Virus record (IMG/VR): IMGVR_UViG_3300021067_000010
Coordinates: 1 to 44,297 of that record
Source of the DNA: a virus
Length of the DNA: 44,297 nucleotides
Reading direction: 5' to 3' (one strand)
The position numbers and the translations under genes are program-made. A model generated the notes under the pieces. That model saw nothing but the letters and a program-made list of their open reading frames with translations. It was not told the DNA's origin and ran no database searches. Positions 1 through 44,297 of this stretch are shown here, piece by piece (position 1 is the stretch's first letter; each line of letters opens with the position of its first letter).

Positions 1-933
1 GGAGCCGCAGCTGTTGTATCCTGGCAAATAATTCACAGTCCTGCACCTTCAGCATTTTCTGCTTCTCTCCAAGCATCACTTGATGGAACGAATTTCAATA
101 CAATTGATACTTCTACGACTTTAACTGGAGAAGTTAGAACCATTGCGACTCAAGGAGCATGGAAATTCCTTAGAATCAATCAGAATTCAAGGACAGGAGG
201 AACTACTACAACTGGAATTCTATCAGTAGCAAGAGGCTGGCCTCTCACTAGTAGTAATATTAGTGGAACTGTTGGATTGCAGGATGGGACTTTAACAACT
301 CCACCTCTTTATTTTGCTGCTGACCCTGATGTAGGAATGTATAGAACTGGAGGAGCAATTGCTTTTGGATTGAACGGAAGTAATAGATTAGTAGTTTCTG
401 ATGGAATTGTTACTTCTTCAGCTTTACTTCAGCCATCTCCAGATGCAAATAGAGATTTAGGAAGTTCTAGTCTGAGATGGAAAGACTATTATGGTTCTGG
501 TAATGTAATTGCCACAAATTTTGCAGCGGCAAATACATCCTCAAATAATGGATATTTCGGTTGGGGAAGCAGGAGTAAATTCTTTTCTGATGCTGATGGA
601 AATATTCGACTAAATAATTCAGCAGCAACAGACTTCGGACTCCTTCAATTCGGTGGGACTACCAATGCTTTTCCTGCTTTGAAGCGGGATGGAGCTGCTT
701 TAAGAACTAGACTTGCTGATGATTCTGGAGGAGCTTCCATGATTGTAGATGGATTACTTTACACTGGAACATCAGGAGTTGAATTAACTGGTATAGCATT
801 TGCTAGTCTTGGAACAGCATCTAACGGAAGAATAAGATTCTGCACAGATTGCACTAATTTCTCCAATCCATGCACAGGAGGAGGAACAGGAGCAATAGCA
901 AAACGTCTCAATGGTGCATGGGATTGCAGATGA
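1..933 (+). CDS. Tail fibre or other fibrous virion protein, 5'-truncated
   Basis: The frame is open from the first base, so this is the C-terminal part (about 310 residues) of a longer gene that begins outside the window. The sequence is rich in Gly, Ser, Thr and Asn, with repeated short beta-strand-like units (FAADPDVGMYRTGGAIAFG, LGSSSLRWKDYYGSGNV) that are typical of phage fibre shafts and heads. The motif SPDANRDLGSSSLRWKDYY recurs in many phage fibre and host-specificity proteins. The C-terminus contains CTDCTNFSNPC, a Cys-rich tip, and ends GAWDCR. The assignment to a fibre is from composition and the known motif; receptor binding is inferred. No catalytic residues are visible and the N-terminal virion-attachment part is missing. 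Confidence 0.75.
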   Translation, partial: GAAAVVSWQIIHSPAPSAFSASLQASLDGTNFNTIDTSTTLTGEVRTIATQGAWKFLRINQNSRTGGTTTTGILSVARGWPLTSSNISGTVGLQDGTLTTPPLYFAADPDVGMYRTGGAIAFGLNGSNRLVVSDGIVTSSALLQPSPDANRDLGSSSLRWKDYYGSGNVIATNFAAANTSSNNGYFGWGSRSKFFSDADGNIRLNNSAATDFGLLQFGGTTNAFPALKRDGAALRTRLADDSGGASMIVDGLLYTGTSGVELTGIAFASLGTASNGRIRFCTDCTNFSNPCTGGGTGAIAKRLNGAWDCR

Positions 934-1019
934 ATACTAAATCACCAATGCTCTATCCAGTCTGCATTATCATTATTATCATTGTATTCATCACAATCAT
1001 AGCAATCTTCTCTAAATGA
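930..1019 (+). CDS. Small single-span membrane protein (29 aa)
   Basis: The start codon overlaps the stop of the fibre gene (ATGA). The peptide begins MNTKSPMLYPVC and continues as an almost pure Ile/Val/Phe stretch of about 15 residues before ending FSK. This is one transmembrane helix and almost nothing else. It overlaps the next small gene by 4 bp, so the two are translationally coupled. Position and topology would suit a holin- or spanin-like lysis accessory, but the sequence carries no family signature. It is short enough that chance cannot be excluded. Confidence 0.5.
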   Translation: MNTKSPMLYPVCIIIIIIVFITIIAIFSK

Positions 1020-1114
1020 ACAAGCAATTCAAAGGTATCAATAGAACAATTTTAATACTCTTCCTTGTCTGTTTAGGATTTCTAATCTATAAATTCCTAG
1101 AAGGTTTGGTTTGA
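1016..1114 (+). CDS. Small single-span membrane protein (32 aa)
   Basis: It starts inside the stop of the preceding small gene (ATGA) and ends 1 base before the next gene. It has a basic N-terminus (MNKQFKGINR), a hydrophobic helix (TILILFLVCLGFLIY) and a short tail (KFLEGLV), giving an N-in single-pass topology. The pair of coupled micro-membrane proteins directly behind a fibre gene is compatible with a lysis or host-envelope role. No homology is recognised. Confidence 0.5.
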   Translation: MNKQFKGINRTILILFLVCLGFLIYKFLEGLV

Positions 1115-1115
1115 A

Positions 1116-1385
1116 ATGGCAGAAGTAGTTAGAACTTCAATTCCGAATGATATAAAAATAGGATTTATTAAACTTACTATGAATCCTAGCCCAGGAATAG
1201 AAGTGCAATTTCTTCCTTTGAGTGGTAATCCCATTACAATGAATATCCCTACCGAAGAAGCCACTCCCCTCCTAATTGCACTCAATAAAGCTAACCTAGC
1301 AAATAAAAGTTTAGTAAGAAGGATTTACGAACTTGCAATTCAAAAGGGTGCATTTCAAGGAACGATTGAAGGAGTTCCTGACTAA
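1116..1385 (+). CDS. Hypothetical protein (89 aa)
   Basis: Not recognised. It is a soluble protein with alternating polar and hydrophobic residues in the first half (beta-rich, IEVQFLPLSGNPITMNIPTEEA) and a helical second half (LLIALNKANLANKSLVRRIYELAIQKG). It starts one base after the upstream stop, so it is part of the same late transcript. It could be a small virion or assembly protein. Confidence 0.65.
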   Translation: MAEVVRTSIPNDIKIGFIKLTMNPSPGIEVQFLPLSGNPITMNIPTEEATPLLIALNKANLANKSLVRRIYELAIQKGAFQGTIEGVPD

Positions 1386-1416
1386 TTTTTCGTGAAGCGG
1401 AGCGGAGCGAATCGAA

Positions 1417-2013
1417 ATGATGGAATCTACTCCTCAAGCTCTCGTTGATCTTATAGTTCTTTGCGGGAAAACTATTGATTCTAGGTATAGAGGGTTAAGA
1501 GAATCGGACGGAGAGGAGTGGGCATCTAAAGTCGCTGCATTAGGACATTCCATAGACACACGATTCGGAAGGAAATCAGCGCACGGAGTGAATGGAAAGA
1601 AATCGATTGACACTTTCGCGATTCGGTTAGAAGAGGGAGGATCAGGAAAAACTCCTTTTTATGGGGTAAGTATTATAAGAGATAATCCTCCTATAAATGA
1701 ATGGCGCGCGACACCTCACGACTATGGAATGATTGACTCTCAATTCTGGATCCTTCCCGAGAAAGTGGAATTTGGTGGTCCGATTGAGGATTCAGGTGAA
1801 GAGGAAGAGAATTCCGAAGGAGAGGAACCCGCGAAAGAACAAGAAATGACTAAAGGAGAAATAGCCATCATAGCTCAACTCCAGGAATTAAATAACAAGA
1901 TGGGAATGTTCCTAAATGACTTTCAAGACGCGCGCGGTCGAATTAGTCAAGTGAAAGATGCTGTCAAGGAATTGAACGAAACTCTGAAGAATAAGTCATT
2001 CAAAATCTGGTAA
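1417..2013 (+). CDS. Hypothetical protein with acidic linker and C-terminal coiled coil (198 aa)
   Basis: Not recognised. Residues 1-120 look globular (CGKTIDSRYRGLRESDGEEW near the start). They are followed by a strongly acidic linker at about 122-142 (runs of Glu) and a helical coiled-coil tail (IIAQLQELNNKMGMF, ISQVKDAVKELNETLKNK). The architecture of a globular head, charged hinge and coiled coil suits an oligomeric assembly protein. The first two codons are both ATG; the second would remove one residue. Its stop overlaps a possible downstream ATG (TAATG). Its position upstream of terminase raises the possibility of a small terminase subunit, but no DNA-binding helix-turn-helix is evident. 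Confidence 0.7.
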   Translation: MMESTPQALVDLIVLCGKTIDSRYRGLRESDGEEWASKVAALGHSIDTRFGRKSAHGVNGKKSIDTFAIRLEEGGSGKTPFYGVSIIRDNPPINEWRATPHDYGMIDSQFWILPEKVEFGGPIEDSGEEEENSEGEEPAKEQEMTKGEIAIIAQLQELNNKMGMFLNDFQDARGRISQVKDAVKELNETLKNKSFKIW

Positions 2014-2044
2014 TGACTTTTCAGAATATGCTCCCAGTACTAGA

Positions 2045-2278
2045 ATGTCCTACCCCGGTCGCGCATTTCGTTGCCCTGAATGCTATAATGCTGATGTGTC
2101 TCTCTATAGTGGCTGGCACAGTACTCATGATACTGCGACGTGCAGTCAATGCAAGACAAAATTCACTAGGCAAGATGAACTCCGAGATATCTTTCATCGA
2201 CTTTGGGGACTTCATGCGAAATGTGATAGTTATGAACGGAAACTCTGGAATCGATTCCAAAAACTTACAGGTTTGTGA
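2045..2278 (+). CDS. Zinc-ribbon miniprotein (77 aa)
   Basis: Two CxxC knuckles (CPEC at residues 10-13 and CSQC at 33-36) form a complete four-Cys zinc ribbon. A helical, charged tail follows (DELRDIFHRLWGL, YERKLWNRFQKLTG). An alternative frame is open across the same bases from an ATG at 2013 (it would encode a membrane-like N-terminus joined to the next gene), but codon choice in this frame matches the rest of the phage better. I therefore take this as the real gene and start the neighbour further downstream. The ribosome-binding site is weak. Zinc-ribbon proteins of this size usually bind nucleic acid or proteins; the function here is unknown. Confidence 0.6.
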   Translation: MSYPGRAFRCPECYNADVSLYSGWHSTHDTATCSQCKTKFTRQDELRDIFHRLWGLHAKCDSYERKLWNRFQKLTGL

Positions 2279-2474
2279 AGAATTTAGTTTAGGATGGGAG
2301 ACTTGGCGTGTTGATGGCAAGGTGCATTTAGTTCCTACTAATGATTTGATGGAACATGAATTACTAGAGAAATGCTGGTGCAATCCTGAAGTGGAAGAGA
2401 ATGGGAAAATGATTTCACATCATTCTCTTGACTGTCGTGAATTGTATGAATCGAAGCCTTTGAGGATGAATTAG
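2214..2474 (+). CDS. Conserved phage protein with CWC and HHSxDxRE motifs (86 aa)
   Basis: The C-terminal half contains NDLMEHELLEKCWCNPEVEE followed by ISHHSLDCRE. This pattern (DLxEH...CWCxP...HHxxDxRE) belongs to a small-protein family widespread in tailed phages, with no established function; the Cys and His residues suggest metal binding. I chose the ATG at 2214, preceded by GGGGA at a suitable distance; 2232 is an alternative. An ATG at 2013 extends the same frame by 67 residues with a membrane-like segment, but that extension runs over the zinc-ribbon gene and uses untypical codons. Confidence 0.6.
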   Translation: MRNVIVMNGNSGIDSKNLQVCEEFSLGWETWRVDGKVHLVPTNDLMEHELLEKCWCNPEVEENGKMISHHSLDCRELYESKPLRMN

Positions 2475-2501
2475 TCCTGAACGAAGGAGAAGGAGAGAAG
2501 A

Positions 2502-2939
2502 ATGGTTAATCTCAAGATTACGCTAAAAGAGGAAGGGAAAGTCGTTGAAATTCACGAACCTCGTGATTTATTCATCGATTTTCGTCTCGGCACCATCATA
2601 GTGAATTTCTATGATGAAATGGGGCCTAGGACTGGAAGTTACAGCTTCTCCGATATCAGTGATATCGATTGGGATACTGTGCAGGGAACTCCGGAGCAGC
2701 AAGTAGTTCTGAGCACCTATCAGCAGAGAGCAATCAGGAATTTGCCACCGAAACTACCGGGACAGCCTGACTACACTTACGACCCACGAATGCCCAAGGT
2801 TGCATCTCCTACTCCTATTCAGGAAGTGAATGAGGAAGTAGTGGAGACTGGTTCCACGAAGAATACTAACAAAGACATGGGTGTGGATCAATTGAATCGT
2901 CCCACTGAAACGGATGATAAGCGAGCTGCTGTGATTTAA
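2502..2939 (+). CDS. Hypothetical protein (145 aa)
   Basis: Not recognised. It has a strong purine-rich ribosome-binding site (GAAGGAGAGAAGA). The first 60 residues are beta-rich (VNLKITLKEEGKVVEIHEP, GTIIVNFYDEMGPRTGSYSF). The second half is proline-rich and low in structure (PPKLPGQPDYTYDPRMPK), ending in a hydrophilic tail. The small domain with a disordered tail suggests a virion-associated or assembly protein. It is the last gene before the HNH insertion. Confidence 0.7.
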   Translation: MVNLKITLKEEGKVVEIHEPRDLFIDFRLGTIIVNFYDEMGPRTGSYSFSDISDIDWDTVQGTPEQQVVLSTYQQRAIRNLPPKLPGQPDYTYDPRMPKVASPTPIQEVNEEVVETGSTKNTNKDMGVDQLNRPTETDDKRAAVI

Positions 2940-2946
2940 TCTTTAA

Positions 2947-2966
2947 GGGGGGTAGAAATACCCCCT
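2947..2966 (+). other. RNA hairpin upstream of the HNH gene
   Basis: GGGGGGTA and TACCCCCT form an 8-bp stem (one G-T pair) closed by a GAAA tetraloop. There is no U-run, so it is not a classical terminator. It lies between the stop of the previous gene and the AAGGAG ribosome-binding site of the HNH gene. It may protect the mRNA or limit read-through, as hairpins ahead of phage homing endonuclease genes often do (inference). Confidence 0.5.
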
Positions 2967-2978
2967 AAGGAGTTTATC

Positions 2979-3446
2979 TTGCCTCCTAAACGTCTTACCC
3001 ATTGTAAGGAATGTGGAATACTATTAGATGAAAGTAATACTGTTTGGGTTAATGCAAGTAGTAGATATAATTCTTGTAGAGAATGTATAAAGAAAAAAGA
3101 TAGAGAATATTACAAGAAAAGATGTAATGATGAACCTGAAAAAGTTTTGGAATTTAAACAAAGATTACGAGATAATAATATAAGATGGAAATTTAATATG
3201 TCTTTGGAGGAATATAATAAACGAACTGAACTTCAACATGGACTTTGTGCTATATGTTTTCAACCATGTAAAACCGGTAGAGGTTTATCTATAGATCACA
3301 ATCATTTAACTGGTGAAATAAGAGATTTATTATGTGCTAGATGCAATACAGTTATTGGTATGGTTGATGAAGATAAATCATTACTTCTATCCATGATTCA
3401 TTACATAAAAAAACATGAATCTGTAGATACAGAGAAAACTTCTTAA
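2979..3446 (+). CDS. HNH endonuclease, endonuclease VII-like (free-standing)
   Basis: The N-terminal zinc knuckles CKEC (residues 9-12) and CREC are followed by a basic helix. Then comes the endonuclease VII-type core: GLCAICFQPCKTG, IDHNHLTGEIRDLLCARCN and a final helix. The His-Asn-His signature is in IDHNH, and the two CxxC pairs bind structural zinc. Such enzymes cut double-stranded DNA and often spread as homing genes. The start is TTG, supported by AAGGAG eight bases upstream. It is noticeably more AT-rich than its neighbours, lacks the GCGCGC motif common elsewhere, and sits between an unknown gene and terminase, all of which point to a recently inserted mobile gene. A role in packaging, as for HNH proteins beside terminases in other phages, is also possible. 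Confidence 0.85.
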   Translation: MPPKRLTHCKECGILLDESNTVWVNASSRYNSCRECIKKKDREYYKKRCNDEPEKVLEFKQRLRDNNIRWKFNMSLEEYNKRTELQHGLCAICFQPCKTGRGLSIDHNHLTGEIRDLLCARCNTVIGMVDEDKSLLLSMIHYIKKHESVDTEKTS

Positions 3447-3447
3447 A

Positions 3448-5040
3448 ATGCCATTTGATAGTTCGGGAGTTTGGCGGCCAGACGGAATTAAACAGGAATC
3501 TTTCTTGGCTTTGCCAGAAGAAATTCCTGAAGCCATTATAGGAGGAGGAGTACGTACAGGAAAAACGGAATTACTCCTCCTTTATGGGGTACTTCGTCAG
3601 TGGCATTTAATTCCTGGTTTCAAACAAGTCTATGCACGTCGCCAATTAAATCAGATAAGAAATGAAGTTGTACCTCGATCAAAATTGATCTTTAATAAAC
3701 TTGAAGGTTGGAAATATAATGCTTCCTATATGTATTGGGAATTTCAGGATACAGGAGCTATGATATGGTTAGGTCATGTAGATCAAGAGGATGATGTAAG
3801 AAATTATGATACAATGGAAATTAACTTGTTTACTCCTGATGAATTACAGGCGTGGACAGAATGGATGTATTTATATATTTCACTAGAACGTGTACGTAAG
3901 TCTCCAGGGTCCAAGCTACCAGCTATTACACGTGGTGCTGCAATGCCAGGAGACAAAGGACATACTTGGATAAAACGTAGATTTGTAGATCCTGCACCAG
4001 AAGGTGGAAAGATAATCATAGGAAGAGGAAATAGAAAGCGAGTTTATATTCATGCTACTCTAGCAGATTCAGAAAGAGTAGATGAGGAATACTCAAAACA
4101 GCTTGATGCTCTACCAGAAGCGGAAAGACAAGCCAAAAAATACGGAAATTGGAACAGTTATACTGGACAAGTTTTTGAAGAATTCAGAACTCGTCATTAT
4201 CCAGGTGAACCGGAGAATGCTGTTCATGTAATAGATTCTTTTGAAATACCCTCATTTTGGCCCCGTCTTTTTGTATTGGATTGGGGCTTTGCTGCTCTCT
4301 GTTATCTTCTTAAATTGGCTATTAGTCCTCAAAAAAGAGTTTATGCTTATCAAGAACGCTATTGGCTTAAGACTAAAATTTCTGAATGGGCACCTTTCGT
4401 TAAGGAAGATATTGAATTAGAAAATCCTCGTTCCTTTGTGGTCTGCCGTTCTGCTAAACAAGATCGTGGTCAGGAGAATACAATTCAGCAAGATATTGAA
4501 AATGAAATTGGTCGAAGTATCGAATTAGCTCAGAGCGGACCTGGTTCAAGAATTGATGGTAAACAATTAATTCATGAATATTTAAGGTGGAAACCAAAAC
4601 ATATTCCAAAGCAAGAATTACCAGAATATAATGAAGAATATGCATTGTGGATTCTTAGAAATAGAGGATTAGAAGAATACAAATCCTACATGAATTCTTT
4701 AATTCCTCAACAACCTGAAGTGAATCTTCCTAAACTCCAAATATTTTCTAATTTGAAGAAATTACAAGAAGCAATTCAAGCTTGTGTGTATGATAAAAAT
4801 CATCCCGAGGATGTTGAACCTTTTGATGGTGACGATCCATATGACTCTTTAAGATATGGACTGGATCGTGTAGGAAAGTATTTTCGTGAAGCGGAGAAGG
4901 AATTCGCGAAAGTTCAGGAAATTGCAATTCTTGAAGAGATGCTCAAGAAAACTGGGGATTACAATTCATTTTACAGGAAAGCACAGATAGTACATAAACA
5001 ATCAGGTGGACCGCGCGCGGTTCGGAGGTATCATCATTGA
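3448..5040 (+). CDS. terL: Terminase large subunit
   Basis: This is the ATP-driven DNA-packaging motor and headful/cos nuclease. Walker A is GGGVRTGKT at residues 32-40, preceded by a hydrophobic strand (EAIIGGG). The Walker B region is INLFTPDELQAW, and a coupling region with the conserved GNWNSYTGQVFEEF follows the ATPase. The C-terminal RNase H-like nuclease begins LFVLDWGFAALCYLL (first Asp) and includes GDDPYDSLRYGLDRV near the end (last acidic residues). At 530 aa it has the usual length for the family. It starts two bases after the HNH stop. No separate small terminase was recognised nearby. Confidence 0.93.
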   Translation: MPFDSSGVWRPDGIKQESFLALPEEIPEAIIGGGVRTGKTELLLLYGVLRQWHLIPGFKQVYARRQLNQIRNEVVPRSKLIFNKLEGWKYNASYMYWEFQDTGAMIWLGHVDQEDDVRNYDTMEINLFTPDELQAWTEWMYLYISLERVRKSPGSKLPAITRGAAMPGDKGHTWIKRRFVDPAPEGGKIIIGRGNRKRVYIHATLADSERVDEEYSKQLDALPEAERQAKKYGNWNSYTGQVFEEFRTRHYPGEPENAVHVIDSFEIPSFWPRLFVLDWGFAALCYLLKLAISPQKRVYAYQERYWLKTKISEWAPFVKEDIELENPRSFVVCRSAKQDRGQENTIQQDIENEIGRSIELAQSGPGSRIDGKQLIHEYLRWKPKHIPKQELPEYNEEYALWILRNRGLEEYKSYMNSLIPQQPEVNLPKLQIFSNLKKLQEAIQACVYDKNHPEDVEPFDGDDPYDSLRYGLDRVGKYFREAEKEFAKVQEIAILEEMLKKTGDYNSFYRKAQIVHKQSGGPRAVRRYHH

Positions 5041-5357
5041 TTCACTGGTTCCATCGTCTTTTTCATCCACATTGTCCTGAATGTGAAATGAAACCTGCAT
5101 GTCAAAATTGCGAAACTCTTCGCTCTCTTTTAACGACCGAAAAGCATGAAAAGCAACAATTACTCGAACGACTAATAGAATTAACTCGACCGGAAAAGAA
5201 AGAACCTGAAGAAAGAAAGGAATTACCAAAAGTAGTTCCTATGCCTACAACTTGGAGAATGAGACAGCAATTACTAGAACAGGAAGATAGGGCTAAAGCA
5301 GAAGCGATAAGAAAGAGAAATGAAGAATTAGAAAAGGAGACTGGAGTAAAGACTTAA
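5037..5357 (+). CDS. Small CxxC protein with charged coiled coil (106 aa)
   Basis: The TTG start overlaps the terminase stop (TTGA) and is backed by GGAGG eight bases upstream, so I keep it over the ATG at 5088. CPEC (residues 13-16) and CQNC (22-25) form a putative zinc knuckle, followed by a long Glu/Lys/Arg-rich helix. Short proteins with an N-terminal Cys cluster and a helical tail are common next to terminase in marine and gut podoviruses; function unknown. Confidence 0.7.
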   Translation: MIHWFHRLFHPHCPECEMKPACQNCETLRSLLTTEKHEKQQLLERLIELTRPEKKEPEERKELPKVVPMPTTWRMRQQLLEQEDRAKAEAIRKRNEELEKETGVKT

Positions 5358-5801
5358 ATGGGATTCACTGCACAGGAATGGATTCTCATACTTGGCGCGC
5401 TCACGACAATGGCTACTTCGATTATAGCAGCTATAAAGTCGAATCGCGCGAATATTGTAGGTCATGAGAATAAAGATAAACTTGAAAGCCTTCAGGGTCA
5501 GTCTGAAACTATCAAGCAAAACACTGATGGCAATATCAGCGAAATGAAAGAGAAAGTCCTTCATGCTGAGAGGGTCAACGAACACTTACTGGAAGTCGTA
5601 ACATGTTTAGTTGATCAACTTCCTGAAGGTTCGTTAATGAAAGCCAAGCGAGAGGTTGAGAAACTAAAAGCAGAAATTGGTTATCGAAGGAGTTCTGATT
5701 TCCATTCTAATTTTAGTCGAGAGAATCTTCTTCCTCCTGAAGTGAGAATTGAAGCGAAACCGAAGGAAGAGAATAAGGAGAATTTGAATGCCGGCTCGTA
5801 G
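5358..5801 (+). CDS. Membrane-anchored coiled-coil protein, holin-like candidate (147 aa)
   Basis: The N-terminus carries one transmembrane segment (WILILGALTTMATSIIAAI, about residues 8-26). A basic stop-transfer (KSNR), a coiled-coil region and a hydrophilic tail follow. Single-span proteins with this outline are frequently called phage holins or envelope-interaction proteins. No other strong holin candidate with two or three spans is visible, and the peptidoglycan peptidase lies 12 kb downstream, so the holin role is only an inference. Confidence 0.65.
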   Translation: MGFTAQEWILILGALTTMATSIIAAIKSNRANIVGHENKDKLESLQGQSETIKQNTDGNISEMKEKVLHAERVNEHLLEVVTCLVDQLPEGSLMKAKREVEKLKAEIGYRRSSDFHSNFSRENLLPPEVRIEAKPKEENKENLNAGS

Positions 5802-5961
5802 TGCTTCGCAATATCGTTTCATGCAACTCATGGCAAATAATCCCAAAAAGAAACGAGATAGTGGAATAGGACCATCACCTGAAGTTGCGCGAAAGTTTAT
5901 TAACGAAACTCCACCAAAGAAGAGGAAGCAATGGGCAGGAAAGCCGAAATCCTCGAAATAG
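5788..5961 (+). CDS. Basic DUF3008-like phage miniprotein (57 aa)
   Basis: It begins MPARSASQYRFMQLM, continues with a Lys/Arg-rich stretch, then GPSPEVARKFINETPPKKRK. The MPAxSxxQxRF start and the GPSxxVAxxFxxET core are a recurring pattern in small basic phage proteins related to DUF3008. AAGGAG lies seven to eight bases upstream of the ATG. It overlaps the previous gene by 14 bp and the next candidate by 31 bp. Function unknown; the charge suggests nucleic-acid or capsid contact. Confidence 0.75.
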   Translation: MPARSASQYRFMQLMANNPKKKRDSGIGPSPEVARKFINETPPKKRKQWAGKPKSSK

Positions 5962-6089
5962 CAGTACTGATAGGAACTTTTCTCTGGAAGAAGAGGAAGG
6001 CTAAGAAAGATGCCGGACGAAAAGAAAAAGAGGAATATTCCAGAGCCACCTCCGAGTCTATTCCGGACGTTACTCGGACAAAGGGCTAA
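5931..6089 (+). CDS. Possible small membrane protein in an overlapping frame (52 aa)
   Basis: The reading frame starts with ATG behind GAGGAAG. It encodes a short hydrophobic helix (ILEIAVLIGTFLW) followed by a very basic stretch and a hydrophilic tail. It overlaps the upstream gene by 31 bp and the downstream gene by 80 bp, which is long for this phage. The ribosome-binding site, the hydrophobic/basic layout and the fact that it fills the gap between two well-supported genes favour it; the large overlap counts against it. Confidence 0.4.
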   Translation: MGRKAEILEIAVLIGTFLWKKRKAKKDAGRKEKEEYSRATSESIPDVTRTKG

Positions 6090-6645
6090 GTGGGAACATC
6101 CTATAAGAAGAAAGCAAATAGAACAATTCATGTATCCTAACCAGGATATATTTCCTCGAACTGATTTGCGGCCAACTAGTTTGACTAAATTTCAGGACAG
6201 AACTTTCCGTTCAATGAAAGATTATATTCCTCGTGTAATTGAATTGCCAGATTATATAAGTGGTGTTCCTTTTGATTTACTTGAAGAAATAGGATTGCCT
6301 TACTCTGTAGACCAAAATGCGCGAGTTTTAGTTCCATCTCAACATGGTTCGGCAATTAACATTCCATTATTAACTAATTCAATGGGATTAGGTGAAGGAA
6401 CAGTTAGTATTGGAAAAGATCCTAAAACAAATCAGCCCTATATGTCAATTTTTGATTCATGGGATTTTGATGAACCTGGTTCTGGATTTGAGTGGACTTC
6501 CCAATTAAGAAAATCAGGAGTTCCTTTTAATATCTATGATAGAATTCCTCTCAAAATGGATAATGGAAAAATAAGAAGAATTCAAACTACCAAGCAAAGT
6601 AAGGATGTTCTTCTCCCCTATGAAGGGAATAAGAAGAGAAAGTAA
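6010..6645 (+). CDS. Conserved phage protein upstream of portal (211 aa)
   Basis: There is a proline-rich basic N-terminus (KKKRNIPEPPPSLFRTLLG), then a globular domain that includes NSMGLGEGTVSIG and YMSIFDSWDFDEPGSGFEW. A strand ending in D-x-W/Y-D-F-D is common in phage proteins of unknown function located between terminase and portal. The stop overlaps the portal start (TAATG). It is likely a virion or assembly component, inferred from position. Confidence 0.7.
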   Translation: MPDEKKKRNIPEPPPSLFRTLLGQRAKWEHPIRRKQIEQFMYPNQDIFPRTDLRPTSLTKFQDRTFRSMKDYIPRVIELPDYISGVPFDLLEEIGLPYSVDQNARVLVPSQHGSAINIPLLTNSMGLGEGTVSIGKDPKTNQPYMSIFDSWDFDEPGSGFEWTSQLRKSGVPFNIYDRIPLKMDNGKIRRIQTTKQSKDVLLPYEGNKKRK

Positions 6646-8840
6646 TGCCTGAATTCCGAATCAACGAAGAAGAGGAACGCGCGCTCAAGGTTTTGGTTGA
6701 GCACGCTTGGAAAGAAGATCGTATTATCCGTGAAAAGCAAATACTACTCTGGAGAAAATTAAAACTTTACTGGGATGGATTTCAGCGTATTTACTATTCC
6801 GAAGTAGCTCATGACTGGAGAACTCCTGATACTAATTCGGAATCTCTTTACTCTGGATATTATGACAAGCAAGTTAATGTATTGCAAGCCTACCTCGAAT
6901 CAATCATAGCCGCTCTCTCTGTTACTGTTCCCGGAATTGAATGCTATCCTGACGATGCAGAGAATGCTCTTGATGTCCAGACTGCAAGAGCAGGACGGAA
7001 AATAGCCGAATTAGTTTATCGTCATAATGACGCGATTCTTCTCTGGATTAAAGCACTATTCATTTATAGCACGGAAGGACTCCTCGCCTCCTACGTTTAC
7101 TCGAAAGAGGATGAAAAATACGGAACTTATAGGATTCCTAGATATGAAGATAAAGAAGAGGAAATCCTAAAGAGATACTGTCCTGTCTGTTCCACCGAAT
7201 TAGTAGATGATTTCTGTACATCCTGTATTGAGGAAAGATACGAACCTGACTTAAGAACTGAGAAGATAATCAATTCGATTCTGATTGGTCATACTAACAA
7301 ACCAAAGTCAAGACAGTGCATAGAAGTTCTCGGAGGATTGAATGTCAAAGTTCCTATTTATGCATCGAAATTAGAGGATTGCTCTTATCTTATCTACGCC
7401 TACGAAACTCACTGGACTAATGCGCGCTCCAAATACAATCATTTAAAAGTCCATTCAGGTAGCAATGCATCTTCGGGAGATGATTTCTACGAAAGATGGG
7501 GTCGTGTCTCGACAGAATATAGTACAGGAGATGAGCCTGAAAATAATGTAACAGTTCGAAATACTTGGATTCGTCCCTCCCTTTACTGGATTCTTGATGA
7601 CACCATTCGGAATAAGATTGCTAAGAAATACCCCAAAGGAGTCAAGGTAGTCCTAGTAGATAATGAACTGGCAGAAGCGAGCAATGAAACTTTAGATGAT
7701 TGTTGGGTTATAGCAAAGAATCCACTTTCAGACCATCTATATCATCAACCACTCGGCGCGCGACTCACTTCGATTCAGGATATCACGAATGACGTAATCT
7801 CTCTGATTCTCCAAACAGTCGAGCATGGAATTCCTCAGACTTTCGCGAATCCTGATGTTCTAGATTTTGATCAATATGGAAAGACTGAGGTTTCTCCTGG
7901 AACAGTATACCCTGCACGTCCAAGAACAGGAAAGAATCTTAATGAAGATTTCTATGAAGTGCGCACTGCTACTTTAAGTCCTGAAATTCAACCACTCTTC
8001 TCAAGAATTCAGGAGTTAGGACAGTTAACTTCTGGTTCAATGCCTTCATTGTTCGGAGGACCAGCAGCGGGGAGTAGTAGGACAGCATCAGAATATGCAA
8101 TGAGTCGCGCGCAATCCTTGCAACGACTTCAAACTCCCTGGAAGATGTTAGGAGTTTGGTGGAAAGAAACCTTTTCAATCGTAATTCCGAAATACATTGA
8201 ATCAGTTATACAGGACGAGAAATTTGTAGAGAAAGACGAGCAAGGGAATTTCGTGAATGTGTTTATTCGCAAAGCGGAATTGCAAGGAAAGATTGGACGA
8301 ATCGAAACGGAAGCATCAGAGCAACTTCCTATGACGAATGCTCAGAAGAAGGAAGCTCTGATGGAACTCGTTGCATTGAAAGATGAGCGAGTTCTTGAAG
8401 CGATGTTCTCTCCTGAGAATATTCCTTCTCTTGTTCAGATACTTGGCCTCCCTGAATTTAAGATTCCAAATCAAGTTGCTATCGAGAAGCAATACGAAGA
8501 GATTCAGCTTCTAATAAACAGCGAACCTATTGATGAAATGAATCCTTCCATTCCTGTCGAAGCAGATTTGGATATTCATGACATAGAAGCTGATATTTGT
8601 CGTCATTGGTTGATTTCCATTCCTGGCCGTCAGTGCAAGATAGACAATCCAGCGGGATATCAGAATGTTCTTTTGCACTTAAGACAGCATATGCAATTCA
8701 TTCTTCCTCCGACAATGCCAGCCGAAAATAATGCGCCTAATCAGCCCAAATTACCCGGTGGTCCGGCGCAACCACCTATACCAATGGAAGAAGGAGTTTC
8801 GTATGGACCAGTTGCAGCAGAGCAATCAACCATCCAGTGA
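6645..8840 (+). CDS. Portal protein
   Basis: This is the dodecameric head-to-tail connector through which DNA is packaged and ejected. The evidence is its 731-residue length (portals of P22 type are about this size), its position between terminase and scaffold/capsid, the helical N-terminus with conserved Trp/Tyr residues (LYWDGFQRIYY, SGYYDKQVNVLQAYLESIIA), the clip/stem region with QPLGARLTSIQDITNDVISL, and the later SGSMPSLFGGPAAGSSRTASEY, a classic portal segment. An unusual insertion with CPVC and CTSC (about residues 176-192) forms a zinc ribbon within the wing region. The C-terminus is proline-rich. Its 3' end overlaps the scaffold start by 38 bp. Confidence 0.9.
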   Translation: MPEFRINEEEERALKVLVEHAWKEDRIIREKQILLWRKLKLYWDGFQRIYYSEVAHDWRTPDTNSESLYSGYYDKQVNVLQAYLESIIAALSVTVPGIECYPDDAENALDVQTARAGRKIAELVYRHNDAILLWIKALFIYSTEGLLASYVYSKEDEKYGTYRIPRYEDKEEEILKRYCPVCSTELVDDFCTSCIEERYEPDLRTEKIINSILIGHTNKPKSRQCIEVLGGLNVKVPIYASKLEDCSYLIYAYETHWTNARSKYNHLKVHSGSNASSGDDFYERWGRVSTEYSTGDEPENNVTVRNTWIRPSLYWILDDTIRNKIAKKYPKGVKVVLVDNELAEASNETLDDCWVIAKNPLSDHLYHQPLGARLTSIQDITNDVISLILQTVEHGIPQTFANPDVLDFDQYGKTEVSPGTVYPARPRTGKNLNEDFYEVRTATLSPEIQPLFSRIQELGQLTSGSMPSLFGGPAAGSSRTASEYAMSRAQSLQRLQTPWKMLGVWWKETFSIVIPKYIESVIQDEKFVEKDEQGNFVNVFIRKAELQGKIGRIETEASEQLPMTNAQKKEALMELVALKDERVLEAMFSPENIPSLVQILGLPEFKIPNQVAIEKQYEEIQLLINSEPIDEMNPSIPVEADLDIHDIEADICRHWLISIPGRQCKIDNPAGYQNVLLHLRQHMQFILPPTMPAENNAPNQPKLPGGPAQPPIPMEEGVSYGPVAAEQSTIQ

Positions 8841-10008
8841 TGAAAAGCCTGACAAGGAAGAAGCACTTGACTTATTGATGAATGACGATGATGAAAAAAA
8901 GCCAGAGGAACGAAAAGAAGCAACAGTTAAAGACAAAGAAGAAGAACCTAAGAGAGAAGAAAAAGAAGAGGAAGAAGAACCCGAAATAAAGTTAGCAGAA
9001 GAGGAACAAGTAGAAGATCAACTGGATATTCCTGTAAGTAGAAAGGATATCCTAAAGAAATATCCAACTCTATTCAAGGATTTCCCATTTCTTGAAAGTC
9101 AGCACTTCAAACTAAGAGAATATACTGAACTTTTCGGGACAGTAGATGATGCGCGCGAAACTATTGAGAAGGCGGAGCAATTTGGACGGTTACAGCAGGA
9201 AGTTTATTCAGGTGATTTGACTACCATTCTCAAGTCTGTAAAAGAAGATGAGCCTGAGAATTACGCGAAGATAATCGACAATTACATTCCTACCTTGATG
9301 AAGGTGGACCCGGAAGCATACACGGGAATTTTAACGAACATATTCAGACGCGCGGTCCTCACGATGCATCAGGAAGGTAAACGAATGGAGAATGAGAAAT
9401 TACAGGAAGCCGCTCTCATTCTCAATCAATTCATGTTCAATAATTCTGACGTTCCTCCTGAATTTTCACTTTCAAAGAGTGAGAATCGAGAGTCAGCGAA
9501 AGAAAAGGAGTTAAAAGAAAGGGAACAAGAATTCCTTCGCCAGAGATACGAAACTACTTACCAGGATCTCGCGGGTAGAATTGATAATGTTCTGAAGGCT
9601 ACCATCGAAAAGAATATTGATCCACGAGAGAGCATGTCAGGATACGTGAAGAAGAACGCGATTCGTGATGCTCTTACTATGGTGCAGGATAATCTCAAGC
9701 AAGATCCTGCATTCAAGAAAGTTCTAGATGGACTGTGGAAGAAAGCATTCGAAGCGAATTTCGATCGTACTTCTGTGGATAATATTCGCAAGGCTTATCT
9801 CGGGAAAGCAAAGACTGTACTTCCCGAAATGATAAAGAAAGCTCGGAGTGAAGCCCTTAAGGATACTCCGGCAAAAAGGGAAAGAGAAAAAGAACGGGAA
9901 GATAATTCCCCAATCAACCGAGGACGTTCCACTTCCTCAAGTAGTAAAGGTGGAAAAACTGAAATTCCAAAGGGTATGTCGAGTCTTGAATTTCTAATGC
10001 AGGATTGA
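8803..10008 (+). CDS. Scaffolding protein
   Basis: This is a 401-residue, highly charged and mostly helical protein between portal and capsid. The N-terminal 75 residues are extremely acidic (long Glu/Lys runs). The centre is helical (DILKKYPTLFKDFPFLESQ), with a coiled coil at about 245-290. The end is a basic, Ser-rich region followed by KGMSSLEFLMQD. The ATG at 8803 is preceded by AAGGAG and replaces a longer in-frame reading that begins inside the portal gene. Scaffolds guide procapsid assembly and leave or are degraded; no protease domain is seen. The call rests on composition and position. Confidence 0.8.
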   Translation: MDQLQQSNQPSSDEKPDKEEALDLLMNDDDEKKPEERKEATVKDKEEEPKREEKEEEEEPEIKLAEEEQVEDQLDIPVSRKDILKKYPTLFKDFPFLESQHFKLREYTELFGTVDDARETIEKAEQFGRLQQEVYSGDLTTILKSVKEDEPENYAKIIDNYIPTLMKVDPEAYTGILTNIFRRAVLTMHQEGKRMENEKLQEAALILNQFMFNNSDVPPEFSLSKSENRESAKEKELKEREQEFLRQRYETTYQDLAGRIDNVLKATIEKNIDPRESMSGYVKKNAIRDALTMVQDNLKQDPAFKKVLDGLWKKAFEANFDRTSVDNIRKAYLGKAKTVLPEMIKKARSEALKDTPAKREREKEREDNSPINRGRSTSSSSKGGKTEIPKGMSSLEFLMQD

Positions 10009-10025
10009 CAGAGGAGAGTGGGACT

Positions 10026-11309
10026 ATGAAGTTTTTCACGGTAATGATGCCTCTAATGGCTCCGGTGGTAGAAGCAGATGTTGCTGCTATAGAACTCGAA
10101 AGAACAATACCTAAAATTCGTGTATTGTTTGAACGAGAAAATAAGTTCTACACTACAATTGCAAAACGTCCTGGAGAAAAGGTAAGTAACCGCCAAACAC
10201 GCGTACCTTTAGCTTTACGTCCTGGTGGAGTATTCCAATACTTCAATCCTGACGGTGGAGATTTGGGACGTGGTGGCGGTCCTGCATTGGATAAAGCTCT
10301 TGTGCCTGTTGTATTCATGTCAGAGAACATTGAATACACGAAACTTGCACAGTGGGCTACTAACGATGACAGGAAAGCTATCGTTAATGGTGTTCGTCGT
10401 CTTGCCGCAGAAGCATTAGACGAACTACGACGACAGATTGACGCGCAGTTAATGCAGCCCGGTAATGGTGTGGTTGGAACTATCAGCGCCGTTACTGCGA
10501 ATACTCCAGTAGGTTCTGATACGCTTGCATTGACTTCAGATGGATTTGGCGCGCGACTCGTTCGTTTTGGTCAGCCAGTCCAGATATTCGATGCTGCTCT
10601 GACTACTAATCGCGGAACTGTCACGATTACTGGTCATGACACGGAAAACAAGACAATCATTACCACTCCGACTCTTGCTGGTGTGATTGCCACTGATAGG
10701 TTGGTAGTTCAGGGAATCACGACTCCTACTTCACTTCCTGCATTGTATGGTGTTCCATATCATCATAACAATGCATCGACTGGAACGTGGTTGGGATTCT
10801 CTCGGAGTGCCACTCCTGAAATTCGTAGCAATCGAGTGAATGCAGGTGGTTCTGCTCTCACTCTTCCTCTTCCTCGTCTTGCTCTTAGTAAGATTGGGAA
10901 TAGACTAGGAATGGATACGGATTTCAAGCCTACTGCATGGCTACATCCTGCACAGAAACAGGCATACGAAGAGATTGGTCAGCTCGTCACGAATATCACG
11001 ATGGGGCCGAATCAAACTCTTGATATGTATTTCGATAAGATGCGTCTTGCGGGCGCACCTACTCGGGATACATATAACTGGGATAAGACTCGCATTGACT
11101 TCATTGTCGAGGAAGTATGGGGTCGTGTCGAGATGCTTCCACTAGGCTACTATGTCACTGATGGACGTAGGATCTTCGAGATTCGCGGTGCATCAGGTGG
11201 TGTAGCTGCTGCGGAAATCTTTTACATGGTAGTCGGTATGCAGACCTACGTGTCGAATCCCGCTGCTACCAGCTACATTGACAATCTCGCTGTTCCTGCG
11301 GGATGGTAA
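10026..11309 (+). CDS. Major capsid protein
   Basis: This 427-residue protein directly follows the scaffold and has the N-terminal helix plus E-loop layout expected of HK97-fold coat proteins: IELERTIPKIRVLFERENKF, then SRQTRVP-like strands, then ALDELRRQIDAQLMQPGNGV and a beta-rich insertion (about 150-235). It ends with conserved core strands (IDFIVEEVWGRVEMLPLGYY). The start is the ATG behind GAGGAG; a TTG seven codons upstream overlapping the scaffold stop is less likely. Codon use is the most optimised in the window (GGT, CGT, GTT), as expected for the most abundant protein. It is followed by a strong hairpin. Confidence 0.87.
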   Translation: MKFFTVMMPLMAPVVEADVAAIELERTIPKIRVLFERENKFYTTIAKRPGEKVSNRQTRVPLALRPGGVFQYFNPDGGDLGRGGGPALDKALVPVVFMSENIEYTKLAQWATNDDRKAIVNGVRRLAAEALDELRRQIDAQLMQPGNGVVGTISAVTANTPVGSDTLALTSDGFGARLVRFGQPVQIFDAALTTNRGTVTITGHDTENKTIITTPTLAGVIATDRLVVQGITTPTSLPALYGVPYHHNNASTGTWLGFSRSATPEIRSNRVNAGGSALTLPLPRLALSKIGNRLGMDTDFKPTAWLHPAQKQAYEEIGQLVTNITMGPNQTLDMYFDKMRLAGAPTRDTYNWDKTRIDFIVEEVWGRVEMLPLGYYVTDGRRIFEIRGASGGVAAAEIFYMVVGMQTYVSNPAATSYIDNLAVPAGW

Positions 11310-11318
11310 TTTCGAGAT

Positions 11319-11391
11319 GGGGCTAATGGTAGTGGCCTCCAGCAAATGTAGAATGCTTTGCCACGGCTTTCTACTCTCTACTGTTAGCCCC
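11319..11391 (+). terminator. Long hairpin behind the capsid gene (attenuator or mRNA-end structure)
   Basis: GGGGCTAATGGTAG and CTACTGTTAGCCCC pair over 14 bp (two G-U pairs). Inside, GTGGC/GCCAC and AGCA/TGCT add further helices, giving a 73-nt branched structure. TAATTTG follows, which is only weakly U-rich. Hairpins directly behind a major capsid gene usually cause partial termination or stabilise the capsid mRNA, lowering expression of what follows. A tRNA was considered because of the length, but no T-arm or anticodon arm fits. Confidence 0.7.
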
Positions 11392-11407
11392 TAATTTGAG
11401 GTGAAGG

Positions 11408-11716
11408 ATGCCAATTAGAACACTAGGAAACATTCGAGGCATTACTTCAGCAGCAGTGTTTGAAGTAATAGCTCGTGCAGGTACCATCGCTCCCAAAACA
11501 GATTTAGTGCGCATCACAGGAAGTGGAGCGGTATCCACCATAACACGTCCCGGAAGAGGAGTAGGACCGATTACTATCCTCTCTACCGATGCTGTTGCTC
11601 CTACTTGGGATGTAGCGGGTAACATCGCAGTTGCAGGAACTTTCACACGCTACAAGCTGTTTACCTTCATTTACGATCCCACTACTAGTAAGTGGTATCC
11701 ATCAGCAACTTCGTAG
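11408..11716 (+). CDS. Probable capsid decoration or head-fibre protein (102 aa)
   Basis: A small beta-rich protein with repeats of hydrophobic/Gly/Thr strands (VRITGSGAVSTITRPGRG, ITILSTDAVAPTWDVAGN). It ends FTFIYDPTTSKWYPSATS, a terminal strand ending Y-D-x-x-x-x-x-W-x-P that is common in phage decoration and fibre-tip domains. It follows the capsid gene and its hairpin, with a GAGGTGAAGG ribosome-binding site. Virion surface location is inferred. Confidence 0.65.
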   Translation: MPIRTLGNIRGITSAAVFEVIARAGTIAPKTDLVRITGSGAVSTITRPGRGVGPITILSTDAVAPTWDVAGNIAVAGTFTRYKLFTFIYDPTTSKWYPSATS

Positions 11717-11724
11717 GAGGATTA

Positions 11725-12090
11725 ATGACTGACAATCCGTTTGCTCCGAAATCAGAGGAACAGAGAAGGCAGGAAGAGGAACAGAGAAAGGCACAGGATA
11801 GTCGAATTCAAACTGATGATTCAAGTGGAGCAAATACTGAATCAACAAGTTCAAGTGGAGTAACAGTCAACGAAGCAAAGCCACTCGATAAAACAGGAGG
11901 CCCATCACCAACAGCATTAGCAGATGGAAGTAGAGTAGAAGGCGAGGATGGTCCTGCGATTTTCAGTCGCGCGCAGGAAATTCTCAAAGAGTACAACAAT
12001 CGAGAGGCTGAAATTCCACTCAATTCGGAATACTGGTCCCTCATGAACAAGTACAGGAGTCTAACGCCGAAACAGCAAAAAGGAAAATAA
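11725..12090 (+). CDS. Hydrophilic virion-module protein (121 aa)
   Basis: The N-terminus is low-complexity (Gln/Glu/Arg then Ser/Thr-rich), followed by a compact C-terminal motif, IPLNSEYWSLMNKYRSL. A similar motif at the end of short proteins downstream of capsid genes occurs in other podovirus-like genomes. The ATG is supported by AGGAGG four to five bases away, better than an upstream GTG. An intrinsic terminator follows. Function unknown; an assembly cofactor is plausible. Confidence 0.7.
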   Translation: MTDNPFAPKSEEQRRQEEEQRKAQDSRIQTDDSSGANTESTSSSGVTVNEAKPLDKTGGPSPTALADGSRVEGEDGPAIFSRAQEILKEYNNREAEIPLNSEYWSLMNKYRSLTPKQQKGK

Positions 12091-12102
12091 CATTCTGGGG
12101 TC

Positions 12103-12144
12103 AAGGGGAATTCTTGCCCGCCAAGGTTCCCCTTCTTTCTTTCC
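12103..12144 (+). terminator. Intrinsic (rho-independent) terminator
   Basis: AAGGGGAA pairs with TTCCCCTT (8 bp), with an inner CTTG/CAAG pairing. The 3' arm runs directly into CTTTCTTTCC, a pyrimidine-rich tract. It closes the portal-capsid-decoration transcript. It also argues that the next gene starts at the ATG at 12162 rather than at a TTG inside the hairpin. Confidence 0.75.
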
Positions 12145-12161
12145 TGAGAATTAGGATTAAA

Positions 12162-12743
12162 ATGAGAGCAGCAATTCTTGAACCTCGTGATCTTCCAGAA
12201 AAGATAGAAGAAATTAACGAATGGTTAATCAAAGAATATGGAAAATTCGAAGGTTATCCAATTTGGAGAGTTGTATGGTCTGAGATTCAGTTTGAAATGC
12301 GTCGTGGAGTTTTCAACTATTTCGACAACAATGGTAATTTTGTAAGAACTGAAACTGGTGTTTTTGAAGTACCGAAATACAGACAATGGATCAAAGAGAA
12401 GTTTGTGCTCGAAAGAATACTACCCGTTCCTGATTGTGATAGTCAAGAATTAACTACTAAATTGTCATATGAACCAATTTTTCCATTTGCAGATAAGAAT
12501 GATAATTACTTGCATCCTCGAATTGATGTATGCAAGATAGTAATAGAAGCTATAATGGAAAAAGCTGCTAAAACTGTAGGAATAAAACGAGAAAAAGATC
12601 CTGAATCAACACAAGAAGAAGCTCTGTTAGCTAAGAAACAAAGAGTAGATGAAATCATGGAAGAATTATTCGGAAACGAAACTGATACTTGTGATGCTTT
12701 AAGATACAAGCAAGGAATTGTAGTTCCAGGAGGAAAATTATGA
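12162..12743 (+). CDS. Hypothetical structural-module protein (193 aa)
   Basis: Not recognised. It begins MRAAILEPRDLPEKIEEINE, contains aromatic strands (GVFNYFDNNGNFVRTETGVFEVP) and a long helical C-terminal part with Lys/Glu (EEALLAKKQRVDEIMEELFG). It starts just after a terminator, so a promoter or read-through must feed it, and its stop overlaps the next start (ATGA). It is less GC-rich than the capsid gene and has no GCGCGC site. Confidence 0.7.
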   Translation: MRAAILEPRDLPEKIEEINEWLIKEYGKFEGYPIWRVVWSEIQFEMRRGVFNYFDNNGNFVRTETGVFEVPKYRQWIKEKFVLERILPVPDCDSQELTTKLSYEPIFPFADKNDNYLHPRIDVCKIVIEAIMEKAAKTVGIKREKDPESTQEEALLAKKQRVDEIMEELFGNETDTCDALRYKQGIVVPGGKL

Positions 12744-13423
12744 GTGGTATTTTAGCAATACACCAGCAGCACGTAATGCGCGCGCCTGTCAATCCTCTCG
12801 ATAAGAGTACTTTAGTTTCCATCTATCCTCTTCTCATCAGTCAAAAGAATGTCACGATTACTCCCGGAGTATTCGAGATTCCTCCTGGTTCCCTTGAAAA
12901 ACCTTCTCTTCTCGTAGTTGGTTCTTCTAGTTGGTTTCGCGAAGTAGACGAGAATCAGCCTCTTCTTGAAATTCCAGTTAGTTCTATCGTAGTCGCGGAA
13001 TCTGTGGTCCGGGATTACACGATTGGAATGCTAGAAGTGGACATGGAAACTCGTAAACCAGGATTATTTTTCGTTCCTGGTGCTAAATCTGTACAGGAAA
13101 TTAAGCGAGATCATGAAAAGGAATTAACAATCGCAGCAAGGAAACAGAAAACATGGTTCGAGGCCCTAGTAGCGCGCGCTGACTCATTATGGGCACGCAC
13201 TATGGGGAATCCCCTCTCAATTGATGACAAGATGCGAATTGCTGCTATCGAATTAGGAATGAAAGATAAGGAATGGATCAAGAACATGATTCGTCCTACC
13301 AATCTCATTAACTGTCCTGCTTGTACTGCAATGATCAACTCGATTGCTATGGTTTGCCCAAGCTGTCGAGTGGTGATTAAACCTGAAGAATTTGCTAAGA
13401 TGGGTATGAAGTTTGCTGGTTAG
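12740..13423 (+). CDS. Virion-module protein with C-terminal zinc ribbon (227 aa)
   Basis: The N-terminal 120 residues are beta-rich (LDKSTLVSIYPLLISQKNVTI, FEIPPGSLEKPSLLVVGSSS). A helical linker follows, then a zinc ribbon with CPAC at about 193-196 and CPSC at about 207-210. The fold of the N-terminal domain is not recognised. Proteins with this order (beta domain, helices, zinc ribbon) next to the adaptor gene are found in other short-tailed phages and are probably head-completion or virion proteins. It is translationally coupled to the previous gene. Confidence 0.7.
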   Translation: MSGILAIHQQHVMRAPVNPLDKSTLVSIYPLLISQKNVTITPGVFEIPPGSLEKPSLLVVGSSSWFREVDENQPLLEIPVSSIVVAESVVRDYTIGMLEVDMETRKPGLFFVPGAKSVQEIKRDHEKELTIAARKQKTWFEALVARADSLWARTMGNPLSIDDKMRIAAIELGMKDKEWIKNMIRPTNLINCPACTAMINSIAMVCPSCRVVIKPEEFAKMGMKFAG

Positions 13424-13432
13424 GAGTCCGGA

Positions 13433-14083
13433 ATGTATCCAGCAAGTACCGTTCTCGATATGAGTTCTGCGCTGCTCAATGATAAGATTAAAAGTCTTTA
13501 CACTGATGCAGCGCAGATACCATATCTCAACATAGCAATACGTGAACTTGTACAGGAAATGCAACTTCATAATATTCCTGTCACGAATTCTGTATCTGCC
13601 GTGATTCCCCTCCTTGCAGGTGCCACTACAATTACACTACCTGCCGATCTTATTGAAATTCGTGAAATTTATGAAGCTGATTCTGGTTTAGACAATTACC
13701 TTCCCCTTCGGAAAGTTACATCTTTACCTAAGAATTGGACTGCTAGTGCAAGCAAAACTTACTGGGCATGGGAGAATGGAGGAATTTCAACTCTACCATC
13801 AACAGGAGCGAAGGACATAAGGATTGATTACATAGGAACAATTCAAGCTCCTATTACTCTTGCTACTGACAATATTAACATTCTGAATTCTGAGAATTTC
13901 CTTGCTTACAGAACAGCAGGACTATGCGCAGAATTCATTGGAGCGAATTTGCAAAGAGCAGATAAATGCAATACTTTCGCGGGTGCAGCACTTGACAGAA
14001 TGCTAGGAATAGGAGTGAAATCAGGTCAATCTCAGGGTGTGAAAAGGCTTCCATTCAGATTTGGATTGAAGCGACATGGCTAA
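13433..14083 (+). CDS. Head-to-tail adaptor (P22 gp4-like)
   Basis: It opens with an N-terminal helical bundle (LLNDKIKSLYTDAAQIPYLNIAIRE is the key helix region), then a short beta module (TITLPADLIEIREIYE, WENGGISTLPSTGAKDIRIDYIG) and a final helix pair (FLAYRTAGLCAEFIGANLQ). This order and the 216-residue length match the tail-adaptor proteins of short-tailed phages, which bind the portal and prime nozzle attachment. It is followed immediately by the nozzle gene, the expected order. The start is supported by AGGAG. Confidence 0.75.
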   Translation: MYPASTVLDMSSALLNDKIKSLYTDAAQIPYLNIAIRELVQEMQLHNIPVTNSVSAVIPLLAGATTITLPADLIEIREIYEADSGLDNYLPLRKVTSLPKNWTASASKTYWAWENGGISTLPSTGAKDIRIDYIGTIQAPITLATDNINILNSENFLAYRTAGLCAEFIGANLQRADKCNTFAGAALDRMLGIGVKSGQSQGVKRLPFRFGLKRHG

Positions 14084-15932
14084 AATTCTTTTTGATAAAT
14101 TTAGGGGAATATGGGCTAGAGGGGCGGATGAAGATTGTCCTCCAGAATTTTATCTCGATTCATCGAATATTAAACATTATAATTATGGAATCGAAACTAG
14201 AGATGGTACTACAGATTACATAACTCAGCCAAGTAAAATCCTTCGGTCGAGAATTTACAGACCTAATCCTCCCTACGTGCATCCAGACATTCCACGTCCA
14301 ATTATAATGCTCGAAACTGGAACGATTCATGATCCAGTAAAAGGAGTAGTAGTAGCTCCTGCCGGTATATATCGTGATTTTACGCTCGTTAATATGTTTG
14401 GGCGCGCTTACATTTCCCCTTCTCTTGGAGATAAACCTATTGCTGGTCAGTCATTAATAGGATATGATGGAACTGCATCTTTTGTCCCTGGCAATTCCAC
14501 TCTTTTAGCTTCTCCGATATTTAGCGCTCTTGGAGCAGGTGATCTTCCCGCTGGTAACTACGGAGTTTACATAGCTGCCGAAAATGCTAGGGGAGTAATC
14601 GGGCCAATTCAGTTCATAGAAATTGTTTCTGTACCTGCTGGAAGTTCAGTTAATTTCACTATTCCTCTTGGACCAGCAGGAACAGTCGCGCGACACATTA
14701 TTTCTACTCTTCCTCTTCCTTTAACATCTAGTACAACAGAAATCATAGCTGCCCCTGTATTTTTCATAAGTAGAATTCCTAATAATGTCGATTTGACATA
14801 CACTCTCGATTTTTATGAGAATCAAGTATTCGAATCTGCTGATCATCTCAAGAATTTAGTTACTTCAATTCCAGCAGGAATAGGAATAACTAAGTACAAT
14901 GGAAGATTAATCATTTATGGAGAGGAAGCAGATCCCTCCTTGATTCGCGCGTCCTCTTATGGAGAGCCAGAAGTATTCAATGCTAGTTCAGGATTTGCTA
15001 TAACTGATCCTTCCGATCCCTCTGGAATTAAAAATGCCATAGAATATCGTGGAAATCTCTATGTTTTTGGTAAGAATCGAACGATCGTGCTGACAGATAA
15101 TGGAAGCGAAATTTCTACTTGGCAACAGACAGTCATTGATGATTCATTGGGAACTGACATACAAGGAATAGAACAAACTCTTGATTCTAAAGGTGCTTCG
15201 TCAGAGGGATTTCTAGTAGCTAATGAATCTGGACTTCTACTCTTCAATGGAATCTATAATAAACCTGAATTAAGTTTCAATATCGAAAATCTCTGGAGGA
15301 GTATAAATTGGAAGTATTCACATCTTGTTGAAGTTACTCGGGACACTGTAAATAAAATAATCTATATAACTGTACCTTTACATGGAGATGAAGTTGATAC
15401 TCTTTTAGTTGCTGACTATCGAGATGGTCTGAATCCTAATGCTATAAAGTGGGATAAATGGGGATTCAGCGACGGAATTGATGTTAATAGCGTTCTAATC
15501 TATACTGATTTCACTTCAGGTGAACCAGAGATAGTTACTCGATTTGTTAGAGGTACCAAGATCGTTACTCTCGATTCAACTGTCAAGAATGATAGTTTAG
15601 TAAATCATATAGGAAGTTGGATTGTTTCGGCTCCTGCAAGATTTTCTGATGGAATAAGTCATTTCAATAGAATGAAACTAAGAGTGAAAGGATCTGGTGT
15701 CTTATTCATTTACAACCGACCAATGGATGATGTTGACTATTCAATTCCAAGTATCCAACTAAATCTCGGACCAGGACGAGAATATGCTCAGTTAATGAAT
15801 GTCATATCTGAACATTGCAAATTCTTAATAGGTACAAATGTTGATATAGTTACAGAATTAGGCAGTCATTTTCAACTTGTAAGATTTCAGGTAGAAGGTG
15901 ACGCAATTTGGGATGAGAGGGCTCGTGTTTAA
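14076..15932 (+). CDS. Tail nozzle / tail tube protein (beta-propeller-like)
   Basis: This 618-residue, almost entirely beta protein overlaps the adaptor gene by 8 bp. Key stretches are FRGIWARGADEDCPPEFYLD at the N-terminus, repeated bladelike segments (GITKYNGRLIIYGEEADPSL, GFAITDPSDPSGIKNAIEYR, GNLYVFGKNRTIVLTDNG), and DKWGFSDGIDVNSVLIYTD. The order RGNLYV...T-DNGSE-STW is typical for nozzle proteins of short-tailed phages, which prolong the portal channel and carry the fibres or spikes. There is no catalytic motif. The role is assigned by pattern and gene order. Confidence 0.75.
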   Translation: MAKILFDKFRGIWARGADEDCPPEFYLDSSNIKHYNYGIETRDGTTDYITQPSKILRSRIYRPNPPYVHPDIPRPIIMLETGTIHDPVKGVVVAPAGIYRDFTLVNMFGRAYISPSLGDKPIAGQSLIGYDGTASFVPGNSTLLASPIFSALGAGDLPAGNYGVYIAAENARGVIGPIQFIEIVSVPAGSSVNFTIPLGPAGTVARHIISTLPLPLTSSTTEIIAAPVFFISRIPNNVDLTYTLDFYENQVFESADHLKNLVTSIPAGIGITKYNGRLIIYGEEADPSLIRASSYGEPEVFNASSGFAITDPSDPSGIKNAIEYRGNLYVFGKNRTIVLTDNGSEISTWQQTVIDDSLGTDIQGIEQTLDSKGASSEGFLVANESGLLLFNGIYNKPELSFNIENLWRSINWKYSHLVEVTRDTVNKIIYITVPLHGDEVDTLLVADYRDGLNPNAIKWDKWGFSDGIDVNSVLIYTDFTSGEPEIVTRFVRGTKIVTLDSTVKNDSLVNHIGSWIVSAPARFSDGISHFNRMKLRVKGSGVLFIYNRPMDDVDYSIPSIQLNLGPGREYAQLMNVISEHCKFLIGTNVDIVTELGSHFQLVRFQVEGDAIWDERARV

Positions 15933-16446
15933 AAAGAAAACAATTTCCGATTCAGTAATTTCTAGTTTTACTAATAATCCTCAATTGATGGATGTCCTGA
16001 AGAATTTTTCTGATGAATTGGAGAGATTAAGCAAATCACTATTTGATGAGACACTTCCTCCCGGTACTAGTCAAAAGATTAGAGCTACTGCACTTCTTGG
16101 ACTCATTCCAGACGCGAATTTAGATGAAAATATTGCAAGACTTGACAAGAATCAGATTTGGACTGCATGGATTGTTTTTAGAGATAGTATTTCGTTAGCT
16201 AACAATGTCCCTCTCTATGTTTACAAGAATGACGCGACTTTCCACGAAGCTGTGAAATGTCATTCTAATAATAAATTTGCTGTCGGAAACTCGAATTTGG
16301 TTCCTTGCATTCCTATGATTGTAGGTGGTGCAGTTGCAGTAGGAGCGGATACAGAAGGATCTATATTTCTAGACTCAACCAATAATCGACTTTGCTATAT
16401 TTCTAATGGAGTTCGATATTATCTTCCAATTGGAACTGCATTCTAA
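15913..16446 (+). CDS. Hypothetical tail-module protein (177 aa)
   Basis: Not recognised. The N-terminal half is helical (QLMDVLKNFSDELERLSKSL), the middle has aromatic strands, and the end is a beta motif, IFLDSTNNRLCYISNGVRYY, reminiscent of virion surface strands. Start uncertain: a GTG at 15898 gives five more residues and has slightly better ribosome-binding spacing. It overlaps the nozzle gene and its stop overlaps the next start (TAATG). Probably a minor virion protein. Confidence 0.65.
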   Translation: MRGLVFKKKTISDSVISSFTNNPQLMDVLKNFSDELERLSKSLFDETLPPGTSQKIRATALLGLIPDANLDENIARLDKNQIWTAWIVFRDSISLANNVPLYVYKNDATFHEAVKCHSNNKFAVGNSNLVPCIPMIVGGAVAVGADTEGSIFLDSTNNRLCYISNGVRYYLPIGTAF

Positions 16447-16808
16447 TGGAACTCCGTAGACCAAAAACAGATGATGTTCCTGCTATTATGGAAATTGCTA
16501 ATAAGTATGACTTTATTCTTCCTGTAAATTTTGATGAAGCTGCTGTAGTAACCAAGAATGGAAAAGTAGTAGCATTCGGAATAATTCGACCGATTCTAGA
16601 AGCATTAATGATTTCTAATGGTTCACCAAGAGAGATAGTCGAATCGACAAAACTTCTCATAAATCAAGCCAAGAAAGATGCGCGAAACCTCGATTATTCG
16701 GAAATTCATACCTTTGTCGAGGGGAATAAAACTTTCGAACGACTCCTAATGGAACATGAATTCAGAGAAATTCCTGGTAAGTTTTTTCTCATGAAGTTGG
16801 AGGAATAA
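16446..16808 (+). CDS. GNAT-family acetyltransferase-like protein
   Basis: The N-terminal pattern MELRRPKTDDVPAIMEIANK is the beta1-alpha1 start of GNAT enzymes. It is followed by strands VVTKNGKVVAFGII, a helix, then DYSEIHTFVEGNKTFERLLM and a final strand (REIPGKFFLMKLEE). At 120 residues it is slightly short for the family, and the acetyl-CoA pyrophosphate loop (Q/RxxGxG/A) is not obvious, so activity is uncertain. Small GNAT-like proteins in the tail module are common in podoviruses and may be injected or modify virion or host proteins (inference). Confidence 0.7.
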   Translation: MELRRPKTDDVPAIMEIANKYDFILPVNFDEAAVVTKNGKVVAFGIIRPILEALMISNGSPREIVESTKLLINQAKKDARNLDYSEIHTFVEGNKTFERLLMEHEFREIPGKFFLMKLEE

Positions 16809-16809
16809 A

Positions 16810-17697
16810 ATGGGTTCTTCAAGAGAACGTGACAGAACGAATCGGATGCTCGATACATCATACAATCAGTCTCGTTCTGGATATGGAACTCTAATAAACC
16901 AAGCTCAGGGAAACTTACCAGGAGTTTATGACAGAGAAAGATTGTTACGCGAAAACATAATGAATCGTTACAATCAAGCAGCTGATAAGCCTGCCTTCGG
17001 ATTCGATGCTCAAGGAAATTACACTGGACCCACTGTAGGTGGAGCGAATAGAGGAGATTTCGCAGGTGCTCTAGGATCGTATAACAGATTCATGGAAACG
17101 GGTGGATTGACGGGGGATGATATAACAAATCTACGAGCGCGCGCTACTTCGATTATTCCTTCTCTCTACGAGAATATGGAAGGTCAGATGGCTCGTAGGA
17201 GAAATATTCAGGGGGGCTACTCTCCCGGATTTGATGCTCAGACAGCAGAATTAGCTCGGCAATCTGGTAGAGAAATGTTTAATGCTTCCCGTCAAGCCGA
17301 GGGAGATATTATAGATAGAAGATTACAAGGTCAAATGTGGGGAACTCAAGGAGTAACAGACATAGCATCTAGATTAGGAGAAATGGACCAACGTGCAGGA
17401 TTAGCGAATGCTGAAATGATGTCTCGTCTAGGATTAGCAGGTAGAGATCAGGCATTAGCTGCGACGAGTGGATTACTTAACCTCTATGGAACTGCTCCTG
17501 GAGAAAGTGGTCAATTAAATCAACTTATACTGAATGCTTTAGGTGGTCGTGATGCTTCGTCTGGTAACTATCTCGGAATGAGATACGGAAATAATCAACC
17601 CACAAATTGGTTCAGGGATTATTTAATTCCTGGATTAGGTGCGGCAGGTGGATTAATGACTGGATTTGGTGCTTTGGGTAGGAATGGGAACAGGTAA
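16810..17697 (+). CDS. Internal virion / DNA-ejection protein (295 aa)
   Basis: Rich in Gly, Asn, Arg and Gln with weakly helical repeats (LRENIMNRYNQAADK, LRARATSIIPSLYENMEGQM, RLGEMDQRAGLANAEMMSRL). It ends with a Gly-rich hydrophobic segment (YLIPGLGAAGGLMTGFGALG) that could insert into a membrane. This composition and the location behind the nozzle are typical for the ejection proteins of short-tailed phages, which leave the capsid with the DNA and bridge the envelope. The ribosome-binding site is GGAGG. Confidence 0.7.
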   Translation: MGSSRERDRTNRMLDTSYNQSRSGYGTLINQAQGNLPGVYDRERLLRENIMNRYNQAADKPAFGFDAQGNYTGPTVGGANRGDFAGALGSYNRFMETGGLTGDDITNLRARATSIIPSLYENMEGQMARRRNIQGGYSPGFDAQTAELARQSGREMFNASRQAEGDIIDRRLQGQMWGTQGVTDIASRLGEMDQRAGLANAEMMSRLGLAGRDQALAATSGLLNLYGTAPGESGQLNQLILNALGGRDASSGNYLGMRYGNNQPTNWFRDYLIPGLGAAGGLMTGFGALGRNGNR

Positions 17698-18101
17698 TGC
17701 CCGACAAGAAAAAAGAACCAGAATTACATCCAGTCCTGCTACGAAAGATTAAGTTAGTACTAGAAGCAATGGCTGTAGCAGGAATGCCTATGAAAATTAC
17801 TGATGGAGTGCGCACTGCTGAAACTCAAAATGCACTTTACCAGATAGGACGAACTAAACCTGGAAAGATTGTCACGAATGCTGATGGATATATGAATCCA
17901 AGTAATCATCAGCCAAAAGATGATGGTTATGGACATGCAGTGGATTGTTGCTTTCTAGTAAATGATAAACCTACTTGGGATGTACCAGATGAATGGTGGC
18001 AAGCATACGGTGCATTATGTCGCGCGGTTGGATTAAGATGGGGAATTAAGATTAGTGGTTGGATTGATAGGCCGCACGCAGAATTGAAACCGCAAGCATG
18101 A
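17697..18101 (+). CDS. L-alanyl-D-glutamate-type peptidase (M15 family), endolysin or virion lysin
   Basis: It cleaves peptidoglycan stem peptides. Metal ligands fit the M15 pattern: SNH (His71) in NPSNHQP, GHAVD (Asp83), and the third ligand in DRPHAEL (His127). The N-terminus has the family helix plus KITDGVRTAETQNALYQIGR. At 134 residues the length agrees with T5-type endopeptidases. There is no signal peptide or membrane anchor, so release needs a holin, or the enzyme acts from the virion. It lies between two internal virion protein genes with 1-4 bp overlaps, which leaves open a role in entry rather than in lysis. Confidence 0.88.
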   Translation: MPDKKKEPELHPVLLRKIKLVLEAMAVAGMPMKITDGVRTAETQNALYQIGRTKPGKIVTNADGYMNPSNHQPKDDGYGHAVDCCFLVNDKPTWDVPDEWWQAYGALCRAVGLRWGIKISGWIDRPHAELKPQA

Positions 18102-18574
18102 TTCTAGAAGATAAATTTTTAACTCCACTTAGGACAGAGAAAATTGGCCCTTACAGATGGATTCTTCTGGACGATTTTCACTTTCAAAGCAAACGGTTCA
18201 ATGGAATATTCGTCGCACCCCGTGGGTTTCAAACTGATCTTGCTAGTATTCCTCTACGTCTTGGCAGCGTTATTCCTAGAGTTGGTGCGTGGGACTGGGC
18301 TTCTGTTCCACACGATGCAGGATATGGAAACTCGCTTGTTACCGTACGAGATGAACGTATATACCTCATTAAAGAATACTGTGACCTCATTTTTCTCGAT
18401 GGACTCCTCGCAGTAGGAGTTGAAAGAGAATTAGCTAGGACAATGTATGCTGCCGTGAAATTATTTGGTGATCATAAGGGCCATCCATTGGCTATGCATA
18501 GAGGAAAAGAGAATGTTTCCACTATTAAATCCGCAGGTTTTGCGAGCACTTCAATTCTACGCACAGCGCCCTGA
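18098..18574 (+). CDS. DUF1353 family protein
   Basis: The family signature is clear: FVAPRGFQTDLASIPLRLGS, then ASVPHDAGYG with the conserved His-Asp, then Arg/Asp-containing helices (FLDGLLAVGVERELARTMYA) and AVKLFGDHKGH. DUF1353 proteins are common in tailed phages and prophages near lysis and tail genes; their function is not established, although the invariant His and Asp residues suggest a hydrolase-like site. It is coupled to the peptidase by an ATGA overlap, and its 3' end overlaps the next gene by 62 bp. Confidence 0.85.
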   Translation: MILEDKFLTPLRTEKIGPYRWILLDDFHFQSKRFNGIFVAPRGFQTDLASIPLRLGSVIPRVGAWDWASVPHDAGYGNSLVTVRDERIYLIKEYCDLIFLDGLLAVGVERELARTMYAAVKLFGDHKGHPLAMHRGKENVSTIKSAGFASTSILRTAP

Positions 18575-19724
18575 ACCTACAGAGCAACCTTACGATCCTA
18601 GTGCGCGAATGGCACAATTATTCCAGCCCCAAACGCGCACTACGGATGCATATAATCAACTAATAAATCAATATCCTGAATACCAGCAACCCTCGATGTT
18701 AAGAAGAATCGGAGCAGGACTAGCAGGATTCGGTGCTGGATTTCGAGATCCTCAAGCTGGAATACAAGTAGGATATCAGTTAAGAGAACAGCCTAATTTG
18801 GAGAGAAGGCAGCAATGGGGAGAGAGATTAAAGTCACTCGAACCTGCAATGGAAGCTGAGAGATACTATAACGTGAATGCTCGTCAGCTTGCTCATCAAA
18901 CGATTCAGGGGGAATTGACTTCTAGAAGGTTAGAAGAACAGGAAAGGAATAATCGAGAAAGAACTAGAATTTCGGATATGCGAGCGCGCGCTTATGATTT
19001 CAAAACTAGGAATCCTGATTGGGAATTGCAGGAAGTTCCTGGTAGAAATATGCAATGGGTAAATCCTCAAACTCGACAGACAGCTGATAGTGGAATTCCT
19101 TCTGGTACTCTCACTGAAACTGACAAGATTAATTTGCAGGGTAAAAATGCTATTGCTGCTGCTAAAGCAAGATCAGAAGGAGCAGAAGAAAGACAAGAAC
19201 AAGCTGCATGGGGAGATCCTATTCAAATAGAGGATGAAACCGGAAAGAAAACTTATGTCCAAACCAATCGAATAACTGGTGATGTTAGACCCGTTAAATT
19301 ACCTGCTGGAAAAGCTAGTAAAATAGGAACCGGAACTGGAGCAGAAGGATCACCACAGGGAGATAGGATAGCTTTATTCAATCGAGCATCGGAATTAGCG
19401 AATCGACCTGAATATAGAGATTTTATTAGGATTGGAACTCCTGGTCCTAATGATTTTAGTTTAGTTCCTCCTAAAACTGGATATTTTGGTAGTGGTCCTA
19501 CGCCTGAAGTTTATAAGCAAATTTATCGACATATTTATGGAAGAGATCCTGATTCTATAGATACGCGCGGTTCTTCTCCTGCTCCTGTTCCTTCTCCTGC
19601 TCCTGCTCCATCTAGCACACCACCAGGAAGAGTAAGAATGCTAGGTAAAGATGGAAAGTACTATACTGTTCCTGCTGATAAAGTAGAAGAAGCAGAACGA
19701 GTTTATGGTATGAAGAGGCAGTAA
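18513..19724 (+). CDS. Internal virion protein (403 aa)
   Basis: The N-terminal region has conserved Gln/Tyr/Pro residues (LRALQFYAQRPEPTEQPYDP) and a Gly/Ala helix (RRIGAGLAGFGAGFRDP). A long charged coiled coil (about 110-165) and a proline/alanine hinge (PAPVPSPAPAPSSTPP) follow. It ends with GRVRMLGKDGKYYTVPADKVEEA, a compact domain recurring at the C-terminus of phage internal proteins. The ATG behind GAGGAAAAGAGA is chosen over an earlier in-frame start that lies deeper in the DUF1353 gene. It probably belongs to the set of ejection proteins (position and composition). Confidence 0.7.
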   Translation: MFPLLNPQVLRALQFYAQRPEPTEQPYDPSARMAQLFQPQTRTTDAYNQLINQYPEYQQPSMLRRIGAGLAGFGAGFRDPQAGIQVGYQLREQPNLERRQQWGERLKSLEPAMEAERYYNVNARQLAHQTIQGELTSRRLEEQERNNRERTRISDMRARAYDFKTRNPDWELQEVPGRNMQWVNPQTRQTADSGIPSGTLTETDKINLQGKNAIAAAKARSEGAEERQEQAAWGDPIQIEDETGKKTYVQTNRITGDVRPVKLPAGKASKIGTGTGAEGSPQGDRIALFNRASELANRPEYRDFIRIGTPGPNDFSLVPPKTGYFGSGPTPEVYKQIYRHIYGRDPDSIDTRGSSPAPVPSPAPAPSSTPPGRVRMLGKDGKYYTVPADKVEEAERVYGMKRQ

Positions 19725-22700
19725 TGGCTCAACAACCAAAAATTCCAGATTATGCCGAAGAATGGGTTCCTCCTTCTTATGCGGCTGCTGAAACAGAGGA
19801 ACCTAAAAAGAAAAAAAGAGGAGCACCTACAGGAATTCTTGGACCAGGAGGAATAAATCCTCTTTGGGGATTATTTGCTAGTAAGGCCCTGTCTAATATT
19901 GAAGATGAGAGCAAATTTCTGAATGTTGATAAACCAGTAGAATTCAGCGAAATTCCTTGGTGGAGACGAGCATTAGGTGCAGGAATTCCACCACTGGGAA
20001 TATTCGAAGGTATAATGCGCGCGCCCGGAGTTGGAGAAGCAGTACTGAGGCGCGCACCTCAATTAACAGGAAAAGAACCCGGTCCATTAAATCCTGATCC
20101 TGAGCAAAATCCTCTTCTTGCAAAATCAGTTCTTCCCGAAATGGGTCCAGTAAGTGGATTTCTACCTAATTTTGGTAAGGCTTTATATGAGGGAGTAATT
20201 CGTCCTATTGCTTCACCTCTTGGAATTCTTGGATTGCATCCCGGATTAAATCCTGCTGATATAGGATTTCCTGAACAGTTAAAATTGGGAAAACCGGGAC
20301 CACGTTTACTTCCTAAACATTCTGGTCCTTCTAATACTGGTTCTGATCGAACATTTATAGCAGGACCAGCAGGAATTGCAGAGAATCAGCCTTACTTAGA
20401 TGATTTAGGCAATGTAATTCCAGGTGAAGTTGCTGCCAGTCGAGGACCAATTACTATTAGTTCCCCTGACAGTGATATTCCTCCTCTACATATTCCTTCT
20501 CCTGCTCCACATCCTGACGCAATTGAAATTCCACGTCCACCTACCGAAATTGGATTAAAAGCTGCTCCGAAAGTAGAAGCTCCAGTAACTAAAGTAGACT
20601 TAAGCAGAGTCCCACCTGATATTCAGAATCGAATGCGCGAAATAATGAATAAGCCTTCTGGTACCGCTACCAGTAAGGAAGTAAAAGAATTAGGAAATAT
20701 GGTAGGGAAATACAAACTCAGCATGGAAGAACTCGATGCAATAAAAAGAGGACAAGCCCAGACAATTGGAAAGGAAGTCAATCTCGAACGAGTAAATCGA
20801 ATTCGAGAATTGCTTAAGAAGAAGAATCCAACAGCAGCCGAGAAGGAAGAATATCACAAATTAATGAGGGAAATTGGATCTCAAGAAGAGCTTGATTTAA
20901 TTCGAGAAGGAATGGCAACAGGACCGCACGCGACTGATATTCCTAAAGGTGGTACTCCTGTTTCTGGTGTTGTTCCTTCTAATGTTCGTACATTTCCTTC
21001 AGGCGGTAGTAGACAAATATATGATATTGCTGAACAAATAGATAGGAATATTGCAGATGAAAATTTAGTTGATGATTTACTTAATAAATCTGAAGATATA
21101 ATAAATCGAGAAAGTGATCCTGAAATTATAGTTGATAATCTACGTCAAATTGAGGATTATTTGAATGGTGCTAAAATTTCTGGAGATTCTGATAAAATAG
21201 AAATAATGGGAACTATTAGAGATTTTGCATTAGATAAAGTTAGGCAATCTGGACTAGATCCTAATTATAGTTCTAGAGCAGCAGTAGACCCAAGAGTAGG
21301 AGTAGCAGAGGATATGCTGTTTACTCCTGATGAATTGGCTCCTAGTAGTGTACCTGCACCTGAAATTAGTCCTGTTCCTAATCCATACGATCCTAGAATT
21401 GCACCTGGTGGAGTTGTTTCTGATGCTCCTGTTCCGAGATCATCAATAGTACCAGAAAATCAACCAGCAGTACTATCAGCAGCAGGAAGCAGAAAACCAC
21501 CGGGAGGAGGCACAACTAAACTAGGACAAGCATTAGAAAGTTATGATGATCGTAGAAATTTCTTGAGGAGATTCTCTCAAGTCCTGTCTACTACGAGAAT
21601 GCTTCGTGGTAAGCAGGACAAGATGTATAGTCGAGAAAGAGCACAGAGATTCCAAAGATTCGGTGGAGTAGTAGCAAAAGGAACAACTGAAGAAGAAGTG
21701 TCTCGTTCTTTAGGAGTTTTGAAGGGACCTTTACGAAAGCTAAATTTCTCACCAGTCAGAGAAAAATTCTCACAACAGGAAATTGACACTCTATTTGAAA
21801 TTGTAGCGAAATCTCCAGTAGTAACTCAGGGAGAGCGCGCGCACGCTATCGAAGGATTGATGCGGTTATTTGGTACTCATTCTGAAAATTGGGTGCCTCA
21901 GCCTAACGAAATCAATACTCTTAAGCGAATTATAGGACAATTCGGTCAGGATGCAGCGGAAGAATTTGAGAAGGGAATGAGGAATTTTGTACCTGGTGCG
22001 AATCTGAAATACTGGGCAGGAAATGTCGCTGATTTCAGAAAGAGTATCATGTCCTCTATGGATCTATCTGCTCCTTTTAGACAGGGATTAGGATTGATTC
22101 ATAGGGAAGAATGGAGGAAATCTTGGGTTCCAATGCTCAAGGCTTTCAAGAGTGAAGAATCTTATCAAGCATTAATGAGTTCATTCAGGGATCCTCAGAA
22201 TGCACGTTACCTTGACATGGCTAAAACAGGAGGATTAGCATTAGGAACTGGAGAGGAACCATTCGGGTATTCCAATGCAGCAAGAATGATTCCTATAATT
22301 GGTCAGGGAGTTCGCGCGTCTGAGAGAGCATACAGTGCATTTCTCGAAAAACTGAGATTTGATACTTTCAAGAATCTAATCGACAATGCTGAGCAACTCG
22401 ACATTGCAAAGCGCGCGATGGGGATGACAGATGAATTAATTGATCCTAAACATAACGATGAATTCCTGAAACAACTTTCCAACTATATCAATACTGCTAC
22501 TGGACGCGGTGAACTGAAGAAATTAGCCCCTGCTGCTGAAATACTTAGTAAGATGTTCTTCTCTCCCCGACTAATGTCAAGTAGATTGAATATGATGTTC
22601 AATCCGAAATACATGTTTCATTTCTCTCCTTCAGATTTCGATGCCAGTTCTCCGGGTGCAGCTCTAATTCGTAAAGAAAAGTTTAAATCCCTCGGAGCAG

Positions 22701-23215
22701 TAATGAGTATCGGTTCTACTATGGGTGCTCTTGCTTCAATGGTTCCGGGAGTAGAATGGGATTGGAAGAATACTGATTCAGCGGATTTCATGAAGATAAA
22801 GTACGGGAATGCAAGAGTCGATCCATTCGGAGGATTCCAGCAATACGCAGTGTTATTCAATAGACTTCTCTATGGAACGCGCGCTTCGTCTGTCAATCCT
22901 GGTGAGAGATTAGTCCTTGCTAGTCGATACGGCTATCCTTCGAAGGAAGATGTAGCTATTGATTTCCTCAGGAATAAAGCAGCTCCAGAATTTGGATTGC
23001 TATGGCGTGGATTAGCTCAGAAGGATGCTCAAGGTAGGCCAATTGATTGGAACAAGGAGAATATGGAAAGAATGTTCCCTATTCTCCTGATGGATATGTA
23101 CAAACTCTACAATGAAGATCCCCAATACCTACCATTCCTGATTCCAAGCATGGTAGGTATGGGTGTCCAGGTTTACGGTCGCGAAAGACCTACTTATCGA
23201 GCGTCTGATTATTAA
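19724..23215 (+). CDS. Large internal virion protein (1163 aa), polyvalent-protein-like C-terminus
   Basis: This is the largest gene of the late module and its last. The N-terminal 300 residues are proline-rich and poorly structured, with WWRRALGAGIPPLGIFEG. The middle (about 300-560) is helical and charged. The C-terminal half (about 600-1160) has a conserved helical array: SMDLSAPFRQGLGLIHREEW, ERAYSAFLEKLRFDTFKNLI, YINTATGRGELKKLAPAAEI, MFFSPRLMSSRLNMMFNPKY, then a hydrophobic hairpin (SLGAVMSIGSTMGALASMV). This array resembles the large polyvalent-protein-associated domains of phages and conjugative elements, proteins thought to be delivered with the DNA. Injection into the host is inferred. 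Its 3' end overlaps a convergent gene by 26 bp. Confidence 0.75.
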   Translation: MAQQPKIPDYAEEWVPPSYAAAETEEPKKKKRGAPTGILGPGGINPLWGLFASKALSNIEDESKFLNVDKPVEFSEIPWWRRALGAGIPPLGIFEGIMRAPGVGEAVLRRAPQLTGKEPGPLNPDPEQNPLLAKSVLPEMGPVSGFLPNFGKALYEGVIRPIASPLGILGLHPGLNPADIGFPEQLKLGKPGPRLLPKHSGPSNTGSDRTFIAGPAGIAENQPYLDDLGNVIPGEVAASRGPITISSPDSDIPPLHIPSPAPHPDAIEIPRPPTEIGLKAAPKVEAPVTKVDLSRVPPDIQNRMREIMNKPSGTATSKEVKELGNMVGKYKLSMEELDAIKRGQAQTIGKEVNLERVNRIRELLKKKNPTAAEKEEYHKLMREIGSQEELDLIREGMATGPHATDIPKGGTPVSGVVPSNVRTFPSGGSRQIYDIAEQIDRNIADENLVDDLLNKSEDIINRESDPEIIVDNLRQIEDYLNGAKISGDSDKIEIMGTIRDFALDKVRQSGLDPNYSSRAAVDPRVGVAEDMLFTPDELAPSSVPAPEISPVPNPYDPRIAPGGVVSDAPVPRSSIVPENQPAVLSAAGSRKPPGGGTTKLGQALESYDDRRNFLRRFSQVLSTTRMLRGKQDKMYSRERAQRFQRFGGVVAKGTTEEEVSRSLGVLKGPLRKLNFSPVREKFSQQEIDTLFEIVAKSPVVTQGERAHAIEGLMRLFGTHSENWVPQPNEINTLKRIIGQFGQDAAEEFEKGMRNFVPGANLKYWAGNVADFRKSIMSSMDLSAPFRQGLGLIHREEWRKSWVPMLKAFKSEESYQALMSSFRDPQNARYLDMAKTGGLALGTGEEPFGYSNAARMIPIIGQGVRASERAYSAFLEKLRFDTFKNLIDNAEQLDIAKRAMGMTDELIDPKHNDEFLKQLSNYINTATGRGELKKLAPAAEILSKMFFSPRLMSSRLNMMFNPKYMFHFSPSDFDASSPGAALIRKEKFKSLGAVMSIGSTMGALASMVPGVEWDWKNTDSADFMKIKYGNARVDPFGGFQQYAVLFNRLLYGTRASSVNPGERLVLASRYGYPSKEDVAIDFLRNKAAPEFGLLWRGLAQKDAQGRPIDWNKENMERMFPILLMDMYKLYNEDPQYLPFLIPSMVGMGVQVYGRERPTYRASDY

Positions 23216-23354
23216 TCTCTGCTAATTCCTTCAGTATCATCTCGGCAGTTCTCCTCCCTGCCTCAGTGGAAATATTATGCTCATTCTTTAGGATGCGCAT
23301 AATTGTTCCTAGCATAATCGACGCTACAGCTTGGTCGCGGAATAGTTTGTTCAT
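23190..23354 (-). CDS. Small helical protein at the convergent end of the early operon (54 aa)
   Basis: The minus-strand ATG has an excellent ribosome-binding site (AAGGAG, seven bases away) and overlaps the upstream stop (ATGA). The protein is one or two amphipathic helices (QAVASIMLGTIMRILKNEHN, GRRTAEMILKELAEINNQ). The 3' end runs 26 bp into the end of the large internal virion protein gene on the other strand, so early and late transcripts collide here. Function unknown. Confidence 0.7.
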   Translation of the reverse strand: MNKLFRDQAVASIMLGTIMRILKNEHNISTEAGRRTAEMILKELAEINNQTLDK

Positions 23355-23527
23355 TTTATCTCCTTGATTTCTAATTGATGTTGAAGAATGATTCCTAAAT
23401 CATTTTTCTCCAATTCATGATACATTTCATTTACTTTATTAGTTACCAATTCCCTAACGTCCCAGTATTCCTTGTAGTTGGGTAATTTACGTTCGAGAGT
23501 AAAAATTAGGGTTACTTTGTAATTCAT
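23351..23527 (-). CDS. Hypothetical protein (58 aa)
   Basis: Begins MNYKVTLIFTLERKLPNYKE with AAGGA eight bases upstream; an earlier TTG start is less convincing. A beta strand followed by helices (VRELVTNKVNEMYHELEKND). It is coupled to the downstream small gene by ATGA and follows the beta-helix gene by two bases. Not recognised. Confidence 0.65.
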   Translation of the reverse strand: MNYKVTLIFTLERKLPNYKEYWDVRELVTNKVNEMYHELEKNDLGIILQHQLEIKEIK

Positions 23528-23529
23528 AT

Positions 23530-24792
23530 TCAATCCTTCCAGAAATTCTTCGGCCAATTCTTCTTGAACTGCTCACTTGCACCAGAGAAAGTATTATCCT
23601 CAATTATGATATTCAAATTGTCAGTTCTCGGAGCAAGATTCGTGTGAACTCCTAGAACCTGAATACCATACTTTCCTACCGGGGCAGTTACTCCACGCAT
23701 TGAAAATCTTTCAAGAGTGGGAGTGTCTAATCTGAGGAGCGCAGTCCCATTCGTGAAAATTTCTCCATCTTCTACATCAAAAGTTCCATAATCTCTCTGA
23801 AGATGGAATGCCCATTCAGTTCCACCATATTTCGTATTGATTAAGAATTTGAATTTTTTGATTCTAATCCCAGTAGTCTTTTCTCTCTTGTCAATTCCTG
23901 TAGAGAGAATTCCACCTCCAACTTCGAGAAGATTTAAATTCTCAAAGTAAATATCTGAACATGAACCATCTCTTGTTGGAGTAATTAACGCTCCATATCC
24001 TGCTTGTCCATCTGCATAGGAATATCTTCCAGTGAAATTCAGAACCTTTACATTATGAGCATTCTTGAATTCTAGACGAGTCTTAATCTTCTTTCCTGTC
24101 AATCTCCATTCAGGAGGAACTTCTGTATAAACTCCGTCAATGACAATATCTTCTATCCTCTCGATTGGAGTTGGAAGTTCTAAATCCATTTCATCTCCAC
24201 CGAAAAGAAATGGGATTGAACTTCCGTGATAAGTTCCTCCTCTGATAGCAATTTTTCCAGGAGTATTGATTGATACTATTCCGTGAGATTCTACTCCACC
24301 TGGATGATAATGGTCAGTTATTTCTAGATCAACAAATGATATGACAGTTCCGTTATTTTCGATGCAATTCTTGCCACGATAGGATGGGAACTTAAGTCTA
24401 TGTAGTCTAACAAGGGAAGGAACTTTGTCAAGACTATTCTGATTCGGACCATTCTCTCCAATTTGGAACGCGCGCTCCGAATTCTCTGAAGTGAGAGTGA
24501 GATTATCAACGAAGAAATCTTTACTCTCAATCGGAATAGTCAGTGCCGCCAAATTCTGACCATGCAGGCGCGCGCCATTACCGTTAATCTTAGTTCCAGG
24601 TTTGAGTAAGAATCCTTGTGCCTCAAATGTAGCTCCTGCTTCGAGATTATATTCTCCTGGTTTTTCTAAGTAAGAGGCTAGATTCTCTCCTGCTTTGATT
24701 GTCTGGGCTGGAGTTGAATGTAGCTCATTTCTAGCCTCGACTAGATTTGCCATTGCACTGTTGATAAACTGTTCGACTTTATTCTTGTCCAT
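23530..24792 (-). CDS. Right-handed beta-helix protein (tailspike- or polysaccharide-lyase-like)
   Basis: 420 residues with a short helical start (MDKNKVEQFINSAMANLVEA) and then repeated turns with Asn/Gly ladders: TKINGNGARLHGQNLAALTI, DFFVDNLTLTSENSERAFQI, GIVSINTPGKIAIRGGTYHG, IYFENLNLLEVGGGI, VEDGEIFTNGTALLRLDTP, LNIIIEDNTFSGASEQF. This is the coil pattern of pectate-lyase-type parallel beta-helices, used in phage tailspikes and depolymerases. Catalytic residues cannot be assigned. Oddly, it sits on the early strand at the far end of the replication operon, not with the tail genes. There is no signal peptide. It may be a receptor-binding spike expressed from its own late promoter, or an intracellular beta-helix protein. 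Confidence 0.8.
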   Translation of the reverse strand: MDKNKVEQFINSAMANLVEARNELHSTPAQTIKAGENLASYLEKPGEYNLEAGATFEAQGFLLKPGTKINGNGARLHGQNLAALTIPIESKDFFVDNLTLTSENSERAFQIGENGPNQNSLDKVPSLVRLHRLKFPSYRGKNCIENNGTVISFVDLEITDHYHPGGVESHGIVSINTPGKIAIRGGTYHGSSIPFLFGGDEMDLELPTPIERIEDIVIDGVYTEVPPEWRLTGKKIKTRLEFKNAHNVKVLNFTGRYSYADGQAGYGALITPTRDGSCSDIYFENLNLLEVGGGILSTGIDKREKTTGIRIKKFKFLINTKYGGTEWAFHLQRDYGTFDVEDGEIFTNGTALLRLDTPTLERFSMRGVTAPVGKYGIQVLGVHTNLAPRTDNLNIIIEDNTFSGASEQFKKNWPKNFWKD

Positions 24793-24798
24793 CTTAAC

Positions 24799-24999
24799 TT
24801 ACTCCTGTTCTGCTACAACTTCAAATGCTTTCTTGAGTTTGTCGTAAGTCTTGAAATCTATATCTAATTCTTGACCTCCTATGAACATGATATGATATCC
24901 TCCATCATATTTAGGTCTAATATGAAGGACATTGTTGATGTTAATGTGTATCTCTCTTCCATCATATTCATTTCTGATTACTACGAGTGGGAATTTCAT
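24799..24999 (-). CDS. Small beta-rich protein (66 aa)
   Basis: The layout is PLVVIRNEYDGREIHININN, then VLHIRPKYDGGYHIMFIGGQ, then a C-terminal helix. Short beta-sheet proteins with this pattern occur in phages and resemble small regulatory or KOW/Tudor-like folds, but no family can be named. GGAGG lies ten bases upstream. It is linked to the upstream gene by ATGA and stops six bases before the beta-helix start. Confidence 0.6.
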   Translation of the reverse strand: MKFPLVVIRNEYDGREIHININNVLHIRPKYDGGYHIMFIGGQELDIDFKTYDKLKKAFEVVAEQE

Positions 25000-25160
25000 C
25001 TGTGTTTGACCTCCATTAAAATTAGCTTACTTCTTGGATGTTCCTTCATTTCTTCCTTCCCAAATGCTTCACATATTATCTCCTCCACAGTTTTAATTGC
25101 GTCACCATCTGACAAATTATTGAAGTCCTCTACGAACAATTTAACTTCAATTATTTTCAT
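24996..25160 (-). CDS. Small ferredoxin-fold-like protein (54 aa)
   Basis: Starts MKIIEVKLFVEDFNNLSDGD and continues AIKTVEEIICEAFGKEEMKE, a beta-alpha-beta layout common in phage miniproteins. Both ends overlap neighbours (ATGA). Function unknown. Confidence 0.65.
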   Translation of the reverse strand: MKIIEVKLFVEDFNNLSDGDAIKTVEEIICEAFGKEEMKEHPRSKLILMEVKHR

Positions 25161-25390
25161 ATTTTATCCCATAACTCCTGCCAGGCATTACATAATCCTT
25201 TAATTTCATTTCTGTCAAAAACTTCTGTTTTACCGTTTGACCACTCTCCATTTTTATCTTTATGCCCTAATGTTACTAATATTACTGTATCAGATACAGT
25301 TTCATATATAATCTGCATCCTATGACCAGGACAACCAGTTTGAATGCAATCATTAAAACATTTATATTCATAATCAACTATTCTTGTCAT
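25157..25390 (-). CDS. Hypothetical protein (77 aa)
   Basis: Contains CFNDCIQTGCPGHRMQIIYE, with three Cys and a His that could bind metal, followed by beta strands (TVSDTVILVTLGHKDKNGEW) and a helix. It directly abuts the DHH phosphoesterase gene. This type of N-terminal cluster followed by a strand-rich body with LGHKDKNGEWSNGK-like turns looks like a small toxin- or RelE-like fold, but this is only a resemblance. Confidence 0.6.
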   Translation of the reverse strand: MTRIVDYEYKCFNDCIQTGCPGHRMQIIYETVSDTVILVTLGHKDKNGEWSNGKTEVFDRNEIKGLCNAWQELWDKI

Positions 25391-26245
25391 TTATTTTACT
25401 TCCTCAATGAATCCTGCCGCGTTCTTATGTCCTCCGCCCCCCAACTTCTTAGCTACTTCACTTACATCGAAATCTCCAATACTTCTCAATCCCCATTGTT
25501 TCTTGCCGTCATTGCGTATAGTAAAATAAGCAGCAAAAGGGTACTCAGGATATTTAAGACAGAGAGAATTACCAACTTCTGAGAACAAGATAGTAGAATT
25601 AACAACAGGAACATTGTATCCTCCTACATTTTGAATTGAGAAGTGACGACATTGAGCTTCGACCATTGTGTTTTTGTATCTTTCTATTGCCCATCCTTCA
25701 GTTCTACATCTTTCAAAATTACCTTCTAACATTTTATCTATCGAAATATATTCAGCTATGGTCATTGGATAAGATTGAATATAAGCATTAATTTCTTTTG
25801 ACCAGGGAAGTTTGAATCTCCATAAATCTCTATCTTCTACGTATTGGATTAGTTTGGGGACTGGTGGGTTGAACTCATCTTCACCGTAGAACATACCACC
25901 AGAATCTTTCTCCCAATGAAAATACTCCCAAGTCAAGCGCGCACCTGACTTTTCCATATCGAAAATACAGAAGTCTAATCCTTCCAAATCTTTCTGTGCT
26001 GTCTTGTGATGGTCGAGGACTACTAGTTTGTTTACTTCATCTTTAAGAGCTAATAGAATATCTCTCCTATAAGAAAAATCTACAATGTAAATATCATCAT
26101 TCTTTCCATATTCATTGAATGGAAAATCTTGACCGTAATTCACTGCTCGATATTCAGCATCATCACCAAATTTCTTCCATGCGGCCCAGCAAGCACTCAT
26201 ACCATCAAAACAGTTACCATGATACAAAACTACTGTTTTGTTCAT
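25391..26245 (-). CDS. DHH/DHHA1 phosphoesterase
   Basis: 284 residues with the family's metal-binding motifs in order: HGNCFDGMSA (Asp14), IVDFSY (Asp56), VLDHHKTAQ (Asp-His-His at 78-80), the later DRDLW Asp, and the C-terminal substrate loop GGGGHKNAAGF of DHHA1. These enzymes hydrolyse short oligoribonucleotides, pAp or cyclic dinucleotides using two Mn ions. In a phage early operon the likely roles are nucleotide recycling (nanoRNase-like) or removal of cyclic-nucleotide signals used by host defence; the sequence does not distinguish them. The start overlaps the upstream stop (TAATG). Confidence 0.9.
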   Translation of the reverse strand: MNKTVVLYHGNCFDGMSACWAAWKKFGDDAEYRAVNYGQDFPFNEYGKNDDIYIVDFSYRRDILLALKDEVNKLVVLDHHKTAQKDLEGLDFCIFDMEKSGARLTWEYFHWEKDSGGMFYGEDEFNPPVPKLIQYVEDRDLWRFKLPWSKEINAYIQSYPMTIAEYISIDKMLEGNFERCRTEGWAIERYKNTMVEAQCRHFSIQNVGGYNVPVVNSTILFSEVGNSLCLKYPEYPFAAYFTIRNDGKKQWGLRSIGDFDVSEVAKKLGGGGHKNAAGFIEEVK

Positions 26246-26403
26246 TAGATGTCTCCTAAGTGAAAGTGTTTAGAATCAATATCTTTCTTGACTAATTCTA
26301 TTAATTTATCACATTCTTCCTGCATCATTTGGTCTGCAACGTATTCACTGTTACGAACATTCGACAGAAATCCGAGTAATTCAAGTAACTCATCATGAGT
26401 CAC
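26245..26403 (-). CDS. Small helical protein (52 aa, GTG start)
   Basis: The GTG overlaps the stop of the upstream gene (GTGA), and its own stop overlaps the DHH start (TAATG). A GAGGGG ribosome-binding site is present. The peptide reads THDELLELLGFLSNVRNSEY then a second helix (QEECDKLIELVKKDIDSKH). It neatly fills the gap between two larger genes. Function unknown. Confidence 0.65.
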   Translation of the reverse strand: MTHDELLELLGFLSNVRNSEYVADQMMQEECDKLIELVKKDIDSKHFHLGDI

Positions 26404-27611
26404 TTCTTCACCCCTCTCGACCTAAAGAATTCACTGTACATCTGAGCAGTTTCATCATTCATCGTGTAAACTACTTGATTTCCTATACTCTTCACCTCAA
26501 TGATTCCACCTTTCGCTAAATCTTCCGCAATAGGATCGATAGTGTCAGATTTGAAGTCCATCCAGTGTTTCTTGAGCATCATAGCGCGCGAAATGCTATG
26601 CGGTTCACGGAAGCACAATTCCTTGATAATCAATGCTTTCTGTAAAGCATCCTCTGACTTCCCTTCCTTTCCTAGCGTAGTTCGTTTTACATTCTGAACT
26701 AACTTTTCACAGATATCTATTGCTTCATTGATATTCTCTTCTGTTAATATTAACTCTAGTTTTTCACCCAAAGAGAGAAGCATAGCAACTTTCAGAACAG
26801 AGTCACCGAATCGCTGCACTGTTCCTGTGGTGTCCTTGTTAGGGGAATCGAATAGCGCGCGATAGAACTGCATATACCACTGTTCATAAAGTTCCCCTGC
26901 TCCTGGACCATACTTGAATTCTCCTGTTAATTTCGAGACTTCCTTAGGAAATTCACTCAATTTCACATAATCAGGTGGATTCTCTAGCATTTGAACAAGA
27001 GGATTTAACTTCTGTACCTTATCCTCGGCAATCACAAACATTCTTCCAATGAATCCTCCTTGAATATCTTTCTTTCCTATGAAATCCTCGAAGTGTGCCT
27101 CATTGGTAGCGACTAGCATACTAATTGTTGGATCTTTTAATTCGAAGGTTTCCATCTTTAGGAGTGACCTATACTCTCCAGCGTTCCAGTGTCTATCGTA
27201 TAAATCAGTAAGAATTGTCATAGCTGCTGGGTCCGATACTAACGAAGAACTGAACTCAGAAGCTACGATAAATCCAACTGACTTATTGATCACCTTTCCA
27301 CCAGGTATAGTATAAGCAGTTCCTAATTCTTTCAGGATTCCTTGAATTGATGACCTTCCACTGATGATTCTTGTGTTGTTAACATTTTTTACTATTTGCT
27401 TACTCATACTGACAGGAGGGCCTTTCTTCAATCCTGAATCAGCATGTAACATCACGTAAATGTTAGGATAAAGTTTATACAATCCTCCTCTGTTCAGCCA
27501 TACTTGATCTTTGACGACAGCCGATAAAGTGGCCAAAGCACTCCACCGCCAAAATTCCCTAGGTGATTCGACTTCTTCATGCTGTTTTAGAACCTGTTGA
27601 ATCCAATTCAT
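26400..27611 (-). CDS. DUF3987-like replication ATPase with degenerate P-loop
   Basis: 403 residues. The N-terminal helix (REFWRWSALATLSAVVKDQV) and strand YPNIYVMLHADSG lead into LKKGPPVSMSK at about 61-71, in the place of a Walker A loop. The lysine is kept, but Thr/Ser is replaced by Pro. Further family features are GFIVASEFSSSL, a TDLYDRHWNAGEY segment, TISMLVATNEAHF, GGFIGRMFVIAED and a C-terminal winged-helix-like domain. DUF3987-type proteins are often linked to primases or act as replicative helicase-like ATPases in phages and mobile elements. The altered P-loop casts doubt on normal ATP hydrolysis. Located four genes downstream of the polymerase. Confidence 0.75.
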   Translation of the reverse strand: MNWIQQVLKQHEEVESPREFWRWSALATLSAVVKDQVWLNRGGLYKLYPNIYVMLHADSGLKKGPPVSMSKQIVKNVNNTRIISGRSSIQGILKELGTAYTIPGGKVINKSVGFIVASEFSSSLVSDPAAMTILTDLYDRHWNAGEYRSLLKMETFELKDPTISMLVATNEAHFEDFIGKKDIQGGFIGRMFVIAEDKVQKLNPLVQMLENPPDYVKLSEFPKEVSKLTGEFKYGPGAGELYEQWYMQFYRALFDSPNKDTTGTVQRFGDSVLKVAMLLSLGEKLELILTEENINEAIDICEKLVQNVKRTTLGKEGKSEDALQKALIIKELCFREPHSISRAMMLKKHWMDFKSDTIDPIAEDLAKGGIIEVKSIGNQVVYTMNDETAQMYSEFFRSRGVKK

Positions 27612-27768
27612 ATTGCTTTGCCACTGAAGCGATTTTCTTAACTAGTTCCTGAATGTCAGTTTCATGAGGGATGAACTCTCGTTCGAGGAACTTGTATAGT
27701 GTGAGTATTTCCTCCTTATTTAAAGTTAGTGCGAAATCATCAATTGTTTCTCGATTTTGTTTAATCAT
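27577..27768 (-). CDS. Small helical protein (63 aa)
   Basis: Helix-rich: IDDFALTLNKEEILTLYKFL, then EREFIPHETDIQELVKKIAS. Its 3' end overlaps the DUF3987-like gene by 35 bp, and its start overlaps the upstream stop. Not recognised. Confidence 0.6.
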   Translation of the reverse strand: MIKQNRETIDDFALTLNKEEILTLYKFLEREFIPHETDIQELVKKIASVAKQYELDSTGSKTA

Positions 27769-27947
27769 GGTGTCCTCTCAGAATAAATTCTTTCTAATAT
27801 TTCCTCTTGTCTTTCTGATAGAGAACCTCTTTCTTTCCATTGTTCTTCTATAGATTCAATGAAATCTGCTTCCCAGGGAGTGAGATTCCTTCCTTCAGTA
27901 TTGATTACTGAAAGATAATGATCGATGATGTCTGGTTCATTTTTCAT
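27765..27947 (-). CDS. Conserved phage miniprotein, LSERQxEILERIY motif (60 aa)
   Basis: The pattern LTPWEADFIESIEEQWKERG followed by LSERQEEILERIYSE matches a short helical module found in many phage replication regions and at the ends of helicases and nucleases: two helices, the second with Leu-Ser-x-x-Gln-x-x-x-Leu-x-x-Ile. It is thought to mediate protein contacts, but no function is established. Confidence 0.7.
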   Translation of the reverse strand: MKNEPDIIDHYLSVINTEGRNLTPWEADFIESIEEQWKERGSLSERQEEILERIYSERTP

Positions 27948-28147
27948 TTTGTCTGCTCCTCGATAAACTTGTATGCTTCTTCATTTCTCATAGGTTTAGG
28001 TATTTCTGTGAATCTTGTCAATGTAATTACACTTCCTTCATGATCATACAGCGCAAGAAATTTACTGATTTCTAGTAAATCAGGATTAATAATTGAGTAG
28101 GTTTCGATTCCTGATATAGCATCGATGTCGAGTTTGTAGATTGTCAT
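27944..28147 (-). CDS. Hypothetical protein (67 aa)
   Basis: Beta-alpha layout (TIYKLDIDAISGIETYSIIN, DLLEISKFLALYDHEGSVIT). Both ends overlap neighbours by 4 bp, just downstream of the polymerase. Not recognised. Confidence 0.6.
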   Translation of the reverse strand: MTIYKLDIDAISGIETYSIINPDLLEISKFLALYDHEGSVITLTRFTEIPKPMRNEEAYKFIEEQTK

Positions 28148-30621
28148 GCTGCCACCTCGAATTTGAATTTCTTCAATTCCTGATAGTTTGTCCCAATTTC
28201 AATATCGCATGGAATGGATAGCGCGCGTCTTGGTAGACTACAAGCAGAAAAGTCTATAGGTCGTTCCATTTCCTGTCGAATTATAGGAACTATCCAATTA
28301 ACAGCAGAAACAGGAACAGAAAATAACAGCGCGTCATGAGCTTCAAGAATAATTTTGATACCAGGGATTCTCCTCTTAATTCGCATTCCCGCATTCTTAG
28401 TATTGTCACTAACTGCTCGTTGAGGTAAGTACGAAAAAGCTTGTCTAAAAAGTTCTTCTCCGTATCGTTCATAGAAAATCCTTACTCCTCCATGTGGAGC
28501 GTCTACTCCGTAGGGAAGAGGTGCAATGAGACGACGATTCTTAGTTATTGCCGCGATGACTTCGGTGTGAAATACTTTGCGAATCGATGGGGATTTAGAA
28601 TGGAATATTTCGAGCGCGCGTCCTGCATCCGCTTCGCTTATTTGGAGGGGGATTTTGTACTTTCTGGCTTGAGTATTAAGTTCAATACTAGCTCTTCGTT
28701 TTGAAGCTCCAAGGTTTCCTGCATGACGGAGAGTTTTTCCTGCAAAGCGAATTGGTGACTCATATCCAAGAACTTTCTTGCTATAGTCCTGCTCTGTTCC
28801 CCCGAAAAACCACGAAGCAGTAAGTGCATGAATGTCATGTTCGTCATACATCCTCATCATTTCATCATCATTTGCTAGTAATGCTACTACTCTAGCTTCG
28901 GCCTGAGAACTATCAGCCTGGAGGAATACTTCTTCTTCATCTACCACGAACATGGAACGAATATCCTCTCCAATATCTCCATGCTTCGTAATAGTCTGGA
29001 ATGCCATTCCTATTGACTTGTTATTCGTTTTCTTAGTTGCGATATCACCTGTAATCTTATCGTGCGCGGGTCTGATTGGTGGGTCTAATTGGCCGGTTGA
29101 ACTTCTACCAGTTTCGAGACAAGGAAAGAATGTAGTTTTCATCCTTCCATCATAGTCAGGTAGGGCCATGACATACGTTGATTTGGTTTTACTTACTCTC
29201 CGTCCTTCGAGTATTAGTTCGAGAATTCTTTTATGATCTTCGTTCTTCAGACTAGGGGATTGAATGAGTGCAGTAAGATCCTCTTCTCCTGTCGTTAGCT
29301 TTCTTGGTAATCTCAAATTCTCCCATAAAAGAACAGCAATCTGCTTAGGAGAATTCACATTGATGAATGTTCCGGTATGCTGGAATAATTCATAGTTAAT
29401 TCGTTCCATCCATTCTATATACTTTCTTAATAGTTCTTCTCTTCTCGCATTATCGACTCGGAATCCAATAGTTTCCATGTCGAGGTAGAATTCATGAAGA
29501 TGCATGATGAAGTTTTCATAGTATGGTCGCATTCCTAGTTCGTCAAGGTCAGCGTCCATCTTAGTATCAATTTCCCACGTCACACATGCATCGCGCGCGC
29601 AACCAATGAATAGGTCTTTCAGTTCACCATGATACATTCCTTCATGTTTATAGAACGGCTCCTCTGTGTAGAGACTGGTATTGAATCCGAGATTTTTTGG
29701 AAGCTCAGGATTAATTGCGAATGCCTTCAGCATAGTATCTGAATGCAATCTGTCAATCACGAATCCTAATCGCCTTATTTTGTCCTGATCGTACTTGAAA
29801 TTCTGTCCTATCTTCTTGAATCGTGGATTAATGAGTAGTTCAGCCAGGAGAATCCAACAATTAGCCAAATCAGAAGAAGGAATCGAGTCATCCCAGAGAG
29901 ACACGCATATTCCTTCATAGTCATTAAATGCAAGACCGATACAGATAGGAATGCAAGTGCCACCAGCTTCAATGTCGATGGAGAGTTTCTCTGCATTTTT
30001 GTACCTTTCGATGAATTGTGATAGTTGATAGGATGATTTGCAGATGTGTAAATTCCGAGTTGGTAGTATTAACTCAGGAAATTCTGACTGTCGTTTCGCG
30101 CGCTTGAAATCGAATATCATTACCTGCCGCTTCCAGTACCCTTTTATTCCACTCTCTCCTTGCTGGTGAATTAAGTGTGCGGGATGGTATGTCGAGATTG
30201 CTTTTCTACCTCCAGCCCATAGTATCGATCCCCTCCAATCATCGATATTCTTATTCCCTGTAATAAGCTGAAGTGCAGTCGCTCCTAGAATGAGTAGACA
30301 GTTGGGATTCACCTCCTTTATTTCTTGGAAGAGTTCTAATTTCTGTTGCTCTAGATCGATCCCGTAATTCTTTGCTCTGACGTGAAAAGGAATCTTCTTG
30401 TTTTCTGTTGCGAATGGTACAAAGAATTTACATACATTCGTGAGCCAGACTTCATTTCGATTCAGACCACTATCCTTGAATAGTTTATCTAGCTCTGAAC
30501 CCGCTGGCCCAACGAAAGGTTTACCAGCTTCTAACTCTTTGTAGGATGGAGCTTCACCTATCACCATGAGTTTAGGTGATAATGGTCCTATTCCTGGTAT
30601 GTATTTATTCTCGATAGTCAT
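28144..30621 (-). CDS. Uracil-DNA glycosylase / DNA polymerase I fusion
   Basis: 825 residues. N-terminal UDG-like domain (about 1-175): MVIGEAPSYKE (18-29), GKPFVGPAG (33-41), TNVCKF, and HPAHL (146-150), the family 4/SPO1-type pattern. A DnaQ-like 3'-5' exonuclease follows (SIDIEAGG at about 214; NFKYDQDKI; ARDACVTWEI). The C-terminus is a family A polymerase: motif A VFLQADSSQAEARVVALL, motif B KTLRHAGNLGASKRRA, motif C ILEAHDALLF. Motif C has HDA where most family A enzymes have HDE. The protein replicates phage DNA, and the fused UDG could excise or sense uracil in the template; SPO1-type phages have a similar arrangement. The glycosylase catalytic Asp/Glu position holds Glu23 or Ala24, so activity is uncertain. 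Confidence 0.93.
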   Translation of the reverse strand: MTIENKYIPGIGPLSPKLMVIGEAPSYKELEAGKPFVGPAGSELDKLFKDSGLNRNEVWLTNVCKFFVPFATENKKIPFHVRAKNYGIDLEQQKLELFQEIKEVNPNCLLILGATALQLITGNKNIDDWRGSILWAGGRKAISTYHPAHLIHQQGESGIKGYWKRQVMIFDFKRAKRQSEFPELILPTRNLHICKSSYQLSQFIERYKNAEKLSIDIEAGGTCIPICIGLAFNDYEGICVSLWDDSIPSSDLANCWILLAELLINPRFKKIGQNFKYDQDKIRRLGFVIDRLHSDTMLKAFAINPELPKNLGFNTSLYTEEPFYKHEGMYHGELKDLFIGCARDACVTWEIDTKMDADLDELGMRPYYENFIMHLHEFYLDMETIGFRVDNARREELLRKYIEWMERINYELFQHTGTFINVNSPKQIAVLLWENLRLPRKLTTGEEDLTALIQSPSLKNEDHKRILELILEGRRVSKTKSTYVMALPDYDGRMKTTFFPCLETGRSSTGQLDPPIRPAHDKITGDIATKKTNNKSIGMAFQTITKHGDIGEDIRSMFVVDEEEVFLQADSSQAEARVVALLANDDEMMRMYDEHDIHALTASWFFGGTEQDYSKKVLGYESPIRFAGKTLRHAGNLGASKRRASIELNTQARKYKIPLQISEADAGRALEIFHSKSPSIRKVFHTEVIAAITKNRRLIAPLPYGVDAPHGGVRIFYERYGEELFRQAFSYLPQRAVSDNTKNAGMRIKRRIPGIKIILEAHDALLFSVPVSAVNWIVPIIRQEMERPIDFSACSLPRRALSIPCDIEIGTNYQELKKFKFEVAA

Positions 30622-30800
30622 GCTTCACTCGCTGAGTTAGTTTCAATTACTTCAGCCAAAGTATTCGCTATTGCTTTCTCTAACTGAAACATCATTCCTT
30701 TCTTATCCCATGATACATGTGGTCCACTTAATTGAGATTCAAATTCCTTCCTTAGTTGATCCATTACTTTCCGAATGTCCCGTAGATTTAGATTCTTCAT
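30618..30800 (-). CDS. Small helical protein upstream of polymerase (60 aa)
   Basis: Helical: LRDIRKVMDQLRKEFESQLS, then a second helix (FQLEKAIANTLAEVIETN). It overlaps the polymerase start by 4 bp and the end of the cold-shock gene by 62 bp, so it is coupled to both. Possibly a polymerase accessory protein, from position only. Confidence 0.6.
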   Translation of the reverse strand: MKNLNLRDIRKVMDQLRKEFESQLSGPHVSWDKKGMMFQLEKAIANTLAEVIETNSASEA

Positions 30801-31023
30801 GATTCAATTCCTCCTGAATAACCTCAACTCTCATCGCTCTCGTTCCCTGACCTTCTACTTCTACTGGCTCAAATTGAACTTGCATTCCTTTTCTCAAATC
30901 AGGAAATCGAACTGTACCTGGCCTAAGCTGAGTCCAGTGAAAGAAAATTCTAGTGAAGGGTAGGTCACGAGAATTGATGAAACCATACCCTTTCTTATTC
31001 AGAATTACAATCGTTCCGGTCAT
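30739..31023 (-). CDS. Cold-shock domain protein 1 (94 aa)
   Basis: OB-fold nucleic-acid-binding protein. MTGTIVILNKKGYGFINSRD carries the RNP1-like KGYGFI, and RIFFHW is RNP2. The last strands read GMQVQFEPVEVEGQGTRAMR. A 20-residue hydrophilic tail (Ser/Glu/Lys) extends beyond the domain into the next gene's frame. GGAG lies eight bases upstream. CspA-type proteins melt RNA structure or act as antiterminators; a phage copy at the head of the polymerase gene may help its expression or replication. Confidence 0.85.
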   Translation of the reverse strand: MTGTIVILNKKGYGFINSRDLPFTRIFFHWTQLRPGTVRFPDLRKGMQVQFEPVEVEGQGTRAMRVEVIQEELNHEESKSTGHSESNGSTKEGI

Positions 31024-31041
31024 TCTTTATTCTCCGATTCT

Positions 31042-31257
31042 TCAATCAAGAAAAGTAGTTACATTCTCAGCGCGCGATCCCTTTGGAGTTCTTGTTGGAA
31101 CGAATTCTACGACTTGACCCATCTGTAACTGCTCGAATTGGTAATCACTATCCTGTGCAATTCCTGTCTTGTGGAAGAAATATTCCTCATTCGAGTCGAG
31201 CGCGCGAATGAATCCGAATTTCTTCTGCTCATAAATCCTAACGATTGTTCCCTTCAT
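31042..31257 (-). CDS. Cold-shock domain protein 2 (71 aa)
   Basis: Starts MKGTIVRIYEQKKFGFIRAL (RNP1 KKFGFI), then EEYFFHKTGI (RNP2 YFFHK), and ends GSRAENVTTFLD. This is the standard size for a single CSD. The ATG with AAGGAGA eight bases upstream is much better than an upstream in-frame start that would add about 70 residues without domain character. It is only about 40% similar to the neighbouring CSD by eye, so the two are an old duplication or separately acquired. Confidence 0.85.
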   Translation of the reverse strand: MKGTIVRIYEQKKFGFIRALDSNEEYFFHKTGIAQDSDYQFEQLQMGQVVEFVPTRTPKGSRAENVTTFLD

Positions 31258-31483
31258 TTTGATTCTCCTTTTCTTGGTTGAAAGAATTGCGCGCCCAACG
31301 CGGAAGCCTTTGATTATGCAGACCAGTGAATTCCATTCGGCAACTTTCGTTGACACTCCTGTGGCCCACTGAGGCTCGTCCATAATTGGCGGTCTTGATG
31401 CTGGGTTGAAGGACTTATATGCTTGGTAGACACAGCCTACAATACAACAACATCGCACCAACGTCTGGACGCGCAATCACTAA
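31258..31483 (-). other. 226-bp gap without a convincing gene; possible promoter/leader or small RNA
   Basis: A minus-strand frame is open here but has no ribosome-binding site and an atypical Cys-rich composition, so I do not call a gene. An 8-bp inverted repeat (ATTGCGCG / CGCGCAAT) brackets most of the gap (about 31286 and 31471). It also contains small hairpins such as CAAC-TTTC-GTTG and one promoter candidate reading left. Gaps this large are exceptional in this tightly packed operon. Confidence 0.5.
31414..31442 (-). promoter_or_regulatory. Candidate sigma70-type promoter for the cold-shock/polymerase genes
   Basis: On the minus strand, TTGTAG, a 17-base spacer and TATAAG. The -10 box matches five of six consensus bases; the -35 box matches only three. 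It lies 157 bases upstream of the second cold-shock gene, giving a long leader, as is common for cold-shock mRNAs. Confidence 0.35.
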
Positions 31484-31606
31484 TTACTTCTCTTCTTCCT
31501 CATCTTCACCATCGAAATCCTCTTCACCTTCATCTTCAGTATCATCTTCTTCAGTTTCATCGAGGGTTTCGACTTCTTCTGCTTCTTTCTGCTGTTCGTC
31601 GGTCAT
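31484..31606 (-). CDS. Extremely acidic miniprotein (40 aa)
   Basis: Begins MTDEQQKEAEEVETLDE; about 25 of its 40 residues are Asp or Glu, with no Arg and just two Lys. GGAG lies seven to eight bases before the ATG. It is flanked on both sides by noncoding DNA, unlike any other gene in this operon. Such a charge density suggests DNA mimicry or binding to a basic host or phage protein (anti-restriction proteins such as Ocr and ArdA work this way but are larger). Mixed purine tracts on the other strand give false open frames. Confidence 0.6.
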   Translation of the reverse strand: MTDEQQKEAEEVETLDETEEDDTEDEGEEDFDGEDEEEEK

Positions 31607-31633
31607 TTGCTGTACTCCTATTCAAGAAAAGAA

Positions 31634-31777
31634 TTGTGTGGATGGCTGAACTAAGATTCGGACGAGTGAATCTAGACTGTCTTATTCGTGTTAGTCATTA
31701 GAAGTCACCCTTTCGAGCTTTTCCAGGTCTAATCAGGAAGTCTAATGAGTCACCTTAGTTCGACAGCATCCACACAA
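31634..31777 (-). ncRNA. Structured noncoding element, probable RNA (144 nt)
   Basis: The ends pair as TTGTGTGGATG with CATCCACACAA (11 bp), CTG with CAG (3 bp) and AACTAAG with CTTAGTT (7 bp), separated by a 1-nt and a 3-nt bulge: a 21-bp bulged stem. Within the 98-nt loop, TCATTAGA (31695-31702) pairs with TCTAATGA (31741-31748), and a small hairpin closes ATTC/GAAT, giving a multibranch shape. Two copies of AGTCACC flank the inner helices. It lies between the acidic gene and the ssDNA-binding-like gene. The strand is assumed from the flanking genes. It could be a stable RNA, a processed leader or a cruciform protein site. Confidence 0.6.
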
Positions 31778-31786
31778 ATTGAATTA

Positions 31787-32185
31787 CTACTCTCTCGGCT
31801 TCCTGTACTTATGGTTCACACGATTCCTCACGCGACCCTCGAATTCATTGTTCTCCACGAATGCTTCTACAGTCTTTCCCTTAGCATTCGCAAGATCGTA
31901 GCGGGTGGCTTCCACTTCAACTCCAAGTGCGCGCAAGAATCCTTCGATGAAACCGCGCGCTGACTTCTTATCGTTGAACTGAAGCATCAGAGGAACTCCA
32001 GCGATTCCCTCTGTCTGACCATTATCCGCATTCTTGATAACGGTACATTCCATGATGCAATTGTTGGACTGACGATCCTTCGATGGCTCCCATTCCTTCA
32101 CTTCGTCCACTGAAATGAGATACCAAGCAGGCGGCAACAGTTTACCGCGAAGGAGGTCACTTTCGCTAAATTCCACGATAGGCAT
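31787..32185 (-). CDS. Single-stranded-DNA-binding-like protein (DUF669 type)
   Basis: 132 residues: LLPPAWYLISVDEVKEWEPS, then strands NCIMECTVIKNADNG and GVPLMLQFNDKKSARGFIEG, then LGVEVEATRYDLANAKGKTV and VEAFVENNEFEGRVRNRVNH. This P-x-x-Y/W-x-x-x-V start and closing V-x-x-N-x-V strands match the DUF669-like OB-type proteins that phages encode next to an AAA_24 ATPase. It abuts that ATPase here (start one base after its stop). It probably coats single-stranded DNA during replication/recombination. Confidence 0.7.
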   Translation of the reverse strand: MPIVEFSESDLLRGKLLPPAWYLISVDEVKEWEPSKDRQSNNCIMECTVIKNADNGQTEGIAGVPLMLQFNDKKSARGFIEGFLRALGVEVEATRYDLANAKGKTVEAFVENNEFEGRVRNRVNHKYRKPRE

Positions 32186-32977
32186 TTACTTGACTCCTGA
32201 GGATGGGAAAGGTGTAGTGGGTTTGGGGTTGAATTTCTGTATGACAGGTAGAAGAAATTCATCATACAGCGGTCTATTCCCGAATACAATCTCGGGTGGT
32301 AATGGAAGGCTCGTTCGCGCGAAATCGTCTCCAGTGTGAGTGGTTTTTAAAGCATAGTTTCCCTCCTTGTCAGCTTGCATATCTGGTTTGATGTTGAAGT
32401 GATAAACTTCGGTGCAGTAGCCAGGAATCTTTTGGGCAATTCCTTTACCAGCAGTGACAATAGTGCGCGCCATGTGAGTCTTACCTTCACGCACTTGTTC
32501 TCGCTGGATAACGTGTGCGATGAGGATGACATTCGTTCCGTGATACTTGTGAATGTCCTTTAATTTCGAGACTAAATCCTGTAAAGCAGATTCTTCTGCC
32601 TTATAATCCTCGATGGAATTGACAGGAATTCCTCCTACTTTATTTGGTTCTCCTTTTATCCTCATTGTTCCTTTGTTGATACCATCCGCATTACTCGTTA
32701 TGGTATCTACAATGAGAGTCTTGAATTTACAATTTACTTGAAAATCCTTCAGTTTCTTCTCCGCTTTACTCCATTCTGTATAATCATCGTATTCTACTTC
32801 TTCTGGTTTCACTCCCCAATTCCTCATGGGAATAATGAGAGATTCCATCTTCCTATCCCATGAGAACCAGTATTGGGGTCGGGGGAATGATAGTGCTGCT
32901 GTTGATTTTCTTGTACCTGGCTCACCTTTAAATAAGCAGAACAAACTATTTAGTGTGACATTAGACATATTTGGCAT
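32186..32977 (-). CDS. AAA_24/Sak4-type recombination ATPase
   Basis: 263 residues. Walker A is GEPGTRKS (18-25), Walker B is TLIVD (87-91), followed by a RecA-like core (DLVSKLKDIHKYHGTNVILI AHV as strand 4) and a C-terminal basic/proline tail. Such ATPases (AAA_24, including Sak4) act with a ssDNA-binding partner in phage recombination and replication. The first 18 codons (MPNMSNVTLNSLFCLFKG) are a second version of a 5' end whose original copy survives at 33353-33412 beyond the HNH gene, so this coding sequence was rebuilt when the HNH gene inserted. It has its own AAGGAG, and its start overlaps the HNH stop (TAATG). Confidence 0.87.
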   Translation of the reverse strand: MPNMSNVTLNSLFCLFKGEPGTRKSTAALSFPRPQYWFSWDRKMESLIIPMRNWGVKPEEVEYDDYTEWSKAEKKLKDFQVNCKFKTLIVDTITSNADGINKGTMRIKGEPNKVGGIPVNSIEDYKAEESALQDLVSKLKDIHKYHGTNVILIAHVIQREQVREGKTHMARTIVTAGKGIAQKIPGYCTEVYHFNIKPDMQADKEGNYALKTTHTGDDFARTSLPLPPEIVFGNRPLYDEFLLPVIQKFNPKPTTPFPSSGVK

Positions 32978-33351
32978 TATTTCTCCTTATCTCTCCAATG
33001 AACATAATCTGGACTTCCATTTAAATTTTTAGTGCCATAATGAAACTTTCCATTGGCAATTTGATCTCGAACATTATCGTACTGAGTTCCTACATAAATG
33101 TGTCCATGATACCAGCAGGAACTACTTGTGCAATCTCTTGTGTGATTAGCTTGCACATTTGGATCGTTCAAATCCATTCCATGATGTAGATGAGCTATCA
33201 ATCTGTTAATTCTTATCATTTTTCCATGATACCAAATATAACCATGACCACTTCTTACTTTATATCCTGTCCAAATTAGACAATCTCCTTGCTTAATAGT
33301 TTTCTCCATCAATCTTTCGTACACATCTGTTTTGTATCCTTTTGCTGGCAT
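32977..33351 (-). CDS. HNH homing endonuclease inserted at the ATPase P-loop
   Basis: 124 residues of HNH_3 type: LMEKTIKQGDCLIWTGYKVR, RINRLIAHLHHGMDLNDPNV, ANHTRDCTSSSCWYHGHIYV and GTQYDNVRDQI (the His-x-Cys-x-x-x-x-Cys-x-x-x-x-His-x-x-x-G-T core). It makes site-specific double-strand breaks and usually spreads by homing. It is AT-richer than its surroundings and has no GCGCGC site. Its ribosome-binding site AAAGGAG is part of the interrupted ATPase codons (Lys-Gly of the P-loop), so the gene borrows the target's sequence for its own translation. Its stop overlaps the new ATPase start. Confidence 0.9.
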   Translation of the reverse strand: MPAKGYKTDVYERLMEKTIKQGDCLIWTGYKVRSGHGYIWYHGKMIRINRLIAHLHHGMDLNDPNVQANHTRDCTSSSCWYHGHIYVGTQYDNVRDQIANGKFHYGTKNLNGSPDYVHWRDKEK

Positions 33352-33352
33352 A

Positions 33353-33412
33353 CTAAACTCCTTTGAATAAGCAGAACAAACTATCTAGACTTACAGAGGA
33401 CATGTTAGGCAT
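33353..33412 (-). pseudogene. Remnant 5' end of the ATPase gene (19 codons)
   Basis: Reads MPNMSSVSLDSLFCLFKGV then TAG. It matches the first 18 codons of the downstream ATPase at 15 of 18 residues and about 43 of 54 bases. An 18-base run (TAGTTTGTTCTGCTTATT) is identical. Most differences are synonymous third-position changes. It breaks off exactly after Phe-Lys-Gly, at the first residue of the P-loop, and runs into the HNH gene. It still has the expected operon position, overlapping the end of the preceding gene. Confidence 0.85.
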
Positions 33413-33610
33413 CTATTCTTCTTTCGGAATTGGCATCCATTTATCTGTTGATTCCATACTAATAGGTTCTAATTCACCATCGTGTTTCATTGGAACCCAC
33501 CAAGGAGCGTGCATTCCATAGCATGGAGTAGCTACAAAAGTGTAGTGTCCTCTCTTGACGAGGTAACGCGCGTGAGGCTGAGGATGCTGTCCTTGTATTT
33601 GCTGAAACAT
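33413..33610 (-). CDS. Hypothetical protein (65 aa)
   Basis: Rich in His, Pro and Trp: FQQIQGQHPQPHARYLVKRG, then HAPWWVPMKHDGELEPIS. A compact beta layout with several His residues may bind metal. Its stop abuts the ATPase remnant start, showing that the ATPase originally began directly behind it. Function unknown. Confidence 0.65.
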   Translation of the reverse strand: MFQQIQGQHPQPHARYLVKRGHYTFVATPCYGMHAPWWVPMKHDGELEPISMESTDKWMPIPKEE

Positions 33611-33777
33611 TATTCTTTCTCCTTCTCGTCAGTTATCTCTTCTGGTGTGTCAGGAATGTCTGCAATATCATCAACTATTTCTCGTAAAGCAATTTTTAGA
33701 TTGTTGACTGAAGATAGGGCATCTTCAATCTTACTGTTAATATCAGCAATCTTGTTCAGTAACTCATTCTTAGTCAT
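33610..33777 (-). CDS. Small coiled-coil protein (55 aa)
   Basis: AGGAGG lies six to seven bases upstream, a strong site. The peptide is helical (KNELLNKIADINSKIEDALS, NNLKIALREIVDDIADIP) with an acidic tail. Its stop overlaps the next start (TAATG). Probably an oligomerising accessory protein; not recognised. Confidence 0.7.
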   Translation of the reverse strand: MTKNELLNKIADINSKIEDALSSVNNLKIALREIVDDIADIPDTPEEITDEKEKE

Positions 33778-33786
33778 CGATTCCTC

Positions 33787-34539
33787 CTAGTCAAGTAAGG
33801 TTCGCAATTTTTCCTTCAGTTTCATGTAATCAGTACTCATGGTATCCAGCTTCGCTACTTCCTCCCTAACAAGTTGCATTGCAGTAATTGCTTCGTCCAT
33901 CATCACGAGAAGATGATTACTTGACTCTGATTTCTTTTCTTTCTTTTCCTTCTTTGGCTTAGGAATACTAGGAGTGGAACTGGAACGCGCGCGATAAATT
34001 GCATTTGCGATAGAATTCTTTGTTGTCTTGATTCCTTGTTCTGTGAAGATTTTCGACAATCTTTCCACTTCTTCCTTTACAGAAGCAGGACCAAGATGCT
34101 TCTTCACAAGTGTAATTACTTCCCCTCGATTTGGCTTTCTAATTTCAGGATTCATTTTCTGCTCCTCTTTCTGAAGTTGCTTTTCTTTGATTTCCTCTAA
34201 TACTAGATCAGGACCAATTGGACCAGTAAACATTTCATTCAGAGTTCTCTTTACTTGTCCATCCGAGAGAGGTGCGAAGATAGTTGCTTTCTTCTTCCTC
34301 GCTTCATGTAATACTGCTACACTATCTGAGTGGCTTACGAATCGACTGATAATTACTGCCTTTAGATTATCAGGATAGCAGGCTGCTTTCACTTTACGTT
34401 GAATATCCTTTCTCGTATCTCCAGTCCAGAATTCAATTTGTGGGTGATTCCTGAATTCCTGAAATGACTTATTATAACCACCCACTACTAGAACTTTCCC
34501 ACCATTTGATACTAAGTTGTGAAGTTGTGAATGTGACAT
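33787..34539 (-). CDS. DUF2325-domain protein with coiled-coil tail (250 aa)
   Basis: N-terminal domain (about 14-95): KVLVVGGYNKSFQEF, IEFWTGDTRKDIQRKV, LKAVIISRFVSHSDSVAVLH, KKATIFAPLSDG. This is the Rossmann-like DUF2325 pattern with the GG loop and the conserved SH. A middle helical domain follows (VITLVKKHLGPASVKEEVER), then a Lys/Ser-rich linker and a final coiled coil (EAITAMQLVREEVAKLD). In bacteria, DUF2325 proteins are little studied and sometimes occur near defence or DNA genes. The phage version with its basic linker may bind DNA and oligomerise (inference). Confidence 0.75.
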   Translation of the reverse strand: MSHSQLHNLVSNGGKVLVVGGYNKSFQEFRNHPQIEFWTGDTRKDIQRKVKAACYPDNLKAVIISRFVSHSDSVAVLHEARKKKATIFAPLSDGQVKRTLNEMFTGPIGPDLVLEEIKEKQLQKEEQKMNPEIRKPNRGEVITLVKKHLGPASVKEEVERLSKIFTEQGIKTTKNSIANAIYRARSSSTPSIPKPKKEKKEKKSESSNHLLVMMDEAITAMQLVREEVAKLDTMSTDYMKLKEKLRTLLD

Positions 34540-34550
34540 TTCTATCCTCT

Positions 34551-34706
34551 TTATTCGATTCCATCCATGATATACTCAAAGATTTCGAAGTTGAGATATT
34601 GTCTTTTCAACTTCAAGATTCTATCTTCAGCTCCTTCTCTACTTGACCAAACTGAGTCGATAGAAATTCCTTCTCGATTTTCGATTCCTACAATGTAAAC
34701 TGTCAT
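34551..34706 (-). CDS. Small beta-alpha protein (51 aa)
   Basis: MTVYIVGIENREGISIDSVW followed by a helix (SREGAEDRILKLKRQYLNFE). This is a common phage miniprotein layout: a strand pair for the first 20 residues, then a helix. The start overlaps the upstream stop (ATGA). Function unknown. Confidence 0.7.
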   Translation of the reverse strand: MTVYIVGIENREGISIDSVWSSREGAEDRILKLKRQYLNFEIFEYIMDGIE

Positions 34707-34864
34707 TTCAGATTTCCTTCTTTGTCATATCGCCAATAAGGAGGCTGACCCTGAGCAATCCATTCCTTTACTTTCTCTGGATGTTTTGCTTTGATATGAT
34801 CCTTTACCCCACTTGAATTACATTCCTTACGACAGAATGGACAGATTGGTAAGGTTCCTCCCAT
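34703..34864 (-). CDS. C2H2-type zinc-finger miniprotein (53 aa)
   Basis: CPFCRKECNSSGVKDHIKAK-H gives Cys8-x2-Cys11-x11-His23-x4-His28, a C2H2-like finger unusual among the CxxC ribbons of this phage. An aromatic tail follows (WIAQGQPPYWRYDKEGN). Both ends overlap neighbours (TAATG and ATGA). Likely DNA, RNA or protein binding. Confidence 0.75.
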   Translation of the reverse strand: MGGTLPICPFCRKECNSSGVKDHIKAKHPEKVKEWIAQGQPPYWRYDKEGNLK

Positions 34865-35307
34865 TAGAGTTTCCTGAGTCTCTCAAGAACATCATTTGAG
34901 TTATGACCATCCCATTCAGGTGCGCGCTCCAATTCTTGAATATTTTCTAACTGATCCCAGTAGGGATCTACTTTCAGGTGATAAGTAATCTGCTTTCCTT
35001 TCTGTCGTCCTATTCCTGCAATGAACCATTCAGGACCAAACATTGTTCCGTCTGAATGAAGTTTGGATTTCCATACAGGAATATCATCTTCTTCTGAGTA
35101 TTGACCAGACCATTCATTCCATACACGAAGAAGCGCGCAAAAGAGAGTCATTCGATGGTCATAGAGTTCATCCATTGAATGATATTCATCTCTTACTTTT
35201 AGGTCTGGTCCTTCAAACATGAAATTCTGTCTAGGTTCCGTTCCTAATGGATCTCTATTGTGAATTTTAGTTTCCCACACTTTAGGAATTTCTACCCAAA
35301 TTTTCAT
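34864..35307 (-). CDS. Conserved phage protein (147 aa)
   Basis: YHSMDELYDHRMTLFCALL, WKSKLHSDGTMFGPEWFIAG, ITYHLKVDPYWDQL and WDGHNSNDVLERL are strongly conserved in a protein family found in early regions of many unrelated tailed phages; the His/Asp/Trp residues suggest a binding or catalytic site. No function is established. The length is usual for the family. Confidence 0.8.
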   Translation of the reverse strand: MKIWVEIPKVWETKIHNRDPLGTEPRQNFMFEGPDLKVRDEYHSMDELYDHRMTLFCALLRVWNEWSGQYSEEDDIPVWKSKLHSDGTMFGPEWFIAGIGRQKGKQITYHLKVDPYWDQLENIQELERAPEWDGHNSNDVLERLRKL

Positions 35308-35311
35308 CGAA

Positions 35312-35593
35312 TCACCTCAAAGCATCAGCAAGATTATCCAGTCCTGAATCCTGCCTTCGTTCAATGCATGGAACACAGTGAGGTTTCATTAGCTGCATCG
35401 CGCGAGTATCCATTACCATTGGTTCCCCACAACGATTGCATAGGGAAATTTTATCCTTTACTAATTCCTTTCTGAGATAGTGGGTACAATTGGGGAGATT
35501 GCAGCGAAATACCTCGTAATCTCGCTTCTTTCCCAGATACACCTTTTCGTATCGGTGAATATGGTTTTGACTTTGTGTCTTTTTCCTTGGCAT
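35312..35593 (-). CDS. Zinc-ribbon protein (93 aa)
   Basis: RYEKVYLGKKRDYEVFRCNL, CTHYLRKELVKDK and CNRCGEPMVMD, then CVPC. There are several Cys pairs: C31 and C36 with CNRC, and a second knuckle CVPC at the end. The YE-(V)-F-x-C-x-x-x-x-C-x-H start is known from small phage proteins of unknown role. It begins 18 bases after the previous gene's coding end. Confidence 0.75.
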   Translation of the reverse strand: MPRKKTQSQNHIHRYEKVYLGKKRDYEVFRCNLPNCTHYLRKELVKDKISLCNRCGEPMVMDTRAMQLMKPHCVPCIERRQDSGLDNLADALR

Positions 35594-35598
35594 GATTG

Positions 35599-35781
35599 TT
35601 ATTCCTCCTTTGGAGATTCATGATCCTCGTCAACGAAAATATGACATCTGAGAGTAGTTAGTTCATTGATTGCTCTTTCAGCCTCATAGATTCGTTTCAA
35701 TTCTCGAATGGGAGTTCCTTCTAGAATGTTACCACGAACGACCGCGCGACTTGCATTTGGAAATTTGATTGTGATTTTCAT
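35599..35781 (-). CDS. Hypothetical protein (60 aa)
   Basis: Beta-alpha-beta layout: MKITIKFPNASRAVVRGNIL, then GTPIRELKRIYEAERAINEL. Its start overlaps the upstream stop. A GCGCGC-type site lies in the second strand (Ser-Arg-Ala). Not recognised. Confidence 0.6.
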   Translation of the reverse strand: MKITIKFPNASRAVVRGNILEGTPIRELKRIYEAERAINELTTLRCHIFVDEDHESPKEE

Positions 35782-35939
35782 TGATTCAGAAGCTCCATTA
35801 AATAATCTACTAAGTTACTTCGTTTCCTATTCCAATCCACTTCAGTCTCAACTGATGGTGATTCTCTTTTATCAAAACTGGCCTTCACGTAATCATCTAA
35901 ATATTCTAAAACTGTTTCTATTTCGTATCTCTCCATCAT
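35778..35939 (-). CDS. Small helical protein (53 aa)
   Basis: MMERYEIETVLEYLDDYVKA followed by DWNRKRSNLVDYLMELLNQ: two helices. The first of two consecutive ATGs overlaps the upstream stop (ATGA). Not recognised. Confidence 0.65.
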   Translation of the reverse strand: MMERYEIETVLEYLDDYVKASFDKRESPSVETEVDWNRKRSNLVDYLMELLNQ

Positions 35940-36136
35940 TTATTTTCCTTCTTTTCGTATTTCTGGTAGACAGTTTTCATATCTCTTTTATTCAATCTAA
36001 GAACTCCTCCACCTTGTTTCTCCAATTTATCTAGCTGCTTGTCCACAAACTTTTTGTAATTCCATTCTCCAAGAACATAACCTAATCCAAAGAATACGAG
36101 AGCAATACTTATCCATGACAATATCGTATCAAACAT
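35936..36136 (-). CDS. Small membrane protein (66 aa)
   Basis: One N-terminal transmembrane helix (ILSWISIALVFFGLGYVLGE), then a basic cytoplasmic tail (NYKKFVDKQLDKLEKQGGGV, KRDMKTVYQKYEKK). It starts at the last base of the nuclease gene. The topology suits an inner-membrane protein with a cytoplasmic coiled tail, such as a superinfection-exclusion or host-takeover protein (inference). Confidence 0.7.
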   Translation of the reverse strand: MFDTILSWISIALVFFGLGYVLGEWNYKKFVDKQLDKLEKQGGGVLRLNKRDMKTVYQKYEKKENK

Positions 36137-37005
36137 TACTCACCTTCTTTCGTGTTAGCAATATCCCAAACCTTACCTACAATGAAATTATTCCTCAACT
36201 CATCTTCTCTCATATTCGGATTCGCTTCACATACTGACTTGAACTGGCAGAATCCGTATTTCGTTTCACAGTGAGAAAAGTTAGGAGGGAAATAACCACT
36301 TTCTAGATAAGCAATCCAGAGCTTAGAGTAGAACGGAACAATCTCATTCGTCCATTCCATGATTCGCTCGATGGAATAATTCATCACGACGCGCTGGAAT
36401 TTTTCGTTAGGTTTCAGGGTTTTCTGGAATCCTACTTTATTCACTTGCATTGTCTGGGTATCGAGTAGCGCGCACTGCCCGATGAATTGATTATTCAGTG
36501 TCAGAGTATCTCGATTCTGACTCATTGTTTTATGGTCTACTGGGTAAATTCCATAAGCTGTGTCTGCTATGAGATCGAACTTCGCTTTCCAGAGAATTCG
36601 AATTTCATCATCTTCATAAATTAACTTTCCTTTCACAGTCTCGACTTCAAGAGGAATCCAAGGATCATTCTTGTAATGGTCTGCATAGATTTCACAGGTT
36701 TGTAATGCCCATTGTCTATCCTCTAATTCAGTATTCTTCACTTCATCGGGATTCTGACTATATTCCTGTGCTTTCTCTAATCCGATTGCTATCGCATTAT
36801 TCCGAGTCACTCCCTTTATAATCGCACCATAGTAATGTTCGAGAAAGACATGAACAATCGAACCCATCTCAAATGATTTAGGTTTACCCCAAATTGAGGT
36901 GAGATGATGATTGAAACGGAAGTCAGTCAATCGCGCGCATCCCATGAGTGTTGATAGAATCTGGGAATCGAGCGCGATATTTTTTTTCTTGATCATTACT
37001 TCCAT
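36136..37005 (-). CDS. Cas4/RecB-like PD-(D/E)XK nuclease with iron-sulphur cluster
   Basis: 289 residues. The active-site set is FEMGSIVHVFLEHYY (motif I), WKAKFDLIAD (Asp144), YPVDHKT (Asp157 and Lys159) and QFIGQCALL (motif IV helix). Cys23 together with Cys246, Cys253 and Cys259 in CETKYGFCQFKSVC gives the 4Fe-4S cluster pattern of Cas4 and AddB. These enzymes are exonucleases or single-strand nucleases; in phages they resect ends for recombination. No CRISPR repeats or other cas genes are near. Start at the first ATG; the second (three codons on) is also possible. Confidence 0.88.
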   Translation of the reverse strand: MEVMIKKKNIALDSQILSTLMGCARLTDFRFNHHLTSIWGKPKSFEMGSIVHVFLEHYYGAIIKGVTRNNAIAIGLEKAQEYSQNPDEVKNTELEDRQWALQTCEIYADHYKNDPWIPLEVETVKGKLIYEDDEIRILWKAKFDLIADTAYGIYPVDHKTMSQNRDTLTLNNQFIGQCALLDTQTMQVNKVGFQKTLKPNEKFQRVVMNYSIERIMEWTNEIVPFYSKLWIAYLESGYFPPNFSHCETKYGFCQFKSVCEANPNMREDELRNNFIVGKVWDIANTKEGE

Positions 37006-37007
37006 GA

Positions 37008-37214
37008 TTATACCTTATCTAATCCATGAGGAAGGAATCCAAACTGTTCCTTACCATCATCCCAAATTACTTTATACAATTCAGGATAGAATCCAAATAC
37101 TGTTCTTCTTTGATAAACTTCAGATATTCTGCCAAAAAGTCTCGTGCTTTTATCATCAAATACATCACTAAGACGTGTTACTCTATCACCTATCTTGAAT
37201 TTAGTTTTAGTCAT
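37008..37214 (-). CDS. Small SH3/KOW-like protein (68 aa)
   Basis: FKIGDRVTRLSDVFDDKSTR, then VYQRRTVFGFYPELYKVIWD and a final GFLPHGLDKV. The start x-x-G-D-x-V and the V-x-W-D-D-G turn suggest a small SH3-type barrel. It precedes the nuclease by 2 bases. Function unknown. Confidence 0.7.
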   Translation of the reverse strand: MTKTKFKIGDRVTRLSDVFDDKSTRLFGRISEVYQRRTVFGFYPELYKVIWDDGKEQFGFLPHGLDKV

Positions 37215-37407
37215 GATTACCTCCCAATTCTTTCTCTAGTTCCTCAATATCAAGTTCAATTCCTAAATTCATGAGAAAAGTTTCCTTATTCGCTCCAGAA
37301 CGAACCGCAGCATCGAGACAGAGTTGGCATATTTTCATTGTCGTTCGCTGAATAATTCCTCGATGTAAATCACAAGTTTCCTTTCCTTTACAACAGTCAC
37401 AATTCAT
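37207..37407 (-). CDS. Zinc-binding miniprotein (66 aa)
   Basis: MNCDCCKGKETCDLHRGI and KICQLCLDAA: CxC-C, CxxH and CxxC Cys/His groups suitable for one or two zinc ions. A helical acidic tail follows (LGIELDIEELEKELGG). It overlaps the next gene by 8 bp. Function unknown. Confidence 0.7.
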   Translation of the reverse strand: MNCDCCKGKETCDLHRGIIQRTTMKICQLCLDAAVRSGANKETFLMNLGIELDIEELEKELGGNHD

Positions 37408-37513
37408 CTTTTCTTCCGATTCTTTCTAACCAAGATTCTTCCATCATTCCGATTACTTTATCTCGATTCCACCATGACCAGAATCGAAACCAAAGATTAC
37501 TTATCAGAATCAT
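37397..37513 (-). CDS. Possible small Trp-rich protein (38 aa)
   Basis: A frame starting behind GGAAGGGAAAGAGA with an amphipathic aromatic helix (ISNLWFRFWSWWNRDKV) and a charged tail. It overlaps both neighbours by 11-17 bp and fills a 90-bp gap. The aromatic helix could associate with the membrane. Doubtful because of its size. Confidence 0.4.
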   Translation of the reverse strand: MILISNLWFRFWSWWNRDKVIGMMEESWLERIGRKDEL

Positions 37514-37637
37514 TCTCTTTCCCTTCCTTGATTTCAAATCTCTTCCCACATACAGCACAGAAGAGTTGTCCTGAATTGGCAATAATCTCAATCATTCGTT
37601 TGTCGTCATTCGTGCAATGAGGGCATCGGATTTTCAT
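37497..37637 (-). CDS. Zinc-ribbon miniprotein (46 aa)
   Basis: MKIRCPHCTNDDKRMIEIIA, then LFCAVCGKRFEIKEG: Cys5, Cys8, Cys27 and Cys30 make a complete minimal ribbon. The start overlaps the upstream stop (ATGA). Very small single-ribbon proteins like this are usually protein- or nucleic-acid-binding modules. Confidence 0.7.
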   Translation of the reverse strand: MKIRCPHCTNDDKRMIEIIANSGQLFCAVCGKRFEIKEGKENDSDK

Positions 37638-37813
37638 TCTGATTCTTCCTCCTCTTTCTTTTTCATTTCAGTGATAGGTAATCCACAATATACACAGTAT
37701 CGAAATCCATTCTTTTCTATGTTATCTGTCATTACTTGAAATTCCTTCCCACATTCAGTTTTATAAACACCATAATCTTCATCTTCTAATTCCCATACAC
37801 ATCGATTTCTCAT
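37634..37813 (-). CDS. Zinc-ribbon protein with YCxYCG motif (59 aa)
   Basis: MRNRCVWELEDEDYGVYKTE, then CGKEF and FRYCVYCGLPIT. The W-x-x-x-x-x-x-x-Y-x-T-x-C-G ... C-x-Y-C-G-x-x-I pattern is a frequent phage miniprotein. The start is the ATG overlapping the upstream stop; a TTG codon just before it is ignored. Function unknown. Confidence 0.75.
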   Translation of the reverse strand: MRNRCVWELEDEDYGVYKTECGKEFQVMTDNIEKNGFRYCVYCGLPITEMKKKEEEESE

Positions 37814-38082
37814 CAATGTTTAGTCTCCTCTGCTACTTCTTTCCTCTGTTCATCATCAAACTTACGAATATTCATGACTGACTGAGCGACATTCAATGCA
37901 AGTTCATCGTGACGCGCGAGTAGAAATTCGAAGATACAAAGTGTTGCCGCGAATGTTCGTGAATTGGAGAATACTTGCCTTACGATTCTCTTGTCCTCTT
38001 CATGAATTTCCGAGCCTACTTCACTCAATACTCTTTCGACTATTTCTCGGATTAGTTCTGCATTCTTTTTTGATTCGTTCAT
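37813..38082 (-). CDS. Helical protein (89 aa)
   Basis: MNESKKNAELIREIVERVLS, then EEDKRIVRQVFSNSRTFAAT and IFEFLLARHDELALNVAQS. It is fully helical. The ATG at 38082 has GAGG upstream and overlaps the previous stop (ATGA), better than an upstream in-frame start. Not recognised. Confidence 0.65.
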   Translation of the reverse strand: MNESKKNAELIREIVERVLSEVGSEIHEEDKRIVRQVFSNSRTFAATLCIFEFLLARHDELALNVAQSVMNIRKFDDEQRKEVAEETKH

Positions 38083-38237
38083 TTCGGACCTCGAAGATTG
38101 TCGTAATCCCACATTCGCTGCTGTTCATATTTCTCGACCGCGCGCCTTAGTGTTAGGTTCTCAGCACGCAACTTCTTTAGTTCCTTTTCGAGATAACGGA
38201 GATACTCCAATCTCTCATGTTCACTTTTGTTTTGCAT
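38079..38237 (-). CDS. Leucine-zipper-like coiled-coil protein (52 aa)
   Basis: HERLEYLRYLEKELKKLRAE then NLTLRRAVEKYEQQRMWD. Heptad leucines (L-x6-L-x6-L) predict a parallel dimer. The chosen ATG overlaps the upstream gene by 17 bp; the earlier in-frame start would overlap more. Possibly a regulator or adaptor. Confidence 0.6.
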   Translation of the reverse strand: MQNKSEHERLEYLRYLEKELKKLRAENLTLRRAVEKYEQQRMWDYDNLRGPK

Positions 38238-38409
38238 TCTCGATGATATGATTGTGAGCATGGTCTAGGGTGCAGAATTCTAATGCTCCGACAGGGAATG
38301 GTTCATGAGTAAAAATCAATCCACACCAATTACAGAAATGCTCCTTTGGCTTCAATAGTCTATCATTATATCTCTCATCTGGTCCTGCATTGTAGTAAGG
38401 TGCGTCCAT
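38221..38409 (-). CDS. Zinc-binding protein (62 aa)
   Basis: The N-terminus is tyrosine/aspartate-rich, then CNWCGLIFTHEPFPVG and CTLDHAHNH. The C-x-x-C ... C-x-x-x-H-x-x-x-H arrangement resembles an arsenal of mixed Cys/His zinc sites. Its start overlaps the upstream stop by the TAAATG spacing. Function unknown. Confidence 0.7.
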   Translation of the reverse strand: MDAPYYNAGPDERYNDRLLKPKEHFCNWCGLIFTHEPFPVGALEFCTLDHAHNHIIENAKQK

Positions 38410-38562
38410 TTATTCCTCTTCTTTCGTGTCGGTAATATCTTCTATTCTTACCGTTCGGTAACAGGACATGCAAGTAATGACAAATACTTCATTCCCATCT
38501 ACGAAATGACTTCGCAATTCAGGTTCGGGAGTTCCACATAGAGGACAGGATAGATATTTCAT
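38410..38562 (-). CDS. Zinc-ribbon miniprotein (50 aa)
   Basis: MKYLSCPLCGTPEPELRSHF, then CMSCYRTVRIED. Cys6, Cys9, Cys31 and Cys34 form one ribbon. An acidic tail (DTKEEE) closes it. Too short for automated calls but fills the gap exactly, its stop lying just upstream of the next start. Confidence 0.7.
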   Translation of the reverse strand: MKYLSCPLCGTPEPELRSHFVDGNEVFVITCMSCYRTVRIEDITDTKEEE

Positions 38563-38579
38563 TTCTTTTCCTTTCAAAG

Positions 38580-38762
38580 TTAGACCGCTGTATTCTTGAT
38601 TATTTCGAGGATTCGCATCTTGAACATGAGAATTTCTACGCTGTCTCCGGGAAGAGTCTTACATTCTTGATTGATTTCCTTTACAGTTTTGAGGAGAGCT
38701 ACAGCTTTCTCCATCAATTCATCGAACTCTGCATCACCAGTTTTCATTGGTTGCTGTGGCAT
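38580..38762 (-). CDS. Small helical protein (60 aa)
   Basis: Helical throughout: AEFDELMEKAVALLKTVKEI and SVEILMFKMRILEIIKNT. Its start overlaps the upstream stop (TAATG). Not recognised. Confidence 0.65.
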   Translation of the reverse strand: MPQQPMKTGDAEFDELMEKAVALLKTVKEINQECKTLPGDSVEILMFKMRILEIIKNTAV

Positions 38763-38932
38763 TAGAATTCATCCTCTTTCTTGCTTACATCATCAAGTTG
38801 AACATCTTTGTATTGAATATCTTCGTAATTTCGAACCTGCAAATCACTTACTAATTCCATTGCTTTCTGAACTGCTTTGTGGTAAGTAGATTCCCTGATT
38901 ACTAATGAGATAGTCACTTCATATTCATTCAT
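38762..38932 (-). CDS. Small beta-alpha protein (56 aa)
   Basis: MNEYEVTISLVIRESTYHKA then VQKAMELVSDLQVRNYEDIQ and an acidic end: a strand followed by two helices. GGAG eight bases upstream favours this ATG over one two codons earlier, which would be only two bases from it. Function unknown. Confidence 0.65.
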   Translation of the reverse strand: MNEYEVTISLVIRESTYHKAVQKAMELVSDLQVRNYEDIQYKDVQLDDVSKKEDEF

Positions 38933-38950
38933 TTTCATTTCTCCTGTCAG

Positions 38951-39130
38951 TTAGTCATTCTCCCATTCAATTCTTGCTACATCAGAGAGGAATATCTCTT
39001 CCTGTCCTTCTACTGGCTCCAATTCCTTGTCTGTCATCATGAGAGAATCAGCAGAAGGGTCCATGACAGGATATGACTTGTCCTTGATGGTCTGTACTTC
39101 ACCGTTCTTGAAGAAGATGATTGTTTTCAT
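38951..39130 (-). CDS. Small beta-rich protein (59 aa)
   Basis: MKTIIFFKNGEVQTIKDKSY, then DPSADSLMMTDKELEPVEGQ and IFLSDVARIEWEND. A beta hairpin with an acidic loop. The start overlaps the upstream stop (TAATG). Not recognised. Confidence 0.65.
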   Translation of the reverse strand: MKTIIFFKNGEVQTIKDKSYPVMDPSADSLMMTDKELEPVEGQEEIFLSDVARIEWEND

Positions 39131-39489
39131 TAGTTAGCTCCTTCATAATCAACAGGGTCATCAAGTAAATCAACAGCTTCGACAAATCCTTCTATTCTCC
39201 AGCATGAAGTAGATTCGGGCACTCCAAACCATGCTTGCTGGAGAATACGATAGATTACAGCTTCATCACTTTCCTCAATTGCACGGAGGAATTGAGCAGA
39301 GGGACTTTCAGTAGTTTTACTTTTGATATCCTCACGAATTCCACGGGTCGCGCGCTCTGCATTTGGTGCTGTAATTTTGAATTCTAAATCCTGTTCTGGT
39401 CGGATATTATGGGGATGCCACTGCTCGATTAGGGATATGAGCTTCACTTGATGCTTCTTTACTTTGTCTATCCATTGTTCTTTGGTCAT
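39130..39489 (-). CDS. Conserved phage protein with AWFGVPE motif (119 aa)
   Basis: The N-terminal helix/loop contains WHPHNIRPEQDLEFKITAPN, then a helix and a C-terminal segment ILQQAWFGVPESTSCWRIEG plus VEAVDLLDDP. The AWFGVPES...WRIxGFxxxxDLLD pattern recurs in short proteins of many phages. No function is known. It lies 13 bases downstream of the SprT-SNF2 gene and is co-transcribed with it. Confidence 0.75.
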   Translation of the reverse strand: MTKEQWIDKVKKHQVKLISLIEQWHPHNIRPEQDLEFKITAPNAERATRGIREDIKSKTTESPSAQFLRAIEESDEAVIYRILQQAWFGVPESTSCWRIEGFVEAVDLLDDPVDYEGAN

Positions 39490-39502
39490 TGATTTACTCC
39501 TT

Positions 39503-41605
39503 TCAAGAAACCTTCTTCTCTCGATTCTTATTCATCCAATCTTTTACAATCGCTTCCGAAAGTTCCTTGATGATATCTGACTGTTTCCACTCGATTGATT
39601 TACCTTTATTCATTGCAGCGTGAAAATATGCTCTCTTTCTTTCCACAATTCCAGCTAAGAATTCATCAACTGTTCCCCCAGCAGTCATATAGGTTGCATT
39701 TACTGCATTTCTCTTTTGACCTATACGAATGAATCTTCCTTCTGCTTGTTCTTCCGAAGAGGGATTCCATTGTCTCTCGTGAAGAATACAGTCAGCGCAT
39801 GTCTGAAGATTCAATCCTTCTCCTGCGGCGAGTGTGGATGCAATGAGAATCGCGCGCGGAGCTTGATTGAATTCTTCCTGTATCTGACTTCTTGCTTCCG
39901 ATGACATTCCACCTTCTAATTTCAGGATAGGAATCTTATGTTCCGCTCGAAGGTCATCATAGAGAATTCTACTAACATCCACATGATGGACGAAGATTAC
40001 GAGTTTGCGGTCAGTCTCTTCGATGAATTCTCTGACGAATTCCTTGGTAGCAGGAATTTTACTCAGTCCGGTAATGTGACGCATTCTCTGCAATCGAGCA
40101 ATGATAGGACCGTCACCACCAAATGCTAATTTATCCTCATCACCACCGATTACTGCTTCGTTGTAATACTTCACGAAATCAGAGACTTCCTCATCGTAGA
40201 GTTGCTGATTTACTTTATCCTGTTCTGTGAATTGGAGCATCCTACTCACTTCAGGAAGTTCGGGCATTACTTCCGCGCGCTCCCTTCTTATTGCTATGTC
40301 ACTTATATACTCTTTGAATTTTTCAGGGTTACGTATACCTCCTTGCTTTGTGTATTGACCTTGTTCGTAGAAGTCTACCCATTTATCGAGAAATGCTTGC
40401 TGTGAATAGAATCGAGTGGGAGCAAGCATATTCAGGACAGTAAAGAATTCTCCACCGCGATTCTTCCATGGAGTTCCAGAGAGTGGAATTACATGGTCAA
40501 CCTTCTGTACAATCCTACGAATCATTTGAGTGCGCGTCGAGTCGGGATTCTTTATTTGCTGGCACTCATCTAGGACTACAGTCTTAATTCCGAGAGCCAA
40601 TACTTTCTCAACGGGCATTCCTTGCGTGATTACTTTTCCCTTGATTGTACGAGATTTCGGAGTGAAGATATCGTAAGAGGCGAGATACGTTTTCATTCCG
40701 GGCACAAGGAAATCAGAAGAAGTATTGATAACCTGACCCATGTATTCCGGACCAAGCCATCGAAATATTTCCTTGAACCACTGAAATTTGATTCCGCTCT
40801 TTATGATGAATAGAACGGGGAAGGATTCAGGATGTTCTTTGATGTAACCTAGTGCTTGAATAGTCTTGCCGAGTCCCATTTCATCGAATATCGCTGCACC
40901 TTTATTCATGGATAGCGATTTCTCGATGAATTGCATTCCTTCTACTTGATAGGGGTAGGGTTTGTATTGCTGGCAGAGGATGCATTGATTCTTATTCCAT
41001 TCGTGCTTACACTCTTTCACATCCGCGCGCCATCCAAATGAGATTAGCTTATGGAATGGAGTTCCTTTCGGAATCTTTACGGTCCTCATATGACCGCATT
41101 CGAGATAGATTGTTTTTAGGTCAGGAAGAGGTTCAGGGAATGGCATTGTGTGTTGTCTTACTTCCTTTGCCACTTTCCCGCAGGATTCACATTTATCTTG
41201 GAGTCTAGTAACTTGATACTTTGGAGTCCTGATTACTTGTTCCTCAAATTCAATCTTTAGCTCCGCTCCACTCCGAATCGCGTCAAGTATTTCAGGAGAG
41301 AATGAAAGATGCGAACAGGGAAGGGTATTCGTGCAACCTAATTCGCGCGCTTTATTGGCCCAAACACTATTATGACCATGACCAGGTGTAAGAGCGTGTG
41401 CAATTTCATGGAGAATGGTATCTTTTACCTCTTCAGCAGGATGTAAGTCAATATGGTGAGCATTTAGAATTATGCATTTATCTTTGTATGAGCATAATCC
41501 GAGAAATGGTTTCGTGGCATCCATTGTGAGACGAACGTGCCATCCTGTTAGATTGTATTCTAACAGTTTATTTCTGCAATAGAGTGTCGCTTCATTTCGT
41601 TCCAT
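39503..41605 (-). CDS. SprT-like metalloprotease fused to SNF2-family ATPase
   Basis: 700 residues. Domain 1 (about 1-100) is SprT-like: zinc protease motif HEIAHALTPGHGHNSVW, with HExxH at 66-70 and a third His at 76 or 78. Domain 2 (about 135-212) holds zinc knuckles (CESC 139-142, a CGH, then CKH and CILC 208-211). Domain 3 is a complete SNF2 helicase-like ATPase: PYQVEGMQFIEKS, DEMGLGKT (Walker A, 244-248), VVLDECQQIKNP (DECQ, 346-349, a DEAH-box variant), IPLSGTPWKN, then ASTLAAGEGLNLQ and SSEEQAEGRFIRIGQKR (motifs V and VI). SprT/Spartan proteases digest proteins crosslinked to DNA; SNF2 motors move along duplex DNA and strip proteins. The fusion plausibly clears DNA-protein roadblocks (inference). 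The start overlaps the upstream gene by one base. Confidence 0.93.
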   Translation of the reverse strand: MERNEATLYCRNKLLEYNLTGWHVRLTMDATKPFLGLCSYKDKCIILNAHHIDLHPAEEVKDTILHEIAHALTPGHGHNSVWANKARELGCTNTLPCSHLSFSPEILDAIRSGAELKIEFEEQVIRTPKYQVTRLQDKCESCGKVAKEVRQHTMPFPEPLPDLKTIYLECGHMRTVKIPKGTPFHKLISFGWRADVKECKHEWNKNQCILCQQYKPYPYQVEGMQFIEKSLSMNKGAAIFDEMGLGKTIQALGYIKEHPESFPVLFIIKSGIKFQWFKEIFRWLGPEYMGQVINTSSDFLVPGMKTYLASYDIFTPKSRTIKGKVITQGMPVEKVLALGIKTVVLDECQQIKNPDSTRTQMIRRIVQKVDHVIPLSGTPWKNRGGEFFTVLNMLAPTRFYSQQAFLDKWVDFYEQGQYTKQGGIRNPEKFKEYISDIAIRRERAEVMPELPEVSRMLQFTEQDKVNQQLYDEEVSDFVKYYNEAVIGGDEDKLAFGGDGPIIARLQRMRHITGLSKIPATKEFVREFIEETDRKLVIFVHHVDVSRILYDDLRAEHKIPILKLEGGMSSEARSQIQEEFNQAPRAILIASTLAAGEGLNLQTCADCILHERQWNPSSEEQAEGRFIRIGQKRNAVNATYMTAGGTVDEFLAGIVERKRAYFHAAMNKGKSIEWKQSDIIKELSEAIVKDWMNKNREKKVS

Positions 41606-41617
41606 TAGATTCGCTCC
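41600..41617. repeat. 18-bp direct repeat, copy 1 (start region of the SprT-SNF2 gene)
   Basis: TTCCATTAGATTCGCTCC, identical to the copy at 41800-41817. On the minus strand it reads GGAG, eight bases, ATGGAA: a complete translation start. The two copies are exactly 200 bp apart and bracket the 66-residue gene. Confidence 0.9.
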
Positions 41618-41805
41618 GTGAATTTAGAACGGTAGTGGTTACTAATGATTTCGTAACCCTTCACTTTCACGTCGTAGTAGTGAATTTCAGCTTCAAATCT
41701 ACTCGCTATATCTTTGGCTTTCTGAGGATCGATACAGACTGCAATTACTTCCTCAGTACTACAATCGAAACAAGGGTTAGGATTTACTACTAAGTAAATT
41801 TCCAT
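41605..41805 (-). CDS. Hypothetical protein (66 aa)
   Basis: MEIYLVVNPNPCFDCSTEEV (CxxC), then an ADP-like helix DPQKAKDIASRFEAEIHYYD and a closing strand: a beta-alpha-beta fold. Its initiation region is an exact 18-bp repeat of that of the SprT-SNF2 gene. Function unknown. Confidence 0.65.
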   Translation of the reverse strand: MEIYLVVNPNPCFDCSTEEVIAVCIDPQKAKDIASRFEAEIHYYDVKVKGYEIISNHYRSKFTERI

Positions 41806-41817
41806 TAGATTCGCTCC
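41800..41817. repeat. 18-bp direct repeat, copy 2 (start region of the 66-aa gene)
   Basis: Identical to the copy at 41600-41617; provides GGAG and the ATG of the preceding gene. Duplication by recombination or gene insertion is likely. Confidence 0.9.
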
Positions 41818-42023
41818 TACTTTGTCGATACGTAGTAATCCATACTTGCATGTCGCAATCCATCAATGCAAGAATCTAACACGGATACTACAGCAGGATG
41901 AGACTGTCTCTTCCTATCCTCTTCACACCAATCCGCGCACAAGTCAATCATTTCTGTCATGTCGAGACTATTCTCTCGCATAAATGCTGTGAGTTTCTTG
42001 ATTAGTTCATTTCTTGATTCCAT
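41817..42023 (-). CDS. Small helical protein (68 aa)
   Basis: NELIKKLTAFMRENSLDMTE, then IDLCADWCEEDRKRQSHPAV and a helix. Two Cys in DLCADWCEED. Helical fold; not recognised. Directly follows the next upstream gene by 5 bases. Confidence 0.6.
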   Translation of the reverse strand: MESRNELIKKLTAFMRENSLDMTEMIDLCADWCEEDRKRQSHPAVVSVLDSCIDGLRHASMDYYVSTK

Positions 42024-42028
42024 GTCAG

Positions 42029-42301
42029 TTATTCCTTTTCCTTTTCAGGGAGTGGAGATTCAGGATAAGCAGGGATGAAACAGCGAGATTCGATTGTTAC
42101 TTCAGGTTTCTGCTTTTCCGGTTCTACCTTGTCGAATCTGAGAATCGATTGAATCATTGCGATGCGGAGATGATTGTCGTATTCCTCTCGTGCCAGAACG
42201 GAATTGCGCGCGTGGAGCGAGTCCAGCATAAGGCGGAGGGAGTCGCGCGTCATGCTGGAATAGATATGGTTTAGCTTGTCGAGGTATTGATTGTTATTCA
42301 T
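42029..42301 (-). CDS. Helical protein (90 aa)
   Basis: MNNNQYLDKLNHIYSSMTRD, SLRLMLDSLHARNSVLAREE and a proline-rich end (PAYPESPLPEKEKE). The ATG at 42301 is preferred; a GTG eleven codons upstream would run into the previous gene. It carries two GCGCG-type sites within 40 bp (42204 and 42243). Not recognised. Confidence 0.6.
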   Translation of the reverse strand: MNNNQYLDKLNHIYSSMTRDSLRLMLDSLHARNSVLAREEYDNHLRIAMIQSILRFDKVEPEKQKPEVTIESRCFIPAYPESPLPEKEKE

Positions 42302-42311
42302 TCTATTTCTT

Positions 42312-42467
42312 TCAAAGGAAGTATGGGTCTCCACTTCGCTTTACTACTTCAATGATTTCCTTTTCTGCCTTTTCGAATCTTGGACTATTTAGGAAATATT
42401 CGGCATCTACTTTCAGTCTGAACGCTCCCATTACATAGCCATTTACTTTTACCATGTAGATTTTCAT
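42312..42467 (-). CDS. Small beta-alpha protein (51 aa)
   Basis: MKIYMVKVNGYVMGAFRLKV, then AEYFLNSPRFEKAEKEIIEV: strand, turn, strand, helix. It begins two bases after the stop of the upstream zinc-ribbon gene. Function unknown; the layout recurs in several miniproteins of this operon. Confidence 0.65.
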   Translation of the reverse strand: MKIYMVKVNGYVMGAFRLKVDAEYFLNSPRFEKAEKEIIEVVKRSGDPYFL

Positions 42468-42469
42468 AG

Positions 42470-43207
42470 TTACTTTCCCTTACCAGTAATTTCAAGATAA
42501 GCCTGTTTTGTTTGCTCGGCTGTCAATTGGCGCATGTTAGCTAATGTCTTGAGTACTTCAATCGGAGCACCAATTTCACTAGCGACAGCTTTCAATTGAT
42601 TCATGAATTCTACCGTCTCGCTCCGCTTCTTGGGATTCGATACCTTGGGAGTGGATACCTTTACTTGAACTGGCTTGTAATTGATATCCTTCAACGCCAA
42701 GCTGTCACGCTGCTCTTTCGTGAGTTTGTCAGCCAGTGCATTGAATTGGACTTGAATTGCGCGAATAGATGATACTTCTTTCTCTTCCTCTTTCTTGATA
42801 CGGATGAGATTCTCTTTCGCTGCTACGAGCTGAGATTCCATCCACTTACAAAATTCATAAGGACTCTTCCCCTCCGCTAACATTCGTTCCTTTACTTCAA
42901 CGAGAGCGGAAGTGCGCGCATTGAAGAGTTCTTCCTTTACAGTAACATCTCCAATTCCTGAAATGTTACCATTCACTTTATTCTGGTTCACTACCGTGGT
43001 AACTTTTCGATTCTCTTCCATTGCAGCTTTGTAATGCTCTGCACAGAGAACCTTGCCGAGTAGCATTTCGTGTCGTTTCTCACTATCAGTAGGTAGACGG
43101 CCGCAGATATCGCATTCCGCTTTATCGGAGTGGTCTATTGCGTGTCTGCCACAAGTTTGACACATATCCACTCGATTGGGATTTGAGAGAAAAGAATGCA
43201 TTGGCAT
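42470..43207 (-). CDS. Zinc-ribbon protein with helical C-terminus (245 aa)
   Basis: N-terminal Cys/His cluster: MCQTCGRHAIDHSDKAECDI, CDIC, LCAEHY, suitable for two zinc ions. A linker with a repeated Val/Asn segment (TTVVNQNKVNGNISGIGDVT), a long charged helix (about 95-165) and a basic C-terminal domain (VKVSTPKVSNPKKRSETVEF) follow. It could be a DNA- or RNAP-binding early regulator, from the zinc finger plus basic segment only. Confidence 0.7.
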   Translation of the reverse strand: MPMHSFLSNPNRVDMCQTCGRHAIDHSDKAECDICGRLPTDSEKRHEMLLGKVLCAEHYKAAMEENRKVTTVVNQNKVNGNISGIGDVTVKEELFNARTSALVEVKERMLAEGKSPYEFCKWMESQLVAAKENLIRIKKEEEKEVSSIRAIQVQFNALADKLTKEQRDSLALKDINYKPVQVKVSTPKVSNPKKRSETVEFMNQLKAVASEIGAPIEVLKTLANMRQLTAEQTKQAYLEITGKGK

Positions 43208-43213
43208 GATTAG

Positions 43214-43393
43214 TTACTCCAGCTCGAATCCGATTGATTCCGCGTATTCAATGAGTGCAGTTCTAGTCTTTCCAGCAGGGTGTGATTGCTGATACATGCT
43301 CTGTAGAATTGTTATGATTTTTTCTACGGGAATGATAAAGGTAATCTGCTTACCATCAACGTTTAATGTTACTTTTCCAGATGTTGAAATCAT
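43214..43393 (-). CDS. Small beta-alpha protein (59 aa)
   Basis: MISTSGKVTLNVDGKQITFI, then PVEKIITILQSMYQQSHPAG and a helix. GAGG, then nine bases, then ATG; the 17-bp initiation region is an exact copy of that at 43656-43672. Function unknown. Confidence 0.7.
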   Translation of the reverse strand: MISTSGKVTLNVDGKQITFIIPVEKIITILQSMYQQSHPAGKTRTALIEYAESIGFELE

Positions 43394-43407
43394 TGTCTGA
43401 TACCTCA
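43391..43407. repeat. 17-bp direct repeat, copy 1 (translation start region)
   Basis: CATTGTCTGATACCTCA; on the minus strand TGAGGTATCAGACAATG, i.e. ribosome-binding site plus start codon. Identical to the copy at 43656-43672. Confidence 0.9.
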
Positions 43408-43408
43408 G

Positions 43409-43555
43409 TTATTCAGAATCTTCCGAATTATCATCAAACAAACAAGTGCATTCTTCCGTGTCAGGATAGTGTCCTGTAACGAGGAAGTGCGTGGTCCTAA
43501 ATGATTGTTCCTCTTCCTCATCCGTGAAACATTCGGAACAGATTTGTTTGCCCAT
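43409..43555 (-). CDS. Acidic zinc-binding miniprotein (48 aa)
   Basis: MGKQICSECFTDEEEEQSFR, then HYPDTEECTCLFDDNSED: CSEC and CTC could bind zinc. Overall strongly acidic. It overlaps the upstream gene by 38 bp in another frame. Not recognised. Confidence 0.6.
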   Translation of the reverse strand: MGKQICSECFTDEEEEQSFRTTHFLVTGHYPDTEECTCLFDDNSEDSE

Positions 43556-43658
43556 CTACAATCAAAGTATGCATTGAATGATGCTCTTCGAGGTAAGCAT
43601 TGAAATCTTTACCACAACGAGGACAGTTAGGATTGTCAAAGATAGAATCTTCAGTCAT
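43518..43658 (-). CDS. Zinc-finger miniprotein (46 aa)
   Basis: NCPRCGKDFNAYLEEHHSMH has Cys12, Cys15 and His26/His30, a C2H2-like finger. It starts in the 17-bp repeat (GAGG then ATG) and ends inside the next gene. The shared initiation repeat supports it despite its size. Confidence 0.65.
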   Translation of the reverse strand: MTEDSIFDNPNCPRCGKDFNAYLEEHHSMHTLIVDGQTNLFRMFHG

Positions 43659-43672
43659 TGTCTGATACCTCA
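43656..43672. repeat. 17-bp direct repeat, copy 2 (translation start region)
   Basis: Identical to 43391-43407; supplies GAGG and ATG for the zinc-finger miniprotein. Confidence 0.9.
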
Positions 43673-43674
43673 TG

Positions 43675-44097
43675 TTAGATACGTTCAGGAATAATTCTAC
43701 CTGGACAGTTAGGATTCATACATTCTAACTCACCTATGTATTTGTTCTCTGGTAAACTCTTCCTTTCACCACAAGAATTGCAGAATGTAGCATCATCAGG
43801 ATTCTTGTATTCACGAATGCGAGGTGGACCAATATCAAGTGGATGCTTTTTACGGAACTTCAGTAGTGATTCGAGTAATTCATGGGGAAGTGGCCGCGCA
43901 CCTGTATGCTTTATTACTTGCTTGTTTAGCATGTTGATGCGATTACGGTCTGTTCTGCACAAAAAAACACGTAGGTAATGAGGGTTTGCTTCGTATACTT
44001 GTGTGAGTGGATTTACAAGTATTACAGGTTTCTGTCCAAACTCATAAGTATCGTCTGATGTTACTGGACGCTTACATGCAATACAATAAGTTTCCAT
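43675..44097 (-). CDS. First gene of the early operon: zinc-ribbon protein (140 aa)
   Basis: METYCIACKRPVTSDDTYEF (CxxC), a middle basic helix region (FRKKHPLDIGPPRIREYKNP), then CNSCGERKSL and CMNPNCPG: two zinc sites of 2 x CxxC. As the promoter-proximal gene it is likely made first after infection. Its ATG lies about 120 nt downstream of the predicted transcription start, behind tandem 11-bp repeats. Function unknown. Confidence 0.75.
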   Translation of the reverse strand: METYCIACKRPVTSDDTYEFGQKPVILVNPLTQVYEANPHYLRVFLCRTDRNRINMLNKQVIKHTGARPLPHELLESLLKFRKKHPLDIGPPRIREYKNPDDATFCNSCGERKSLPENKYIGELECMNPNCPGRIIPERI

Positions 44098-44100
44098 TGT

Positions 44101-44155
44101 TGGTCCCTGCTAGGTTCTGGTCTGGTCCCGGTCAGGTTCCGGTCAAGTCCCGCTA
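44101..44155. repeat. Tandem 11-bp repeats (iteron- or operator-like)
   Basis: Five consecutive 11-bp units: TGGTCCCTGCT, AGGTTCTGGTC, TGGTCCCGGTC, AGGTTCCGGTC, AAGTCCCGCTA. The central three agree at nine of eleven positions (xGGTYCYGGTC). The period equals one helical turn, so protein binding along one DNA face is likely: a regulator of the early leader or a replication initiator. Confidence 0.75.
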
Positions 44156-44220
44156 TTGGCCGCTCGCCCTAAGTGCTTGCCTGTCAACGAGTTACCGGCG
44201 ACCTGAGAGCGACCTACAGG

Positions 44221-44245
44221 CCCACCCTATCACAAGGCAGGTGGG
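44221..44245. promoter_or_regulatory. Operator-like dyad overlapping the early promoter
   Basis: CCCACC, 13 bases, GGTGGG: a perfect 6-bp inverted repeat that lies almost exactly in the spacer and -10 of the early promoter. A dimeric repressor bound here would block RNA polymerase. It could equally fold as a hairpin in a transcript. Confidence 0.5.
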
Positions 44246-44253
44246 ACTGTCAA
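44226..44253 (-). promoter_or_regulatory. Early leftward promoter, sigma70-like
   Basis: On the minus strand, TTGACA (44253-44248, perfect -35), a 16-base spacer and GATAGG with an upstream TGT, i.e. an extended -10 of moderate quality. It is the best promoter match seen and lies directly upstream of the whole 21-kb minus-strand operon, with a leader of about 120 nt. Confidence 0.6.
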
Positions 44254-44297
44254 GCCGTTTTCGCTACTTTGCTAGTGTAGTGTGTTAGTAAGTAAAA

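Follow-up and report, generated by a model that had tools for sequence, protein, structure and literature searches.

The window analysed here is an entire virus record, 44,297 bases long, whose other genes include those for a UDG-fused family-A polymerase, a primase, a helicase and a terminase. On its minus strand, the reading of the sequence and of the open reading frames (ORFs) discloses the order 65-aa gene, stub of an ATPase 5' end, HNH gene and ATPase gene. The features of the locus are the following:

33413-33610, minus strand: 65-aa gene, the upstream neighbour; its TAG stop directly abuts the ATG of the stub, and likewise the ATPase start in stub-free relatives.
33353-33412, minus strand: ATPase 5'-end stub, 18 codons followed by GTT TAG, readable as a 19-aa leader ORF, MPNMSSVSLDSLFCLFKGV and stop (from the sequence, the ORFs and a search of the record itself).
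33366-33384, minus strand: 19-base perfect repeat ATAGTTTGTTCTGCTTATT, stub copy (mate at 32931-32949).
33358-33364, minus strand: AAAGGAG, the Lys17-Gly18 codons of the stub and also the HNH ribosome-binding site (from the sequence).
32977-33351, minus strand: predicted HNH / His-Me-finger endonuclease gene, 124 aa (PHROG HNH models, alignment, AlphaFold and Foldseek).
32983-32988, minus strand: AAGGAG, the ATPase ribosome-binding site, within the 3' end of the HNH gene (from the sequence).
32924-32977, minus strand: second ATPase 5' end, the copy in use, 18 codons in frame with the P-loop (from the sequence and the comparison of the two copies).
32931-32949, minus strand: 19-base perfect repeat ATAGTTTGTTCTGCTTATT, ATPase copy (mate at 33366-33384).
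32186-32977, minus strand: Sak4-like / AAA_24 P-loop ATPase gene, 263 aa, intact (PF13479, phrog_124, relatives).

The 18 codons of the stub (33412-33359, minus strand) encode MPNMSSVSLDSLFCLFKG, with a stop after them; the HNH gene starts one base past this stop (33351), and its own TAA overlaps the ATPase ATG (32977). The ATPase N-terminus is MPNMSNVTLNSLFCLFKG, or MPNMSNVTLNSLFCLFKGEPGTRKS when the P-loop is included. An earlier note, made from the sequence alone, had described this succession of start codons, stop, HNH gene and new ATG leading into the P-loop, and sequence, ORFs and coordinates are all as it stated; the note had also traced the HNH ribosome-binding site to the remnant, and AAAGGAG (33364-33358) does consist of the Lys-Gly codons of the stub.

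As judged by its sequence matches (PF13479, AAA_24, with an E-value of 3.1e-9; phrog_124, with an E-value of 7.6e-19), the product of the last gene is a Sak4-like single-stranded DNA annealing (recombination) ATPase. Its P-loop reads GEPGTRKS, its relatives are 51-59% identical, and no match was retrieved in the annotated phage collection.

The product of the HNH gene was recognized by PHROG HNH models (E 2.6e-10); Pfam gave no HNH call for it, whereas both PHROGs and the comparison of folds did. In an alignment of 15 sequences, H70, C74, C79 and N93 do not vary, and C24 and H84 hardly do; the protein thus keeps the zinc-type residues C24, C74, C79 and H84 as well as the catalytic-type residues H70 and N93, which we equate with the zinc-binding residues and the catalytic His and Asn of the His-Me finger in I-PpoI and I-HmuI. 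The AlphaFold model (pLDDT 83.6), submitted to Foldseek, retrieved I-HmuI as the best hit (probability 0.99, E 0.018) and I-PpoI as the next, both with weak E-values. Sequence and model together support the prediction of a His-Me-finger homing-type nuclease. As in free-standing HNH homing endonucleases, the nuclease domain with its catalytic residues lies outside an intron or intein, and the presence of the gene varies between close relatives. The scan of the genome collection for the HNH gene gave one distant match, on a Collierbacteria contig.

When the window's own record was searched, the stub came up as the second match of the ATPase (E 1.1e-4). Stub and second start are identical at 43 of 54 bases, while the next best 54-base match to the stub in the entire window, on both strands, reaches 29/54. 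The 11 differences are distributed over the three codon positions as 2/2/7, with six codons differing synonymously and three amino acid changes. Eleven random substitutions would leave at most three amino acid changes (at least 15 of the 18 residues kept) with a probability of about 0.001, and it is therefore supported, at the level of the sequence, that the two starts diverged as coding sequences, in two phage lineages, before they were joined. A profile built on 83 distinct N-termini of relatives scores the stub (58.1) and the copy in use (54.1) in a similar way. The earlier note had reported an agreement of about 43/54, the same six synonymous codons and three residue changes, and had concluded that both copies evolved as coding sequences and came from different lineages; our counts are the same, and the coding-type divergence bears out both conclusions. 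An assembly artefact was also considered: the longest exact repeat between the two copies is 19 bases, which is short for a typical assembler word.

The same pattern makes it very improbable that the native start was simply duplicated, as a target site or in tandem, when the HNH gene was inserted, and that the copies diverged afterwards. Two copies do flank the insert in direct orientation, but 11 differences in 54 bases with a coding pattern are unlike the decay of a dead stub (p about 0.001); moreover, target-site duplications are usually far shorter than the 54 bases found here. HNH nucleases often reside in group I introns and inteins, and one of these elements, or a programmed bypass, might be imagined to join the stub to the ATPase. 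This possibility is extremely remote, since only 60 non-HNH bases exist between the two ATGs, a stop follows the stub, no Rfam family was matched, and the ATPase has a start and a ribosome-binding site of its own. The view of the earlier note that the locus contains neither an intron nor an intein is thus shared here.

The relatives of the ATPase gene were collected through four scans of IMG/VR, three with single ATPase queries and one with an ATPase alignment, which yielded 95 distinct ATPase 5' regions. The upstream gene lies no more than 10 bases from the ATPase start in 71/86 relatives, with a median of -1 base. Since the stub adjoins the upstream gene as native starts do, it is favoured as the recipient's own start and is probably the native ATPase start of the genome that received the HNH gene. 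The base composition points the same way: the GC content is 29.6% in the second 5' end, 37% in the stub, 42% in the ATPase body and about 34.7-34.9% in the HNH gene, which is the lowest-GC minus-strand ORF among those of at least 100 aa, so that the AT-richness of the HNH gene and of the second start agrees with a stub belonging to the recipient, with the reservation that 54 bases are few. In the DNA comparison, the stub and the second copy are, overall, equally near to the relatives (69 versus 67 loci), the best of which is 59% identical at the amino acid level. The comparison of both copies with all the relatives gave no signal that could name a donor, and a relative whose ATPase start matches the stub was not found among those scanned.

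In two relatives, L009 and L052, an orthologous HNH gene (51-52% identity, tblastn) lies directly upstream of the ATPase gene, and GGAG precedes the HNH start there as well. In L052 the last HNH codons overlap the ATPase start, and in L009 nine bases lie between the two genes; both loci have a single intact ATPase start and no stub. L007, whose ATPase is 97% identical in amino acids to that of L009, has no HNH gene at this site. In the ATPase tree the window falls in an eight-row clade with L009, with L052 far away, and its well-supported branches require that the presence of the HNH gene changed three separate times. Since the orthologous HNH genes adjoin a single intact start without a stub, the normal home of the HNH gene is intergenic, welded to the ATPase start, where it is gained and lost, and the stub looks like a one-off.

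These data support a common import of the HNH gene and the second start, which behave as a single unit. Between L009 and L007, divergence is unusually high over the initial 96 bases of the ATPase gene (18/96 versus 49/678 differences, p 7e-4), which would fit an imported start arriving with the HNH gene; this is suggestive at most, as a control pair without an HNH gene has a similar 5' excess (p 0.005) and the signal is therefore unspecific. No excess of 5' divergence was detected between L052 and L057.

More distant HNH relatives were observed directly downstream of the ATPase gene in L029, L035, L061 and L146, and downstream of the polymerase gene in L026 and L077. Their presence after the ATPase or the polymerase in several contigs indicates that the replication operon is a repeated landing place.

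The earlier note saw in the locus a self-repairing, non-disruptive design, i.e., a mobile unit with which the initial codons of its target travel as a rule, so that insertion at the P-loop is harmless. Two features speak for it: in each of the three loci the HNH gene is closely tied at its 3' end to the ATPase start, which the transfer of the unit would therefore bring along, and the two copies of the 19-base repeat are spaced by 435 bases, a multiple of three, so that recombination between them would excise the insert in frame and restore an uninterrupted ATPase gene. Against it stand L009 and L052, and the lack of any recurrence: no second ATPase start was found upstream in about 115 regions (193,652 nt), where the best profile score was 17.3 versus 58.1 for the stub, and the 14 annotated loci examined in phages with members of this HNH family had no copy of the neighbour's start beyond the HNH gene. 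The stub is the only example in everything searched. A regular cassette of this kind is therefore quite improbable. It also appears unlikely that a mobile unit composed of the HNH gene and the target's initial codons enters the P-loop codons harmlessly, imports a foreign start each time and leaves in frame by start-to-start recombination. The claim that the cassette carries the first 18 codons of the target holds insofar as the HNH gene and the second start form one unit; as to the end of the import, codon 18 would be a minimum, the best relative, at 59% amino acid identity, being too distant to place the right boundary. Further HNH cassettes flanked by duplicated starts, as envisaged in the earlier note, did not appear among the about 115 upstream regions or the 14 annotated phage loci; tandem starts without an HNH gene, which would have spoken against that note, were absent from the same upstream regions of relatives.

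In our opinion the locus can be best explained, with a probability of roughly 0.6, as the scar of a one-sided homing event (i.e., double-strand-break repair) between two related phages. In the recipient, the 65-aa gene would have been immediately followed by an uninterrupted ATPase gene, and the donor would have possessed a free-standing HNH gene whose 3' end abutted or overlapped its own ATPase start, as in L009 and L052. A break, for which the HNH enzyme was presumably responsible, would have occurred in the recipient gene close to the codons of the P-loop. On its right side, the ATPase sequences of the two phages would have provided the homology for repair; on its left side, donor and recipient would have had none, and codon 18 of the recipient might have been attached by illegitimate joining to the donor DNA immediately preceding the HNH start, possibly at a microhomology of the AAAGGAG type between the Lys-Gly codons and the ribosome-binding site. 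The product would be composed of the recipient start (the stub), the donor HNH gene, and the donor start and ATPase body, with the ATPase left intact and the HNH gene expressed from the operon of the recipient. We infer the direction of transfer, from the donor HNH unit to the recipient, as well as the initiation by the HNH enzyme and the microhomology. The stub has the appearance of an accident of the repair process and not of a design.

One-sided, illegitimate repair of breaks with microhomology junctions was shown experimentally in T4 homing (Parker et al. 1999, as cited in PMC2988022). The locus would resemble the T4 case in having homology on one side and a microhomology junction on the other, the T4 case being a laboratory intron system and ours a natural junction deduced from the sequence. 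The free-standing enzymes of T4, however, as a rule cleave at a distance of hundreds of bases or more from the gene that encodes them (PMC2988022); a cut at codon 18 is therefore not a given, which counts against homing, and so do the distance of all relatives, too great to fix the right boundary or the direction, and the single occurrence of the stub in everything searched.

The same arrangement might also derive from ordinary mosaic recombination, that is, from an illegitimate crossover between an HNH-free phage, contributing the left arm up to codon 18 of the ATPase, and an HNH-bearing phage, contributing the right arm, with the HNH gene as a passenger and no cut. A passive crossover would leave an identical picture; the upstream region varies among relatives, the control pair also diverges in a recombination-like manner near the ATPase start, and scars at gene-end breakpoints can arise without HNH genes, as in L058. 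Partial gene-end duplication scars are nevertheless rare (about 1 in 700 ORFs), and the present one coincides exactly with the left edge of a gene for a homing-type nuclease, of which the broken gene is the usual neighbour. Mosaic recombination can thus be considered possible, though doubtful.

No other gene-end duplication beside an HNH gene was found in the loci screened or in the 14 annotated phages. In L058 (2379-2550), about 41 bases of the 3' end of a helicase gene are repeated exactly within the beginning of the next gene, which encodes 72 aa, with no HNH gene; being exact, this copy is recent and local, unlike the diverged stub. In L083 (3166-3958), whole genes are duplicated in tandem beside an HNH gene.

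The locus shares with the free-standing (intronless) homing endonucleases of phages (Seg/Mob of T4 and those of T7-like phages, e.g., gp2.8 of BA14) the sporadic presence of the gene, here too a His-Me-finger HNH gene, between conserved replication genes. In isolated phages, members of this HNH family precede the genes for DNA polymerase (BA14), ligase (Bumbleweed), exonuclease (Footloose) and SSB (Conboy), and in all four they overlap the start of the next gene by a few bases. Unlike the 14 free-standing HNH loci tested, the window retains a diverged stub of the neighbour's start. In Aeh1 and T4, free-standing HNH genes (mobE in nrdA and mobA in gene 60, respectively) lie within a conserved phage gene and split it (PMC2988022), whereas the ATPase gene is whole here, a second start having presumably come in.

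Closer in structure are the mobile-ORF hybrids of fungal mitochondria (atp6 of Allomyces; atp6, atp9, cox2 and nad3 of Glomus), where an endonuclease ORF brings a foreign gene end and the native end is left as a remnant (PMC3630166). The window likewise has an endonuclease ORF next to a diverged gene end that stands in frame with the ATPase body, apparently in place of the native end, which persists as a remnant; the divergence of this end suggests its foreign origin. The fungal hybrids concern the C-terminal end, mitochondria and LAGLIDADG or GIY-YIG enzymes, in contrast to the 5' end, the phage and the HNH enzyme of the present case. A duplicated N-terminal part of the host gene has been described in mitochondrial introns of Tremella fuciformis, for which the import of foreign gene starts was proposed (PMC7315562); the duplication is comparable, the difference being that no intron is present here. 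The literature searched, which left most subscription papers outside its scope, contained no phage report of an endonuclease combined with a foreign gene end.

If the locus has been read correctly, it offers a natural snapshot of a free-standing homing nuclease reaching a new genome with one-sided homology, and it carries the mitochondrial hybrid of foreign gene end plus endonuclease over to phages and, within the gene, to the 5' end. Donor, recipient and junction would then be predicted exactly, in a form open to testing, and the locus would show how nucleases of this type could distribute chimeric starts of essential replication genes across phages.

Other features were observed in the window. 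The minus-strand gene at 28144-30621 encodes a family-A DNA polymerase with an N-terminal uracil-DNA glycosylase-like domain and a 3'-5' exonuclease; over the length of this protein, most relatives are about 53-63% identical to it. At 39503-41605 (minus strand), a SNF2-type helicase is fused to an N-terminal SprT-like metalloprotease domain. The intergenic region at 31640-31780 (minus strand) has 11-base complementary ends, TTGTGTGGATG ... CATCCACACAA, matches no Rfam family and folds better than 200/200 shuffles (z -3.2); in L025, L179 and L180, a different short hairpin-like motif, GTGTGG...CCACAC, occupies a similar general position.
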